A stretch of 64,000 nt of DNA from an uncultured Pelagibacteraceae bacterium. GTDB lineage: Bacteria; Pseudomonadota; Alphaproteobacteria; Pelagibacterales; Pelagibacteraceae. Position 1 is the stretch's first letter; every line of letters starts with the position of its first letter. The position numbers were made by a program, and so were the translations under genes. The DNA is taken from the NCBI GenBank assembly GCA_902592985.1, contig CACJGR010000003.1, positions 25,220 to 89,219 of the forward strand. Reading direction: 5' to 3'. Positions 1 to 64,000 of this stretch are shown piece by piece. The notes beneath the pieces were generated by a model that saw only the letters and a program-made list of their open reading frames with translations, searched no databases and was not told the DNA's origin.

Positions 1-501
1 TCAAATGATGTTTTGGAAATGGAAAAAATGTTAAATGAATACTTGCAGTTTGCACGTTCAAGTTTTGCTGAAAAAACAGAAAAATTTAATATGGCTGAAT
101 TAATATTAAACAATATTGAGAAATATGGAATTAAAAATATATCAACAAAGTTAGATAAAACAATTGTCATGAATGGTAGAAAAAATTTAATTCAAAGATG
201 TATTAATAACCTTATTGATAATAGTATAAAATATTCAAATAACATTAATATCCAGTTAACTAAAAATAAGAATTATTTATCTTTAATAATAGACGATGAT
301 GGCCCAGGAATTTCAAAAAAAGAGTACAGCAATGTTTTTAAACCATTTTATAAGATAGATAAAAGTAGAAGTGACTCTAAATCTAGTGTGGGGCTTGGCA
401 TGTCTATTGCTTCAGATGTTGTTAGATCACACGGTGGAAGCATTGACTTAGACAAATCTCCACAAAATGGCCTGAGAGTTAAAATTATTTTCCCTTTTTA
501 G
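1..501 (+). CDS. Sensor histidine kinase, EnvZ-like C-terminal part (5' end outside window)
   Basis: Frame is open to the left edge (SNDVLEMEKMLNEYLQFAR); ATPase motifs NLIDNSIKYS, DDGPGI, GLGMSIASDVVRSHGG. The TTG start at 13 is only an ORF-caller artefact. Confidence 0.88.
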   Translation, partial: SNDVLEMEKMLNEYLQFARSSFAEKTEKFNMAELILNNIEKYGIKNISTKLDKTIVMNGRKNLIQRCINNLIDNSIKYSNNINIQLTKNKNYLSLIIDDDGPGISKKEYSNVFKPFYKIDKSRSDSKSSVGLGMSIASDVVRSHGGSIDLDKSPQNGLRVKIIFPF

Positions 502-733
502 ATTTTTTTTTTCTATAATTTTTTTCTAACTTCTGTATTTTTTTTTCTAAATTTTCAACTCTCTTATTTAAAATCTCCGTTTCTTCTTTACTAGTTAGTT
601 TCATTTTAAAAATTACTTCATCCCTTTTTGATTTCAATATGTTAAGAATTTCCGAACTTAGATCTCTATAAGATATAAGACCTTGTTCAAATAATTTTGC
701 CAGTTTATCAATTACAAATTTTGATTTTGACAT
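485..733 (-). CDS. UbiK/BMFP-type accessory factor family protein (short coiled coil)
   Basis: MSKSKFVIDKLAKLFEQG...ILKSKRDEVIFKMKLTSKEETEILNKRVENLEKKIQKLEK; likely start is the internal ATG at 733, not 814. Confidence 0.6.
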   Translation of the reverse strand: MSKSKFVIDKLAKLFEQGLISYRDLSSEILNILKSKRDEVIFKMKLTSKEETEILNKRVENLEKKIQKLEKNYRKKKSKKGK

Positions 734-778
734 ATATTCATTTATAAAACTAATATATTCTACATTTATTATTTTAAA

Positions 779-1543
779 ATGTTTATTAATAATTTTGACC
801 CAGTTGCATTTCAAATTTTTTCCTTTGAAATAAGGTGGTATTCACTAGCATACATTTTTGGGATCATATTTGGATGGCTTTATTGCAAAAAAAAATTAAT
901 CAAGGATGAAAAATTACTTAATTTATTTGACGATCTTATAACTTATTTAATAATAGGAATTATTTTAGGTGGACGTTTAGGTTACGTCATATTCTATAAT
1001 TTAGAATACTATTTAGAAAATTTTCTTGAAATATTAATGATTTGGAATGGAGGTATGTCTTTCCATGGAGGACTAATAGGAGTTGTTTTAGCAACTGTAA
1101 TTTTTAGTAAAAAACATAAAATTAATTCATATATTTTTTTAGACTTTATTGCCTTAGTTGCGCCAATTGGATTATTTTTAGGAAGAATAGCAAATTTTAT
1201 CAACTCTGAACTTTATGGAAAAGAAACAGATGTTTTTTGGTCAGTAAAATTTGTTTCTATTGATAATATATCAAGACATCCTTCGCAAATATATGAAGCT
1301 ATATTTGAAGGTCTAATTCTTTTCTTTGTATTAAACCATTTTGCAAAAAAAGATAATTTTAAAAAACCAGGATTAATTTCATCAATGTTCTTAATATTTT
1401 ATTCTTTTTTTAGATTTGTATTAGAATTTTTTAGAGAGCCAGATTTTCAAATTGGTTACTTGTTATATCAATTAACTCTTGGACAACTTATTAGTGTTGT
1501 ATTTTTCTCATTAGGAATATTTTTATACTTAAAAAAGAAATGA
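779..1543 (+). CDS. lgt: Prolipoprotein diacylglyceryl transferase
   Basis: GGRLGYVIFYN, GGMSFHGGLIG, GRIANFINSELYGK, HPSQIYEA motifs. Confidence 0.95.
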   Translation: MFINNFDPVAFQIFSFEIRWYSLAYIFGIIFGWLYCKKKLIKDEKLLNLFDDLITYLIIGIILGGRLGYVIFYNLEYYLENFLEILMIWNGGMSFHGGLIGVVLATVIFSKKHKINSYIFLDFIALVAPIGLFLGRIANFINSELYGKETDVFWSVKFVSIDNISRHPSQIYEAIFEGLILFFVLNHFAKKDNFKKPGLISSMFLIFYSFFRFVLEFFREPDFQIGYLLYQLTLGQLISVVFFSLGIFLYLKKK

Positions 1544-2592
1544 GAATTAAAAAAAAAAATATCTTAACCTTAGACAAATATATTTACGAAGCATTATACA
1601 ATAGTAAGTCTGGTTATTATATGAAAGGTAATCCTTTTGGAAAAAATGGTGATTATATAACTGCTCCAAACATTTCTATATTATTTTCAGAAATGATTGC
1701 AATATGGATAATTTTATTTTGGGAAAATCTAAAATGCCCTAAAAAATTCAATCTCATTGAATTAGGTGCTGGTAACGGTGAAATGATGAAACAAATAATT
1801 AAAACTTTTGATAGATTCCTTGTATTTAAAAATTGCTGCAAAATTAATATTTTGGAAAAAAGTATTTATTTAAAAAAAATTCAAAAAAAAAAACTTAAAA
1901 ATAGAAATATTAAATGGTTAAAAAACCTAAATGAGTTACCAAATATTCCAAGTATATTTATTGGAAACGAATTTTTTGATGCTTTACCAATTAAACAATT
2001 AATTAAAAAAAATAATGAATGGTATGAAAGAAATGTCAAATTTTCTCAATTAAGCCAACCAAAATTTATAGATATTTTGATTAATATAAAAAAAATTGAA
2101 AGAAAAATTGGTTTTAAAATTTCTCATAAACAAAAATTTATTGAATATTCGCCATTATTAATTGAGTATCTTAAAATAATTTCAAAGAAAATAAATTCTA
2201 ATAGTGGAGGAATATTAATTATCGATTATGGATATTGGAATAACAATATGAAAAATACACTTAAATCAATATATAATCACAAATTCAATAAAGTATTAGA
2301 TAATTTTGGCCAATCTGACATTACTTATAATCTTAGTTTTAATCTTGTAAAAAAAATACTGAAAAAATTGAATTTAAAAATATGTGGAATGACAAACCAA
2401 AAAAGCTTTCTTACAAATCTTGGAATATTAAAGAGGGCAGAAATTATTTCTAAAAACTTACCTTTTTCAAAAAAAGCCGACATTTACTTTAGAATCAAAA
2501 GATTAATTGATAAAAATTCAATGGGTGAACTATTTAAAGTCATGCTAGCAACAAATAAAAATGTGAATTTTCAAACAGGATTTATAAATTGA
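1540..2592 (+). CDS. SAM-dependent methyltransferase, MidA/NDUFAF7 family
   Basis: YYMKGNPFGKNGDYITAPNIS, ELGAGNGEMM, GNEFFDALPIKQ motifs. Confidence 0.88.
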   Translation: MRIKKKNILTLDKYIYEALYNSKSGYYMKGNPFGKNGDYITAPNISILFSEMIAIWIILFWENLKCPKKFNLIELGAGNGEMMKQIIKTFDRFLVFKNCCKINILEKSIYLKKIQKKKLKNRNIKWLKNLNELPNIPSIFIGNEFFDALPIKQLIKKNNEWYERNVKFSQLSQPKFIDILINIKKIERKIGFKISHKQKFIEYSPLLIEYLKIISKKINSNSGGILIIDYGYWNNNMKNTLKSIYNHKFNKVLDNFGQSDITYNLSFNLVKKILKKLNLKICGMTNQKSFLTNLGILKRAEIISKNLPFSKKADIYFRIKRLIDKNSMGELFKVMLATNKNVNFQTGFIN

Positions 2593-3350
2593 TAAAATCA
2601 AAAAAGCTTTCAAGATTTAAAGAGATAAAACATGGATTCTTTAATAAAAAAGGAGGTAAATCCAAAGGAATATATGAAAGTTTAAATTGTGGCATAGGTT
2701 CGTTGGATACAAAAAAAAATGTAATAAACAATTTAAAATTAGTTTGTAAAAAAATTAATTGTTCTTCTAGGAAACTTATTTTGTTAAATCAAATTCATAG
2801 TAATAAATTTTATTTTATAGGTAAAAATTTTAAATTTAATAAAAAAAAATTAAAAGGAGATGCCTTAATTACTAATGTCAAAAAAATTGCTATAGCTGTT
2901 TTAACTGCCGATTGTGTGCCAATATTAATTTATGATAAAAACCTTAAAATCGTTTCTATAATACATGCTGGATGGAAAGGAGTTTATATAGGGATAATTA
3001 AAAGAATTATTAAATTTTTAATAAAAAATGGGAGTAATGCTAAAGATCTAATTGCAGTAATTGGGCCTGGTATTTCGCAGAAAAACTACGAAATACAAAA
3101 AGATTTTAAAGATAAATTCATTAAAAAAGACAAACAAAATAAAATTTTTTTTAAATTAATAAAAAACAAAACATATTTTGGCCTAAATAAGTATATTTAC
3201 TCTCAATTGAAAAAACTTGGTGTTAATAACATAGAAATAATTAACAAAGATACATTTGATCCAAAAAATAATTTTTTTAGTGCAAGAAGATCTATTCATA
3301 ATAAAGAGAATGATTATGGTAGAAATATTTCAATAATTATGATTAATTAG
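2589..3350 (+). CDS. Laccase-domain/YfiH family protein (PgeF-like)
   Basis: LNQIHSN, TADCVPILIYD, HAGWKGVYIGI motifs. Confidence 0.88.
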   Translation: MIKSKKLSRFKEIKHGFFNKKGGKSKGIYESLNCGIGSLDTKKNVINNLKLVCKKINCSSRKLILLNQIHSNKFYFIGKNFKFNKKKLKGDALITNVKKIAIAVLTADCVPILIYDKNLKIVSIIHAGWKGVYIGIIKRIIKFLIKNGSNAKDLIAVIGPGISQKNYEIQKDFKDKFIKKDKQNKIFFKLIKNKTYFGLNKYIYSQLKKLGVNNIEIINKDTFDPKNNFFSARRSIHNKENDYGRNISIIMIN

Positions 3351-3359
3351 AATATCTCA

Positions 3360-4292
3360 ATGAAATTACTAACTGGAAATAGCAATAAAATCTTAAGTAA
3401 AAAAATCTCTAATTATTTAAAGTCTAAACTTATTAATTCAAGTATTAGAAAATTTGCTGATGGAGAGATATACATAGAAATTAACGAAAATATTAGAGGC
3501 AATAGTATTTTTATAATTCAATCAATTTCTTCACCAGCCAATGACAACTTAATGGAATTATTGTTATGTATTGATGCACTTAAAAGATCTTCTGCAAAAA
3601 ATATTACAACGGTCATTCCTTACTTTGGTTATGCAAGGCAAGATAGAAAGGTAGTGCCAAGAACATCTATTTCAGCAAAATTAGTTTCTAATTTAATTAC
3701 AAAAGCTGGAGCAGATAGAGTTGTAACGGTTGATTTGCATGCTGGACAAATTCAAGGTTTTTTTGATATACCGGTCGACAACTTATTTTGTACACCCATC
3801 TTTGCAAGACATATAAAGAAAAATGTTAAAAGCAAAAATATTATTTGTGTAGCTCCTGATGTAGGTGGGACTGAAAGAGCCAGGGCCCTTGGAAAATCAT
3901 TAGACGTTGGTTTGGCAATTGTTGATAAGAGAAGACCTGCCCCAGGTAAATCACAAGTAATGAACGTCATTGGAAATGTTAAAGATAAAACTTGTATTAT
4001 AGTTGATGATATAATTGACTCTGGAGGAACTATTATAAATTCTGCAAAAGCTCTTAAAGATAGAGGTGCAAAAGAAGTTTATGCTTACATTACTCATGGC
4101 GTTTTAAGTGGTGAAGCAGTAAAAAAAATTCAAAATTCAGTAATAAAAAAATTGGTTATAACAGATAGTATTGATAATGAAATAAGAGTTAATAAAGCTA
4201 AAAATATTGAAGTTTTAACTATTTCTAATTTAATGGGCGAAGCTATAAAAAGAATTTCTAATTCAACATCAGTATCTGACTTATTTAAATAA
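3360..4292 (+). CDS. prs: Ribose-phosphate pyrophosphokinase
   Basis: [42 protein letters not shown]. Confidence 0.96.
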
Positions 4293-4336
4293 TTTCCTTG
4301 AGTTATAAATAACATGTGATAAAAACCTTTGTTTTT

Positions 4337-5107
4337 ATGAATTCACTTGAAGCGACCATTAGAAATACAAATACTAAAGGAGAAGTTAATGCCCTTAGAT
4401 CTAAAGGTATAGTTCCTGCTATAGTCTATGGAGGAAAAAATGAAAACCAAAAAATTTCTGTCTCAAAAAAAATAATTAAATTATTGGTAGATAAAGAAAA
4501 TTTTTTATCAAATATTTTAACATTAAACATTGAAGGTAACTCTCAAAATGTTTTACCAAGAGAAATAAAATTTGATACAATTACGGATGAACCAATACAT
4601 GTAGATTTTTTAAGAATAGTTAAAGGAGCAAAAATAGCTTTGGAAATTCCAGTTAAATTTATAAACAATGAAAAATCACCAGGATTAAAAAGAGGTGGAG
4701 TGCTTAATATTGTTAGAAGAAAAGTAGAATTAAAGTGTCCAACAGAAAATATTCCTGATCAATTAGTTGTAGATTTAGAAAATAAAGATATAGGTGAAAG
4801 TTTTAAAATTTCATCAATTAAATTGCCAGAAGGTGTAACACCAACTATTCAAGGCAGAGATTTTGTTGTGGCAACTCTTGCCGCTCCAACAATTATTAAA
4901 GAACCTGAAAAACCAGCTGAAGAAACTGCTCAAGATGCTGAAGGTGTAGAAGGTACTGAAGCAAGCGCTGAAGGAGCAGAAGGAGAAACTAAAGCTGCAG
5001 AGACCGATAAAAAAGAAGGTGATAAAAAAGAAGTTGAAAAAGGTGATAAAAAAGAAGGCGACAAAAGCAAGAAAGAAGATAAGAAGGCACCAACTGAAAA
5101 AAAATAG
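4337..5107 (+). CDS. rplY: 50S ribosomal protein L25/general stress protein Ctc with acidic/lysine-rich C-terminal tail
   Basis: MNSLEATIRNTNTKGEVNALRSKGIVPAIVYGG; two-domain L25/TL5; tail KEGDKKEVEKGDKKEGDK. Listed ORF begins at GTG 4316; ATG 4337 is the likelier start. Confidence 0.9.
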   Translation: MNSLEATIRNTNTKGEVNALRSKGIVPAIVYGGKNENQKISVSKKIIKLLVDKENFLSNILTLNIEGNSQNVLPREIKFDTITDEPIHVDFLRIVKGAKIALEIPVKFINNEKSPGLKRGGVLNIVRRKVELKCPTENIPDQLVVDLENKDIGESFKISSIKLPEGVTPTIQGRDFVVATLAAPTIIKEPEKPAEETAQDAEGVEGTEASAEGAEGETKAAETDKKEGDKKEVEKGDKKEGDKSKKEDKKAPTEKK

Positions 5108-5147
5108 TCAAAACAGTGAAAATCTCCAGTTTCTATTTTAAAAAATT

Positions 5148-5708
5148 ATGCTTTTATTCGTAGGCTTAGGCAATCCAACACCCGATAGTGAAAACAATAG
5201 GCATAACATAGGTTTTAAAATCATTGATGCTATAAATAAAAAATTTGGCCTTTCAAAACAAAAACCAAAATTTAAAGGACTGCTCACAACTGGAAGCATT
5301 AGCGGAAAAAAAGTTTATGCAATTAAACCTCTAACGTTTATGAATAACTCAGGAATATGTATTCGGGAATTAATAGAATACTTTAAAATTGAAAGTGAAA
5401 ATGTAATTGTTTTCCATGATGATCTTGATATTGATTTTGGAAAAATTAAAGCAAAATTTGGTGGATCAAGTGCAGGTCATAATGGGATTGAATCAATAGA
5501 TAAATTTATTGGAAAAGATTATTCAAGAATAAGGATAGGAATAGGTAAACCAAAAAAAAGTTCTGATGTGACAGATCATGTTCTTAAAGATTTTGACGAA
5601 GATGAAATTAAAGACTTACAAAAAATTACTACCCTTATAACTGACTCTTTGTCTATTCTAATTGATAAAAAATTAGATCTTTTCTCTAGTACAATAAATA
5701 ATAAGTAA
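5148..5708 (+). CDS. pth: Peptidyl-tRNA hydrolase
   Basis: FVGLGNPTPDSENNRHNIGF, KPLTFMNNSG, HDDLDIDFGKI, GGSSAGHNGIESI. Confidence 0.95.
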   Translation: MLLFVGLGNPTPDSENNRHNIGFKIIDAINKKFGLSKQKPKFKGLLTTGSISGKKVYAIKPLTFMNNSGICIRELIEYFKIESENVIVFHDDLDIDFGKIKAKFGGSSAGHNGIESIDKFIGKDYSRIRIGIGKPKKSSDVTDHVLKDFDEDEIKDLQKITTLITDSLSILIDKKLDLFSSTINNK

Positions 5709-6781
5709 TGAGTTTTAAATGTGGAATTGTTGGCTTGCCAAATGTTGGTAAATCAACTTTATTCAATGCTTTAACAAATTCAAGCAAAGCACAAGCTGAA
5801 AATTTTCCCTTCTGCACTATTGATCCAAACATCGGTGTTGTTCCTGTTCCTGATGATAGATTAGATAAATTAGTTAAAATTTCTAATTCTAAAAAAAAAA
5901 TAAATACTACAATATCTTTTGTTGATATAGCTGGTCTTGTAAAAGGTGCATCTAAAGGTGAAGGATTAGGAAATAAATTTTTATCACACATCAGAGAAGT
6001 TGATTCAATTATTCATATGATTAGATGCTTCGACTCTAATGATATTCAAAATGTTAACCCAAATGTAGATCCTATAAGAGATCTAGAAATTATTGAAACT
6101 GAAATAATGTTGGCAGATTTAGAGTCTATCCAAAAAAGACTTGATAAAAAAAATAAGAAAAATATAAATAAGAATAAATTAAAAATCTTGGAACTAGCTT
6201 CAGATTGCATTAATAATAACAAAAGCCTTAAAATTTTAAATGAACAATTTAGTAGTAAAATTTTAAATCAAACTGGTCTTTTATCAGTTAAACCAAAAAT
6301 TTATGTCTGTAATGTAGATGAGAAAAGTGTTCAAAATGGTAATAAATATACTGAAAATTTCATAAAAAAATTTGGAGATAAGAGTACATTAATTGTTTCA
6401 GCAGAAATTGAAAATCAGATAAATCAATTAGAAAGCGATGAAAAAATTAATTATATGAAAATGATTGGATTAAAAGAAACTGGCCTTACTGTGTTAATAC
6501 AAAAAAGTTACAATGTTTTAGAATTAGAAACTTTTTTTACATCAGGACCAGAAGAAACTAGAGCTTGGACTATGCAAAAAAATTGTTCTGCACCAAAAGC
6601 AGCAAGTGAAATTCATACAGACTTTGAAAAAGGATTTATTAGAGCCGAAACAATTGCTTACGATGATTTTATAAAAAATCAAGGATGGACAAATTCTAAA
6701 ACAAATGGGAAAATGAGGCTAGAAGGTAAAGATTATATTGTTAAAGATGGCGATATATTAAACTTCAGGTTCAACACGTGA
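5708..6781 (+). CDS. ychF: Redox-regulated ATPase/GTPase YchF (OLA1 family)
   Basis: CGIVGLPNVGKSTLFNALT, NFPFCTIDPNIG, TGS domain at C-terminus. Confidence 0.96.
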   Translation: MSFKCGIVGLPNVGKSTLFNALTNSSKAQAENFPFCTIDPNIGVVPVPDDRLDKLVKISNSKKKINTTISFVDIAGLVKGASKGEGLGNKFLSHIREVDSIIHMIRCFDSNDIQNVNPNVDPIRDLEIIETEIMLADLESIQKRLDKKNKKNINKNKLKILELASDCINNNKSLKILNEQFSSKILNQTGLLSVKPKIYVCNVDEKSVQNGNKYTENFIKKFGDKSTLIVSAEIENQINQLESDEKINYMKMIGLKETGLTVLIQKSYNVLELETFFTSGPEETRAWTMQKNCSAPKAASEIHTDFEKGFIRAETIAYDDFIKNQGWTNSKTNGKMRLEGKDYIVKDGDILNFRFNT

Positions 6782-7543
6782 CCAAAGTCTTTTCATGCTG
6801 AAATAAGCCAAAATACTTAAAATTATTAAATATATAATAGCTTTAAAGCCAATTTTATGTCTTGCTTCAAGATGGGGTTCTGCTGCCCATGCAAGGAAAG
6901 TTACTACATCTTTTGCCATTTGTTCTTTTGTTGCTTTTGTTCCATCGTTATATTCTACTAATCCTTCAGATAAAGGGTTCGGCATCATTATTTTATTTCC
7001 AATCATATAGGTATTATAGTAGACGCCATCAGCAATAGTTACATCACTAGGTGGATTGTCATAACCAAGTAAAACAGAATAAATATAATTGGCTCCTCCG
7101 CTTCTAGCTTTAACTAATACAGACATATCAGGTGGATAAGATCCTCCGTTAGAAGCTTTAGCCTCCTCAATATTTTGATAGGGTTCTACAAATTTGTCTG
7201 AAAGTTTTGCTGATCTAGTAAACATTTCACCATCACTATTAGGTCCATCTGTTAGCTCAAAGTTTGAAGCAATTGCTTTGGCTTGTTCTTTGGAAAACTC
7301 AGGTCCACCCTTTTCTGCAAGGTTTCTATAACTTAGAAGTTTCATTGAATGGCAAGAAGCACAAACCTCTGAGTAAACTTGATATCCTCTTTGTAAAGAA
7401 GCTCTATCAAATTTTCCAAATATACCTTTAAAGCTCCAATCAACTTTTAACAATTCTTTATTTTTTTCTCCGGCCTCAATTCTTTGGTTATTAAAAGCAA
7501 ATAAAATAAACAAGATAAAAATTATTTTAAAATAAAATTTCAT
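6758..7543 (-). CDS. petC: Cytochrome c1 of the bc1 complex
   Basis: CASCHSMKLLSYR heme motif, PPDMSVLVKARSGGANYIYSVLLGY, C-terminal TM helix. Confidence 0.94.
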   Translation of the reverse strand: MKFYFKIIFILFILFAFNNQRIEAGEKNKELLKVDWSFKGIFGKFDRASLQRGYQVYSEVCASCHSMKLLSYRNLAEKGGPEFSKEQAKAIASNFELTDGPNSDGEMFTRSAKLSDKFVEPYQNIEEAKASNGGSYPPDMSVLVKARSGGANYIYSVLLGYDNPPSDVTIADGVYYNTYMIGNKIMMPNPLSEGLVEYNDGTKATKEQMAKDVVTFLAWAAEPHLEARHKIGFKAIIYLIILSILAYFSMKRLWSRVEPEV

Positions 7544-7554
7544 AATTTTAGTTA

Positions 7555-8808
7555 TTAAGTGCTCATTTTATTATTTTGTGCTCCATCAATAGACTCGTTT
7601 AATACAGGTTCAGAAATACTTAGTGGCAGTGGTATTGTTTTTTCTTTAAAACCTAAAACAGGAAGTATTACTAAAAAATGTATAAAATAATAAGCAGTAG
7701 CTACCCTTGCTATTAGTAAATATATACCTTCTGGAGGCAACGCCCCCATATAACCTAACACAAGAACATCTAATACAAGCAACCAGTAAAACTGTCTATA
7801 TAGAGGTCTAAAAAGTGCTGATCTAATTTTTGAGGTATCTAACCAAGGCAATATTACCAAAACAAAAATCGAAGCAAACATTGCAATAACGCCTAAAAGC
7901 TTATCGGGTATTGATCTTAAAATCGCATAAAAAGGTAGTAAATACCATTCAGGAACAATATGAGTTGGTGTAACTAGTGGGTTTGCTTCAATATAATTAT
8001 CTGCATGACCTAACAAATTGGGTGCATAAAAAACAAAAAAAGCAAACAAAGTTAAAAAAACTAACAAAGCAAACAAATCTTTAATTACTATATAAGGATG
8101 AAAGGGAACTGTGTCTTTTGATGGTTTTTTAACTTCAATACCCACTGGATTATTATTTCCCGGAACGTGTAGTGCCCAAATGTGTAAAATTACTAAACCT
8201 AAAATTAAAAATGGAAAAAGATAATGTAACGCATAAAATCTAGTTAATGTTGGGCTATCTACTGCAAATCCCCCCCATAACCAATTAGTAATACTCTCTC
8301 CTATTAAAGGCACGGCACTAAACAAGTTAGTAATTACAGTAGCTGCCCAAAAACTCATTTGCCCCCAAGGCAGTACATATCCCATAAATGCTGTCATCAT
8401 CATTAAGAAATATATTATCATTCCTATGATCCATATAACTTCTCTTGGTGACTTATATGATCCATAATATAAAGATCTAAATATATGAATATAAACTGCC
8501 AAGAAAAACATTGATGAACCATTTGCATGAAAATATCTTATTAACCACCCATAATTTACATCTCTCATTATATGTTCAACACTTTCAAACGCTAGATCAG
8601 CTTGGGCTACATAATGCATAGCCAATACAATCCCAGTAATAATTTGGCCTAGTAAACAAAAAGTTAGTATGCCTCCGAAAGTCCACCAATAATTTAAATT
8701 TTTTGGAGTTGGATACTCTCTTAAATGTGCGCTAAGAGACAATAAAGGCAATCGATCATTAAACCATTTTCCAAGCTTTGATGACGGAACATAATTGTGA
8801 TCACTCAT
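7555..8808 (-). CDS. petB: Cytochrome b of the bc1 complex
   Basis: [50 protein letters not shown]. Confidence 0.96.
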
Positions 8809-8815
8809 TCACTGA

Positions 8816-9328
8816 TTATCCTATCTTTATTGTATTGTTATTAACAAATTCATATTTCGGTATTTGCATATTTTGTGGAGCGGGTCCTTTTCTAATTCTT
8901 CCAGACGTATCATAATGTGATCCATGACATGGACAAAACCATCCATTATAATCGCCCTTATCTTCTAAAGGCACGCATCCAAGATGAGTACAAACACCAA
9001 GCATTACTAACCATTCAGGGTTTTTTGCTCTATCTTCATCTTTTTCAGGATCTATTAAGTCATCTAATTCGACTGATCTAGCCTCTGCTATTTCTTCTTG
9101 AGTTCTTCTTTTTATAAAGACCGGTTTCCCTCTCCAAAGTACTGTTATAGATTTTCCAGGCTCAATTAAACTAACATCAACTTCTGTGCTTGCTAGAGCT
9201 TTTACAGAGGCATCTGGATTCATTTGATCTATCAATGGCCAAATAGCCGCTCCAACTCCAACCGCACCAAAAGCATATGAGGCGGTATATAAAAAATCTC
9301 TTCTTTTTGGTTTTTTTTGATCAGACAT
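8816..9328 (-). CDS. petA: Ubiquinol-cytochrome c reductase Rieske iron-sulfur subunit
   Basis: [17 protein letters not shown] anchor; CTHLGCVP...CPCHGSHYD. Confidence 0.96.
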
Positions 9329-9416
9329 ATTAAAAAATTATGTTTATTCTTATCTAATATATGATTTCATATAGGAAAAGAGATTTATTTCTAATGGCAA
9401 CAATGACACACAAAAA

Positions 9417-9881
9417 ATGAATTTAGGGCCAAAAATAGCGCTTTATGAACCGGATATACCGCAAAATACAGCCGCAATTATTAGAACCTGCACTTGCTTG
9501 GGTGCAATGATTGAGATTATTGAACCATGCGGATTTATATTTAATGATAAACGTTTCAGAAGAGTTGTTTTAGATTACCTGGATAAAAAAATGATCAAAT
9601 TTTATCCTAATAAAGAAGTATTTTTTAAATTTAAAAAAAAGGAAAATGAAAGAATAATACTTATGACTACTAAAGCTTCTGTTTCATACTCTTCTTTTAA
9701 TTTTAAAATGAATGATACAATTTTGTTTGGAAGGGAAAGTTCTGGAGTTCCTAAAAAAATTCATAATTTAGTTGATAATAGAATTAAAATACCTTTAAGG
9801 TCTGGAAAAAGGTCTCTAAACTTAGCATCTTCTGTTGCAATAGTTCTTGCTGAGAGCATGAGACAAAATAAAATTATTTAA
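9417..9881 (+). CDS. trmL: tRNA (cytidine(34)-2'-O)-methyltransferase, SPOUT family
   Basis: ALYEPDIPQNTAAIIRTC, LFGRESSGVP, IPLRSGKRSLNLASSVAIVLAE. Confidence 0.93.
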   Translation: MNLGPKIALYEPDIPQNTAAIIRTCTCLGAMIEIIEPCGFIFNDKRFRRVVLDYLDKKMIKFYPNKEVFFKFKKKENERIILMTTKASVSYSSFNFKMNDTILFGRESSGVPKKIHNLVDNRIKIPLRSGKRSLNLASSVAIVLAESMRQNKII

Positions 9882-9888
9882 AATAAAT

Positions 9889-10698
9889 ATGAAAATTAAA
9901 AATAAACAAAAATTAGCTAGACAATGGTTCATGGAATTACAGAATATAATTTGTAATAGTATTGAACAATTAGAAAAAAAGTATGGATCTAATAAAAAAT
10001 TTAAAAAAAATAAATGGAAACATGGTGAGTTTAGAATAATTAAAGGTGAAGTAATTGAAAAAGGAGGTGTTGCATTTTCAAATGTAATAGGAAAATTTTC
10101 TAAAGAATTCGCAAAAAAAATCCCTGGAACTAAAAAAAATACTAATTTTTGGTCTTCAGGTGTTTCGGTAGTATTTCATCCAAAAAATCCTAAAATCCCT
10201 GCTATGCATTTTAACACTAGATTTATTTGTACACAAAAAAATTGGTTTGGTGGTGGTATGGACATAACACCTTGTCTTGTTGATAATAAAGAAAAAAAAT
10301 ATTTTCATAATGAATTAAAAAAAATATGTGATTTTCATAATAAAAAATATTACTCTAAATATAAAAAGTGGTGTGATAAATATTTTTATCTACCACATAG
10401 AAATGAATCTAGAGGTATAGGTGGTATTTTTTTTGATTATAAAATGGATAGTTGGGACAAGGATTTTTCTTTTGTTAAAGATATTGGTATTACTTTTGCT
10501 TATTTAGTTAAAAAAATTATAGAAAAAAAAATGTTTTTAAAATGGACAAAAAAAGAAAAAGAAATTCAATTATTAAAAAGAGGTAGATATGCTGAATTTA
10601 ATTTATTGTATGATCGTGGAACAAAATTTGGCTTAAACAGTGGTGGTAGCCCTGATGCAATATTAATGTCTATGCCTCCAAATGCAAAATGGAACTAA
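9889..10698 (+). CDS. hemF: Oxygen-dependent coproporphyrinogen III oxidase
   Basis: [59 protein letters not shown]. Confidence 0.95.
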
Positions 10699-11176
10699 AA
10701 TGAAAAAAGAACCAATAACTATTACTGGTCTTGAAAAATTAAAAAATGAGTTAATGTTCTTAAAAGAAAAAAAACGCCCTGAAATAGTTTCTGCAATAGC
10801 AGAAGCAAGATCTCATGGTGATTTAAAAGAAAATGCAGAGTACCATGCTGCAAAAGAACAGCAATCACACAATGAGGGAAGAATAGAAGAAATTAATGAC
10901 ATAATTGCTAGAGCAGATGTGATTGATATAACAAAGATAACTAATGAAGGAAAAGTAATTTTTGGTTCAACTGTTTATTTAATAAATTTAGACACTAGAG
11001 AAAAAATTAATTACAAAATTGTTGGAAAAGATGAAGCAGATTTAAAAAAAAAACTTATATATTTTCAGTCACCTATTGGTAAAGGACTAATCGGAAAAAT
11101 GAAAAATGATTTAATCGAAATATCTACTCCAGCGGGTACAAAAAACTTCGAAATTAAAGACGTACAATATATTTAA
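10682..11176 (+). CDS. greA: Transcription elongation factor GreA
   Basis: [23 protein letters not shown]-terminal [10 protein letters not shown] domain. Confidence 0.95.
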
Positions 11177-12447
11177 TTTTTTATTATTTTTTGAACTTCT
11201 AATTTCGAGATATTAAAATTATTTTTTACCCACTTCTCTTCTATTTCCTTTAACTTGGTTCCGAGCTTTTTTCCTTCAGGAATATTATATTCTGTCATTA
11301 AAGTAATGGCTCTAAGAGGAAATAGTGGCGGTTCTTTATCTTTATAAAATTCTATCATTTTTATAAGCTTTTTATCAATTTTTTTTAACCTAAAAATTTG
11401 AAAATAAAGTAAATCTAATAATGATTGTTTTCCATTAAAATATAAAACTTTATCTAGATTTTTCTTAGAAAAAGCTTTTCTATTATTTTTTGATGAAAAA
11501 AAATTATTTAAAAATAAAATTCTTTTTTCATTTTTTTTAGAAAGATTAAATTTATATATAAAATAATTAACATTGTCTGTACCATCAATAATCAATAGAG
11601 ATATTAAAAAAATAAAATCTAAATTGTTAATATTTTCTTTAGCAAAATTATTTAGCTTTTCAAAAATATTAATATTTCTAAATTGAGGAAAGATTAATTT
11701 AATAGTTTCATAACAAAATATATCTTTAGTTAATTTAGAAAAACCATGTGAATAAACTAATTTTTTAAATTCTTCCAATAATCTGTCTGATGAAATTTTA
11801 TTCAATCCATCTAAATTTTGTTTTATAATTTTAGTGATATTTGGATTATGTTTTTGTTTACTATAATTAAGGAAAAATCTTATATATCTTAAAATTCTAA
11901 GATAATCTTCTTTAATTCTTTTGTCTTCTGAACCAATAAATTTTATTTCACCATTTTTTAAGTCTTTTTTACCATTAAAGGGATCAAATAAATTTCCATC
12001 AATATCTGCATAAATTGAATTTATTGTAAAATCTCTTCTTGATGCATCTTCATGCCAATCATTCGAAAATTCAACTTTTGCATGTCTTCCATCAGTTGAA
12101 ATATCTTTTCTTAAAGATGTAACCTCAAATTTTTTGTTATTAATCAAAGCTGTAATTGTTCCATAATCAATTCCTGTTTTATAAAATTTAATATTATTTT
12201 TCTTTAGAATTTCTGATACCTCATCTGGATTTAAATTTACGGCAAGATCAATGTCGTCGACTATTTCATTATTAATAATTTTTCTAACACATCCACCTAC
12301 ATATCTTATTTCACTAGTTTTTGAGAATTCTTCTATAGCTTTAAATATTTTATTTACCTCAGTTTCTTTTCTAAGTTTTTGAAAAGCTAAATTTAATGAA
12401 TTAAAATTTTTTGATTGCGAAAAAATTTTATTTAATAAAGTTATCAT
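11173..12447 (-). CDS. cca: CCA tRNA nucleotidyltransferase/poly(A) polymerase-type nucleotidyltransferase
   Basis: [64 protein letters not shown]. Confidence 0.92.
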
Positions 12448-12450
12448 ATA

Positions 12451-12524
12451 TGGCTGGGGCGCTAGGATTCGAACCTAGGATGGCGGTACCAAAAACCGCT
12501 GCCTTACCGCTTGGCTACGCCCCA
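12451..12524 (-). tRNA. tRNA-Gln (anticodon TTG), CCA encoded
   Basis: Reverse complement TGGGGCGTAGCCAAGCGGTAAGGCAGCGGTTTTTGGTACCGCCATCCTAGGTTCGAATCCTAGCGCCCCAGCCA; acceptor TGGGGCG/CGCCCCA, anticodon loop TTTTGGT, T-loop GGTTCGAATCC. Confidence 0.96.
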
Positions 12525-12556
12525 AAATTAATTTCGTATATCACAAAAAAAAAAAT

Positions 12557-13405
12557 TTATATAGTTTTTGATGTAATACACCAATAGTTATTAAATTTCT
12601 TCCTAAATTCTTTTCTTGCAATTTCTGCAGCTTTTTTAGAATAAAAATAAGCCAAAATTGAGGATCCTGATCCAGACATTCTTACAAATATTACATTTGA
12701 TAATTTCAATAAAAACAATTTTAGTTCCATCAATTTTGGATATTTTTTAAAGACAATTTTTTCTAATACATTGCTTGAATTAATAATATTTTTCTTTCTA
12801 AAAAATGATTGCTTTGAATTATTGTATTTGGCTTTAGAATAATTTCTTACCTTTGAATAAATTAATTTTGTAGAACAGCCAAAATTGGGTTTCACAATTA
12901 ATACATGAAAGCAAAGCTTTTTGTTTAATTTAATCAATTTGCTACTAGAAGATAAAATTGAATTTTTTGGATTTATTCCTAGTATAACATCAGAACCTAT
13001 TAAATTAGCCAGATTTATTAATCTTTTTTTGTTCAATTTAATGATTTTTTTATTATAAAAATAATTAATTAAAGAAGCAGCATTCATAGATCCCCCTCCC
13101 ATTCCAGATTGTTGAGGAATATTTTTTTCAATCTTAATTTCAAACTTTTGATTATTAAGAAGTTTCTTTTTGTCAAGTGTTTGCAAAAGTTTAGAAACTG
13201 TATTTTTGCTATTTATTCCTTTTGCAAATTTTCCTGTAAAATAAACTTTGTGTCTGTATGAATTTATTGGTCGCAAATATATTAAATCATATAAATTTAC
13301 AAAAGTTATTAAACTTTCAATATTATGTTTTTTTGATCTTAATTTTCCTAATATATTTAATGAAAGATTGACCTTGGCATAAGATTTAATTTTTAGAAAT
13401 TTCAT
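12557..13405 (-). CDS. ispE: 4-diphosphocytidyl-2-C-methyl-D-erythritol kinase
   Basis: SYAKVNLSLNILGK, KNIPQQSGMGGGSMNAAS, RMSGSGSSILAYF. Confidence 0.93.
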   Translation of the reverse strand: MKFLKIKSYAKVNLSLNILGKLRSKKHNIESLITFVNLYDLIYLRPINSYRHKVYFTGKFAKGINSKNTVSKLLQTLDKKKLLNNQKFEIKIEKNIPQQSGMGGGSMNAASLINYFYNKKIIKLNKKRLINLANLIGSDVILGINPKNSILSSSSKLIKLNKKLCFHVLIVKPNFGCSTKLIYSKVRNYSKAKYNNSKQSFFRKKNIINSSNVLEKIVFKKYPKLMELKLFLLKLSNVIFVRMSGSGSSILAYFYSKKAAEIARKEFRKKFNNYWCITSKTI

Positions 13406-13408
13406 GAC

Positions 13409-15097
13409 CTAAATTTTTTTTAGGCCTTTTAAAAGTTTAATTTTAATTTTCTCTTTCATGCTTTCTTCAGTATCTTCAAATTGTAAAACATTTTGCCAAT
13501 AATACTTGGCTTGAATCTTTCTATTCATTTTCCACAATATATCTCCATAATGATCATTAACTATTGGATCAAGTGGCATTAACTCAATTGCCATTTTCAA
13601 AAATTGTTCAGCTTTAATTAAATCATCAACTAAATAATATCCCCAACCAACGGAATCTATAATAAATGGATCGTTTTTTTTTTGTTTATATGCTCTTTGC
13701 AACATCTCAATTGCAGTATCAATTTTATAACCTCTTTCTAACCATGAATAAGCTAAATAATTTAAAACATAAGGGTCATTTGGAATAACTTCTAAAGACT
13801 TTAATAAATCTGCGTCAGATTTTTTAAATTTTTTTAATCGTTCATAGCTTCCTCCTCTTCTAAACAATATTTCTGCGTAAATATCTGAATTCTCATTAAT
13901 TTTTGGAAGAATTTCATTGTAATAACTTATGGCAATCTGATGGTCTTTAAAGTTTTTTGCTATATTGCCCATATCAAGCAAAATTTTGATTGAAGGTTTT
14001 TTAATTTTTTTAAATTTTAAATTAATAAAATTATATGCTTGCCGTTTTCCTAATTCTTTCGAAATAATTCGTGTTTTTTTTTTGATTTTATACCAATAAT
14101 AAATATCATCGTTTTTTTTAAAATTATTTAATACTTTGCCGCTCTTTTTATAATTTCCACTATTATAATAATTTTCGGCTAGTAAAGACAAATTAAATTT
14201 AAATTTTGGATTTAAAAAATTAGATATATTTAAATAAAAGTTTGAATTTTCAAGTTCAACTTCGGATGAATATATGTTTGCAATTAAAAAGAAAAATTCA
14301 CTTAAAATATCTGTTTCACTTTTGCAAGAAAAAATCTCATTAAATTTTTCAAACTCTTTTTTATCTATCCAATTTTTTGTTTGGGAAATCAACAAGCTGC
14401 TATCTAAAATATCTATTTGATCTGTTATCTTTTTAGCTTTATTAAATTGGTTTTGATCAATTAAATAATTAATATAAAAAAAAATATATCTTGAATAGTC
14501 AATTTCATCTCTATTAACCAAGTTTTCAAAATGAGTATGAGTTTGTTCATCCTCTAAATAGCAACTATGAAATATTTTTTCAATTACAGATAAATTACCC
14601 AAAATATTATTATTTAACAAAGATTGTTGATTTTCAAAAAGATAAATATAATTTTTTAAAGACTCATAGATAATAAGCTCAAATGTACCACTTTCTTTAA
14701 ATTTTGATAATTTATTTAAATATTTATTACTTTTTTTAAAATTTTTTTTTTTAATACTGTCAAGCATTAATATTAAATAAGCTTCAAAAAAATCTGAACT
14801 TTTTTCACCTGAAGATTGTTTTAATTGTTTTATAGATTGTTTAATCTTTCCCTCCATTACTAAGGAAAAAACATAGGCTTTAAGATATGGATCATGTCTA
14901 TTTATTAAAGAATTTGATAACTTAAAAAACTTTAAGGCATCAATATTTTTCTGATTATCGTAAGATACGAGTGCAGAAAAATAACTAGATAAATTTTTTG
15001 AATTAAATTCCCGAATATCCTGATTTTTGGAGTATACTGTGCTTTGAAAAATAAATAATAGTGTAAGGCAAAATATTTTAAAAAATTTTATTAACAT
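13409..15097 (-). CDS. Tetratricopeptide repeat protein, secreted or membrane-anchored
   Basis: N-terminal hydrophobic segment; C-terminal TPR repeats (AEILFRRGGSYERLKKFKKSDADLLKSLEVIPNDPYVLNYLAYSW). Confidence 0.85.
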   Translation of the reverse strand: MLIKFFKIFCLTLLFIFQSTVYSKNQDIREFNSKNLSSYFSALVSYDNQKNIDALKFFKLSNSLINRHDPYLKAYVFSLVMEGKIKQSIKQLKQSSGEKSSDFFEAYLILMLDSIKKKNFKKSNKYLNKLSKFKESGTFELIIYESLKNYIYLFENQQSLLNNNILGNLSVIEKIFHSCYLEDEQTHTHFENLVNRDEIDYSRYIFFYINYLIDQNQFNKAKKITDQIDILDSSLLISQTKNWIDKKEFEKFNEIFSCKSETDILSEFFFLIANIYSSEVELENSNFYLNISNFLNPKFKFNLSLLAENYYNSGNYKKSGKVLNNFKKNDDIYYWYKIKKKTRIISKELGKRQAYNFINLKFKKIKKPSIKILLDMGNIAKNFKDHQIAISYYNEILPKINENSDIYAEILFRRGGSYERLKKFKKSDADLLKSLEVIPNDPYVLNYLAYSWLERGYKIDTAIEMLQRAYKQKKNDPFIIDSVGWGYYLVDDLIKAEQFLKMAIELMPLDPIVNDHYGDILWKMNRKIQAKYYWQNVLQFEDTEESMKEKIKIKLLKGLKKI

Positions 15098-15108
15098 TAT
15101 TCTATTCT

Positions 15109-15828
15109 ATGATTAAAAAACAAATAAATCAAAAAGACAGTATTGATATAGAATTATTAAACTCAATTGGTTATGATTATGTATTTAATAATAGTCCAAT
15201 CAATCGTTTTAAAAATAAAATTAAAATCCCAGATAAACTTGATAAAAATAAACACGAAAAACTTTTAAGGCTAAAAAAAGAAATAGATTCAATTGAAGAT
15301 TGTAAATTGAAAAAGAATGCTTCGCAACTTGTTTTTGCAGATGGTGATACGCAAAGCACAATAATGATAGTTGGTGAAGGTCCTGGACAAAAAGAAGATG
15401 AATTAGGAAAGCCTTTTGTGGGAGATGCGGGTAATCTCCTAAATAAAATGCTTAAAGCAATAAAAATTGAAAGAAAAAAAATTTATATAACTAATGTTGT
15501 AAATTATCGACCACCAAATAATAGAAAACCAGAACAGTCAGAAATTAATAGATATTCCAAATATCTTAGGGAACATATCTCAATTATTGATCCAAAAATT
15601 TTAATACTTATGGGGAGCACTGCAATGGAAGCTATACTAGGTAGTAATAAAAGAATATCTAAAGAAAGAGGCCAGTGGAAAGAAATAATTATAAAACAAA
15701 AAAATTACAAAACTATTGTTACATTTCATCCAGCGTATCTTTTAAGAAAACCTGATCAAAAAAAATTTTCATGGGAAGATTTAAAAATTGTTCGTAAAGA
15801 GATAGATGAACAAAATATAGTAATTTAA
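15109..15828 (+). CDS. Uracil-DNA glycosylase, family 4-like
   Basis: MIVGEGPGQKEDELGKPFVGDAGNLLNKML, YITNVVNYRPPNNRKP, TFHPAYLLRKP. Confidence 0.9.
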   Translation: MIKKQINQKDSIDIELLNSIGYDYVFNNSPINRFKNKIKIPDKLDKNKHEKLLRLKKEIDSIEDCKLKKNASQLVFADGDTQSTIMIVGEGPGQKEDELGKPFVGDAGNLLNKMLKAIKIERKKIYITNVVNYRPPNNRKPEQSEINRYSKYLREHISIIDPKILILMGSTAMEAILGSNKRISKERGQWKEIIIKQKNYKTIVTFHPAYLLRKPDQKKFSWEDLKIVRKEIDEQNIVI

Positions 15829-15832
15829 TTAT

Positions 15833-16393
15833 ATGAAAAAAATTATAGCTGGTGTTGATGAGGTAGGCAGAGGAAGTCTTATTGGACCAGTATATGCTGC
15901 CGCGGTAATCCTAAAAGAAAAAATAAACACTAAATTATTAAAAGATTCAAAATTAATATCTAAACAAGATAGAGAAAAGCTAAATATTTATATAAAAAAA
16001 AATTCTTATTGGTCTATTGGTAAAGCTTCAGTTGAAGAAATAGAAAAGTTAAATATCTTAAATGCTAGTTTATTGGCTATGAAAAGAGCAATCAAAAAAC
16101 TTCGTAAAAAACCTAATCTAGTAATTATTGATGGAAACAAAATTCCAAAAATAAAAAATTATAATTTAAAATCTATAGTTAGGGCTGACCAAAAAATTCC
16201 TTCTGTTTCGGCAGCATCAATAATAGCTAAGGTTTCTAGAGATAGATTTATTACAAAATTATCAAAAAAATTTAAAAATTATGGTTGGGAAACTAATTAT
16301 GGATATGGAACTAAAAAACATTTGTCTGCATTAAAAAAACTTGGATCAACCAATTACCATAGAAAAACATTTGCTCCTTTACACAAGATATAG
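15833..16393 (+). CDS. rnhB: Ribonuclease HII
   Basis: IAGVDEVGRGSLIGPVYAAAVIL, SAASIIAKVSRDRF, GYGTKKHL. Confidence 0.95.
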   Translation: MKKIIAGVDEVGRGSLIGPVYAAAVILKEKINTKLLKDSKLISKQDREKLNIYIKKNSYWSIGKASVEEIEKLNILNASLLAMKRAIKKLRKKPNLVIIDGNKIPKIKNYNLKSIVRADQKIPSVSAASIIAKVSRDRFITKLSKKFKNYGWETNYGYGTKKHLSALKKLGSTNYHRKTFAPLHKI

Positions 16394-16444
16394 TTACTAT
16401 AAAAATTTATAACACAAATTGAAACCTTTTAATTCAATCTCAGG

Positions 16445-16480
16445 TTGACCATAGAATCCATTTGGAGTCTAATTAGATTT
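16445..16480 (+). promoter_or_regulatory. Putative ccrM promoter containing two GANTC sites
   Basis: TTGACC at 16445, GAATC at 16454-16458 and GAGTC at 16465-16469, AT-rich -10-like segment (TCTAAT/TAGATT) just before the ATG at 16486. Confidence 0.45.
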
Positions 16481-16485
16481 TACAA

Positions 16486-17556
16486 ATGGAAGATAATTTC
16501 AAAAATAAAATTATCAATGGCGATAGCATTAAGGAGTTAAAAAAAATTCCTAACGAAACCTTTGATTTAATTTTTGCAGATCCTCCTTACAATCTTCAAT
16601 TAAAAAATAAATTAACTAGGCCAGATAGATCCAAAGTTAATGCTGTAGATGATAAATGGGATCAATTTAAAAGTTTTAAAAAATATGATGAATTTACTTC
16701 GAAATGGTTAAAGGAATGTAGAAGAATTTTAAAAAAAAATGGTACTCTTTGGGTAATTGGAAGTTATCACAATATTTTTAGATTAGGTACTGCTATACAA
16801 GATTTTGGATTTTGGATTTTAAATGATGTTATTTGGAACAAAAATAATCCCATGCCAAATTTTAGAGGTACAAGATTTACCAATGCACATGAAACATTGA
16901 TTTGGGCATCTAAAGAACAAAAATCAAAATATACTTTTAACTACCAGTCTCTAAAATGTTTAAATGACGATCTTCAAATGAGATCCAATTGGAACCTGCC
17001 AATATGTAACGGAACAGAAAGATTAAAAAAAAATGGTAAAAAAGTTCATTCTACTCAAAAACCAGAGGCATTGTTGCATAGAGTATTGCTAGCTTCTTCC
17101 AATAGAGGTGATATGATTTTAGATCCTTTTCTTGGATCAGGAACTACAGCTACAGTAGCAAAAAAACTAAGAAGAAATTATTACGGTATTGAGAAAGAAA
17201 TAAAATATTTCAGGGCTGCAGAAGAAAGATTAAAAAAAACAAAACCGATTGAAGATGACTTCTTAGATACATTAAAAAATAATAGATCTAAACCAAGAAT
17301 ACCTTTTGGATCTTTAGTTGAACTTGGAATTATAAACCCAGGTACAAATATTTTTGATCAAAAAAAGAAAATAAATGCAAAAATAATGGCTGATGGCAGC
17401 ATTAAACACAGCAAAGTAGAAGGTTCAATCCACAAAGTTGCAGCAACAATTTTGGGGACAGAAAGCTGTAATGGATGGACATACTGGTATTATAATATGA
17501 ATGGATCGATGGTGCCTATAGATAATTTGAGGCAAAGATTAATCTCTAGTAATTAA
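16486..17556 (+). CDS. ccrM: Adenine-specific DNA methyltransferase, CcrM-like (predicted GANTC)
   Basis: [13 protein letters not shown] catalytic motif, [20 protein letters not shown] motif, CcrM-type C-terminal extension ([29 protein letters not shown]). Confidence 0.92.
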
Positions 17557-18707
17557 TTTTTATAAATTTTTCCCAAGTAATTATCAATAAATTTTTTATT
17601 TTTAACTAACTGTTTTATAATTAAGTCTCTAAAAAAAGTCATAAAAGGATTAGATAAATGAAATGTAAAGTAATTAAATTTAGATCTTCTATTAATCATT
17701 TTTATTCTTTTAATTCTTTGATTGGTAAATTCATCAATGCCGTTTTTGAAACTCTCATATAATTCAAAAGCAGCTTCAATAGATTGGGAAGCACCTTGAG
17801 CAAATGTTGGTAGAAATGTAAAGAAAGCGTCTCCTATTAAAAAAATATTTTTTTGTTTTGGTGTAAAAATTTTCTGACTAATAAATATAGGAAAACATCT
17901 AATATTTTTTAGATTATCTAAAATATTTTGATCAATTTGATTTGATAAATTAGATATAATCGAAGATAAAAAATTTTTATCATCAAATAATGAATAACCT
18001 TCTAGTTGATCTTCACTTAGATTTTTTCTCAATATACCAATAAAATTAAGTGTATTGCCTTTGTTCACAGGATATATCACTGAGTGAAAATTAGACCCCA
18101 AAAATAATGAAATATTGCTGGAATCAATACTATTTTTAATATCTTCCTTATTAATAGTGCCTCTAATTGCAATAGCATTAAAATATTTAGGCTTAATATC
18201 TCTATTTAATATTAACGATTTTGTAGAAGAAAAAATACCATCTGAAATGACCAAATAATCACATCTAGCTGAAGATTTATCTTCAAAAGTTAAATTAATA
18301 TTTTCAGTAGTAGAATTAATTTTACTAACTATTTTATTATACTGCATTAAATTACTTGGAAGTTTTTCTTTTAAAAATTTAACTAAAATTGATCTCTGCA
18401 GCGTCGTATATTTTGCTTCTTCAGTATTAAACTTAGATATATCCAAATCACATATTTTATTTTTTTTTAATAATGAATAAAAATCTATTTTTTTAGGATT
18501 AAATTGGTGCGCTGAATTTAAATTTTGAAAGCCAATTTTATTAAGCAATTTAATACTATTAACTGAAAGCTGTATTCCGTAACCTTCTTCTAAATTAATT
18601 GAATTATTTTTTTCATAAATTGTAGTTTCATAATTGGAACTTTGCCGTAATAGACTTGCAAAAAATAAACCTGAAATACCAGCTCCTATTATTGCAACTT
18701 TTTTCAT
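17553..18707 (-). CDS. FAD-dependent monooxygenase (UbiH/PHBH-like)
   Basis: [48 protein letters not shown]. Confidence 0.85.
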
Positions 18708-19687
18708 AAATATTTGTCTAACGAAGAAAAAATTTTTTTTGTAAACGTTGGCAATGTATAACTGCTAAACTTTGCTTGTTCAATCCAAGAACTGTTTGCA
18801 ATGCTACTAGTTCTTTTCATTACTTTAATATTTATATTCATATTCATATTGGACATTTTAAAATTTAATGATTTTTTTAAACTTTTGGGTTTAGAAATTT
18901 CTTCCATTGGAAATATTTTTAAATTTTTTAAAAAATTAAATTTAGTATTTTTAATTAGCAAAATTTTATTTCCTTTTGTAAAAATTTTTACTGCATAAAA
19001 TTTATCAATTTTTTTGTTACTTTTAACAGCAATTTCAAAATCTTGTTTTTTATAAGATTTACAATTTTTAGTTAATGGACATTTTTTGCAAAGTGGCTTT
19101 TTTGGTTTGCAGATAAGAGCTCCTAGTTCCATTATAGCTTGTGCATAATCACCTGCTCTATCGGAAGTTCCTAAAAAATTTTTTTTTTTTATGAGGTTTT
19201 CTTTACTAATTTCTGTTTTAGATTTTAAGTTAAATAATCTTTTAACAACTCTTTCAACATTTCCATCCATGGGTAAGTAAGGTTTATTAAATGCAATAGC
19301 CAATATGGCCCTGGCCGTATATTCTCCTATTCCAGGGAGTTTTTTTAGCTCATCTAAAGTAATTGGCAATTTTTTTTTATACTGACTAATTACTATTTTT
19401 GCCGTTTTTTTTAAATTTTTTGCCCTTGAATAATATCCGAGACCTTCCCAGTATTTTAATAATTTTTTTTCATTAATTTTTGCAAGAGAAACTAAATTTG
19501 GAATATTTTTTATAAAATTATTAAAATATGGAATTACAGTTGCAACTTGTGTTTGTTGCAACATAAATTCACTAACTAAAGTGAAATATTCTCTTTTTTT
19601 TTGAGAACATTTTTTTCTCCAAGGCAAAATCCTTTTATTATTATCATACCAATCAAGAATTTTTTTTGTTAATATTAGATTATTCAT
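18704..19687 (-). CDS. mutY: A/G-specific adenine glycosylase
   Basis: ILPWRKK, EFMLQQTQVATVIPYF, LPGIGEYTARAILAIAF, Fe-S cluster cysteines CKPKKPLCKKCPLTKNC. Likely start MNNLILTKK at 19687 rather than 19732. Confidence 0.92.
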   Translation of the reverse strand: MNNLILTKKILDWYDNNKRILPWRKKCSQKKREYFTLVSEFMLQQTQVATVIPYFNNFIKNIPNLVSLAKINEKKLLKYWEGLGYYSRAKNLKKTAKIVISQYKKKLPITLDELKKLPGIGEYTARAILAIAFNKPYLPMDGNVERVVKRLFNLKSKTEISKENLIKKKNFLGTSDRAGDYAQAIMELGALICKPKKPLCKKCPLTKNCKSYKKQDFEIAVKSNKKIDKFYAVKIFTKGNKILLIKNTKFNFLKNLKIFPMEEISKPKSLKKSLNFKMSNMNMNINIKVMKRTSSIANSSWIEQAKFSSYTLPTFTKKIFSSLDKYL

Positions 19688-20173
19688 ATGCGATCTAGAA
19701 ATAATACTAAGCAGAGAAACAGAGTCATTCAAGGCTTAAGATCTTTTAAATATACTTTGCCAAAAAATATTAAAAGAATAATTATAAAAAAAGGTCATAT
19801 ATTTTCCGAAACTTTAAATAACTGGAAATACATAGTTGGGGATGATTTGTTTAGAGTTTGTTACCCAAAATCATTTAAAAATTCTAATAAATTAGGCGCT
19901 AGCTATTTACTTGTTATGGTAAAAAGGGGTCATGAAGTGGATATGGAGTACTCAAAAAAACGAATATTAGATAAAATGAATAGCTACTTTGGTTATTCAG
20001 TTGTAAAAAAACTAAAACTTGTAAGCTTTGATGATAATCAAACTAATTTTAAAAAAACTAAAATTAATCATAATGCGACAAATAGCAAATATATGAATAA
20101 AATTATTGATATTAAGAATGACAAAATTAAAAAATCATTAATTGAATTAAGTAAATTATTTAAAGAAAAATGA
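19688..20173 (+). CDS. DUF721/DciA-like protein
   Basis: LNNWKYIVGDDLFRVCYPKSF; only ATG in the N-terminal part is 19688; sits next to mutY. Confidence 0.72.
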   Translation: MRSRNNTKQRNRVIQGLRSFKYTLPKNIKRIIIKKGHIFSETLNNWKYIVGDDLFRVCYPKSFKNSNKLGASYLLVMVKRGHEVDMEYSKKRILDKMNSYFGYSVVKKLKLVSFDDNQTNFKKTKINHNATNSKYMNKIIDIKNDKIKKSLIELSKLFKEK

Positions 20174-20808
20174 ACAAATTTATAAAAGTTTTGTCTAAAC
20201 CGTGCTTTATAATTCTTTTTTTATTCAGTTTGGGGTGTGATCAAGCTAGCGAAAAAAAATCAGAAAATGATAATTTGAAAAATTCTTTTGACGGAATTAA
20301 CAGAATTTATGAAGGAAAATTAGATTCTAAAGTAACAATTATAACTTACGAATCTTTAACCTGTGGCCACTGTGCAGATTTTCATACAAATATATATCCT
20401 CAATTAAAAAAAGAATTTATTGATGCGGGTCTAGTTAGAATTGAATTCAGACATTTTCCTTTAGATGGGGCGGCATTAAATGCTTCAAAAATTGCTCAAT
20501 GTAGAAATGATGGAAAATCAGATGTATTAAATTTTTTGTTTTCAAATCAGAAAAAATGGGCAATCGGTGAAACTGTAGAAACAGCAAATGAAAATTTGAA
20601 AAAACTTTTAAAAGATGAAAATATTGTTATTGACTTTGAAAAATGTACAAACAACAAAAAAATTGAAGATTACGTTTTAAATGATCGAATCGAAGGAGTT
20701 AAAAAATTTAAAGTAAATGCTACTCCTACGATAATAATCAATAATAAAAAGTTTGATAAGTCTCTAAACTATAAAAATTTAAAAAAATCCATTGAAAAAC
20801 TGATATAA
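20170..20808 (+). CDS. DsbA-family thiol:disulfide oxidoreductase, lipoprotein-like
   Basis: Lipobox-like LFSLGC; CGHC active site (LTCGHCADFH); VNATPTIIINNK cis-Pro region. Confidence 0.9.
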   Translation: MNKFIKVLSKPCFIILFLFSLGCDQASEKKSENDNLKNSFDGINRIYEGKLDSKVTIITYESLTCGHCADFHTNIYPQLKKEFIDAGLVRIEFRHFPLDGAALNASKIAQCRNDGKSDVLNFLFSNQKKWAIGETVETANENLKKLLKDENIVIDFEKCTNNKKIEDYVLNDRIEGVKKFKVNATPTIIINNKKFDKSLNYKNLKKSIEKLI

Positions 20809-20816
20809 GTTTATTC

Positions 20817-23213
20817 ATGGAGTTTAAAAAAATCCAACTTAATGGTTTTAAATCATTTGCAGAAAAGACCGACTTTTTAATTGAAAAGGGTCTAACAGGG
20901 ATAGTTGGACCTAACGGCTGTGGAAAATCTAATATTGTAGAATCTTTAAGATGGGTTATGGGAGAAACTTCAGCAAAAAGTATGAGAGGTTCTGGAATGG
21001 AAGATGTAATTTTTTCAGGAACTTCAAATAAACCTTCTAAAAATATTGCAGAAGTTTCAATAAATATAAATAATGAAACCAAAGATGGTCCAATGCAATA
21101 TAAAAATTTAGAACAAGTAGAAATTAGAAGAAAAATTGAAAAAGATAAAGGATCAAAGTTCTATATTAATCATAAAGAAGTAAGGGCAAAAGATGCTCAA
21201 ATGTTTTTTGCTGACTTATCTACAGGGGCTCATTCTCCTTCAATTATAAGCCAAGGCCGTATAGGAGCATTGGTTACCGCTAAGCCTACCGATCGAAGAG
21301 CTATTTTAGAAGAGGCAGCAGGAATTGCTGGCCTTCATGTTAGAAGACATGAAGCAGAGTTACGATTAAACGCAGCTGAAAACAACCTAAAGAGAGCTGA
21401 TGAACTAAGAAGACAGCAAGAAAAACAATTAATAAATCTTCAAAAACAAGCAGAAGAAGCTACAAAATATAAAATTATTTCAGAAGAAATTAAAAAAATT
21501 GAAGCTGGATTATATTATTTAAGACTTAAAGACATTGATAATGAAATTAAATTGGAAAATGAAATTAACAACGAAGCAGAAAATGAGGTAAGTGGATTTA
21601 ATGAACAAATAAACAACTTTGAAAATTTAATTAAAAATGAATTAGAAAAAGTTTCTCCATTAAGAGAAAAAAATATTGAAAATCTATCAAGATTGCAACG
21701 TTTAAACCTTGAACTTCAAAATTTAGATGAACAAAATGAACGAACACAAACTGAAATAGAAAACATTAAGAAATCTTTAAATACTATTGAAGAAGATGGT
21801 GACAGGGAAAAAAGTATTATAGTCGACGCAACTTCCAACGAAAAAAGATTAAAAGAAGAAAAAAACGAATTAATAGAAATTGATTCAAAATACTATGACA
21901 CAGAAAAGAAATCTAACGAAGACTTAGATGCTACAAAAAATAGATTAAAGGTTGAGATAGATAAAGTAAAGGAATTGATAAACGCTAAAAAAAATAATGA
22001 AGCAATAACTATTCTTGATAACTGTAAAATAATCATAGAAGCATACGCGGATAGTTACAGTAAAAATCAAAATATAAAAAATGAGTCAATAAAAAGAAAA
22101 CAAAGAATTAGCACAATTGAAACAGAAATAGAAAGCTGGAAAAATTTGCTTATTAATTCAGAAAAAATGATCATAGAATTAACTGATAGAAAAAAAGTAT
22201 TATCAAATCAATTAAATGAACTTGAAAAACAACCTCAGATACAAGCAGAAAAAAAAGGTCAAATTTCTGAAAATTTACGAATTTCTGAAAAAGAAAAAAA
22301 TGAAAATGAAGTTATAATTGAAGAAATAGATAAAAAAATTAATTCTTTAAGATCTGAATTAAATGAAACGCAAGAAAAAACGATCCAAATTAGAGAAAGA
22401 AAAGCTAGTTCTGGGGCAACAATTGATGGATTAAAAAAAAGAAAAGATGATCTTTTAGAAAGAGTTGAAACTGAGCTAAATCTAAATGAAAATAATATTC
22501 TTAAATTTTCAAATCTTAATCAAGTTGAAAATTTACCCGATGCAGTCACACAAGAAGAGTTGCTGGATAAAAAAAAAAGAGAAAGAGAAAAATTAGGATC
22601 TGTAAATCTTCGAGCTGATGAGGAAACTAGCAAGTATGAAGCGGAAATTAAAAAAATGGGACAAGACAGACATGATTTAGTGGCAGCAATCATTAAATTA
22701 AAAGAAAGCATTAATGAACTAAATCAAAAAGGAAGGGAAAAACTTTTAGAAGCATTTGAAAAAGTAAATAGAAAATTTAATGAAGTATATACAAAGTTAT
22801 TTAACGGAGGGAATGCTAAATTAGAACTGATAGATTCAGATGATCCACTTGAAGCAGGATTAGAAATGCTAGTAAGTCCTCCAGGAAAAAGACTACAATC
22901 TATAACTTTGTTATCAGGTGGTGAACAAGCTTTAACAGCATTATCACTAATATTTGCAGTTTTTTTAACAAACCCATCACCAATATGTGTACTTGATGAA
23001 GTTGACGCTCCATTAGATGATGCAAACGTAACTAGATTTTGCAATCTGTTAGATGAATTAACCAAAATTACTAGTACACGTTTTATAATTGTTACACATC
23101 ATGCTTTAACTATGTCCAAAATGGATAGATTGTATGGGGTAACTATGCCAGAAAAAGGAATTAGTCAGCTAGTTGCAGTTGATTTGCAAAAAGCTGAAAG
23201 TATGGTGGCGTAA
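20817..23213 (+). CDS. smc: Chromosome segregation protein SMC, unusually short
   Basis: Walker A GPNGCGKSNIVESLRWVMGE; signature LLSGGEQALTALSLIFAVF; Walker B ICVLDEVDAPLDD; only 798 aa with coiled coil between the heads. Confidence 0.93.
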   Translation: MEFKKIQLNGFKSFAEKTDFLIEKGLTGIVGPNGCGKSNIVESLRWVMGETSAKSMRGSGMEDVIFSGTSNKPSKNIAEVSININNETKDGPMQYKNLEQVEIRRKIEKDKGSKFYINHKEVRAKDAQMFFADLSTGAHSPSIISQGRIGALVTAKPTDRRAILEEAAGIAGLHVRRHEAELRLNAAENNLKRADELRRQQEKQLINLQKQAEEATKYKIISEEIKKIEAGLYYLRLKDIDNEIKLENEINNEAENEVSGFNEQINNFENLIKNELEKVSPLREKNIENLSRLQRLNLELQNLDEQNERTQTEIENIKKSLNTIEEDGDREKSIIVDATSNEKRLKEEKNELIEIDSKYYDTEKKSNEDLDATKNRLKVEIDKVKELINAKKNNEAITILDNCKIIIEAYADSYSKNQNIKNESIKRKQRISTIETEIESWKNLLINSEKMIIELTDRKKVLSNQLNELEKQPQIQAEKKGQISENLRISEKEKNENEVIIEEIDKKINSLRSELNETQEKTIQIRERKASSGATIDGLKKRKDDLLERVETELNLNENNILKFSNLNQVENLPDAVTQEELLDKKKREREKLGSVNLRADEETSKYEAEIKKMGQDRHDLVAAIIKLKESINELNQKGREKLLEAFEKVNRKFNEVYTKLFNGGNAKLELIDSDDPLEAGLEMLVSPPGKRLQSITLLSGGEQALTALSLIFAVFLTNPSPICVLDEVDAPLDDANVTRFCNLLDELTKITSTRFIIVTHHALTMSKMDRLYGVTMPEKGISQLVAVDLQKAESMVA

Positions 23214-23220
23214 AAATTCA

Positions 23221-23496
23221 ATGCCAAAAAATACATTCAAAACTCGCTTAGAAATTGCAAAAAACAAGCTTTTAAAGAAAAAACTTTATCAAGACAATCA
23301 ACCTACATCTTCCTTGGGAACAGCCTTTAAAATGAGCACAGAATTAGTGGCTCACGTAGCAGTTGGGACAATTATTGGGTTTATTTTAGATAAGACCTTT
23401 GGTACTAAACCTTGGTTAATATTAATATTTTTTTTCGTAGGTGTGGTTGCGGGTATTATAAATGTCTTCAAATCTGCGAAAAACATGCAAAAATAA
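23221..23496 (+). CDS. atpI: F0F1 ATP synthase accessory subunit AtpI-like
   Basis: MPKNTFKTRLE...VGTIIGFILDKTFGTKPWLILIFFFVGVVAGIINVFK; directly upstream of atpB. Listed ORF start 23173 lies inside smc. Confidence 0.82.
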   Translation: MPKNTFKTRLEIAKNKLLKKKLYQDNQPTSSLGTAFKMSTELVAHVAVGTIIGFILDKTFGTKPWLILIFFFVGVVAGIINVFKSAKNMQK

Positions 23497-23502
23497 AAAA
23501 CT

Positions 23503-24237
23503 ATGGCAACAAATCCAATGCACCAATTTGAGGTATATAGAATTGGTCCTGAAATTAAATTAGGAGAGATTGATATATCTTTTACTAATGCCAGCTTATT
23601 TATGGTAATTAGTTCAATTGCTATTTTATTAGTTTTCAATCTTGGAACAAAAAAAAATTCCTTAATACCAAGTAAAATCCAACTACTAGCTGAACTTAGT
23701 TACACATTTGTCTCAAAAATGATAAGTGATACAGCTGGATCAAAAGCAAAGCCATATTTTTCGTTTATCTTTTCACTTTTTATGTTTGTACTATTTTGCA
23801 ATATGTTTGGAATGATTCCTTACACATTTACAGTTACTAGCCACATTATTGTAACTTTTATGTTGGCAGCTTTTATTTTTATTGGAGTTACAATTATTGG
23901 TTTTATGAAACATGGAATCGGTTATTTAAAATTGTTTGTTCCTAGCGGGGTGCCAATTGTATTATTGCCACTAATTGTGGTTATTGAAATTATATCATAC
24001 TTAAGTAGACCGATTAGTCTTTCCGTTCGTTTGTTTGCGAACATGATGGCTGGTCATACTATGATGAAAGTTTTCGGGGGCTTTGTTATAAGTCTCGGAA
24101 TAATTGGTGGATGGCTTCCACTGAGTTTTTCGGTTGCTTTAACTGGTTTGGAGATCTTAGTTGCTTTTCTTCAGGCATATGTTTTTGCAATTTTAACCTG
24201 CATCTATCTAAACGATGCATTAAATTTACACCATTAA
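23503..24237 (+). CDS. atpB: F0F1 ATP synthase subunit a
   Basis: SLSVRLFANMMAGHTMMKVF; LEILVAFLQAYVFAILTCIYLNDA. Confidence 0.96.
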   Translation: MATNPMHQFEVYRIGPEIKLGEIDISFTNASLFMVISSIAILLVFNLGTKKNSLIPSKIQLLAELSYTFVSKMISDTAGSKAKPYFSFIFSLFMFVLFCNMFGMIPYTFTVTSHIIVTFMLAAFIFIGVTIIGFMKHGIGYLKLFVPSGVPIVLLPLIVVIEIISYLSRPISLSVRLFANMMAGHTMMKVFGGFVISLGIIGGWLPLSFSVALTGLEILVAFLQAYVFAILTCIYLNDALNLHH

Positions 24238-24256
24238 TTAAAACAAGGAGGATATA

Positions 24257-24484
24257 ATGGAATTAGAAGCAGCAAAAATGATCGGGGCAGGCTTAGCAGC
24301 AATTGCTTTGGCCGGCGCGGGTGTTGGTATTGGTATTATTTTTGGTAATTACCTTTCAGGCGCAATGAGGAACCCGTCAGCAGCTCAAAAACAATTTCCT
24401 AATTTATTATTAGGATTTGCTTTAGCAGAAGCTACTGGCTTATTTGGATTGGTAGTTGCATTAATTATTTTATTTGCATTTTAA
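24257..24484 (+). CDS. atpE: F0F1 ATP synthase subunit c
   Basis: Two-helix proteolipid with RNPSAAQ loop and ALAEATGLFGLVVALIILF; AGGAGG-like RBS upstream. Confidence 0.96.
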   Translation: MELEAAKMIGAGLAAIALAGAGVGIGIIFGNYLSGAMRNPSAAQKQFPNLLLGFALAEATGLFGLVVALIILFAF

Positions 24485-24489
24485 ATTTA

Positions 24490-25080
24490 GTGATTAAAAA
24501 AATATTTTTTCAGTTAATATTTTTAAGCTTCCTATTGTTAGGGGAAGCTTTTGCATCTGAAAGTGCGGGTATGCCTCAATTAAATCCGGAATTTTGGATT
24601 TCTCAAATTTTTTGGTTAATACTTACTTTTGGAACATTGTATGTAGTGCTCGCAAAACTCATACTTCCAAAAATAAGTGCCAATCTTGAAACAAGAAAAT
24701 CGCAAATATTAGAAAATATTGAGTCTGCAGAAAAGCACAGAGAGGAAAGTGAGCAAAAAATAAAAGAATACGATAAAATTATTCAAGATAGCAAAATTGA
24801 AGCAAAAAATTATTTTAATAAAGCTCGTGAAAAAATACTTAAAGATATTAATTTAAAAAAAGAAAATTTAGATAAAGAGCTTAATAAAGAAATTAAAAAA
24901 GCTGAAATTGAAATAGAAGACCTAAAAAATAAAGCTCCAGAAAAAATTAATAAAATTGCAATTGAGGTTTCTACGGATTTAATTCAACAATTAATAGGTG
25001 TTGAAGTAAATAACAGCAGCATATCTGCAATAGTTAATGATCTTTCAAAAAAAGATAAGGATAAATACTATGGCAATTGA
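24490..25080 (+). CDS. F0F1 ATP synthase subunit b'
   Basis: N-terminal TM (FWISQIFWLILTFGTLYVVLAKLILPKI) followed by long charged helix; position after atpE. Confidence 0.88.
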   Translation: MIKKIFFQLIFLSFLLLGEAFASESAGMPQLNPEFWISQIFWLILTFGTLYVVLAKLILPKISANLETRKSQILENIESAEKHREESEQKIKEYDKIIQDSKIEAKNYFNKAREKILKDINLKKENLDKELNKEIKKAEIEIEDLKNKAPEKINKIAIEVSTDLIQQLIGVEVNNSSISAIVNDLSKKDKDKYYGN

Positions 25081-25567
25081 TGCAACATTTTGGGTGGCTG
25101 TATCTTTTATAATATTTTTTGGTGGGCTAGTTTATTTAAAAATACCTCAAAAAATTGGTAAAACATTAAATAAATTAATATTAGATATTAAAAATGAAAT
25201 TGATGAAAGTGAAAAGCTAAGAGCTGAATCTAAAATTTTGTTGGATAATGCTCAAAATAAACTAGATAGTGCTCAACTGAAAAGTAAGGAAATTTTGGAA
25301 CAAACAAAAAAAGAAGCGGACGAACTAATAATAGAAATGAATGATAAGTTTCATGAGTCTTCGGAAATTAAAAAAAATTTAGGAGAAAATAAAATTACTC
25401 AGATGAAAGAAGCCGCTCTTAAAGAAATAAAGAATGTTTCAATAAAAATAGCTGTAGATTCTGTAAAAAAAATTATCACAACTTCCATTGATAAATCAAA
25501 ACTAGATAATCTTTTTGAAAAAAACTTAGAAGAAACAAAAATAGCATTAAAAAAGATTAATTCATAA
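25070..25567 (+). CDS. atpF: F0F1 ATP synthase subunit b
   Basis: MAIDATFWVAVSFIIFFGGLVYLKIPQKIGKTL; overlaps the b' stop by 11 nt; ATG 25070 is in frame with listed ORF. Confidence 0.9.
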   Translation: MAIDATFWVAVSFIIFFGGLVYLKIPQKIGKTLNKLILDIKNEIDESEKLRAESKILLDNAQNKLDSAQLKSKEILEQTKKEADELIIEMNDKFHESSEIKKNLGENKITQMKEAALKEIKNVSIKIAVDSVKKIITTSIDKSKLDNLFEKNLEETKIALKKINS

Positions 25568-25610
25568 TATTCTCTTTCATTATATATTGCTAAAATAGTT
25601 TTTAAAAAAA

Positions 25611-26555
25611 ATGAAAAATAAACAAATTAAAATTTTACTTGCGGCTCCTAGAGGATTTTGTGCTGGTGTTGATAGAGCAATTGAAATTGTAAAAAAAAGT
25701 ATAAAGAAGTTTGGAGCTCCTGTTTATGTCAGACATGAAATTGTTCACAACAAATATGTTGTTGATAATTTAAAAAAAATTGGAGCAATTTTTGTAGAAA
25801 AATTAGATGAAATAAAAGATAAAACAAGACCTGTAATATTTTCAGCACATGGTGTTCCAAAATCTGTACCTGAAGAAGCTAAAAATCTCAACATAGAATA
25901 CATTGATGCTACTTGCCCGCTTGTATCTAAAGTCCATAAGGAAGCTGAAAAATTATATAAAGATAATTACCATATTTTGTTAATTGGTCATTTTAATCAC
26001 CCTGAAGTAATAGGTACCATGGGTCAACTGCCAAAAAATTCTATTGATTTAATAGAAAGAGTTGAAGATGCCAATAGTTATGTAAAAAAAAGTGATAAAA
26101 AAATTTCTTATATAACACAAACTACTCTTTCGGTTGATGATACTAAAAATATAGTGAAAGTTTTAAAAAATAAATTTCCAGAAATAAAGGAGCCAATAAA
26201 AGAAGATATTTGTTACGCTACAACTAATCGTCAGGCTGCAGTAAAAAAAATAGCAAAAGAATGTGAAATGTTTTTTATTATTGGCAGTAGAAATTCTTCT
26301 AACTCTTTAAGATTAGTTGAAGTTGCTCAACAAGCAGGGTGCAAACAATCAGAGCTTATACATACAGAAAGCAAAGTGCCAATTGAAAAAATTATTAATT
26401 GTTCTACTATAGGAATTTCGTCCGGTGCATCAGCTCCAGAAGTATTAGTAGAAAATTTTATTGATAAAATTAAAAAAAAAATCAATGTTGATATTAAAGA
26501 AGTAGAAATTATTAAAGAAAACATAATATTTAAAACTCCAGGAAAATTAAATTAA
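25611..26555 (+). CDS. ispH: 4-hydroxy-3-methylbut-2-enyl diphosphate reductase
   Basis: APRGFCAGVDRAIEIV, IFSAHGVPKSV, DATCPLVSKVHKEA, SSGASAPEVLVE. Confidence 0.96.
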   Translation: MKNKQIKILLAAPRGFCAGVDRAIEIVKKSIKKFGAPVYVRHEIVHNKYVVDNLKKIGAIFVEKLDEIKDKTRPVIFSAHGVPKSVPEEAKNLNIEYIDATCPLVSKVHKEAEKLYKDNYHILLIGHFNHPEVIGTMGQLPKNSIDLIERVEDANSYVKKSDKKISYITQTTLSVDDTKNIVKVLKNKFPEIKEPIKEDICYATTNRQAAVKKIAKECEMFFIIGSRNSSNSLRLVEVAQQAGCKQSELIHTESKVPIEKIINCSTIGISSGASAPEVLVENFIDKIKKKINVDIKEVEIIKENIIFKTPGKLN

Positions 26556-27524
26556 ATGGCTATATATACTAAAATTTCAAAAAACAACATAGCATCTATT
26601 GAGAAAAAATTTAATTTAGGAAAAATAATTTCATTTAAAGGTATTAAAAAAGGTATCGAAAATACAAACTATCTAATTAAAACAAAAAAAAAGAAATATA
26701 TTTTAACAATTTTTGAAAAAAGAGTTAAAAAACGGGATGTGCCTTTTTTTATGAGTTTAATGGATAAATTAAATTATCATAATATTAATTGCCCAAAACC
26801 ACAAAAAAGCAAAGCTGGAAATTATTCAATTAATATTAAAAATAAACCTGCATCTATAGTTTCTTTTGTTGAAGGAAAAGATAAAAATAAATTAAAAATA
26901 AAGGACTGCTATGAAATTGGTAAAAATGTTGCAAAATTTCATATCATATCAAAAAAAATAAAACTTCACAGAAAAAATTCAATGTCTCTTAAAGTATGGC
27001 CAAAAATTTTAAATAAAATTGACAATAGAAGCAGAATAATTAATTTAAATTTAAACTTTTTAATGAAAGAAGCTCTTCTAGAGGTAAAAAATAAATGGCC
27101 AAAAAATCTACCTAGTGGAATTATTCATGGAGATTTATTTATTGATAATATTTTTTTTAATAAAAATAAATTTCATGGATACATAGACTTTTATTTTGCC
27201 TGTAATGATTTTTTAATGTACGAAATTGCTATTTGTATAAATGCATTATGTTTTGATAAAAAAAATAGAAAATTTACATTTAATAAAAAAAAATCAAAAA
27301 ATCTTATTAAAGGTTATTCCAAAATAAGAAAATTGTCACGAAAGGAAAAAAAATCACTTAATATATTATGTAAAGGTGCTGCTCTTAGATATCTATTAAC
27401 AAGAACTTATGATTATTTAAATACACCTAAAAGTGCCATTATTAAAATAAAAGATCCTAAAGAATATATTCAAAAACTTAAAATTCATAATACATTAAAT
27501 AATTTTAAAAACTATTTTAACTAA
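26556..27524 (+). CDS. thrB: Homoserine kinase, APH-fold type
   Basis: FKGIKKGIENTNYLIKT, GIIHGDLFIDNIFF, GYIDFYFACNDFLMYEIAI. Confidence 0.92.
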   Translation: MAIYTKISKNNIASIEKKFNLGKIISFKGIKKGIENTNYLIKTKKKKYILTIFEKRVKKRDVPFFMSLMDKLNYHNINCPKPQKSKAGNYSINIKNKPASIVSFVEGKDKNKLKIKDCYEIGKNVAKFHIISKKIKLHRKNSMSLKVWPKILNKIDNRSRIINLNLNFLMKEALLEVKNKWPKNLPSGIIHGDLFIDNIFFNKNKFHGYIDFYFACNDFLMYEIAICINALCFDKKNRKFTFNKKKSKNLIKGYSKIRKLSRKEKKSLNILCKGAALRYLLTRTYDYLNTPKSAIIKIKDPKEYIQKLKIHNTLNNFKNYFN

Positions 27525-27944
27525 ATGATTAAAATTTATACTGATGGTTCTTGTATCGGCAATCCAGGTAAAGGTGGTTGGGCCGCAATAATTATTAATG
27601 GTGGAAAAAAAACTCAAATAAAAGGAAGCAAAAAAAATACTACCAACAACCAGATGGAACTACTTGCTCCAATCAAAGCATTAAAAAAAATCCCTAAAGG
27701 TAGCAAAGTTCAAATTTTTACAGACTCTAAATATGTAAAGTCAGGAATAACAGTGTGGATCCATAATTGGAAAAAAAATGGATGGAAAACTGCAAACAAA
27801 CAAAAAGTTAAAAATATAGAACTTTGGACAGAGTTAGATCTTTTATCTAATGAATTTGAGATAAAGTGGAGTTGGGTAAAAGCTCACTCTACTGATAAAT
27901 TAAATAATGAAGTTGATTCAATTGCTAGAGAGGCTGCCGGTTAA
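27525..27944 (+). CDS. rnhA: Ribonuclease HI
   Basis: YTDGSCIGNPGKGGWAAI, NNQMELLAPIKAL, TDSKYVKSGIT, WSWVKAHSTDKLNNEVDSIA. Confidence 0.95.
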   Translation: MIKIYTDGSCIGNPGKGGWAAIIINGGKKTQIKGSKKNTTNNQMELLAPIKALKKIPKGSKVQIFTDSKYVKSGITVWIHNWKKNGWKTANKQKVKNIELWTELDLLSNEFEIKWSWVKAHSTDKLNNEVDSIAREAAG

Positions 27945-27974
27945 GAATAGGGCACCTGGCAACAGAAAACCTCT
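27929..27974. terminator. Candidate bidirectional terminator/structured RNA between convergent rnhA and thrC
   Basis: AGAGG...CCTCT outer arm and TGCCGGT / ACC(t)GGCA inner stem overlapping the rnhA stop; GC-rich relative to surroundings. Confidence 0.4.
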
Positions 27975-29342
27975 TTAAACTTTGCTTTTTACAAAGTTTT
28001 TTACCTCTTCAGTATTGTTATTCAATACTTGAAAATTTTCATCTTTGTTAAGCACATGTTGAAGTTCGTTAGGCAAATTTTCATGCTTACTTATTGCATT
28101 ATTTGTAGCATCTGGGAATTTACATGGATGTGCAGTTGATAAAACTACACAATCATTAATAGATAGTTTATTTGCAGCCCCTACCCCAACTGCAGTATGA
28201 GGATCTAATATTATATTATTTTCTTCGTAATTTTTTTTAATGATATTTAATGTTTCTTCCTCATTACAACTTTCTGATAAAAAATCCTTTTGAATTATAT
28301 CTAAATTGTTCTTTTCAATTTGATAAGAATTTTGCTTAATTTTTTTCATAATATCTGCTGTTATTTCTGAGTCTGAATTATTTATATAATAAATTAATCT
28401 TTCAAAATTACTTGCTAATTGAATATCCATACTAGGTGACAATGTTTCTTTAACTTCTCTTGAAATATAATCTCCTTTTGAGATAGCTCTATGCAAAATA
28501 TCATTTTCGTTTGTTGCAACAATTAATTTGTTAATTGGTAATCCCATTTTCTTTGAAAGGTAACCCGCAAAGACATCACCAAAATTTCCAGTGGGTACTG
28601 AAAACGAAACAGTTTCTTTATCTAATTTAAAATATGAGTAAAAGTAATATACTGCTTGTGCAATAATTCTTGCCCAATTAATTGAGTTTACTCCAGACAT
28701 ATTTATTGATTTAGAAAATTCTAGATCGGAAAACATTTGTTTTACTATATTTTGGCAATCATCAAAATTTCCATCTATTGCAATATTGAAAACATTTTTT
28801 TCTTCTACTGTTGTCATTATTTTTCTCTGTACAGAAGAAATTCTGTTGTTTGGATGTAAAACAAAAATATTTAAATTAGATTTTCCTTTAATTGCGTCTA
28901 TGGCTGCTGCACCTGTGTCTCCAGATGTTGCAACAACTATATTTATTTTTTTGTCATTTTTAGTTAAATAGTATTCATACAAGTTTCCGATGAATTGCAT
29001 TGCAACATCTTTGAAAGCTAATGTTGGTCCATGAAATAATTCTAATAATTTTAGTTTTCCTAGACTTGAAATTTTAACAACATCCTTTTCTCGAAATGTT
29101 GAATATGATTTTTTAATTAAAGATGAAAGTTCTTCTCTTGAGATAAAATCCGCTAAAAATAGATGGATTATTTCAGTAGATAATTCATTATAATTTAAAT
29201 TTTTAAGCTTTAATAATTCCTCTGTGCTATATTTTTTTAATGATTTTGGCACATAAAGACCACCATCATCAGCAAGTCCTTTTATAAAAACTTCGTTAAA
29301 ATTGAATTCTTTTGCACTACTTCTTGTACTTATATATTTCAT
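27975..29342 (-). CDS. thrC: Threonine synthase
   Basis: MKYISTRSSAKEFNFNEVFIKGLADDGGLYVP, FHGPTLAFKDVAMQF, VATSGDTGAAAI, VPTGNFGDVFAGY. Confidence 0.95.
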   Translation of the reverse strand: MKYISTRSSAKEFNFNEVFIKGLADDGGLYVPKSLKKYSTEELLKLKNLNYNELSTEIIHLFLADFISREELSSLIKKSYSTFREKDVVKISSLGKLKLLELFHGPTLAFKDVAMQFIGNLYEYYLTKNDKKINIVVATSGDTGAAAIDAIKGKSNLNIFVLHPNNRISSVQRKIMTTVEEKNVFNIAIDGNFDDCQNIVKQMFSDLEFSKSINMSGVNSINWARIIAQAVYYFYSYFKLDKETVSFSVPTGNFGDVFAGYLSKKMGLPINKLIVATNENDILHRAISKGDYISREVKETLSPSMDIQLASNFERLIYYINNSDSEITADIMKKIKQNSYQIEKNNLDIIQKDFLSESCNEEETLNIIKKNYEENNIILDPHTAVGVGAANKLSINDCVVLSTAHPCKFPDATNNAISKHENLPNELQHVLNKDENFQVLNNNTEEVKNFVKSKV

Positions 29343-29390
29343 TTTGTGGTTATTTATCGATTCTATCCCAATTTCTTTGGGTCGCAATCT

Positions 29391-30302
29391 TTAAATTAAA
29401 TTATCTATTAAAAACAATACAAAAATCAAAAACAAATATAAAATTGAATAACCAAATACTTTTTTTGCTTTTTTTAAATCAAATTTATTTTTTTTATGTT
29501 TATATAAATCATAACACAAAAAATTATAATAAATTGTAAGCATCATGGCTGGGATTAAATATACAAAACCTGAAAAGTTAATTGCATATGGCAAGATTAT
29601 AACTGGTAACATTAAGAGTGAATAAATAAATATATAAATTTTAGTTTTTTCTATCCCATCAGTAAGAGGCATCATTGGTATTTTTGCTTTCTTATAATCA
29701 TCAGCTTTGTATAAGCTCAGTGCCCAAAAATGCGAGGGTGTCCAAAGAAAAATTATTAAAAATAAAGAAATTGATGCTAGAGAAATTGAATTGGTCGCTA
29801 TAGTCCAGCCAATTACCGGTGGCAATGAACCGGCTACACCTCCTATGACAATATTTTGGGGTGTTATTCTTTTTAACCATATTGTGTAAACAAAAAGGTA
29901 AAAGAGAATTGTAAATAATAACAACATTGCCGACAAAGTATTTGCAAAGTAATTTAATGTGCTTACTGAAAAAACAGTAAGAAATATTCCAAATACAAGT
30001 GCTTGTTTCTTGTTAATTTTTCCTGTTGGGATTGGTCTTAAACAGGTTCTTGTCATCAAAGCATCTAAATCAGCTTCATACCACATGTTCAAACATCCAG
30101 CAGCTCCTGCTCCTAAAGCAACTAAAGTTATTCCTATCATTGCATCGGTAATATTTGTATTTGAATTTGAAGTTAACAATCCAACTGCACATGTAAATAT
30201 AACAAGAGACATTACTCTTGGCTTCATCAATAATATTAAAGATTTTATATAATCGTTTAGGTCTAATGAGGAAATTTTTTTTTTAATTATATTGTTGGAC
30301 AA
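29391..30302 (-). CDS. ctaB: Protoheme IX farnesyltransferase
   Basis: LLMKPRVMSLVIFT, NMWYEADLDALMTRTCLRPIPTGKI, FLWTPSHFWALSLYKADDYKKAKIPMMP. Confidence 0.94.
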   Translation of the reverse strand: MSNNIIKKKISSLDLNDYIKSLILLMKPRVMSLVIFTCAVGLLTSNSNTNITDAMIGITLVALGAGAAGCLNMWYEADLDALMTRTCLRPIPTGKINKKQALVFGIFLTVFSVSTLNYFANTLSAMLLLFTILFYLFVYTIWLKRITPQNIVIGGVAGSLPPVIGWTIATNSISLASISLFLIIFLWTPSHFWALSLYKADDYKKAKIPMMPLTDGIEKTKIYIFIYSLLMLPVIILPYAINFSGFVYLIPAMMLTIYYNFLCYDLYKHKKNKFDLKKAKKVFGYSILYLFLIFVLFLIDNLI

Positions 30303-30304
30303 AA

Positions 30305-30571
30305 TTATTCTACATTTATTGAGATGAATATAACTAACAATACCAATCCAACTATAAGAATGTGATTGCCTAAATCAAATAACCCTACTTGTTTATTTTT
30401 TTTATCAATTAATCTTCTATGAAGAGGTAAATTGTCATATGGATTAATTTTGATATTTGATTTTTTTTCTTCTTCTTTACTGACGACTCTAATTGAAACA
30501 CTGAGCCAAGTTAAATAAATAAAAAGACCAAAGAATATTAAAGCTCCAGCAAGTACAGTATAACCATCCAT
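30305..30571 (-). CDS. Small two-TM membrane protein of cytochrome oxidase cluster, unknown function
   Basis: MDGYTVLAGALIFFGLFIYLTWLSVSIRVV...; tightly spaced between the COX4-like gene and ctaB. Confidence 0.65.
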   Translation of the reverse strand: MDGYTVLAGALIFFGLFIYLTWLSVSIRVVSKEEEKKSNIKINPYDNLPLHRRLIDKKNKQVGLFDLGNHILIVGLVLLVIFISINVE

Positions 30572-30577
30572 CTTCTA

Positions 30578-30913
30578 TTAACTTCCTCCTACAAAAAAAT
30601 AAAAGAGTCTTGAAAAGAGAGTATATTTGCCTTCTGCTACCATTAAACCAACAAAGCATGCTATTGCTGTCATTGGCCATAAAAGAACATTAACTAGTGC
30701 ATATCTCTCCCAAAACAAATGCATAAAGAAAGCCATAATTAATCCTGCTTTTAAAAACATAAATAATAATATTAAAGACCATCTAAGTAATCCTTGAAAC
30801 TGATACCAGTCCACCATGTATGAAAAGAAACTTAAAACAAACAATAGCCCCCATATCCAAAGATATATTCCTATCTTATGTGTTGTTGTTTGTTCTTTTT
30901 TTATCTCACTCAT
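30578..30913 (-). CDS. Prokaryotic cytochrome c oxidase subunit IV-like protein
   Basis: Three-TM protein with KAGLIMAFFMHLFWERY; adjacent to COX3. Confidence 0.82.
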   Translation of the reverse strand: MSEIKKEQTTTHKIGIYLWIWGLLFVLSFFSYMVDWYQFQGLLRWSLILLFMFLKAGLIMAFFMHLFWERYALVNVLLWPMTAIACFVGLMVAEGKYTLFSRLFYFFVGGS

Positions 30914-30921
30914 AATTCATT

Positions 30922-31635
30922 TTACCACAAATAAAAAAATGCAAAAATAAACACCCATACTAGATCTACAAAGTGCCAGTATAAACCAAGAATTTCAATT
31001 TCCACATAATTACCCTTCATTGATGTAAACCATCCTCTTTTTTCTTTATCATAATGTCCAGCAAAAGTTTTATAAGCGTAAATAAATAAGAAAATTACAC
31101 CGATTGAGACATGCGTTCCATGAAACCCGGTGATCATGAAAAAAAATGAACCAAATTGTTTTGCACCAAAAGGATTTTCCCAAGGTCTCACACCTTCATG
31201 AATTAATTTTGACCACTCAAAAGCTTGCATTCCTACAAAAGTAAGTCCGCCTATAGCTGTAGCCAATATTAACCAGCCACACATCTTTCTATTTCTTTCG
31301 TAACCATACTTGACTGCCAATGCCATAGTTCCACTACTTGTAATCAGTACAAATGTCATTATCGCAATCAAGAGTAATGGAACGGGTACTCCAAATGCAT
31401 TTAAAGCAAATACTTCGCTTGGATTTGGCCATTCTACTGGTGTTGATCCTCTGCCTTTCATGTATGAGATTAGAAAACAACTAAATATAAATGTGTCGCT
31501 TAACAAAAAAATCCACATCATTGCTTTGCCCCAATGTACACCTTTAAACATAGTTTGGTCAGATGCTGTGTCTGCTGCCATTCCACTATATCCAGGTTTA
31601 AATTCGTAGCCTTTTATTTTTGGGTCGGACGACAT
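30922..31635 (-). CDS. ctaE: Cytochrome c oxidase subunit III
   Basis: MKGRGSTPVEWPNP, ITGFHGTHVSIGVIFLF, VEIEILGLYWHFVDLVWVFIFAFFYL. Confidence 0.93.
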   Translation of the reverse strand: MSSDPKIKGYEFKPGYSGMAADTASDQTMFKGVHWGKAMMWIFLLSDTFIFSCFLISYMKGRGSTPVEWPNPSEVFALNAFGVPVPLLLIAIMTFVLITSSGTMALAVKYGYERNRKMCGWLILATAIGGLTFVGMQAFEWSKLIHEGVRPWENPFGAKQFGSFFFMITGFHGTHVSIGVIFLFIYAYKTFAGHYDKEKRGWFTSMKGNYVEIEILGLYWHFVDLVWVFIFAFFYLW

Positions 31636-31646
31636 ATATTATTTCT

Positions 31647-33485
31647 TTATGTTTTTTCTACCTTAGTTTCAACAACTTCACTTGGTGGTGTTGTTTGGGG
31701 TATAAAATCTTCTTTTGCTCCAGGAACACTATAATCATAAGGCCATCTGTGAACTACTGGAAGTTTATCACCCCAGTTACCATGTTCGGGAGGAACTGTG
31801 GGTGTAAGCCATTCTAACGAATTTGCTTGCCAAGGATTTTTCCCTGCTGGTTTTCCTATCTTTAAACTTACAATTATATTGTAAATTAAAATAAATTGTG
31901 CAGCACCAACTATAAATGCAGCAGTACTTATAAATTGATTCATTCCAACTGCTGAAGTTATGTATGGACTGTCATACATTTCAAAATATCTTCTTGGCAC
32001 TCCAATGAATCCCAAATAGTGCATAGGGAAATAAATTGAGTATGCTCCTAAAAATGTAATCCAAAAATGCCATTTTCCCAATTTTTCACTTAACATTCTT
32101 CCGGCAACCAAAGGAAACCAATGGTAGACAGCCCCCATAATTACCATTAATGGTGCAATACCCATTACCATATGAAAGTGAGCAACAACAAAATATGTAT
32201 CAGATAATGGAACATCAACAGTAACATTTCCTAAGAAAATACCTGTGATACCCCCGTTTACAAAGGTGACTATAAAACCAAGGCACCATAACATTACAGT
32301 GTTCAATCTAATATTTCCTCTCCAAAGAGTTAAAACCCAATTGTAAACCTTCATTGCTGTAGGAACTGCTATGATAAGTGTTGTAGTTGCAAAGAAAAAT
32401 CCAAACCAAGGATGCATTCCACTAACATACATATGGTGTGCCCAAACAAAAAAACTTAGAGCTCCTATTACTACGATTGCCCAAACCATCATTCTATATC
32501 CAAAAATATTTTTTCTTGAATGAACAGAGATTAAATCTGAAATTATTCCAAAAGCAGGTAAAGCAACAATATAAACCTCTGGGTGACCGAAAAACCAAAA
32601 CAAATGTTGGAAAAGAATAGGAGTTCCTCCGCCATACTCTAAAACTTCACCAGCTTTTAAAATTGTTGGCATAAAGAAACTTGTTTCAAGTACTTTATCT
32701 AAAGTCATCATTAGTGCGCTTACTAATAGCGCTGGAAAAGCTAACATTGCTAAAACAGTTGCAGTAAAAATACCCCAGACTGTTAAAGGCATTCTCATTA
32801 ACGTCATTCCTCTAGTACGAGCTTGTAAAACTGTGATTAAATAATTTAATCCGCCCATAGTAAATCCAGCTACGAACAAAATTAAAGATACACACATTAA
32901 AATTATTCCCATTCCTGATCCTGGAGTTCCTTCTAAAATTGCTTGAGGAGGATAGAGTGTCCAGCCTGATCCCGTTGGCCCACCTGGAACAAAAAAACTT
33001 GCCAATAAAACTCCGACTGCAACAAAGAACATCCAAAAACTTACCATGTTAACATAGGGGAAAACCATATCTCTTGCTCCAGTCATTAATGGAATTAAAT
33101 AATTACCAAATCCACCGAGAAATAGTGCGGTTAAAAAATAAACTACCATTATCATTCCATGCATAGTAACAAACTGATAATAATGTTCTGCAGTCATGAA
33201 ACCAGCTGCTCCCGGAAAACCTAATTGCAAACGCATCAACCAAGAAAGAATAAGACCAATTATACCTGTGAAAGTTGCCAAAAGAAAATATTGTACTCCA
33301 ATAACTTTAGCATCCTGGCAAAAAACCCATTTAGTAATAAAGCTATGTCCATGATATAAATCCTGATCAGGTAATTCTGCGGGTCTTACGTAATCAATGT
33401 CAGGTGTAGGAGTTGCACCTCCTCCAGAAATAGTTTCTGAGGATTGTGCTTGGATTGTTTTACTATCGTTAAAATCTTCAGACAT
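31647..33485 (-). CDS. ctaD: Cytochrome c oxidase subunit I
   Basis: FGNYLIPLMTGARDMVFPYVN, FGHPEVYIVALPAFGI, WAHHMYVSGMHPW, YFVVAHFHMVMG. Confidence 0.96.
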   Translation of the reverse strand: MSEDFNDSKTIQAQSSETISGGGATPTPDIDYVRPAELPDQDLYHGHSFITKWVFCQDAKVIGVQYFLLATFTGIIGLILSWLMRLQLGFPGAAGFMTAEHYYQFVTMHGMIMVVYFLTALFLGGFGNYLIPLMTGARDMVFPYVNMVSFWMFFVAVGVLLASFFVPGGPTGSGWTLYPPQAILEGTPGSGMGIILMCVSLILFVAGFTMGGLNYLITVLQARTRGMTLMRMPLTVWGIFTATVLAMLAFPALLVSALMMTLDKVLETSFFMPTILKAGEVLEYGGGTPILFQHLFWFFGHPEVYIVALPAFGIISDLISVHSRKNIFGYRMMVWAIVVIGALSFFVWAHHMYVSGMHPWFGFFFATTTLIIAVPTAMKVYNWVLTLWRGNIRLNTVMLWCLGFIVTFVNGGITGIFLGNVTVDVPLSDTYFVVAHFHMVMGIAPLMVIMGAVYHWFPLVAGRMLSEKLGKWHFWITFLGAYSIYFPMHYLGFIGVPRRYFEMYDSPYITSAVGMNQFISTAAFIVGAAQFILIYNIIVSLKIGKPAGKNPWQANSLEWLTPTVPPEHGNWGDKLPVVHRWPYDYSVPGAKEDFIPQTTPPSEVVETKVEKT

Positions 33486-33504
33486 AAATTCCTTTTATAT
33501 ATAT

Positions 33505-34353
33505 TTAATCATTTAAATTATTTTTTGCCAATTTTTTTTCACTAAATTCTATTTCTTTTTGTTTTGCAATTAAATCAGAAAAAGTTTCCTGTTCTTCGAT
33601 CCAATTTTTATAATCTTGTTCACTTTTAACAAAAACTCTTCCTCTCATACCATAATGTCCAACTCCACAATATTCAGCACATAAAACTTCATATTCTCCA
33701 ACCTTATTAGGTTCAAACCAATAATAAGTTATAGTTCCTGGAACAGCATCCATTTTTGCTCTAAATTGAGGTACATACCAATTGTGAAGCACATCAACTG
33801 ATCTTAATAAAATTTTAACAGGTCTATTATTTTTTAAATGTAATACATCACTTTGTATTAAAACATCGTCCTTACCATTTATATCTTCTAAAATAATTCC
33901 AAATGGATTGTTATCATTTATGTTTTCTACTTTCGTACTACCTAATTTCCCATCTTCGCCAGGTAATCTATATTGCCATCCCCACTGCCAAGCCATAACA
34001 TCAACATCAATTGCATTTTTTGGAACATTAATATATTGGTTCCAAACAATAAGTCCTGGAGCCAATAGTGCTGCCACTCCTAAAGTAGTCGACCATGTAA
34101 GTATTTTTTCTAATTTTTTATCTTCTGGTTTGTATTCTGCCTTGCGTCCTTCTTTGTATGAAAATCTAAATACGCAGTAGACCATAAAAAGACAGACCGC
34201 TACAAAAACTCCTCCTCCGACCCAAAATGTTAAAGTAATAGTATCGTCCATTGATCCCCAATTTGAAGCTATGTCTGTCCAATACCATGGGGTAAAAATA
34301 TGGAACAACACTGATCCAACTATTACTGCCAAAAAGATAAATCCAACATGCAT
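33505..34353 (-). CDS. ctaC: Cytochrome c oxidase subunit II
   Basis: CuA motif CAEYCGVGHYGMRG; DVMAWQWGWQYRLPG; two N-terminal TMs. Confidence 0.95.
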   Translation of the reverse strand: MHVGFIFLAVIVGSVLFHIFTPWYWTDIASNWGSMDDTITLTFWVGGGVFVAVCLFMVYCVFRFSYKEGRKAEYKPEDKKLEKILTWSTTLGVAALLAPGLIVWNQYINVPKNAIDVDVMAWQWGWQYRLPGEDGKLGSTKVENINDNNPFGIILEDINGKDDVLIQSDVLHLKNNRPVKILLRSVDVLHNWYVPQFRAKMDAVPGTITYYWFEPNKVGEYEVLCAEYCGVGHYGMRGRVFVKSEQDYKNWIEEQETFSDLIAKQKEIEFSEKKLAKNNLND

Positions 34354-34423
34354 AGAGAAAACTTATAAAAGAAATATGCATATAATCTAGAGACAAAATG
34401 TCTTAAAAAAACCTTAAATAAGC

Positions 34424-34633
34424 ATGTATATTCAAGAAAATATGCTAGGTAAATTTGGAATTTTAGTGGCCATACTAGTCATGGTCATGCTTTTCTATTT
34501 TGTTATATCTTTGGGAGCAGGATTCTTTTCAAAAGGTGAAAAAAAACCAGAAATAAAAAAATATTTAAAATCTGTAAATATACTATTAGTTTTAATTGCT
34601 GTTGTTGGAACTATTCTAGTTTTTTTTATGTAA
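34424..34633 (+). CDS. Small two-TM protein, unknown function
   Basis: 69 aa with two hydrophobic helices, divergent from ctaC, in the oxidase locus. Confidence 0.55.
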   Translation: MYIQENMLGKFGILVAILVMVMLFYFVISLGAGFFSKGEKKPEIKKYLKSVNILLVLIAVVGTILVFFM

Positions 34634-35306
34634 GGACAGCTTTACACCAGGCAATAAAAGCATCGTTAAATACATAAATAACTAAAAAAAAAATCAGCCA
34701 TACAATTAATAAAAATGTCCAATACAAAGATAATGCTGATAAGCTTTTCTTTTGACTTATAACGTCATGCTGTTTCAATTTAAGGGTTTTTGAGCAAACT
34801 TTTCCCCAAAAAAATAAACCTCCTAAAAGATGCAAACCATGTAACGCAGTAAAAATATAGAACGAAGAAAAATAAGTATTTGTATAAACAAATTTTTCAT
34901 CTTGCATTAATTGATACCAAAAAAAGATTTGACCAAACAAAAATAGATAGCTCAATCCTCCAACTAAGATTAAATTTTTTTTAATTTTTGCTGTATTATT
35001 TTTTTTTAAATCTTTTGTAATTTTGTTGAAAAAATAAGTTACAAAAAATAAAACAATTGTATTTACCCACAACAAGTTTGGTCTAAATAAAAATTTTGTA
35101 TCCTGTTCTGGGGGTATTGTATAAAGATAACCAGTAAGAATTAAACTAAACAACACTGTGCTTATACCAAAAATAACTATAACTGCCGAGGTTTGTGATG
35201 ATAAATTAAAAGTCTTACCTGAATGATAGCTATCAATAGCAGCTTGTTCTTTTTCCCAAGGTTTTTCTGCCAGTGTGCCAAAAAGTTTCTTAATAAAATT
35301 CGACAT
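34626..35306 (-). CDS. Second heme-copper oxidase subunit III-like protein
   Basis: KPWEKEQAAI...FFWYQLM...ALHGLHLLGGLFFW...LYWTFLLIVWLIFFLVIY; multi-TM, COX3 architecture. Confidence 0.8.
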   Translation of the reverse strand: MSNFIKKLFGTLAEKPWEKEQAAIDSYHSGKTFNLSSQTSAVIVIFGISTVLFSLILTGYLYTIPPEQDTKFLFRPNLLWVNTIVLFFVTYFFNKITKDLKKNNTAKIKKNLILVGGLSYLFLFGQIFFWYQLMQDEKFVYTNTYFSSFYIFTALHGLHLLGGLFFWGKVCSKTLKLKQHDVISQKKSLSALSLYWTFLLIVWLIFFLVIYVFNDAFIAWCKAVLT

Positions 35307-35338
35307 AAATTATATAGTAAGAATATAAACATTAAATT

Positions 35339-35923
35339 ATGAAATTAAAGACATCGATAATAATATTAGCTGGATGTTTAGGAATTTTTCTATTTATAAT
35401 GTTGCCCATTGTATTATCAATACAAGATAAAAAAGAAGGTTATGCCACATCAATAAAAGGGTCAGAATTTTCATTAAATGATGTAAATAACAATCTAATA
35501 ACTGAAAAATCTTTTCAAGGTCCTGCCACAGCTTTATTTTTTGGATTTACTCACTGTCCAGATGTATGTCCTATGACTTTAAACAAATTAAGTATTATTT
35601 TAGAAAGATTAGAAAAAGAAAATAAATCGTTAAAAGTCTTTTTCATTAGTATTGATCCAGAAAGAGATACACCTGAAGTAATGAAAGATTATTTAAATTC
35701 TTTTGATGGTAAATTTACAGGCATTACTGGAAAACCAGAAAAAATATTCAAGCTCTCACAATCTTGGGGTATAGCTAGTCAAAAGATATTTTCAGAAAAT
35801 GGAGAATATACTGTCAATCATAGTTCTCCCATTATCTTACTTAAGGATGGAAAATATGTTGATCGTATTACTCATAAGGATGACCTTAAAAGATCAATTA
35901 AAATAATTAAAAAATACTTATAA
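35339..35923 (+). CDS. SCO1/SenC family copper chaperone
   Basis: FGFTHCPDVCPMTLNKL, FISIDPERDTPEVMKDYL, VNHSSPIILL. Confidence 0.94.
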   Translation: MKLKTSIIILAGCLGIFLFIMLPIVLSIQDKKEGYATSIKGSEFSLNDVNNNLITEKSFQGPATALFFGFTHCPDVCPMTLNKLSIILERLEKENKSLKVFFISIDPERDTPEVMKDYLNSFDGKFTGITGKPEKIFKLSQSWGIASQKIFSENGEYTVNHSSPIILLKDGKYVDRITHKDDLKRSIKIIKKYL

Positions 35924-36631
35924 ATTTAAAAAATAATTAATTATAGATAGTGCAGAAATTACGGCTGTTTCTGATCTTAAAATATTATTGTTTATTTTTA
36001 GCGACTGAAGATCTTTAAAATTAAGAATTTGTTTCCTTTCATTTTCTGTAAAATCTCCTTCTGGTCCAATTATTATACAGATTGGTTTAGTTTCTTTTTT
36101 TATTTTAGTATCTAACTTTTGGTTTTTAGTATTTATATCACCAAAAATCATATTAACTTTATTATTATTTTTTTCTAAAAAAGACTTTAAATTTTGAGTT
36201 TTTTCAATATTAGGAACTATCAAACGATTAGATTGTTCGGAGGCTTCTATAATAATTTTTTTGATTCTTTCGTAGTTTATTTTTCTTACAATTGTACGAT
36301 CAGTAATAATAGGTACAAATTTAGTTACACCTAATTCGGTTGCCTTTTGGATCATAAAATTAAAATAATTAGATTTAATTGGAGAAAAAGCTAGCCATAT
36401 TTTTTTTAAATTCTCTTTTTGTCTTAATTGATTTGTAATATTAAATTCTACTATTCCTTTTGAAATTTCTTTAATTTTTGCTTTCCACTCCCCACTTTCA
36501 TTAAATAAAGAAAAAGTTTCATCAAGTTTAACCCTCATAACTTTATTAACATAATGAGATTGTGATTTATCAAGCTTAGCATTTAAATTAAGTGATAAAC
36601 TTTCTGGAAAAAATAATCTAATATTACTCAT
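35918..36631 (-). CDS. rsmE: 16S rRNA (uracil1498-N3)-methyltransferase
   Basis: HYVNKVMRVKLDE, KATELGVTKFVPIITDRT, IIGPEGDFTENE, NILRSETAVISAL. Confidence 0.93.
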   Translation of the reverse strand: MSNIRLFFPESLSLNLNAKLDKSQSHYVNKVMRVKLDETFSLFNESGEWKAKIKEISKGIVEFNITNQLRQKENLKKIWLAFSPIKSNYFNFMIQKATELGVTKFVPIITDRTIVRKINYERIKKIIIEASEQSNRLIVPNIEKTQNLKSFLEKNNNKVNMIFGDINTKNQKLDTKIKKETKPICIIIGPEGDFTENERKQILNFKDLQSLKINNNILRSETAVISALSIINYFLNL

Positions 36632-36648
36632 ATTTATTAAGTTAATTT

Positions 36649-37311
36649 ATGAAAAATATTAAAGCAATAATTTTTGATGCTTATGGCACTTTATTTGATG
36701 TCAATTCAGCTGCAGAAAAATCTAAAGATAAAATTGGGGATAAGTGGGAAGGTTTTGCAAATTACTGGAGAACTACTCAACTAGAATACACTTGGCTTAG
36801 GAGTCTGATGAATAGACATAAAGATTTTTGGCAAGTTACAGAAGATAGCTTAGATAAATCAATGAAAGCTTTTAAAATAGATCCTTCAATGAGAAATGAA
36901 TTATTGCACCTCTATAAAATATTATCCACTTTTCCAGAGGTAAAAGAAGTTTTACAAAATCTTAAAAAAAAAGATTATAAACTTGCTATTCTTTCCAATG
37001 GAACGCCCGCTCTCCTAAATGAATTAGTTACAAGTAATGATTTAGATAATATTTTTGATGATATTTTTTCAATTGAAGAAGCTGGGATTTATAAACCGGA
37101 TTCAAAAGTTTACGATCTACCGATCAAAAAATATCAAATAAAAAAGGATGAAGTTGCATTTTTAAGTGCAAATACTTGGGATGTATCTGGTGGAGGAAAT
37201 TATGGCTACAGTTCTATTTGGGTAAACAGAAATAATAATATTTTTGATAACCTTGACTACAAACCAAAAAACGAAGTGAAGAACTTAAAACAGTTACTTG
37301 ATATTGCTTAG
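36649..37311 (+). CDS. Haloacid dehalogenase type II-like HAD hydrolase
   Basis: IIFDAYGTLFDVNSAAE, LAILSNGTPALL, SANTWDVSGGGNYGYSSIWVNR. Confidence 0.9.
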   Translation: MKNIKAIIFDAYGTLFDVNSAAEKSKDKIGDKWEGFANYWRTTQLEYTWLRSLMNRHKDFWQVTEDSLDKSMKAFKIDPSMRNELLHLYKILSTFPEVKEVLQNLKKKDYKLAILSNGTPALLNELVTSNDLDNIFDDIFSIEEAGIYKPDSKVYDLPIKKYQIKKDEVAFLSANTWDVSGGGNYGYSSIWVNRNNNIFDNLDYKPKNEVKNLKQLLDIA

Positions 37312-37354
37312 CCAAGTACCTATCTTCTTATAAAAAAATAACAAAAGGGTAAAA

Positions 37355-37591
37355 ATGACTAAAGGACAAAGAGCCGGGGATGGACCAATTACAGTTGAAG
37401 TTGAAAAAGATAAATCTTATTATTGGTGCTCATGTGGAAAAAGTTCGAAACAACCATTCTGTGATGCATCCCACAAAGGTACAGAATTTAGTCCAGTTGT
37501 ATATAAAGCTGAAGAAAACAAAAAAATTTTTTTTTGCACTTGTAAACAAACTAACAATCAACCATTTTGTGATGGTTCACATAACAAGTAA
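37355..37591 (+). CDS. Tandem CDGSH iron-sulfur domain protein
   Basis: Two motifs: CSCGKSSKQPFCDASH and CTCKQTNNQPFCDGSH. Confidence 0.93.
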   Translation: MTKGQRAGDGPITVEVEKDKSYYWCSCGKSSKQPFCDASHKGTEFSPVVYKAEENKKIFFCTCKQTNNQPFCDGSHNK

Positions 37592-38428
37592 ATGAAAAAT
37601 ATAGAAGTAAGTAAAATTATTGATCCAATTTTAGCATCTGATGGTGCTGGAGTTAAATTAAAAAGAAGTATAGGAGTTGAACCAAATTATTTTGACCCCT
37701 TTTTAATGTTAGATGAATTTGGGTCAGACAATAAAGATGATTACATAGGTGGATTCCCTTCCCATCCTCACAGAGGAATTGAAACAGTTACTTATATGCT
37801 TCAAGGCGAGTTTGAACATGAAGATAGCACGGGAGCTAAAGGTAGAATGTCTTCAGGAGATGTTCAATGGATGAAAACAGGAAGTGGAATAATTCATTCA
37901 GAGATGCCTGCAATGTCTCAAGGTAGACTTCATGGGTTTCAGTTGTGGATTAACATGCCTGCTAAATTAAAAATGAGTAAGCCTAATTATATCTATATAG
38001 ATGCTGATAAAATAAGTATTCATAAAGACGATGATAAACAAGTAAAAGTAATTGCTGGGAAATTTGAAATCGCAGAAGGTTCTGTTAAAGGCCATAACGT
38101 TGAACCAATTTATTTTGATGTTGAATTAAATAAAGATAAAGAATTTAATTTTAAAATACCATCTACTCACAACACCTTTATTTATTTAATCAATGGAGAA
38201 ATAGAAATTGGTAAAAACAAACATGATCAAGTTAAAGACAGCACTTTAATACTGCTCACAAAGGGTGAAGATTTAAGCGTAAGAGCTAAATCAAATTCAA
38301 AATTCTTAGCAATCTCAGGAAAGCCAATTAATGAAGAGATAGCTAGAGGCGGTCCATTTGTGATGAATACCAAATCAGAAATCTTGCAAGCTGTCCAAGA
38401 TTACCATAATGGTACATTTGTAAAATGA
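37592..38428 (+). CDS. Pirin family protein
   Basis: DPFLMLDEFGS, GFPSHPHRGIETVTYMLQGEFEHEDS, MKTGSGIIHSEMP. Confidence 0.94.
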   Translation: MKNIEVSKIIDPILASDGAGVKLKRSIGVEPNYFDPFLMLDEFGSDNKDDYIGGFPSHPHRGIETVTYMLQGEFEHEDSTGAKGRMSSGDVQWMKTGSGIIHSEMPAMSQGRLHGFQLWINMPAKLKMSKPNYIYIDADKISIHKDDDKQVKVIAGKFEIAEGSVKGHNVEPIYFDVELNKDKEFNFKIPSTHNTFIYLINGEIEIGKNKHDQVKDSTLILLTKGEDLSVRAKSNSKFLAISGKPINEEIARGGPFVMNTKSEILQAVQDYHNGTFVK

Positions 38429-39396
38429 AAGCAGTAGAAATATCAAAAACTGGTGGACCAGAAGTCTTAGAAATAAAAGAAATTACTTTGGATAAACCTG
38501 GCGCGGACGAAGTAACAATTGAACATAAGGCAATTGGATTGAATTATATTGACACTTACCACAGATCTGGTCTTTACCCTTTAAAACTTCCATCTGGAAT
38601 AGGTGTTGAGGGAGCAGGAATAATAAAAAAAATAGGATCTAATGTTAAAGAATTTAGTATTGGTGATAAAATTTCTTATTCTGGAGCACCATTAGGAGCT
38701 TATTCAACTCATAGAAATTATCCAACAAAAAATCTTGTAAAAGTTCCGAATAATATTGATCTTGAAGTTGCTGCAACTTTAATGACCAAAGGTTTAACTA
38801 CTTTTTATTTGTTGCACAAAACTTATCCAGTTAAATCTGGAGAAACAATTCTATTTCATGCTGCAGCTGGAGGAGTTGGTCAAATATTTGGGCAATGGGC
38901 AAAAACTCTTGGATGTATAGTAATTGGTACTGTTGGAACTGATGAAAAAATAGATAAAGCTAAAAGTTATGGATATGATCATATAATAAATTACAACAAA
39001 GAAAATTTTTCAGAAAAAGTATTGGAAATTACAAATGGCAAAGGTGTTTCTGTAGTTTATGATGGTGTTGGTAAAACTACTCTTGAAGGTTCATTAAAAT
39101 GTCTAAGTATAAGAGGAATGATGGTGTCTTTTGGAAATGCTTCTGGAGCTTTATCTCTAATAGATGTACCAAAATTGTTACAACCAAAAGGTTTGTATTT
39201 TATAAGACCTTCTATGCAACAATATTTAAGCAAGAAAGAAGAAATTAATGAAGGTGCAAAAATTTTATTTGAAAAAATTGGATCAGGAAAAATTAAAATT
39301 GAAATATTTAAAAAGTATAAATTAGATAATGTTGTAGAAGTTCATAAAGATTTAGAATCTAGAAAAATTCTTGGACCAGCTATAATTATACCTTAG
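38425..39396 (+). CDS. Quinone oxidoreductase (MDR superfamily)
   Basis: GLNYIDTYHRSGLYPL, HAAAGGVGQIFGQWAKTLG, YDGVGKTTLEGSL. Confidence 0.94.
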   Translation: MKAVEISKTGGPEVLEIKEITLDKPGADEVTIEHKAIGLNYIDTYHRSGLYPLKLPSGIGVEGAGIIKKIGSNVKEFSIGDKISYSGAPLGAYSTHRNYPTKNLVKVPNNIDLEVAATLMTKGLTTFYLLHKTYPVKSGETILFHAAAGGVGQIFGQWAKTLGCIVIGTVGTDEKIDKAKSYGYDHIINYNKENFSEKVLEITNGKGVSVVYDGVGKTTLEGSLKCLSIRGMMVSFGNASGALSLIDVPKLLQPKGLYFIRPSMQQYLSKKEEINEGAKILFEKIGSGKIKIEIFKKYKLDNVVEVHKDLESRKILGPAIIIP

Positions 39397-39797
39397 TCTA
39401 AATCAATTTTCATATCTGACAAATGTAATTTTAACGTTTCAGTTGATAGATGAATATCTCTAATAAAAAATAGGACAGAAACTATCATTGCCAAACAGCA
39501 TGAGCCAAAAATAATTCGTGCCAAAAAGATCATGTCTAAATAAAGAGCAAAAACTGTTAACATATTAAATAAAAATCCAAAACTTGCACACGCTAGAGTA
39601 TATTTTAACCATTTAACTCTTCCATTTAAATTAATAAGCTGCTTTTCCCACTCTGGCGGAATATGTTTTTCCCAAACATATTCATCGTGTATTTTTCTTA
39701 TTAGATTGCTCAGTGTATGAAAACGATTACCATAAACACTCATCAAAAGCGGTATAGCAGGAAACATTAAAGCAGTTACTGTATAATCTATATTCAT
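39393..39797 (-). CDS. DUF2721 family membrane protein
   Basis: MFPAIPLLMSVYGNRFHTLSNLIRKIHDEY plus two C-terminal TMs and LHLSDM tail. Confidence 0.7.
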   Translation of the reverse strand: MNIDYTVTALMFPAIPLLMSVYGNRFHTLSNLIRKIHDEYVWEKHIPPEWEKQLINLNGRVKWLKYTLACASFGFLFNMLTVFALYLDMIFLARIIFGSCCLAMIVSVLFFIRDIHLSTETLKLHLSDMKIDLD

Positions 39798-39850
39798 AAC
39801 GAATCAGTTTGATTATGAAACTAGCCTTTGCTATTTACAAGTAAATTTTA

Positions 39851-40714
39851 ATGAAACAATTAAATCTCTTTATCGAATTAATAAGATTAAAAAAACCAAT
39901 AGGTTTTATGCTTTTATTTTGGCCCTGTGCATGGGGGTTGACTATCGCTTATAATTTTTCAAATAACATTAATATTTATTTCTTTTATTTGTTTTTATTT
40001 TTTTTGGGTTCAGTCTTAATGAGATCAGCAGGTTGTATTGTAAATGATATCATTGATCAAGAATTTGATAAAAAAGTAGAAAGAACAAAAAATAGACCTA
40101 TTGCTTCCGGCAAAGTTTCTAAAAAACTTGGGTTAATTTATGCTTTAATTCTTTGTTTGCTAGCTTTTTTAATTTTAATTAACTTTAATTGGTTCACCAT
40201 TATATTAGCTCTAGGTTCTATGCCGCTTGCTTTTAGTTATCCATTAATGAAAAGATATACATATTGGCCTCAATTATTCTTGGGTATAACTTTTAATTAT
40301 GGATTAATTTTAGGATGGGTTTCCATTAAAAATAGTTTAGATATTGTTCCAATAATATTTTACATTGGGGCCATATTTTGGACACTTGGATACGACACGA
40401 TATACGGGTTTCAAGACATAAAAGACGATGAAATAATAGGTATTAAATCAACATCAATAAAATTTAAAAAAAAACCAATCTTTTTTTTAACAATATGTTA
40501 TTCAATTTTTATTTTTATTACTTTGGTGGTAGGTATTTTAATGAAATTTAATTATATATTTTTTATAATTTTAATTTTTCCATTTTTACATTTATTTGTA
40601 CATCAAATTAAAAAAATCAATATTAGTGATACTTCAAATTGTTTAAAAACTTTTAGAAGTAATAATTTTTTTGGCCTATTAATTTTATTAACCATTGTAA
40701 TAGGAAAGGTTTAA
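39851..40714 (+). CDS. ubiA: 4-hydroxybenzoate polyprenyltransferase
   Basis: RLKKPIGFMLLFWPCAWGL, CIVNDIIDQEFDKKVERTKNRPIASGK, YDTIYGFQDIKDDEIIGIKS. Confidence 0.94.
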   Translation: MKQLNLFIELIRLKKPIGFMLLFWPCAWGLTIAYNFSNNINIYFFYLFLFFLGSVLMRSAGCIVNDIIDQEFDKKVERTKNRPIASGKVSKKLGLIYALILCLLAFLILINFNWFTIILALGSMPLAFSYPLMKRYTYWPQLFLGITFNYGLILGWVSIKNSLDIVPIIFYIGAIFWTLGYDTIYGFQDIKDDEIIGIKSTSIKFKKKPIFFLTICYSIFIFITLVVGILMKFNYIFFIILIFPFLHLFVHQIKKINISDTSNCLKTFRSNNFFGLLILLTIVIGKV

Positions 40715-40718
40715 ATTA

Positions 40719-42458
40719 ATGAACAACACTAATATTCTTAAAAGACTTTATCGAGATTATACAAGTAGGTTTTTAAAAAAAATATTAATTTCTGTTTTTT
40801 TTTCAATTCTTTTAGCCGGAAGTACTTCTGCAATTGCATATCTTCTTGACCCTGCAATTAAAAAAATATTTCTTGAAAAAGATCAAACATTAATTTTAAT
40901 TATTCCTGCCCTAATAATTATTGCTTTTACAATTAAAGGTTTGTCTCTTTATCTTGCAAAAGTAATAATGATAAATGTAGCCACAGAAGTTAGCAGAAAT
41001 ATTCAATGTGATATGTTTCGTTCATTAATAAATGCTGATACTCAATTAATAGAAAATAAACATTCTGGAAAATTTATATCTAACCTTACAAATGATGTTA
41101 ATATGATAACAAACCTAGTAAGCACTGCTATACTAAACCTATTTAAGGACAGTCTGACATTAATTGGGCTACTGACTGTTATGTTTTTTCAGAATTGGAA
41201 GCTCTCAATAATTGCATTAATAATGATTCCTTTAGCGTCTTTTGCTGCAAGAAGCTTAGGTAAAAGAATGGGCAAAGTTTCGACACAACAAATGGTAGAA
41301 GCTGGTTTTTTAAATACATTTTTAATTGAAGTTTTTAAAAATCACAAACTTATAAAAATATTTCAAAAAGAAAATTATGAAAATTCTAGAGCAGAAAAAT
41401 TTATCGATGCTGTAAGAGTAAAAGCACAAAAAATTGCTATCGTATTTGTTAGAGCTTCTCCTATTATGGAAGTACTTACAGGTATAATGATTGGAATATT
41501 AATATTTTATTCTGGAAAACTTATAATAAATGACGAATTAAACATAAATAATTTTTTTTCTTTTTTGGCAGCAATGATGTTGGCATATCAACCAGTAAGA
41601 TCTCTTGCAACTTTAAATATAGCTATCAGTCAAGGGCTAGCTAGTGCTAGAAGAATTTTGCCAATAATTGATGATAAAAATAAAATTGTTGATAATAAAG
41701 ATAGCTCTGAAATTAAATTGATAAATGGAGATATTAATTTTAAAGATATTTATTTTCAATATAACAATAATGAAACTCAAGTTTTAAAATCTGTAAATTT
41801 AAATATTCTAGGTGGTAAAATGACATCCCTGGTTGGCCATAGCGGTGCTGGAAAATCAACTATTTTAAATTTAATTCCAAGACTTTACGACTGCACTTCT
41901 GGAGATATAATGATTGACAATCAATCAATATATAAATCAACAATATATTCCTTAAGAAAAAACATTTCTTTAGTTAGTCAAGACACTACTTTATTTGATG
42001 ATACTGTGAAAAATAATATTGCGTATGCAAATTTTAATGCAAGTCAAAAAGAAATAGAAGAAGCGGCAAAATATTCTTATGCTGATGAGTTTATAGATAA
42101 ATTACCAAACAAATATGACACTATAATTGGAGAAAATGGTATTAAACTTTCAGGTGGAGAAAAACAAAGGTTATCCATTGCAAGAGCAATATTAAAAAAA
42201 AGTCCTATTATACTTCTGGATGAAGCAACATCTTCTCTTGATTCAGAAACAGAAAGTAAAATTCAAAAAGCAATTAATTTTCTTACAAAAAATAGGACTA
42301 CCATTGTAATTGCGCATAGATTATCAACTATTTTAAATTCTGATAAAATTTATGTAATTGAAGGTGGAAAAGTTATTAGTGAAGGAAGTCATAAAGAATT
42401 ATTATTAAATTCATCTGTGTATAAAAATTTTTACGAAAAACAAATTAAAAAAAATTGA
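40719..42458 (+). CDS. msbA: Lipid A export-type ABC transporter, ATPase/permease
   Basis: GHSGAGKSTILNLIPRLYD, LSGGEKQRLSIARAIL, ILLDEATSSLD; next to waaA/lpxK/lpxL. Confidence 0.9.
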   Translation: MNNTNILKRLYRDYTSRFLKKILISVFFSILLAGSTSAIAYLLDPAIKKIFLEKDQTLILIIPALIIIAFTIKGLSLYLAKVIMINVATEVSRNIQCDMFRSLINADTQLIENKHSGKFISNLTNDVNMITNLVSTAILNLFKDSLTLIGLLTVMFFQNWKLSIIALIMIPLASFAARSLGKRMGKVSTQQMVEAGFLNTFLIEVFKNHKLIKIFQKENYENSRAEKFIDAVRVKAQKIAIVFVRASPIMEVLTGIMIGILIFYSGKLIINDELNINNFFSFLAAMMLAYQPVRSLATLNIAISQGLASARRILPIIDDKNKIVDNKDSSEIKLINGDINFKDIYFQYNNNETQVLKSVNLNILGGKMTSLVGHSGAGKSTILNLIPRLYDCTSGDIMIDNQSIYKSTIYSLRKNISLVSQDTTLFDDTVKNNIAYANFNASQKEIEEAAKYSYADEFIDKLPNKYDTIIGENGIKLSGGEKQRLSIARAILKKSPIILLDEATSSLDSETESKIQKAINFLTKNRTTIVIAHRLSTILNSDKIYVIEGGKVISEGSHKELLLNSSVYKNFYEKQIKKN

Positions 42459-43705
42459 TGATATTTTGTTATAGAATAATAATAAATTTTATAATAATTC
42501 TATCACCTTTAATAATATTAATAAGATTATTAAAAAAAAAAGAACATCCAATTAGATTTAAGGAAAAATTCTGCTTCTTTTCCAAAAAAAGAGGACAAGG
42601 AAAACTTGTATGGTTTCATGTAGCAAGTGTAGGGGAAATTCTAAGTATAATTCCTTTAATTGAAAAATTAGAAAAAAATAAAAACATAAATAGAATATTA
42701 ATAACATCTTCTACATTAAGCTCATCAAATATTTTTTTAAAATTTAAATTTAAAAAAACTATTCATCAATTTTTTCCAATAGATTCAAATTTTTTTACTA
42801 AAAAATTTATAGAGTATTGGAAACCATCATTGGCTATTTTTGTTGAATCTGAAATTTGGCCAAATATAATATTGAATTTAAAAAGTAAAAATATTTCTCT
42901 CATTTTGTTAAATGCCAGAATAACTAAAAAATCTTACAAAAAATGGAAAAAAATATCCTTTTTTTCTAAATCAATATTTAATAAATTTGATGTTTGTTTA
43001 GCACAAAATGATGAAACAAAAAATTATCTTAAAAAACTAGGTGCAAAAAATATTAAAAAATTAGGAAATTTAAAGTTCTCTGAAACAAATTTAAAAAATA
43101 CAAACAAAATTAGTAGAAACATTCAAAAATTTTTTAAATCAAAAAAAATATTATTTGGAGCAATTAGTACTCATCAAAATGAGGAAATGTTTTGTACAAA
43201 AATACATACTGATTTAAAAAAAAAATATATAAATGGAATTACTATTATCATTCCTAGACATATTCATAGAGCATCAGATATTAAAGAAAAAATAGAAAAA
43301 TTTGGGTTGAAAGTTCATTTGCACAGTTCTAGCAAAAAAATAGATAATAAGATTGATATATACTTAGTGGACACTTTTGGAGAAACAAAATTATTTATAA
43401 AAATTTGTAAGATTGTTTTTTTAGGTGGTTCATTAATCCAACATGGTGGACAAAATCCTCTAGAAGCTGCGAGACTAGGGTGCAAAGTTATTCATGGTCC
43501 TAATATTGATAACTTTTTAGAAGTTTATAGTTTATTAAATAAAAATAATATTTCGTCAAAAATAAGAACTATAAGCCAAGCCAGAGGTATAGTTCAAAAA
43601 AGTTTAAGCAATAAATTTAGTTCTAATAAAATTAGAAAAAAATTAAATTCTATAGGAAATGAAGTATTATTAAACAATCAAAAGGAGATTAATAAATATA
43701 TATAA
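42455..43705 (+). CDS. waaA: 3-deoxy-D-manno-octulosonic acid transferase
   Basis: WFHVASVGEILSIIPLIE, FVESEIWPNII, NARITKKSYKKW, GGSLIQHGGQNPLEAARLG. Confidence 0.93.
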   Translation: MMIFCYRIIINFIIILSPLIILIRLLKKKEHPIRFKEKFCFFSKKRGQGKLVWFHVASVGEILSIIPLIEKLEKNKNINRILITSSTLSSSNIFLKFKFKKTIHQFFPIDSNFFTKKFIEYWKPSLAIFVESEIWPNIILNLKSKNISLILLNARITKKSYKKWKKISFFSKSIFNKFDVCLAQNDETKNYLKKLGAKNIKKLGNLKFSETNLKNTNKISRNIQKFFKSKKILFGAISTHQNEEMFCTKIHTDLKKKYINGITIIIPRHIHRASDIKEKIEKFGLKVHLHSSSKKIDNKIDIYLVDTFGETKLFIKICKIVFLGGSLIQHGGQNPLEAARLGCKVIHGPNIDNFLEVYSLLNKNNISSKIRTISQARGIVQKSLSNKFSSNKIRKKLNSIGNEVLLNNQKEINKYI

Positions 43706-44632
43706 ATGAAATTTAAAAAGCCAAAATTTTGGGATAGTTCGGGATTTTCTTTTTGGGTTATTTTATTTTTTCCTTTTTCAATATTATTTTTATTATTTTC
43801 TATTATAAAAAAATTACAATCATCTAAAGATTTTCCAGTACCAATTATATGTGTAGGCAATATTTATCTAGGCGGCACTGGAAAAACACCCTTGGTGTCA
43901 GAAATTTTTAAAATTACTAAATTATTAGGAAAAAATCCTGCATTCGTTAAAAAATACTACGTTTATCTTAAAGATGAAATAACAATGCTAAAAAAAATAG
44001 GAAAAATTTTTGTTTCTAAAAACAGAATAGAGGCAATAGAATCTCTAATAAAAAATAAAAATGATTTGGCTATCTTAGATGATGGTTTTCAAGATTTTAC
44101 TATAAGTAAAAATTTATCAATTGTTTGTTTCAATCAAGAACAATGGATTGGAAATGGTTTCATAATACCTTCTGGTCCCTTAAGAGAAAAACTTTCAGCA
44201 TTAAAAAGAGCACATTGTGTTTTTATAAATGGAAAAGTTGATACTAGGATTGAAAATGAAATATATAAACAAAACAAGAAGATAAAAATTTATTACTCAA
44301 AATATAAACCTTTAGATATCAATAAATTTAAAAATAAAGCAATAATAGCTTTTTCTGGAATAGGTAATCCGACAAATTTTTTTAATCTATTGAGAGAAAA
44401 TAATTTGCTTTTAAAAGAAGTATTTTATTATCCCGATCACCATAATTTTTCAAAAATAGAACTTGATAACCTAATAAATAAAGCAAAAATTAATAACGCA
44501 GTACTACTTACAACAGAAAAAGATTATTGCAGGATTGATAACAATTACAAAAAAAATGTTGAATTTTTAAAAATTGAATTAGAAATAGAGAATAAAAACA
44601 ATTTTATAGAATTAATAAAGAAAAGTATATGA
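43706..44632 (+). CDS. lpxK: Tetraacyldisaccharide 4'-kinase
   Basis: PVPIICVGNIYLGGTGKTPLV, LAILDDGFQDFTI, PSGPLREKLSALKRA, TTEKDYCRI. Confidence 0.94.
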   Translation: MKFKKPKFWDSSGFSFWVILFFPFSILFLLFSIIKKLQSSKDFPVPIICVGNIYLGGTGKTPLVSEIFKITKLLGKNPAFVKKYYVYLKDEITMLKKIGKIFVSKNRIEAIESLIKNKNDLAILDDGFQDFTISKNLSIVCFNQEQWIGNGFIIPSGPLREKLSALKRAHCVFINGKVDTRIENEIYKQNKKIKIYYSKYKPLDINKFKNKAIIAFSGIGNPTNFFNLLRENNLLLKEVFYYPDHHNFSKIELDNLINKAKINNAVLLTTEKDYCRIDNNYKKNVEFLKIELEIENKNNFIELIKKSI

Positions 44633-45504
44633 AAATTATAAAATATTTTTTTGAATTTATAATTATAATTTCTTTGTTTTGCATTTTTAAAATAATAGGA
44701 CTTAAAAATGCATCAGGCCTCGGAAGTATTCTAGGAAAAATCATTGGTCCTTTTTTTAGATCAAAAAATATAATTAAACAAAATATTAAAATTGGATTAG
44801 GCAACCTTGACAAGAAAAAAGAGGAAGAAATCATAAATGGAATGTGGTCAAATATTGGGAGGACTTTTGCCGAATATATTTTTTTAAAAAATTTCAAATT
44901 AAATAAAACTGGTTTTAATCATATAAAAATCACAGGAATTGAATATATAGATCAAATAAAAAAATCTAATAAACCAGTAGTTTTTTTTTCAGGCCATTTT
45001 GCAAATTTTGAACTTATGGCTATGGAACTAGATAAATTTGGAATTAAACTTGCAGCGATTTATAGACCATTAAATAATTTTTTTTTAAATCCAGTCATGG
45101 AATATTTAAGAATAAAATACATTTGCCCCATTCAAATTCCAAAGGGTGTGTCTGGTTCTAGAGAAATAGTAAAAAAAATCAAAAATGGGTACAGTATTGC
45201 ACTAATGGTAGATCAACGCGTTAGCGAGGGCCCAAGAATATCTTTTTTCAATAAAGAGGCGCATACAACTACTATTCCAGCACAAATAGCTCTCAAATAT
45301 AATTGTAAACTAGTCCCAATATATATTGAAAGAAAAAACGGAATTAATTTTGAAATGGTTATTCATAAGCCATATGAAATAACAAAAACTGAAGTACATG
45401 AAGAAGACATAAAAAATAATTCTTTAACAATTAACGAAAATATTGAAAAAATGATTATTAAAAATCCAGCACAGTGGATTTGGACTCATGATCGTTGGAA
45501 ATAA
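44629..45504 (+). CDS. lpxL: Lipid A biosynthesis acyltransferase (LpxL/HtrB family)
   Basis: VVFFSGHFANFELMA, RPLNNFFLNPVM, ALMVDQRVSEGPRISFFNKEAHTTTIPAQIA, PAQWIWTHDRWK. Confidence 0.9.
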   Translation: MKIIKYFFEFIIIISLFCIFKIIGLKNASGLGSILGKIIGPFFRSKNIIKQNIKIGLGNLDKKKEEEIINGMWSNIGRTFAEYIFLKNFKLNKTGFNHIKITGIEYIDQIKKSNKPVVFFSGHFANFELMAMELDKFGIKLAAIYRPLNNFFLNPVMEYLRIKYICPIQIPKGVSGSREIVKKIKNGYSIALMVDQRVSEGPRISFFNKEAHTTTIPAQIALKYNCKLVPIYIERKNGINFEMVIHKPYEITKTEVHEEDIKNNSLTINENIEKMIIKNPAQWIWTHDRWK

Positions 45505-45505
45505 T

Positions 45506-45706
45506 TTAACTCTTTTTGATTAATCCTTCTTTTCTCTTATCTGCTTCTACATAAGAGAAGTAAGCTTCTTGTAATTCTACATTCCAATACGTAAGTTTAT
45601 CTAAATAAATTTTCTTACCTGATACTGCACAAATTACATGATCCCCGTCTTCTATTATTTTGAAATTATTTGGAAAATATTTTATTGTGGCTAATTTATT
45701 TTTCAT
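45506..45706 (-). CDS. DUF2093 family protein
   Basis: ATIKYFPNNFKIIEDGDHVICAVSGKKIYLDKLTYWNVELQEAYFSY. Confidence 0.82.
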   Translation of the reverse strand: MKNKLATIKYFPNNFKIIEDGDHVICAVSGKKIYLDKLTYWNVELQEAYFSYVEADKRKEGLIKKS

Positions 45707-45727
45707 TAGATAGAAAGATGATTATAT

Positions 45728-46993
45728 ATGATTATAAGTGTTATAGGAAGTGGTGGAAGAGAACATGCAATCTGCAAAAAAATATCTGAGTCCCCACAAG
45801 CAAGTAAAATTTATTGTATACCTGGCAATGCTGGAACAAGTGAAACAGCTGAAAATATTGAAATCGATATAAATAATTTTGATAAGATTAAGAATTTTTT
45901 AATAAAATCAAAAACTGATTTAGTTGTAGTTGGACCAGAAAAACCTTTGGTTAATGGAATAGTAAATTTACTAGAAAAAGAAAAAATTAAAGTCTTTGGC
46001 CCAAAAAAAATATCCTCTCAGCTTGAAGGATCAAAAATTTTCACAAAAAAAATTTGTAAAAAATATAACATTCCTACAGCAAATTTTGGTATTTTTAAAA
46101 ATATTGAAGATGCAATTAAATTTTTAAAATCTAGCAATTTTCCAATTGTAGTTAAAGCTGATGGATTAGCTTCAGGCAAAGGAGTTTACATATGTGAAAA
46201 TGCATATGATGCAAATGAAGCTGTAAAGGAAATATTTGGTGGAAAATTTGGTGAAACAAAAAATGTTTTAATTGAGGATTTTTTAAAAGGTGATGAAATG
46301 AGTTTTTTTGTAATATGTGATGGAAAAAACTTTAAAAAATTTCAAACTGCTCAAGATCACAAAAGAGTATTTGAAGGGGACAAGGGAAAAAATACAGGTG
46401 GTATGGGTGCTTATTCACCCTCAGGATTAATTAATTTTAATTTAGAAAAAAAAATAGTTGATAAAATTATTAGGCCTACTTTGAAAGCAATTAAAGATTT
46501 AGGAGAAAATTACAAAGGTTTTTTATATGCAGGTTTAATGATTAAAAATAATGAACCATACCTAATAGAGTATAATGTAAGAATGGGTGATCCAGAATGT
46601 CAAACTATATTGCCATTATTAAAAACAGATTTTCTTAAAATTATTAATTCGTGCTGTGATGGGAAATTAGATAATTTAATAATTGAGTGGAAAGATCAAA
46701 AAAGCCTGTGTGTCGTTGTTTGTTCTAAGGGATATCCAGAAAAGTTTCAAAATAACTTGAAAATAGATAATTTAAAAAAACTAAATTTAGATAAAAATGA
46801 TTATGTTTTTCACGCAGGAACAAAAAAAAATAATGGTGATATTTTTTCAAATGGTGGTAGGGTATTAAACTTTGTTACCATTTCTTCAAGTTACAAAAAG
46901 TCAAGAGAAAAAGTATTAAAATTAATTAATAATTTAAATTGGTCCAATAGTTTTTTTAGAAAAGATATTGGATTTAAAGTCATAGATAAATGA
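45728..46993 (+). CDS. purD: Phosphoribosylamine-glycine ligase
   Basis: VIGSGGREHAI, VVGPEKPLVNGI, VVKADGLASGKGVYIC, DHKRVFEGDKGKNTGGMGAYSP. Confidence 0.96.
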   Translation: MIISVIGSGGREHAICKKISESPQASKIYCIPGNAGTSETAENIEIDINNFDKIKNFLIKSKTDLVVVGPEKPLVNGIVNLLEKEKIKVFGPKKISSQLEGSKIFTKKICKKYNIPTANFGIFKNIEDAIKFLKSSNFPIVVKADGLASGKGVYICENAYDANEAVKEIFGGKFGETKNVLIEDFLKGDEMSFFVICDGKNFKKFQTAQDHKRVFEGDKGKNTGGMGAYSPSGLINFNLEKKIVDKIIRPTLKAIKDLGENYKGFLYAGLMIKNNEPYLIEYNVRMGDPECQTILPLLKTDFLKIINSCCDGKLDNLIIEWKDQKSLCVVVCSKGYPEKFQNNLKIDNLKKLNLDKNDYVFHAGTKKNNGDIFSNGGRVLNFVTISSSYKKSREKVLKLINNLNWSNSFFRKDIGFKVIDK

Positions 46994-47556
46994 GAATTAT
47001 TGCTGGTGATTATAAAGGTAGAAAAATATTTGAACCTATAGACAAAGAAACAAGACCTTTAAAAGATTTAACTAAAGAGTCTATTTTTAATATTCTTGAA
47101 CATTCTAAAAATGCAAAAGTTTCTATAAAAAAATCTAATGTTCTAGATATATTTTCAGGAACAGGGTCATTTGGCTTAGAATGCGTATCTAGGGGAGCTG
47201 CAAAAGTTTTTTTCATTGAACAACATAAACCGTCAATAAAAATTATAATTAAAAATATTGAAAAATTTAATTGTGAAAAAAAAATAAAATTATTTTCTAA
47301 AAATGTATTTGATTTAAAAAAAATTAAAAAAATTAGAGAAAATAAATTTAATATAATTTTTTTAGATCCACCTTATAAAGAAAAAAATATACCCCTGCTT
47401 CTAAATGAAATTAATCAAATGAAACTTTTAATTAAAGAAGGAATTATAGTTTTGCATAGACATAGAAAATCAAATGATAATTTTGATACTAGATTCAAAA
47501 TTTTGAGAGCAGAAAATTATGGAATATCAAAGATAATTTTTGGTAAATTTATTTAA
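46990..47556 (+). CDS. rsmD: 16S rRNA (guanine966-N2)-methyltransferase
   Basis: MRIIAGDYKGRKI, RPLKDLTKESIFNIL, DIFSGTGSFGLECVSRGA, IIFLDPPYKEKN. Confidence 0.94.
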   Translation: MRIIAGDYKGRKIFEPIDKETRPLKDLTKESIFNILEHSKNAKVSIKKSNVLDIFSGTGSFGLECVSRGAAKVFFIEQHKPSIKIIIKNIEKFNCEKKIKLFSKNVFDLKKIKKIRENKFNIIFLDPPYKEKNIPLLLNEINQMKLLIKEGIIVLHRHRKSNDNFDTRFKILRAENYGISKIIFGKFI

Positions 47557-48716
47557 ATTAAAATTTTTTTTGTCTCTTTTTTTATAAGTTCTACTGATGG
47601 TTGATCAAAAGGATTAACTTTTAAAGCTCTGCTTAATAAAATTGTTTCTAAAATAAAAAAACAAAATAATTCACCCAGAGTTTGTTCATTTTTTTTTTTC
47701 ACAAAAAAACTTCTAAATGGGATTTGTTTTTTTTTAAATATTTTTTCTGTGGCTAATCTCTGTGCAAAGATTATTTCGTCAATACTTTTATTTTTTAAAT
47801 ATGAATGAGACTTTAATAAATTTGACTTATAAATTTTTTCTGATTTATGATTAAAAACATCAAAAAATGTAAAAAAATTGTTTTTTGGCCCGTCTAGATA
47901 AAATTGCATTACACTATGATTATCTCTAGGCATTTGTGAAACTATAGGAAGAATACCTTTTGATTTTTTCCCTAAACTTTCAGCTACAAGTTGTTGATAC
48001 CAATAAAAAAAACTTTGGGAATCCTCATTATAATTTAAAATTACAGAATTGGTTTTTCCTTTTTTTACACATTGTAAGATTCCTTCTACATTGCTAATTA
48101 AATTATTAATAAATTTTTTATTGTTAATTAGGTAATTAAACTGTTTAAATTTTTTTTCATTTAAACCCATAAGTTCTGCTGGCAACATTCCAACCTCTGA
48201 AAGAACCGAATAACGACCACCAATATAATTTTTGTGTTCAATTATTTCGCATTTCATTTTTTTGGCAATTTTTCTTAAATAGTTGTTTTTATTTTCTGTG
48301 ATAAAAATACAATTTTTGTTTATTTTTTGAATGTTGAAATTGGTTATTGTTTCTAATGTGTTTCCAGATTTTGAAATAATTAAATTTAAAATATTTTTTT
48401 TTTCGGATTTTTTATTAACTCCTGATTTTAGATTATTTAAAAAAATAAATTTTTTTTTTATTTTAAATTTTAAAAAATTATAAATTGCTTCTGCGCCAAG
48501 TATAGAACCACCCATTCCTATAATTCGGTAAATTGAAAATTTTTTTAGTTTAGAGATTTTTTTTAAATCAAATGAATATTTGTATTGATCTGATAAACTT
48601 AAAAGTACTTTTTCTTTCTCAAGAAAATAGTTTTTTTTAATATTATTAAAAATATTTTTTATACTATTTTTCTTTTTATATGGGAAATTATTAAAATTAA
48701 TATTTTTAGTTAACAT
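47553..48716 (-). CDS. pgi: Glucose-6-phosphate isomerase, compact form
   Basis: GMGGSILGAEAIYNFL, VISKSGNTLETITNF, GGRYSVLSEVGMLPAELMG, NPFDQPSVELIK. Confidence 0.88.
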   Translation of the reverse strand: MLTKNINFNNFPYKKKNSIKNIFNNIKKNYFLEKEKVLLSLSDQYKYSFDLKKISKLKKFSIYRIIGMGGSILGAEAIYNFLKFKIKKKFIFLNNLKSGVNKKSEKKNILNLIISKSGNTLETITNFNIQKINKNCIFITENKNNYLRKIAKKMKCEIIEHKNYIGGRYSVLSEVGMLPAELMGLNEKKFKQFNYLINNKKFINNLISNVEGILQCVKKGKTNSVILNYNEDSQSFFYWYQQLVAESLGKKSKGILPIVSQMPRDNHSVMQFYLDGPKNNFFTFFDVFNHKSEKIYKSNLLKSHSYLKNKSIDEIIFAQRLATEKIFKKKQIPFRSFFVKKKNEQTLGELFCFFILETILLSRALKVNPFDQPSVELIKKETKKILI

Positions 48717-49036
48717 TAATTTTCTTTAATTTTTTTTAAAACAAAACTTTCTATAGAATTTAAATCAGATGTATCACTTGTGTTTTCTGTATTATTTTCC
48801 ACCCCAAATAATTTTTCAATATCATCTTCAATTTGAACTTCAGTTACTTTAGTTGATTCGTCAAAAGGCACCGGCAAATCTGTAAAATCTGGAGGTAATA
48901 CCAGTGGGTTTTTTTTTTGAACTAAAAATTCATCACTATTTTCTTGTTTGACTCCGCTTACAGCATTTTTAAGCGATTGGCATGAAGTTGCCATTAACAT
49001 CATTAATAAAATTAAAAATATATTATTTTTTTTCAT
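48716..49036 (-). CDS. DUF3035-like lipoprotein
   Basis: Lipobox LMATSC; DEFLVQKKNPLVLPPDFTDLPVP; next to lspA. Confidence 0.75.
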   Translation of the reverse strand: MKKNNIFLILLMMLMATSCQSLKNAVSGVKQENSDEFLVQKKNPLVLPPDFTDLPVPFDESTKVTEVQIEDDIEKLFGVENNTENTSDTSDLNSIESFVLKKIKEN

Positions 49037-49524
49037 TTCTTAGATGTTTTATTAAAAATAAATTCAGCAATAATAAGGCATATCACACCTACAGATATAA
49101 ATACATCGGCAACATTAAAAATAAACCAATGAAAATCATTAATATGGAAGTCTATAAAGTCTGGGACTGCTGAATAATATATTCTATCAAAAAGATTTCC
49201 TGATGATCCTCCTAAGATACAAGTTAAAAAATAAGCCTTAATATCATTTGATTTTATTATCATGATTAAAATAACTAAATTTATAATAATTATTAAAATG
49301 GTAATAATATTATAAACAGAATTTTGTTCAAAAGAGAATAATCCAAAAGCTACACCTTTGTTCCAAATTAAATATAATTTTAGAAAAGAAAAAATATATA
49401 TATCTACCTCATTATTTATTTCTACAAAGTTAAGAATATAAATTTTTGATATTCTATCTAAAATAAAAATAAAGATAACAATTGCTGAGTATAAAAAAAA
49501 TTTTTTAAAATTAATTTTTAACAT
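49033..49524 (-). CDS. lspA: Signal peptidase II
   Basis: FILDRISKIYIL, NKGVAFGLF, GGSSGNLFDRI, WFIFNVADVFISVG. Confidence 0.95.
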   Translation of the reverse strand: MLKINFKKFFLYSAIVIFIFILDRISKIYILNFVEINNEVDIYIFSFLKLYLIWNKGVAFGLFSFEQNSVYNIITILIIIINLVILIMIIKSNDIKAYFLTCILGGSSGNLFDRIYYSAVPDFIDFHINDFHWFIFNVADVFISVGVICLIIAEFIFNKTSKK

Positions 49525-49535
49525 TTAATTTTAAA

Positions 49536-52256
49536 TTAAACTGAATGTCTTTCGCATTGATTTTTACTAATTTTCCAACATACTGGACATTTTTGTCCTT
49601 CAGCTTTTATTGTTTTAACAACAACTTCGTCTGATTTACTTTTTTCAATTTTTGCATCAGATGTTATGCATAACTCAGAAAAATCTACACCTTCAGTAAG
49701 TTTAATCATTTTTTCATTCAAGTTTATTACTAAATTTGCTTCTAAACTTGAACCTATTTCTTTAGCTGCTCTTTTAAGTTCAATGCTGCTATTGCATATT
49801 TCTCTTATCTTAATCAATTCATTCCATTTGTTTTTTAAATCTTTATTATTCCATTTAGAAGGAATACTTGAAAAATTTTCAAGATGGATACTTTTATTAA
49901 TATTAACTTTTAATAATGAATAAATTTCTTCTGTAGTAAAAGATAATATTGGTGCAAACCATTTCAATAGAATTTCAATAAGAACATTTAAAAATACTAT
50001 AGTAGATTTTCTTTTTGTACTATCAAGCACATCACAATATAAAGTATCTTTTCTTATATCAAAATAAAATGCTGACAAATCTACTGTGCAAAAATTTAAT
50101 AAATCTTTGTACAAAGTGTGAAAATTATAAGATTTAAAATTTTTTTCAAAATTTATGTTAAGATTATATATTTTGTGCAGCATAAATTGCTCTAATTCTG
50201 GTAGTTTGCCAATATCTATCTTGTCAAAATCTATTTTTTCAAATTTGTCATTTAAATTTCCAAGAATATATCTAAATGTATTTCGTATTTTTCTATATGA
50301 CTCTGCATGTTGTTCTAGAATTAAGTAATCTATTCTTAAATCTTCTGCATAGTCAGATGCAGCTACCCAAATTCTTAAAATATCAGCTCCGTATTTTTTT
50401 AATATATCTTCTGGTGATATGATATTGCCTAGTGATTTTGACATTTTCAAACCTTTTCCATCAACTACAAATCCATGTGATAAAATTGAATCAAATGGAG
50501 CTCTTCCTCTAGTTCCACACGACTCTAATAAAGAAGAATGAAACCATCCTCGATGTTGATCTGATCCTTCAAGATACATAGAGGCTGGCCATTTTAAATC
50601 TTTTCTTTTTTCAAGAACATAAGCATGAGTTGAACCACTATCAAACCACACTTCTACAATATCGCTCATTTTTTCGTAGTCTTCACTTTTATATTTTTTT
50701 CCTAAAAACTTTTGCGTATCATTTGTAAACCAACAATCAGCTCCTTCTTTCTCAAAAATATTTGCAATATTTTCAGTAACTTTTTCATCAAGCAAAATTT
50801 CATTTGTTTTTTTTGATATAAACACAGGAATTGGCACACCCCAAACTCTTTGTCTTGAAACACACCAGTCTGGCCTTGTTTCTATCATTGATTTTAATCT
50901 TTCTTTTCCTTTGCTGGGATAAAATTTAGTATCATCAATCGCTTTTAATGCTTTCTTTCTTAATCCATGACTTTCCATTGAAATAAACCACTGGGGAGTA
51001 GCTCTGTGAACAAGAGGTGCTTTTGAACGCCAAGAATGAGGATATTGATGAACTAACTCTCCGCTAACTAATAAATTTTTTTGCACTTTTAATTTTTCAA
51101 TAATTATTTTATTGGCTTTAAAAATATGAACACCTTCAAATAAAGGAACATTTTTAGTATACTTTCCATCATCATCTACTGTTTCTAATGCTTTAATTCC
51201 ATTTTTTAAACACAAGTTAAAATCATCAGGACCATGACTAGGGGCACAATGTACTATACCAGAGCCTTGATCTGTTGTTACAAAACTTGCTTCCAACATT
51301 GGAATATCATAATTAAAACCAATTTCAGAAAACGGATGTTTGCAAATAGTTCCTTTAAAATCTTTACCAGAAAATTCTAAAATTTTTTTAAATTTTTTTA
51401 TTTTACATTCTTCTAAAACTATTTTTAATAAATCTTCTGCTAATACAATTTGTCTTCCATTAAAATCTGAATCATCTTCAATTTTTATAATTAAATATTT
51501 CAGCCTTTCATTATAAGCTAGTGCTTTATTTGCAGGAATTGTCCAAGGCGTAGTAGTCCAGATTATAATTTCGCTATTATTTAATTTTTCAATTTTAGAT
51601 TTTTTTACTTTAAATGATGTGTAGATTGTATCTGATTTATGATCCAAATATTCAACTTCAGCATCTGCTAAAGCTGTTTTTTCAACTGTTGACCATAAAA
51701 CTGGTTTATATCCTCGATATAAACTTCCTTCTTTTAAAAATTTTCCAAGTTCTCTAACAATTTGAGCTTCAGCATCAAAAGTCATAGTGGAATAATAATT
51801 TTCCCAATCTCCGATAACGCCTAATCTTTTGAATTGCTTTTTATGAACTTCAATCCATCCACTGGCAAATTCTCTACATTCCTTTCTAAATTCATTTACA
51901 GAAATTTCATTTTTATTTTTTTTATTTTTTTTATACTGCTCTTCAATTTTCCACTCAATAGGCAAACCATGACAATCCCATCCGGGAACATAAACAGAAT
52001 CTTTTCCACTCATTTGATGAAATTTTACCACTAAATCTTTAAGAATTTTATTGAGAGCTGTGCCCATGTGTATATTTCCATTTGCATAAGGTGGTCCATC
52101 ATGAAGTACAAATTTTTCTTTGCCTTTGCTTCTTGTTCTTAAATTATTATATAAATCAATTTTATTCCAAAAATCTACAATCTCTGGTTCTTTATTTGGT
52201 AAATTAGCCTTCATTGAAAATTTTGTTTTCGGTAAGTTAATATCGTCTTTGCCCAT
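49536..52256 (-). CDS. ileS: Isoleucyl-tRNA synthetase
   Basis: HDGPPYANGNIHMGTALNKILKD, PGWDCHGLPIEWK, KMSKSLGNIISP, C-terminal CPVCWKISKNQCERH. Confidence 0.97.
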   Translation of the reverse strand: MGKDDINLPKTKFSMKANLPNKEPEIVDFWNKIDLYNNLRTRSKGKEKFVLHDGPPYANGNIHMGTALNKILKDLVVKFHQMSGKDSVYVPGWDCHGLPIEWKIEEQYKKNKKNKNEISVNEFRKECREFASGWIEVHKKQFKRLGVIGDWENYYSTMTFDAEAQIVRELGKFLKEGSLYRGYKPVLWSTVEKTALADAEVEYLDHKSDTIYTSFKVKKSKIEKLNNSEIIIWTTTPWTIPANKALAYNERLKYLIIKIEDDSDFNGRQIVLAEDLLKIVLEECKIKKFKKILEFSGKDFKGTICKHPFSEIGFNYDIPMLEASFVTTDQGSGIVHCAPSHGPDDFNLCLKNGIKALETVDDDGKYTKNVPLFEGVHIFKANKIIIEKLKVQKNLLVSGELVHQYPHSWRSKAPLVHRATPQWFISMESHGLRKKALKAIDDTKFYPSKGKERLKSMIETRPDWCVSRQRVWGVPIPVFISKKTNEILLDEKVTENIANIFEKEGADCWFTNDTQKFLGKKYKSEDYEKMSDIVEVWFDSGSTHAYVLEKRKDLKWPASMYLEGSDQHRGWFHSSLLESCGTRGRAPFDSILSHGFVVDGKGLKMSKSLGNIISPEDILKKYGADILRIWVAASDYAEDLRIDYLILEQHAESYRKIRNTFRYILGNLNDKFEKIDFDKIDIGKLPELEQFMLHKIYNLNINFEKNFKSYNFHTLYKDLLNFCTVDLSAFYFDIRKDTLYCDVLDSTKRKSTIVFLNVLIEILLKWFAPILSFTTEEIYSLLKVNINKSIHLENFSSIPSKWNNKDLKNKWNELIKIREICNSSIELKRAAKEIGSSLEANLVINLNEKMIKLTEGVDFSELCITSDAKIEKSKSDEVVVKTIKAEGQKCPVCWKISKNQCERHSV

Positions 52257-52259
52257 AAA

Positions 52260-53192
52260 TTAATTTAATTTTTTTGCTAATTTTAAATCAGAGTTAATTT
52301 GTTTTTTTAATTGATTAATATTTTTAAATTTTCTTTCTTTTCTTATAAAATTTATAAACTCAATAGTTAAGTGCTTATTGTAAAGATTTCCTGAAAAATT
52401 GAAAATATATACCTCTAAAAGTATTTTTTTTTGATTAAAAGTCGGTCGATAGCCTATATTAGCTATTCCTTTTAAAATTTTTGCATTATTTTTTTGATAA
52501 ATTTTAACTGCATAGACTCCAAGCTTAGGAATAACATAATCTTTAATATCCATGTTACATGTTGGGAATCCAATTTTTTTACCCATTTGTCTTCCCTTTT
52601 CTACTTTACTTTCGATGCTCCATTTTCTTGAAAGAAGTTGATTTGCATATTCTAATTTGCCGTTAGATAAAAGATCTCTAATTAGTGTGGAAGAAATTAC
52701 TTTTTTTTTTAATACTAAAGGTTTAGGTTTTTTAATTTTAAAATTGAATTCTTTTTCATTTTTTATTAATTGTCTTACATTGCCTTCTCTTTTATGGCCA
52801 AATCTAAAATTATCACTTACAAATATATATTTAGCTTTTAAACTTTTATATAAAATATCTCTAATAAATCGATAAGATTTAATTTTCGAAAATTTTTTAT
52901 CAAATTTTTTAATAATAACAAAATCAATACCTAGTTTTTTTAGAAATTTTTTCTTTTGATTTAAATTAGAAATTCTAAAATTTTTTATATTTTTGTTAAA
53001 GTACATTTTGGGAACTGGCTCAAAAGTTACAATGCCAATTTTTAATTTAAATTTTTTTTTATAATTATTTGCAGACTTAAATAATTTTTGATGACCTAAA
53101 TGAAGTCCATCAAAATTACCAATTAATAATATTGAACGCTTATGAATTTTTGAAATTTTAAAATTATTGTAAAATTTTATTTTATTCACCAT
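52260..53192 (-). CDS. ribF: Bifunctional riboflavin kinase/FAD synthetase
   Basis: LIGNFDGLHLGHQKLF, VSDNFRFGHKREG, ISSTLIRDLLSNGKL, GFPTCNM. Confidence 0.94.
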   Translation of the reverse strand: MVNKIKFYNNFKISKIHKRSILLIGNFDGLHLGHQKLFKSANNYKKKFKLKIGIVTFEPVPKMYFNKNIKNFRISNLNQKKKFLKKLGIDFVIIKKFDKKFSKIKSYRFIRDILYKSLKAKYIFVSDNFRFGHKREGNVRQLIKNEKEFNFKIKKPKPLVLKKKVISSTLIRDLLSNGKLEYANQLLSRKWSIESKVEKGRQMGKKIGFPTCNMDIKDYVIPKLGVYAVKIYQKNNAKILKGIANIGYRPTFNQKKILLEVYIFNFSGNLYNKHLTIEFINFIRKERKFKNINQLKKQINSDLKLAKKLN

Positions 53193-54007
53193 TTTAATTC
53201 ACTTTGCATAAAGTTTATGACAACTTTATAATTTTTAGAAACTTTATCTATTCCTTCCTTTTTAATTTCTTCTTTATGAATACCATTTGCAATTATCATA
53301 GAATCATAGTTCATGTTGTTGGCGCCTTTTATGTCTGTATTTAAATTATCTCCAATAGCTAATATTTTTTTATTATTATTATCTATTGATTGGTTATAAA
53401 CTTCTGGAAAAGGTTTACCAAAGTAAACTACTTGTCCTCCCATTTTTTTAAAAACCATTGCAACAGAGCCGGCGCAAAATTCTCTTTTTTCTCCTCTATC
53501 AACTACTAGATCGGGATTAGTGCAAATCATTTTTTTTGAGATAAAGTTACTAAGCAATTCTTTATAATAATTTAAATCTTGATCATATTTGTCAAACAAA
53601 CCTGTACATAAAAAGTAGCTACATTCATTAATATTTTCTTTTTTGTTTTCTTTAAAATTAAAAAATAAATCAAAGTCTCTCGGTGGTCCAATATGATAGA
53701 ATGTATCATTTAAATGATTTTTTTTTAAATAATTTAAAGCTGCCTCACCTGAAGTATAAACTTTTTCTAAAATATTTTTATCCATACCCATTTTTTCTAA
53801 AAATATTTTTACAGTATTATTTGGGCGAGGTGCATTAGTAAGAAGCACATAATTCTTTTTTGCATTACTGATTTCAATCAATGTCTTAATTGCATCTTCG
53901 TAAAGTCTAATCCCGTTATGAATTACTCCCCATAAATCTATAAAAAAAAAATCATAATTTCCTACAATAGATCTCAACCCTATATTATCTAAATTCTTAG
54001 TCATCAA
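53186..54007 (-). CDS. HAD-superfamily hydrolase (NagD-like subclass)
   Basis: FFIDLWGVIHNGIRLYEDA, VLLTNAPRPN, YFGKPFPEVYNQSI, AIGDNLNTDIKGANN. Confidence 0.9.
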   Translation of the reverse strand: MMTKNLDNIGLRSIVGNYDFFFIDLWGVIHNGIRLYEDAIKTLIEISNAKKNYVLLTNAPRPNNTVKIFLEKMGMDKNILEKVYTSGEAALNYLKKNHLNDTFYHIGPPRDFDLFFNFKENKKENINECSYFLCTGLFDKYDQDLNYYKELLSNFISKKMICTNPDLVVDRGEKREFCAGSVAMVFKKMGGQVVYFGKPFPEVYNQSIDNNNKKILAIGDNLNTDIKGANNMNYDSMIIANGIHKEEIKKEGIDKVSKNYKVVINFMQSELKW

Positions 54008-54074
54008 ATGAGATATAACCCAAAAAAGCTACAATTTCTCTCGTTTTTTGAACTACATATTTTTGCTTGAGTGA

Positions 54075-54103
54075 CTTGAAATAGCAAAGACTGGTGGCTA
54101 TAT
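54075..54103 (+). promoter_or_regulatory. Candidate sigma32-type heat-shock promoter of groESL
   Basis: CTTG (54075-54078) - 18 nt - GCTATAT (54097-54103), close to the alphaproteobacterial CTTG-N17/18-CYTATNT pattern; groES ATG about 25 nt downstream with AGGAG RBS. Confidence 0.55.
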
Positions 54104-54128
54104 GACTCGCATACTAATAGGAGAATTT

Positions 54129-56107
<1,979 letters not shown>

Positions 56108-56157
56108 TTTCTTGCCAAACAGAGAATATTCTAAATACATACGCTAAACAAAATTAG

Positions 56158-56190
56158 AACCTCCGGAACGAAAGTTTTGGAGGTTTTTTA
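56158..56190 (+). terminator. Rho-independent terminator of groESL
   Basis: AACCTCCGGAAC-GAAA-GTTTTGGAGGTTTTTT: 12-bp stem (two G-U) with GAAA tetraloop and T tract. Confidence 0.9.
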
Positions 56191-56268
56191 TTTGTATTAT
56201 AAATATATTTTTAATAATCATAAATAACTATTATAATATAATTCACTTTTCTGAACAAAAAATTAATA

Positions 56269-56922
56269 TTAGGTCTTAGAAAATATCTTGCCTACAAAAA
56301 ATAATCCTAAAGCAACAGCAGGTCCTATGCCAAAAGCAAATAATAAAGTTCCTATCCCAACAGTTCCTCCCAAATACCATCCAATACTAACAACTGTGAT
56401 TTCTAAAAAAGCTCTTATTGCAGCAATTGGAAAATTTGTTTTTCTTTGTATTCCAGTCATGAGACCATCTCTTGGTCCTGGTCCTAAATTAGCAACTAAA
56501 TAAAAACCACTTCCTAATCCAACTGTCAAAACTGCAAAAAAGGCTAAGAACAATTGAGAAATATAATTTTGTGGGGTGGCTATTAAAGCTATTGAAACAT
56601 CTATCATGACAGCAACTATTAACGCATTAAGCAAAGTTCCAATTCCTGGCTTTTGATTTAAAAATAACCATAAAAATAAAACTCCTAAGCTTATAAAAAA
56701 TGTAATTGTTCCAATTGAAAAATCTACATTTAAAGAAATGCCCTCTGCAAGAACAGTCCAAGGTGAAGCTCCAGTAAATGAAACTATCAATAATCCTTCG
56801 CCTAATCCAAATAATGTTAATCCAAAGCATAAAAAAAGAAAAGTAGAAATCTTTGGTTTAAGGTTCATGGGCTTTTTTGAGCTCCATGAAACTTTGGGAA
56901 TATTCTTAATTGTTAAAAACAT
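56269..56922 (-). CDS. YczE/YitT-like integral membrane protein
   Basis: FGLGEGLLIVSFTGASPWTVLAEGIS, GLGSGFYLVANLGPGPRDGLMTGIQ. Confidence 0.75.
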   Translation of the reverse strand: MFLTIKNIPKVSWSSKKPMNLKPKISTFLFLCFGLTLFGLGEGLLIVSFTGASPWTVLAEGISLNVDFSIGTITFFISLGVLFLWLFLNQKPGIGTLLNALIVAVMIDVSIALIATPQNYISQLFLAFFAVLTVGLGSGFYLVANLGPGPRDGLMTGIQRKTNFPIAAIRAFLEITVVSIGWYLGGTVGIGTLLFAFGIGPAVALGLFFVGKIFSKT

Positions 56923-57001
56923 ATTTATTTACTCGTACTTACAATTTACCTGGTTATTTTTCCATAAAATATTAATAATCTATTAATTAAATAATTTTAA
57001 A

Positions 57002-58441
57002 ATGACCCAAATTAAAAATGTAAATTTTTTAATAATTTTAGCAGTATGTTTTTCTTTAGTATTTGGAATTTTAATTAGATCATACAACATTAACTATGAA
57101 GACTTTTGGTTTGATGAAATTTTGGGCTTTTGGATAGCTGATCCTTATATTTCGATTGGTGAAAGTATAGATAGACATAATAGTATAGAACAAATTCCGT
57201 TTTTTTTTAGTTTATTGCTTAAATTTATTCACTTAATTTTTGGTTATGAAACTTACGTAGGCAGATACTTATCTCTATTTTTTAGTATTTTAAGTATATT
57301 TTCAATTGTTTACCTCTCTTTAATAATTAAAAGAAATAACTCTTATATTCTATCACTATTTCTTGTTAGCACTAATGTATTTCTAATAATTTACTCTCAG
57401 GAACTTCGAGCATATTCATTAGTTTTTTTTCTATCCACATTGAATCTAATTTTTTTTTTTAAAATGATTAATTTAAAAAATAATAAAAAAGTTACTTTTA
57501 TAATTTTTACTTTTTTACAAATTTTAATGATCCTAAGTCACCCATTCACCTTAATAATTTTTTTTTCAATTGTATTATTTTTAGTTTTTGAATATTTAAA
57601 ATTTAATAAAAAATTTAATGAGTTAAACTATTCAATGTTAATAACTTTAATATTTATAATATTTTATTATTTTTTTTATTTTTCTAATACAAATACGTAT
57701 CCATCTTGGATTGAACAACCGGAACTTAAATTTTATACTAATTTTTATTTTTCTAAATTTTTTGGATCAAGACTTGTTGGTTTAATTTATTTAATAATTT
57801 TGCTATATTTAATAATTATCTTTTTTAAAAAATTTATTAAAAATTCAGATAACATAAATATTTTACTAGCAATTATTATTTTATCCTATTTTCTGCCATT
57901 AACTTATGGTTATCTTTTTAGTCCTATTTTATTTCCTAAATATATAATTTTTGTACTAGCTCCGATAATTACATTAATGTCTTATTTAATATTTGAAATT
58001 AATAATAAAAAATTAAAAAAATTTTTGATTTCTACCTTAGTGATTTTTACACTTGGGAACCAATTCACTGAAACTAATATTAAACAATTTTTTAACGAAA
58101 GATCATTTCATAAACCTCAATTTACGTTAACATTTAAAGAAATACAAAAATCTGAAGAAAAATATTTTACTTTTGATCTTAATTTTGCTCCAAATGCTAA
58201 AAATAGTGCATCTAAAGCCTTAAAAAACTATTCCCTTAAATTAATAAAAAAAAATAATTTAAATATAGATTTTATGTACAATGAAGATTTTATTAACTCA
58301 AATACCAATAAAATTTGGTTAATTTGTTTGCCTGATGTGATGATTTCTAAATGCAGTCATCCTGGAAAAAAATTTAACGTAATTATTTTAAAAGAATTAA
58401 ATTTTGTTGGTATAAATTTACGACTGGTAAATAAAATTTAA
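57002..58441 (+). CDS. Glycosyltransferase family 39-like membrane protein
   Basis: N-terminal IRSYNINYEDFWFDEILG acidic motif followed by many TM helices. Confidence 0.72.
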   Translation: MTQIKNVNFLIILAVCFSLVFGILIRSYNINYEDFWFDEILGFWIADPYISIGESIDRHNSIEQIPFFFSLLLKFIHLIFGYETYVGRYLSLFFSILSIFSIVYLSLIIKRNNSYILSLFLVSTNVFLIIYSQELRAYSLVFFLSTLNLIFFFKMINLKNNKKVTFIIFTFLQILMILSHPFTLIIFFSIVLFLVFEYLKFNKKFNELNYSMLITLIFIIFYYFFYFSNTNTYPSWIEQPELKFYTNFYFSKFFGSRLVGLIYLIILLYLIIIFFKKFIKNSDNINILLAIIILSYFLPLTYGYLFSPILFPKYIIFVLAPIITLMSYLIFEINNKKLKKFLISTLVIFTLGNQFTETNIKQFFNERSFHKPQFTLTFKEIQKSEEKYFTFDLNFAPNAKNSASKALKNYSLKLIKKNNLNIDFMYNEDFINSNTNKIWLICLPDVMISKCSHPGKKFNVIILKELNFVGINLRLVNKI

Positions 58442-58465
58442 ACTTATTTTATAATTAAAATTTAT

Positions 58466-59146
58466 ATGAAAAAATATATATACATTTTGCTTTTATTTCT
58501 TTTGTCATTTCAAACTCAATCACATACATCTGATTATAAAAATATATCAAAAATTGAAATGGAAATTTTCAGAAACAATAAGTCTATCGGTTATAGTAAT
58601 TATTATTTTGAACATGAAGATGATTCTATGACAGTAAAAAACTACACTCAGTTTAAAGTTAAATTATTAGGTGCAGATATTTTTTCTATTTCAAGTAAAG
58701 CCATAGAAAAATATGAAGATAACAAATTGGTTTTTTTTAAATCAAATACATTTCAAAATAGCAAAGAAAAATTTGTAAATCTAAAATATGATGAAAAGTT
58801 AAATAAATTTATAATAGAAGGATCTTCTTTTAAGGGTGAGGCAAATACAAATAATGTTATTGGAAACTGGTGGAACAATAAAATATTAGTTGCAAATAGC
58901 CAAATAAGTCCTCTTTCAGGAAGTGTAAAAGAACAGACCGTAAATTTGTTAAGAAAAGAAATAATTGAACTTTATGGTAAAAGCTATGAAGTTTTGCATT
59001 ACAAACTTAAATCAAAAAATGAAAATTTGCCAAAAAATAAAAAACTTAACTTTGATATTTGGCTAGATCCACAAAAGAGTTTGATAGTTAAGATTGCTTA
59101 TGAAAGAATGGGTAAGTGGGAATATAGATTAAAAAATTTTGAATAA
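58466..59146 (+). CDS. Secreted protein of unknown function (DUF6134-like)
   Basis: Signal peptide; FRNNKSIGYSNYYFEHEDDSMTVKNYTQFKVKLLGADIFSISSKAIEKYEDNKLV; family assignment from recall only. Confidence 0.55.
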   Translation: MKKYIYILLLFLLSFQTQSHTSDYKNISKIEMEIFRNNKSIGYSNYYFEHEDDSMTVKNYTQFKVKLLGADIFSISSKAIEKYEDNKLVFFKSNTFQNSKEKFVNLKYDEKLNKFIIEGSSFKGEANTNNVIGNWWNNKILVANSQISPLSGSVKEQTVNLLRKEIIELYGKSYEVLHYKLKSKNENLPKNKKLNFDIWLDPQKSLIVKIAYERMGKWEYRLKNFE

Positions 59147-59149
59147 CTA

Positions 59150-59878
59150 ATGTCAATCTGGGGAAGTTTAATTGGTGGAATGGTAGGTTTGTCTCTTGGG
59201 GGACCTTTTGGGATGCTACTAGGTTCTATAATTGGAGGAAAAATTTCGCGTACAAAATTTGGTGCTAAGAATTTTGGTACATTTGCTCAACCACAACAAG
59301 TTTTTGCTTTATCTTTAATAGTGCTGTCAGCAAAACTAAGTAAAGCAGATGGTCAAGTAAGCAAAGAAGAACTGATTGCTGTAAGAGATAAACTAAAAAT
59401 ACCTAAAAATGAAATAAATAGTGTTGGAAAAATATTTAATAAAGCTAAGGAAGAAAGTTCGGGTTATGAGCCATACGCTCAACAAATAGCTCAAATTTAT
59501 AAAAACAATTTAAATGTATTAGAAGAAGTCATTAATATTCTTTTTTATATTGCTGAAGCTGATGGAAATATAAGTCAATCTGAATCAAATATGATTCAAC
59601 GCATATCTCAAATTTTTGGTCTAAGCCAATCACAATTTAATTCAATTAGAGAGAGCAGAAAAAGCTCTGACAAATTAAACCCTTACATAGTTTTAGAAAG
59701 TAAACCCGAGGAAGATCTTCAAACTATTAGAAAAAAATATCTTAAATTAAGCAAAGAACATCACCCAGATATATTAATAAGTAAAGGTGTGCCTAAAGAA
59801 GTTATTGAAGAAAGTAAAAAGAAAATGAGAGCAATAAATTCAGCTTGGGATCAAATTCAAAAACTTAAAACTAACTAA
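59150..59878 (+). CDS. DjlA-like TerB/DnaJ-domain protein
   Basis: SLIGGMVGLSLGGPFGMLLGSIIG; TerB region with KADGQVSKEEL; J-domain KLSKEHHPDIL. Confidence 0.87.
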   Translation: MSIWGSLIGGMVGLSLGGPFGMLLGSIIGGKISRTKFGAKNFGTFAQPQQVFALSLIVLSAKLSKADGQVSKEELIAVRDKLKIPKNEINSVGKIFNKAKEESSGYEPYAQQIAQIYKNNLNVLEEVINILFYIAEADGNISQSESNMIQRISQIFGLSQSQFNSIRESRKSSDKLNPYIVLESKPEEDLQTIRKKYLKLSKEHHPDILISKGVPKEVIEESKKKMRAINSAWDQIQKLKTN

Positions 59879-61152
59879 AATTGTTCAGATTCTGTTGAAC
59901 CTTCCATTGCTGTAGTTGAGCTTTTTCCTGAACTAATAGTGTTCGAAACTGCATCAAAATATGAAGTTCCAACTTCTCTTTGATGTTTAACGCTTGTATA
60001 ACCATCTTTTTCTCTTGCAAATTCTTGTTCCTGAATTTTTGAATAAGCTGTCATACCTTGTGACTTATATTTCTCTGCTAATTCAAATATTGCAATATTT
60101 TGAGTATGAAAGCCAGCAAGAGTAATAAATTGAAATTTATATCCCATTTCACTAATTTTAATTTGGAAAGAAGCTATATCTTTGTCCGATAAATGTTTTT
60201 TCCAATTAAATGATGGTGAACAGTTGTATGCAAGAATTTTTCCTGGAAATTTTTCGTGGATCGCATCAGCAAATTTTTTTGCTTCTGCAAGATTAGGAGT
60301 AGCTGTTTCACACCATATCAAATCTGAATATGGAGCATAGGATAATCCTCTTGAAATTGCTTGTTCAATTCCGTGTTTAACATAAAAGAATCCTTCTGGG
60401 GATCTTTCACCTGTCAAAAATGGTTTATCATTTTCATCATGATCATTTGTAATTAATTTTGCAGCATTAGCATCAGTTCTAGCTAAAATAATTAATGGTA
60501 CATCAGCAATGTCTGCCGCAAGTCTTGCAGCCTTTAAATTTTTTATCATAGTACCAGTTGGAACTAATACCTTTCCTCCCATGTGCCCGCATTTCTTTTC
60601 ACTAGCAAGTTGATCTTCAAAATGAACACCTGCCGCTCCAGCTTTTATAAATTTTTTGGTTAACTCAAAAACATTTAGTGGTCCACCAAATCCTGCTTCG
60701 CCGTCTGCAATTATAGGTAACATATAATCAACTTTATCTTTTGACTGCATATCTCCATCTTTAATTTCCATATGCTGAATTTGATCCGCTCTAATCAATG
60801 CATTGTTCATTGCATCAACTAGTTTTGGAGCACTATCAAAAGGATATAGAGATTGATCTGGATACATCTCGCCTGCACTATTTGAATCAGCTGCAACTTG
60901 CCATCCACTTAAATATATTGCTTTTAAGCCGGCTTTAGCATGCTGTACTGCATGATTTCCTGATAAAGACCCTAGTGTATTTATATAAGATTCAGAATTA
61001 AGAAGTTTCCATAACTTTGTAGACTGATGTTTGCACATTGAATGTTCAATTTTTATCGATCCTTTTAATCTTTCTACTTCTTCGGCAGTATAGTCCCTTC
61101 TAATTCCAGAAAATCTTTTTAAATTGTATAACACTTTTGCTTCTGAGCTCAT
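59875..61152 (-). CDS. aceA: Isocitrate lyase
   Basis: YLSGWQVAADSNSAGEMYPDQSLYP, KKCGHMGGKVLVPT, LIWCETATPN, LAYNCSPSFNWKKHL. Confidence 0.97.
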   Translation of the reverse strand: MSSEAKVLYNLKRFSGIRRDYTAEEVERLKGSIKIEHSMCKHQSTKLWKLLNSESYINTLGSLSGNHAVQHAKAGLKAIYLSGWQVAADSNSAGEMYPDQSLYPFDSAPKLVDAMNNALIRADQIQHMEIKDGDMQSKDKVDYMLPIIADGEAGFGGPLNVFELTKKFIKAGAAGVHFEDQLASEKKCGHMGGKVLVPTGTMIKNLKAARLAADIADVPLIILARTDANAAKLITNDHDENDKPFLTGERSPEGFFYVKHGIEQAISRGLSYAPYSDLIWCETATPNLAEAKKFADAIHEKFPGKILAYNCSPSFNWKKHLSDKDIASFQIKISEMGYKFQFITLAGFHTQNIAIFELAEKYKSQGMTAYSKIQEQEFAREKDGYTSVKHQREVGTSYFDAVSNTISSGKSSTTAMEGSTESEQF

Positions 61153-61194
61153 GTATATCTTTCTAAGATAAATTATTGAAAATTTAAATGGGTC

Positions 61195-61362
61195 TTATTT
61201 GTCTTCTGTATATTCGTTAGTATACTCATTCATACCGCTTGAACCCCAATCACAATGATCATCTCTTAAATAAATCCCAGACTTATTGTATTGTCTTTGG
61301 TCTTCCTTTTGAGTGATTTTAGACCCACTTCCTTGATTGTTGCTATTGTTTTTGTCATTCAT
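61195..61362 (-). CDS. Small 55-aa ORF upstream of aceA, absent from the supplied ORF track
   Basis: MNDKNNSNNQGSGSKITQKEDQRQYNKSGIYLRDDHCDWGSSGMNEYTNEYTEDK; complete ORF, same strand as aceA, 42 nt upstream. Confidence 0.55.
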   Translation of the reverse strand: MNDKNNSNNQGSGSKITQKEDQRQYNKSGIYLRDDHCDWGSSGMNEYTNEYTEDK

Positions 61363-61375
61363 GTAAACTTTATAA

Positions 61376-61464
61376 TTTACAAGATTTACTATTGCTATAA
61401 AAATGCTTAAAATGCTTGTAAAATCAAGTAATTTGTTGTAAATAATAATTTACAAAATTTACAA
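61376..61464. promoter_or_regulatory. Putative multi-half-site operator (TTTACAA/TTGTAAA) between aceA unit and XRE regulator
   Basis: Exact half-sites at 61376-61382, 61416-61422, 61436-61442, 61449-61455, 61458-61464; includes inverted repeat TTGTAAAT-AATA-ATTTACAA. Confidence 0.6.
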
Positions 61465-61473
61465 ATAGAAAAT

Positions 61474-62904
61474 ATGAGTCAATTAGATTTAAAAATTGGT
61501 CCAAAAATAAAGGCTTTTAGAAGACAATTAGGTATCCAAGCTAATAAACTTGCTGAACAATTAAATATTTCACCAAGTTATTTAAATTTAATTGAGGGTG
61601 GAAAAAGAAAAATAGATGGTGATTTGCTTTTAAAAGTTTGTCAAGAATTAAAAATTGAGCTATCAGATTTAACATCAAAATCTGATCTTAATTTAGTAAA
61701 TAACATTTCCGAACTACTTGATGATCAGTTATTTGAAGACTTAGATATTCTTGGTCCCGAAGTTCAAGATTTAGTCAATACTAACCCAAAAATTGCAAGA
61801 GCTTTAATTAAATTGGGAGACAATTTTAAACAAAAAGACCATGAAATAATTAATAAAGTTGAAAATTTATCAGGAAAAATAATTGATAGTAGAAAAGCAT
61901 CTTTCCCAGGAGAAGTTATTTCAGATTTTCTACAAGAAAATAAAAATTATTTCCCTAAGCTTGAAGAATTTGCAAACAAAGTTTTTTCTAAAGTTCACAA
62001 AAATAACAGAACAAGATATATAGCTTTATGTGATTATTTGAAAACAGAATATTCAATAACTGTTAAAGATGTCATACCTGAAGAAGGAAAACCTTTTTCA
62101 AAAATTTATAACAAAAATAAAAAAGAGCTTTTATTAAGTGACTTTAATTCATTAGAAACAAAAAAATTATATGCCGCGGCACAAATAGCTCAGGAAGGGG
62201 CGATAAATGAAATTAACGAATATTTATCAAAATTTTCTTTTCCATCTAAAGAATCTGAAAAGTTGACTCAAATTGCTTTATTAAATTATTGTGGTGCTGC
62301 AATTTTAATGCCTTACAAATCATTTCATACGGAATGTAAAAAACTTAAGTACGATTTAGAGCTTTTACAAAATACATTTGCAACTTCTTTTGAACAAGTA
62401 GCTCATCGAGTGACTTGTTTACAAGACCCCAAATTACCGGGAATACCTTTTCATATGTTAAGAGTTGATATAGCTGGCAATATTTCAAAAAGATTTTCCT
62501 TATCAGGAATAGAAATACCAAGATATGGTGGAGCATGTCCTAGATGGAATGTTTACTCTGCATTCACAAGACCTGGCAAAATACAAGCTGCTGTTAGTAA
62601 AATGTCTAACGGAGAAAAATATGTTTGTATTGCGAGAACAGTTGAAAAAGGAATTGGAAGATTTGGCCAATCAAAAAGTATTTTGTCAATTGGTCTTGGC
62701 TGTGAAGCGAAATATGCAAAAGATTTTATTTATACCGAAAATATGGATATTGCTAATAAAAAGACAGAAATACCAATTGGAGTATCCTGTCGAACTTGTG
62801 ACAGATTAGATTGCTCTCAAAGAGCTTTTCCTCCATTACATAAAAAATTTGATGTAGACGTTAATAATAGAGGAGTATCAGTTTTTGTTAGCGATAAAAT
62901 ATAA
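61474..62904 (+). CDS. XRE-family short-chain acyl/ScfR-type transcriptional regulator with ImmA/IrrE-like and DUF2083 domains
   Basis: N-terminal HTH (KIKAFRRQLGIQANKLAEQLNISPSYLNLIEGGKRKI); C-terminal SCRTCDRLDCSQRAFPPLHKKF. Confidence 0.88.
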   Translation: MSQLDLKIGPKIKAFRRQLGIQANKLAEQLNISPSYLNLIEGGKRKIDGDLLLKVCQELKIELSDLTSKSDLNLVNNISELLDDQLFEDLDILGPEVQDLVNTNPKIARALIKLGDNFKQKDHEIINKVENLSGKIIDSRKASFPGEVISDFLQENKNYFPKLEEFANKVFSKVHKNNRTRYIALCDYLKTEYSITVKDVIPEEGKPFSKIYNKNKKELLLSDFNSLETKKLYAAAQIAQEGAINEINEYLSKFSFPSKESEKLTQIALLNYCGAAILMPYKSFHTECKKLKYDLELLQNTFATSFEQVAHRVTCLQDPKLPGIPFHMLRVDIAGNISKRFSLSGIEIPRYGGACPRWNVYSAFTRPGKIQAAVSKMSNGEKYVCIARTVEKGIGRFGQSKSILSIGLGCEAKYAKDFIYTENMDIANKKTEIPIGVSCRTCDRLDCSQRAFPPLHKKFDVDVNNRGVSVFVSDKI

Positions 62905-62906
62905 AT

Positions 62907-64000
62907 TTAATCTTTTTTTTCTCTAGTTCTTGCTACTAATCGAGTAAGAGAATCTACCATGATGTCAGAAGCTTTGAATATTTCATTAGATTTAAATTCA
63001 TGTGATAAATTTTTTTCTGGGTTAGATTTATCTTCAATTACAATTCCTTCATCAGGTAAATTATTTTTAATATAAATTAAAAGTAACCATTCATCATCAT
63101 TAGATTCGTCCCATTTAATAAAAATTTCACCAGTTTCGAATCTTCTATCTATGCATCTAAAAATTGACATATGTTTTGTGATATGTCTTTTATTTAATTG
63201 AAACACTAGACTGTTGGCGCTCCTATAAAAACTTTCAAGAGAAAGTTCAATTTTTTGTCTTGCAATAGTATAGTCTTTTTCTTTTTGTAAAAGCGTTTCT
63301 CTATCATCGTCTTCTTGAATTTTTACACCTAAAGCTTCTACTCTCTCTCTAATTTTCTGGTCTCTGATAACTCTATATTTTGCTTTTAATTTTTCTATTC
63401 TCTCTTGAAGACCAGCATAGTCTTCTCTTTTTTCTTTGAGTGAAATTTTTTCTAATTTTTCAAGTTCTTTTACTTCTCTAATTCTAAATTTTTCTATTTG
63501 CTTATCTAGTTTTAATTGTATTAAAAATTTTCTCTGCTTCTCAGCTTGTTCTTGTCTAACAATTGCTTGCTCTTTTCTTAAAAATAATTTTATATCTTTA
63601 ACTATTGCTTTTTCTATTTTTATGTCTTCCTTAATAGCTTGTTCTTTAAGTTTAATTTTTAGGTCTTCTTCTGCTTTAGCCTCTCTGTCTCTTTTTATTC
63701 TTTCTTTTTCTATGCTTTGAATTTCTTCTAATTTTTTTCTTTTTTTTTCTTCTTCTTTAATAATATTATAATCTTCAATTGTATCTTTAATTTTTTGAAA
63801 AAAACCTTTAAAAAAAATTTTTGCATTTTCAAAAAAATTGAAATTAAATTTTGGTTTTAATTTTTCTTGGAATCTAATAATTTTTAGTATTGCATTTTTA
63901 GAAGTAAGTGGAATTTTTCTTTGTTTCTTTTTAATTTTTTTTTTTAAGAATTTTGATTTTCTTTTAACTTTAAAAACTTTTTGATTAATTAGTTTTTTAA
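62907..64000 (-). CDS. Charged coiled-coil protein of unknown function, N-terminus beyond right edge
   Basis: Manual translation of the frame from 63206 to 64000 finds no stop: ...KERIKRDREAKAEEDLKIKLKEQAIKEDIKIEKAIVKDIKLFLRKEQAIVRQEQAEKQRKFLIQLKLDKQIEKF...; the listed 99-aa ORF is only its C-terminus from an internal GTG. Confidence 0.8.
   Translation of the reverse strand, partial: KKLINQKVFKVKRKSKFLKKKIKKKQRKIPLTSKNAILKIIRFQEKLKPKFNFNFFENAKIFFKGFFQKIKDTIEDYNIIKEEEKKRKKLEEIQSIEKERIKRDREAKAEEDLKIKLKEQAIKEDIKIEKAIVKDIKLFLRKEQAIVRQEQAEKQRKFLIQLKLDKQIEKFRIREVKELEKLEKISLKEKREDYAGLQERIEKLKAKYRVIRDQKIRERVEALGVKIQEDDDRETLLQKEKDYTIARQKIELSLESFYRSANSLVFQLNKRHITKHMSIFRCIDRRFETGEIFIKWDESNDDEWLLLIYIKNNLPDEGIVIEDKSNPEKNLSHEFKSNEIFKASDIMVDSLTRLVARTREKKD

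Follow-up and report, generated by a model that had tools for sequence, protein, structure and literature searches.

Does a tRNA gene that ends a few nucleotides before the gene for the tRNA-end enzyme mark a private control loop between the two, or is the junction a product of genome shrinkage? The question is raised by a 64,000-nt stretch of DNA from an uncultured SAR11 (Pelagibacteraceae) bacterium (hereafter the window), in which a tRNA-Gln gene directly precedes cca. SAR11 bacteria, a model for genome streamlining, rank among the most numerous cells on the planet. The features at this locus are as follows.

10682–11176, plus strand: greA, convergent with cca and overlapping the cca end by 4 nt
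11173–12447, minus strand: cca, class II CCA-adding enzyme/tRNA nucleotidyltransferase, 424 aa, ATG start (PF01743, NCBIfam)
12448–12450, minus strand: spacer TAT, 3 nt, between the tRNA CCA end and the cca start codon
12451–12524, minus strand: tRNA-Gln(TTG) gene, CCA encoded at 12453–12451 (ARAGORN, Rfam, sequence)
12535–12543, minus strand: extended -10-like element TGA-TATACG, within the 32 nt upstream of the tRNA; putative function only
12557–13405, minus strand: ispE, the upstream neighbour, 32 nt from the tRNA; its linkage to tRNA-Gln is common to the sister family

Read on the minus strand, the junction is ...GCGCCCCAGCCA-TAT-ATG, with the CCA encoded and a 3-nt gap to the ATG at 12447. 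ARAGORN finds tRNA-Gln(ttg) as the sole tRNA in the window, in agreement with a 63-bit match to Rfam RF00005, and these predictions together with the sequence itself confirm the layout that an earlier note on this DNA had described, a tRNA-Gln with encoded CCA ending 3 nt before the cca ATG. Elsewhere in the window, a bablM RNA (RF01784, 77 bits; 16421–16489, plus strand) lies directly upstream of an adenine-type DNA methyltransferase ORF at 16486, CcrM-like by eye, with which it overlaps by 4 nt.

The cca product matches PF01743 (PolyA_pol head domain; E 6.6e-30, 104.5 bits against a cut-off of 23), a profile that places it among the class II CCA-adding enzymes; its best NCBIfam model is NF009814, 'CCA tRNA nucleotidyltransferase' (E 2e-50, below the curated cut-off). 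Because it is the lone PF01743 protein in the genomes searched (one per genome in 5/5), it is presumed to be CCA-adding rather than a poly(A) polymerase. Searches of 150 genomes retrieved a cca match in 124, and 79 distinct loci of the genus were analyzed, among which identity in the first 180 residues falls as low as 47%. The cca frame offers no start earlier than the ATG at 12447, and the window is one of 58 among the 79 distinct loci that have no further ATG, GTG or TTG ahead of the catalytic VGG motif. A search for an alternative start within the ORF gave no conserved candidate among these loci, and conservation of the encoded N-terminus begins at this same ATG, which upholds the earlier view that this is the true start. 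In two draft assemblies (L023 of G076, and G002:C1:37017-38283) the cca frame is interrupted by stops, possibly through assembly error.

Having analyzed the junction in the window, we turned to its conservation. ispE, tRNA-Gln and cca are adjacent in 79/79 distinct loci, far beyond chance, and the tRNA 3' end always lies 3–5 nt before the same-strand ATG (3 nt in 72 loci, 4 nt in five and 5 nt in two), so the adjacency and the spacing of 0–5 nt, which the earlier note put up for checking in relatives, both held. The junction appears to have arisen within the Pelagibacter line. In the sister family, TPR, ispE and tRNA-Gln are adjacent in all 12 genomes, from three genera, whose contig reaches far enough, and tRNA-Gln is separated from cca by ~3.6 kb holding five to seven genes, the last two being DUF1285 and then NUDIX in 12/12 (domains identified in one of the 12). 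In two alphaproteobacteria from other orders, too, cca directly follows a NUDIX gene. DUF1285 was detected in 3/3 sister-family genomes searched and in 0/7 of those from Pelagibacter, of which two are single contigs of at least 99% completeness. Taken together, the sister-family order, the NUDIX-cca pair elsewhere and the lack of DUF1285 in Pelagibacter suggest, as the simplest account, that a deletion probably joined tRNA-Gln to cca. The ancestor would have carried ispE-tRNA-Gln upstream of a block ending in DUF1285-NUDIX-cca, and loss of that block during streamlining would have left cca directly behind the tRNA. The difference in synteny is plain from the comparison; that the block was lost here rather than inserted elsewhere is what we infer from it.

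The cca junction is one of several. In the complete relative G012, 7/32 tRNAs sit 3–9 nt before a same-strand ATG, and across the genus seven tRNAs other than tRNA-Gln lie 3–13 nt (tRNA-Gly up to 22 nt) before the starts of mostly unrelated genes. Besides cca, the genes found behind tRNAs are hisS, tig (trigger factor), NDUFS4, NAD kinase, an acyl-CoA ligase, a GIY-YIG gene and a pterin dehydratase, and the junction of tRNA-Leu(TAA) with NAD kinase occurs in the window's own genome. Every clear start at these junctions is ATG and none has a gap below 3 nt; the single TTG start listed, at a gap of 1 nt, has an in-frame ATG at a gap of 4 nt. tRNA-Pro stands 3–8 nt before NDUFS4 in 27/30 loci (L192–L221), and in a small number of genomes another gene takes its place, a sign that gene exchange is tolerated at this junction. 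The gene for the synthetase of tRNA-His, hisS, starts 3–7 nt behind that tRNA in 12/12 distinct genus loci read (L139 at G000:C1:30720-30649, minus strand; L182–L191; L125; L155). Outside the genus, one sister-family genome held few such junctions, all of 9 nt or longer, and the one normal-sized alphaproteobacterial genome analyzed gave no convincing tRNA-to-start junction. As the arrangement is not confined to cca or to genes of tRNA metabolism, it points to a general mode of gene packing and not to a cca-specific switch, and genome shrinkage looks a likelier origin for the junction than a control loop of its own.

How, then, might a gene placed in this way be expressed? Correctly placed Shine–Dalgarno (SD) cores precede only 31/204 clear starts in the complete relative, against 14/204 control positions, while the anti-SD is intact although the SD is rarely used. 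The argument in the earlier note that the SD region of cca lies buried in the tRNA thus carries little weight. The cca start is ATG in 79/79 loci and the 74–75 nt ahead of the spacer belong to the tRNA, leaving no SD available. There is likewise no room for a promoter between tRNA-Gln and cca, and the promoter scan listed none there; nor was a terminator-like site found. Upstream of the tRNA, TG-N(1-2)-TATA recurs at nearly the same place in 54/60 distinct upstream sequences and is missing from six. This -10-like element, ~16 nt upstream of tRNA-Gln, was not listed by the generic promoter scan, and by its resemblance to the consensus it could start transcription ~4 nt before the tRNA. We searched also for processing enzymes. 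RNase E/G was present in 5/5 genomes, while the RNase Z model scored 41–48 bits against a cut-off of 293 in Pelagibacter genomes (G012:C1:604318-604740 and equivalents), and a bona fide RNase Z thus seems to be absent from them.

In the proposed scheme, cca and tRNA-Gln would share a transcript that begins at a promoter close ahead of the tRNA and/or comes through from ispE; RNase P would free the tRNA 5' end, RNase E and 3' exonucleases would free its 3' end, and the cca mRNA would then begin 0–3 nt from its AUG and be translated as a near-leaderless message. Bacterial leaderless translation needs an AUG and a 5' phosphate (PMC4611024), both of which the product of tRNA processing would have. 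The earlier suggestion that processing would leave a nearly leaderless cca mRNA is supported; the leader would be 0–3 nt long. Base-pairing or attenuation between tRNA-Gln and the cca start was considered and rejected, none being seen in the predicted minimum-energy fold, where the spacer and start region behind the tRNA is mostly unpaired, and the tRNA body having been swapped in one genome (G062, below). The best explanation, and in our judgement a reasonably probable one, is that streamlining has made a tRNA-to-mRNA junction at which excision of the tRNA, a step we infer, yields a near-leaderless cca mRNA, as one instance of a general packing mode. Cleavage could instead fall inside cca, or the unprocessed precursor could be translated.

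The strongest competitor does without selection, whether for coupling or for leaderless translation: deletion bias would have driven the gap to a 3-nt floor, from which only insertions are left. Tight packing is normal in this lineage, the median intergenic length in 'Ca. P. ubique' being 3 nt (PMC2704228), no tRNA family has a clear junction below 3 nt, and most junctions other than that at cca exceed this floor, with drifting lengths. The cca spacer is at this minimum and unusually constant. Under similar sampling one change was counted for it (29 tips), compared with 11 for tRNA-Pro-NDUFS4 (27 tips), 11 for tRNA-Leu-tig (30 tips) and four for tRNA-His-hisS (12 tips). As only insertions are possible at an apparent 3-nt floor, part of this constancy may be neutral; the few changes could also reflect a cca-specific constraint that our best explanation does not fully cover. 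Neutral packing by itself leaves unexplained what sets the floor, and also why the base before the cca ATG is T in 79/79 distinct loci when T holds that position at 32% of 204 clear ATG starts in the complete relative. We consider it unlikely.

Over the 79 tips of the cca tree there were three changes of the gap and none at position -1, as against 12 at -2 and 19 at -3. NDUFS4 and tig likewise have a constant or almost constant T at -1; hisS has A, not T. The ordinary junction at ispE shows four changes of -1 in 17 tips. The invariant T stays beside the ATG as the gap grows to 4–13 nt at cca, tig and NDUFS4, and since it tracks the start codon and not the tRNA end, a role in initiation is more likely for it than one in cleavage. 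The RNase E +2 uridine rule, RN-cut-WUU (PMC5222698), was considered as the cause of this T, and the 3-nt cca spacer is compatible with A-N-cut-W-U; it was rejected because the T remains at the ATG when the gap lengthens. A candidate cause linked to the start codon, for example U(-1) with A37 of the initiator tRNA, in which A37 is present, fits better.

A tie between tRNA maturation and cca translation, put forward in the earlier note as a special device, found no specific support. It would have the state of tRNA 3'-end maturation, through Cca or exonuclease activity, set the amount of translatable cca mRNA as a feedback on tRNA repair. That the downstream gene encodes the very enzyme that acts on tRNA ends speaks for it, as do the near-constant spacer and the unchanging T beside two changing bases; against it stand the mostly unrelated genes that share the arrangement and the fact that the T follows the start codon. 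Since the CCA is encoded here, first-pass maturation can moreover proceed without Cca activity; with CCA encoded in 31/32 tRNA genes of G012, the enzyme would be mainly for repair. A further point comes from genome G062, where tRNA-Gln (L005/L167; G062:C2:149875-149948, minus strand) is only ~72% identical to the copies of its relatives. It is the only tRNA-Gln found in that genome, its flanks are normal and its 3-nt gap is unchanged, as if a foreign tRNA-Gln had taken the place of the original one; phage and plasmid collections gave no match to it. A very different tRNA at the same spacing argues against a sequence-specific pairing of tRNA and cca, and, as far as sequence comparison goes, what is constrained at the cca junction is spacing and start context, not tRNA sequence. 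We regard such feedback as improbable, and place no higher the bolder combination in which SAR11 has a mitochondria-like set of leaderless mRNAs made by tRNA punctuation and, in addition, the 3-nt spacing at cca is held by coupling of tRNA-Gln maturation to Cca synthesis. Least probable of all is a reading in which non-SD 30S initiation at cca takes place on the tRNA-mRNA before any processing, tRNA cleavage coming afterwards or being dispensable: most genes in the genus lack an SD and the AUG region is predicted to be mostly open in the precursor, but a folded acceptor stem would begin ~8 nt before the AUG, inside the usual 30S footprint.

The preferred reading, tRNA excision at a junction made by streamlining, has partial precedents. 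In the E. coli tRNA-tufB operon, a protein gene downstream of a tRNA shares its transcript and is separated from it by RNA processing. SAR11 cca is likewise a protein gene behind a tRNA, on a transcript proposed to be shared; unlike tufB, which keeps a leader between tRNA and gene, it has a gap of 3 nt with no room for one. The predicted cca message would also resemble the leaderless mRNAs of mycobacteria and Propionibacterium in having its start codon a few nucleotides from the 5' end, but there the 5' end is the transcription start (PMC3848588; PMC4633059), whereas that of cca would come from tRNA processing. No report of a tRNA-fronted near-leaderless arrangement was found in the literature searched, which comprised open-licence papers only. 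The closest likeness is to animal mitochondria, in which tRNAs abut start codons and their excision leaves mRNAs with a leader of 0–3 nt at the AUG, a pattern reportedly described by Montoya and Ojala in 1981. In SAR11, too, the tRNA directly abuts the start codon and a leader of 0–3 nt is expected upon excision; the differences are that only ~7/32 tRNAs precede genes in this way, that the genome is bacterial and that the processing is putative. The cca junction, with its near-fixed 3-nt spacer, is the tightest example and the sharpest test site. If several SAR11 genes are indeed expressed by cutting a tRNA off the message, streamlining would have a route by which tRNAs become gene leaders, and mitochondrial tRNA punctuation would have a bacterial parallel, within the Alphaproteobacteria, the class usually regarded as related to mitochondria.
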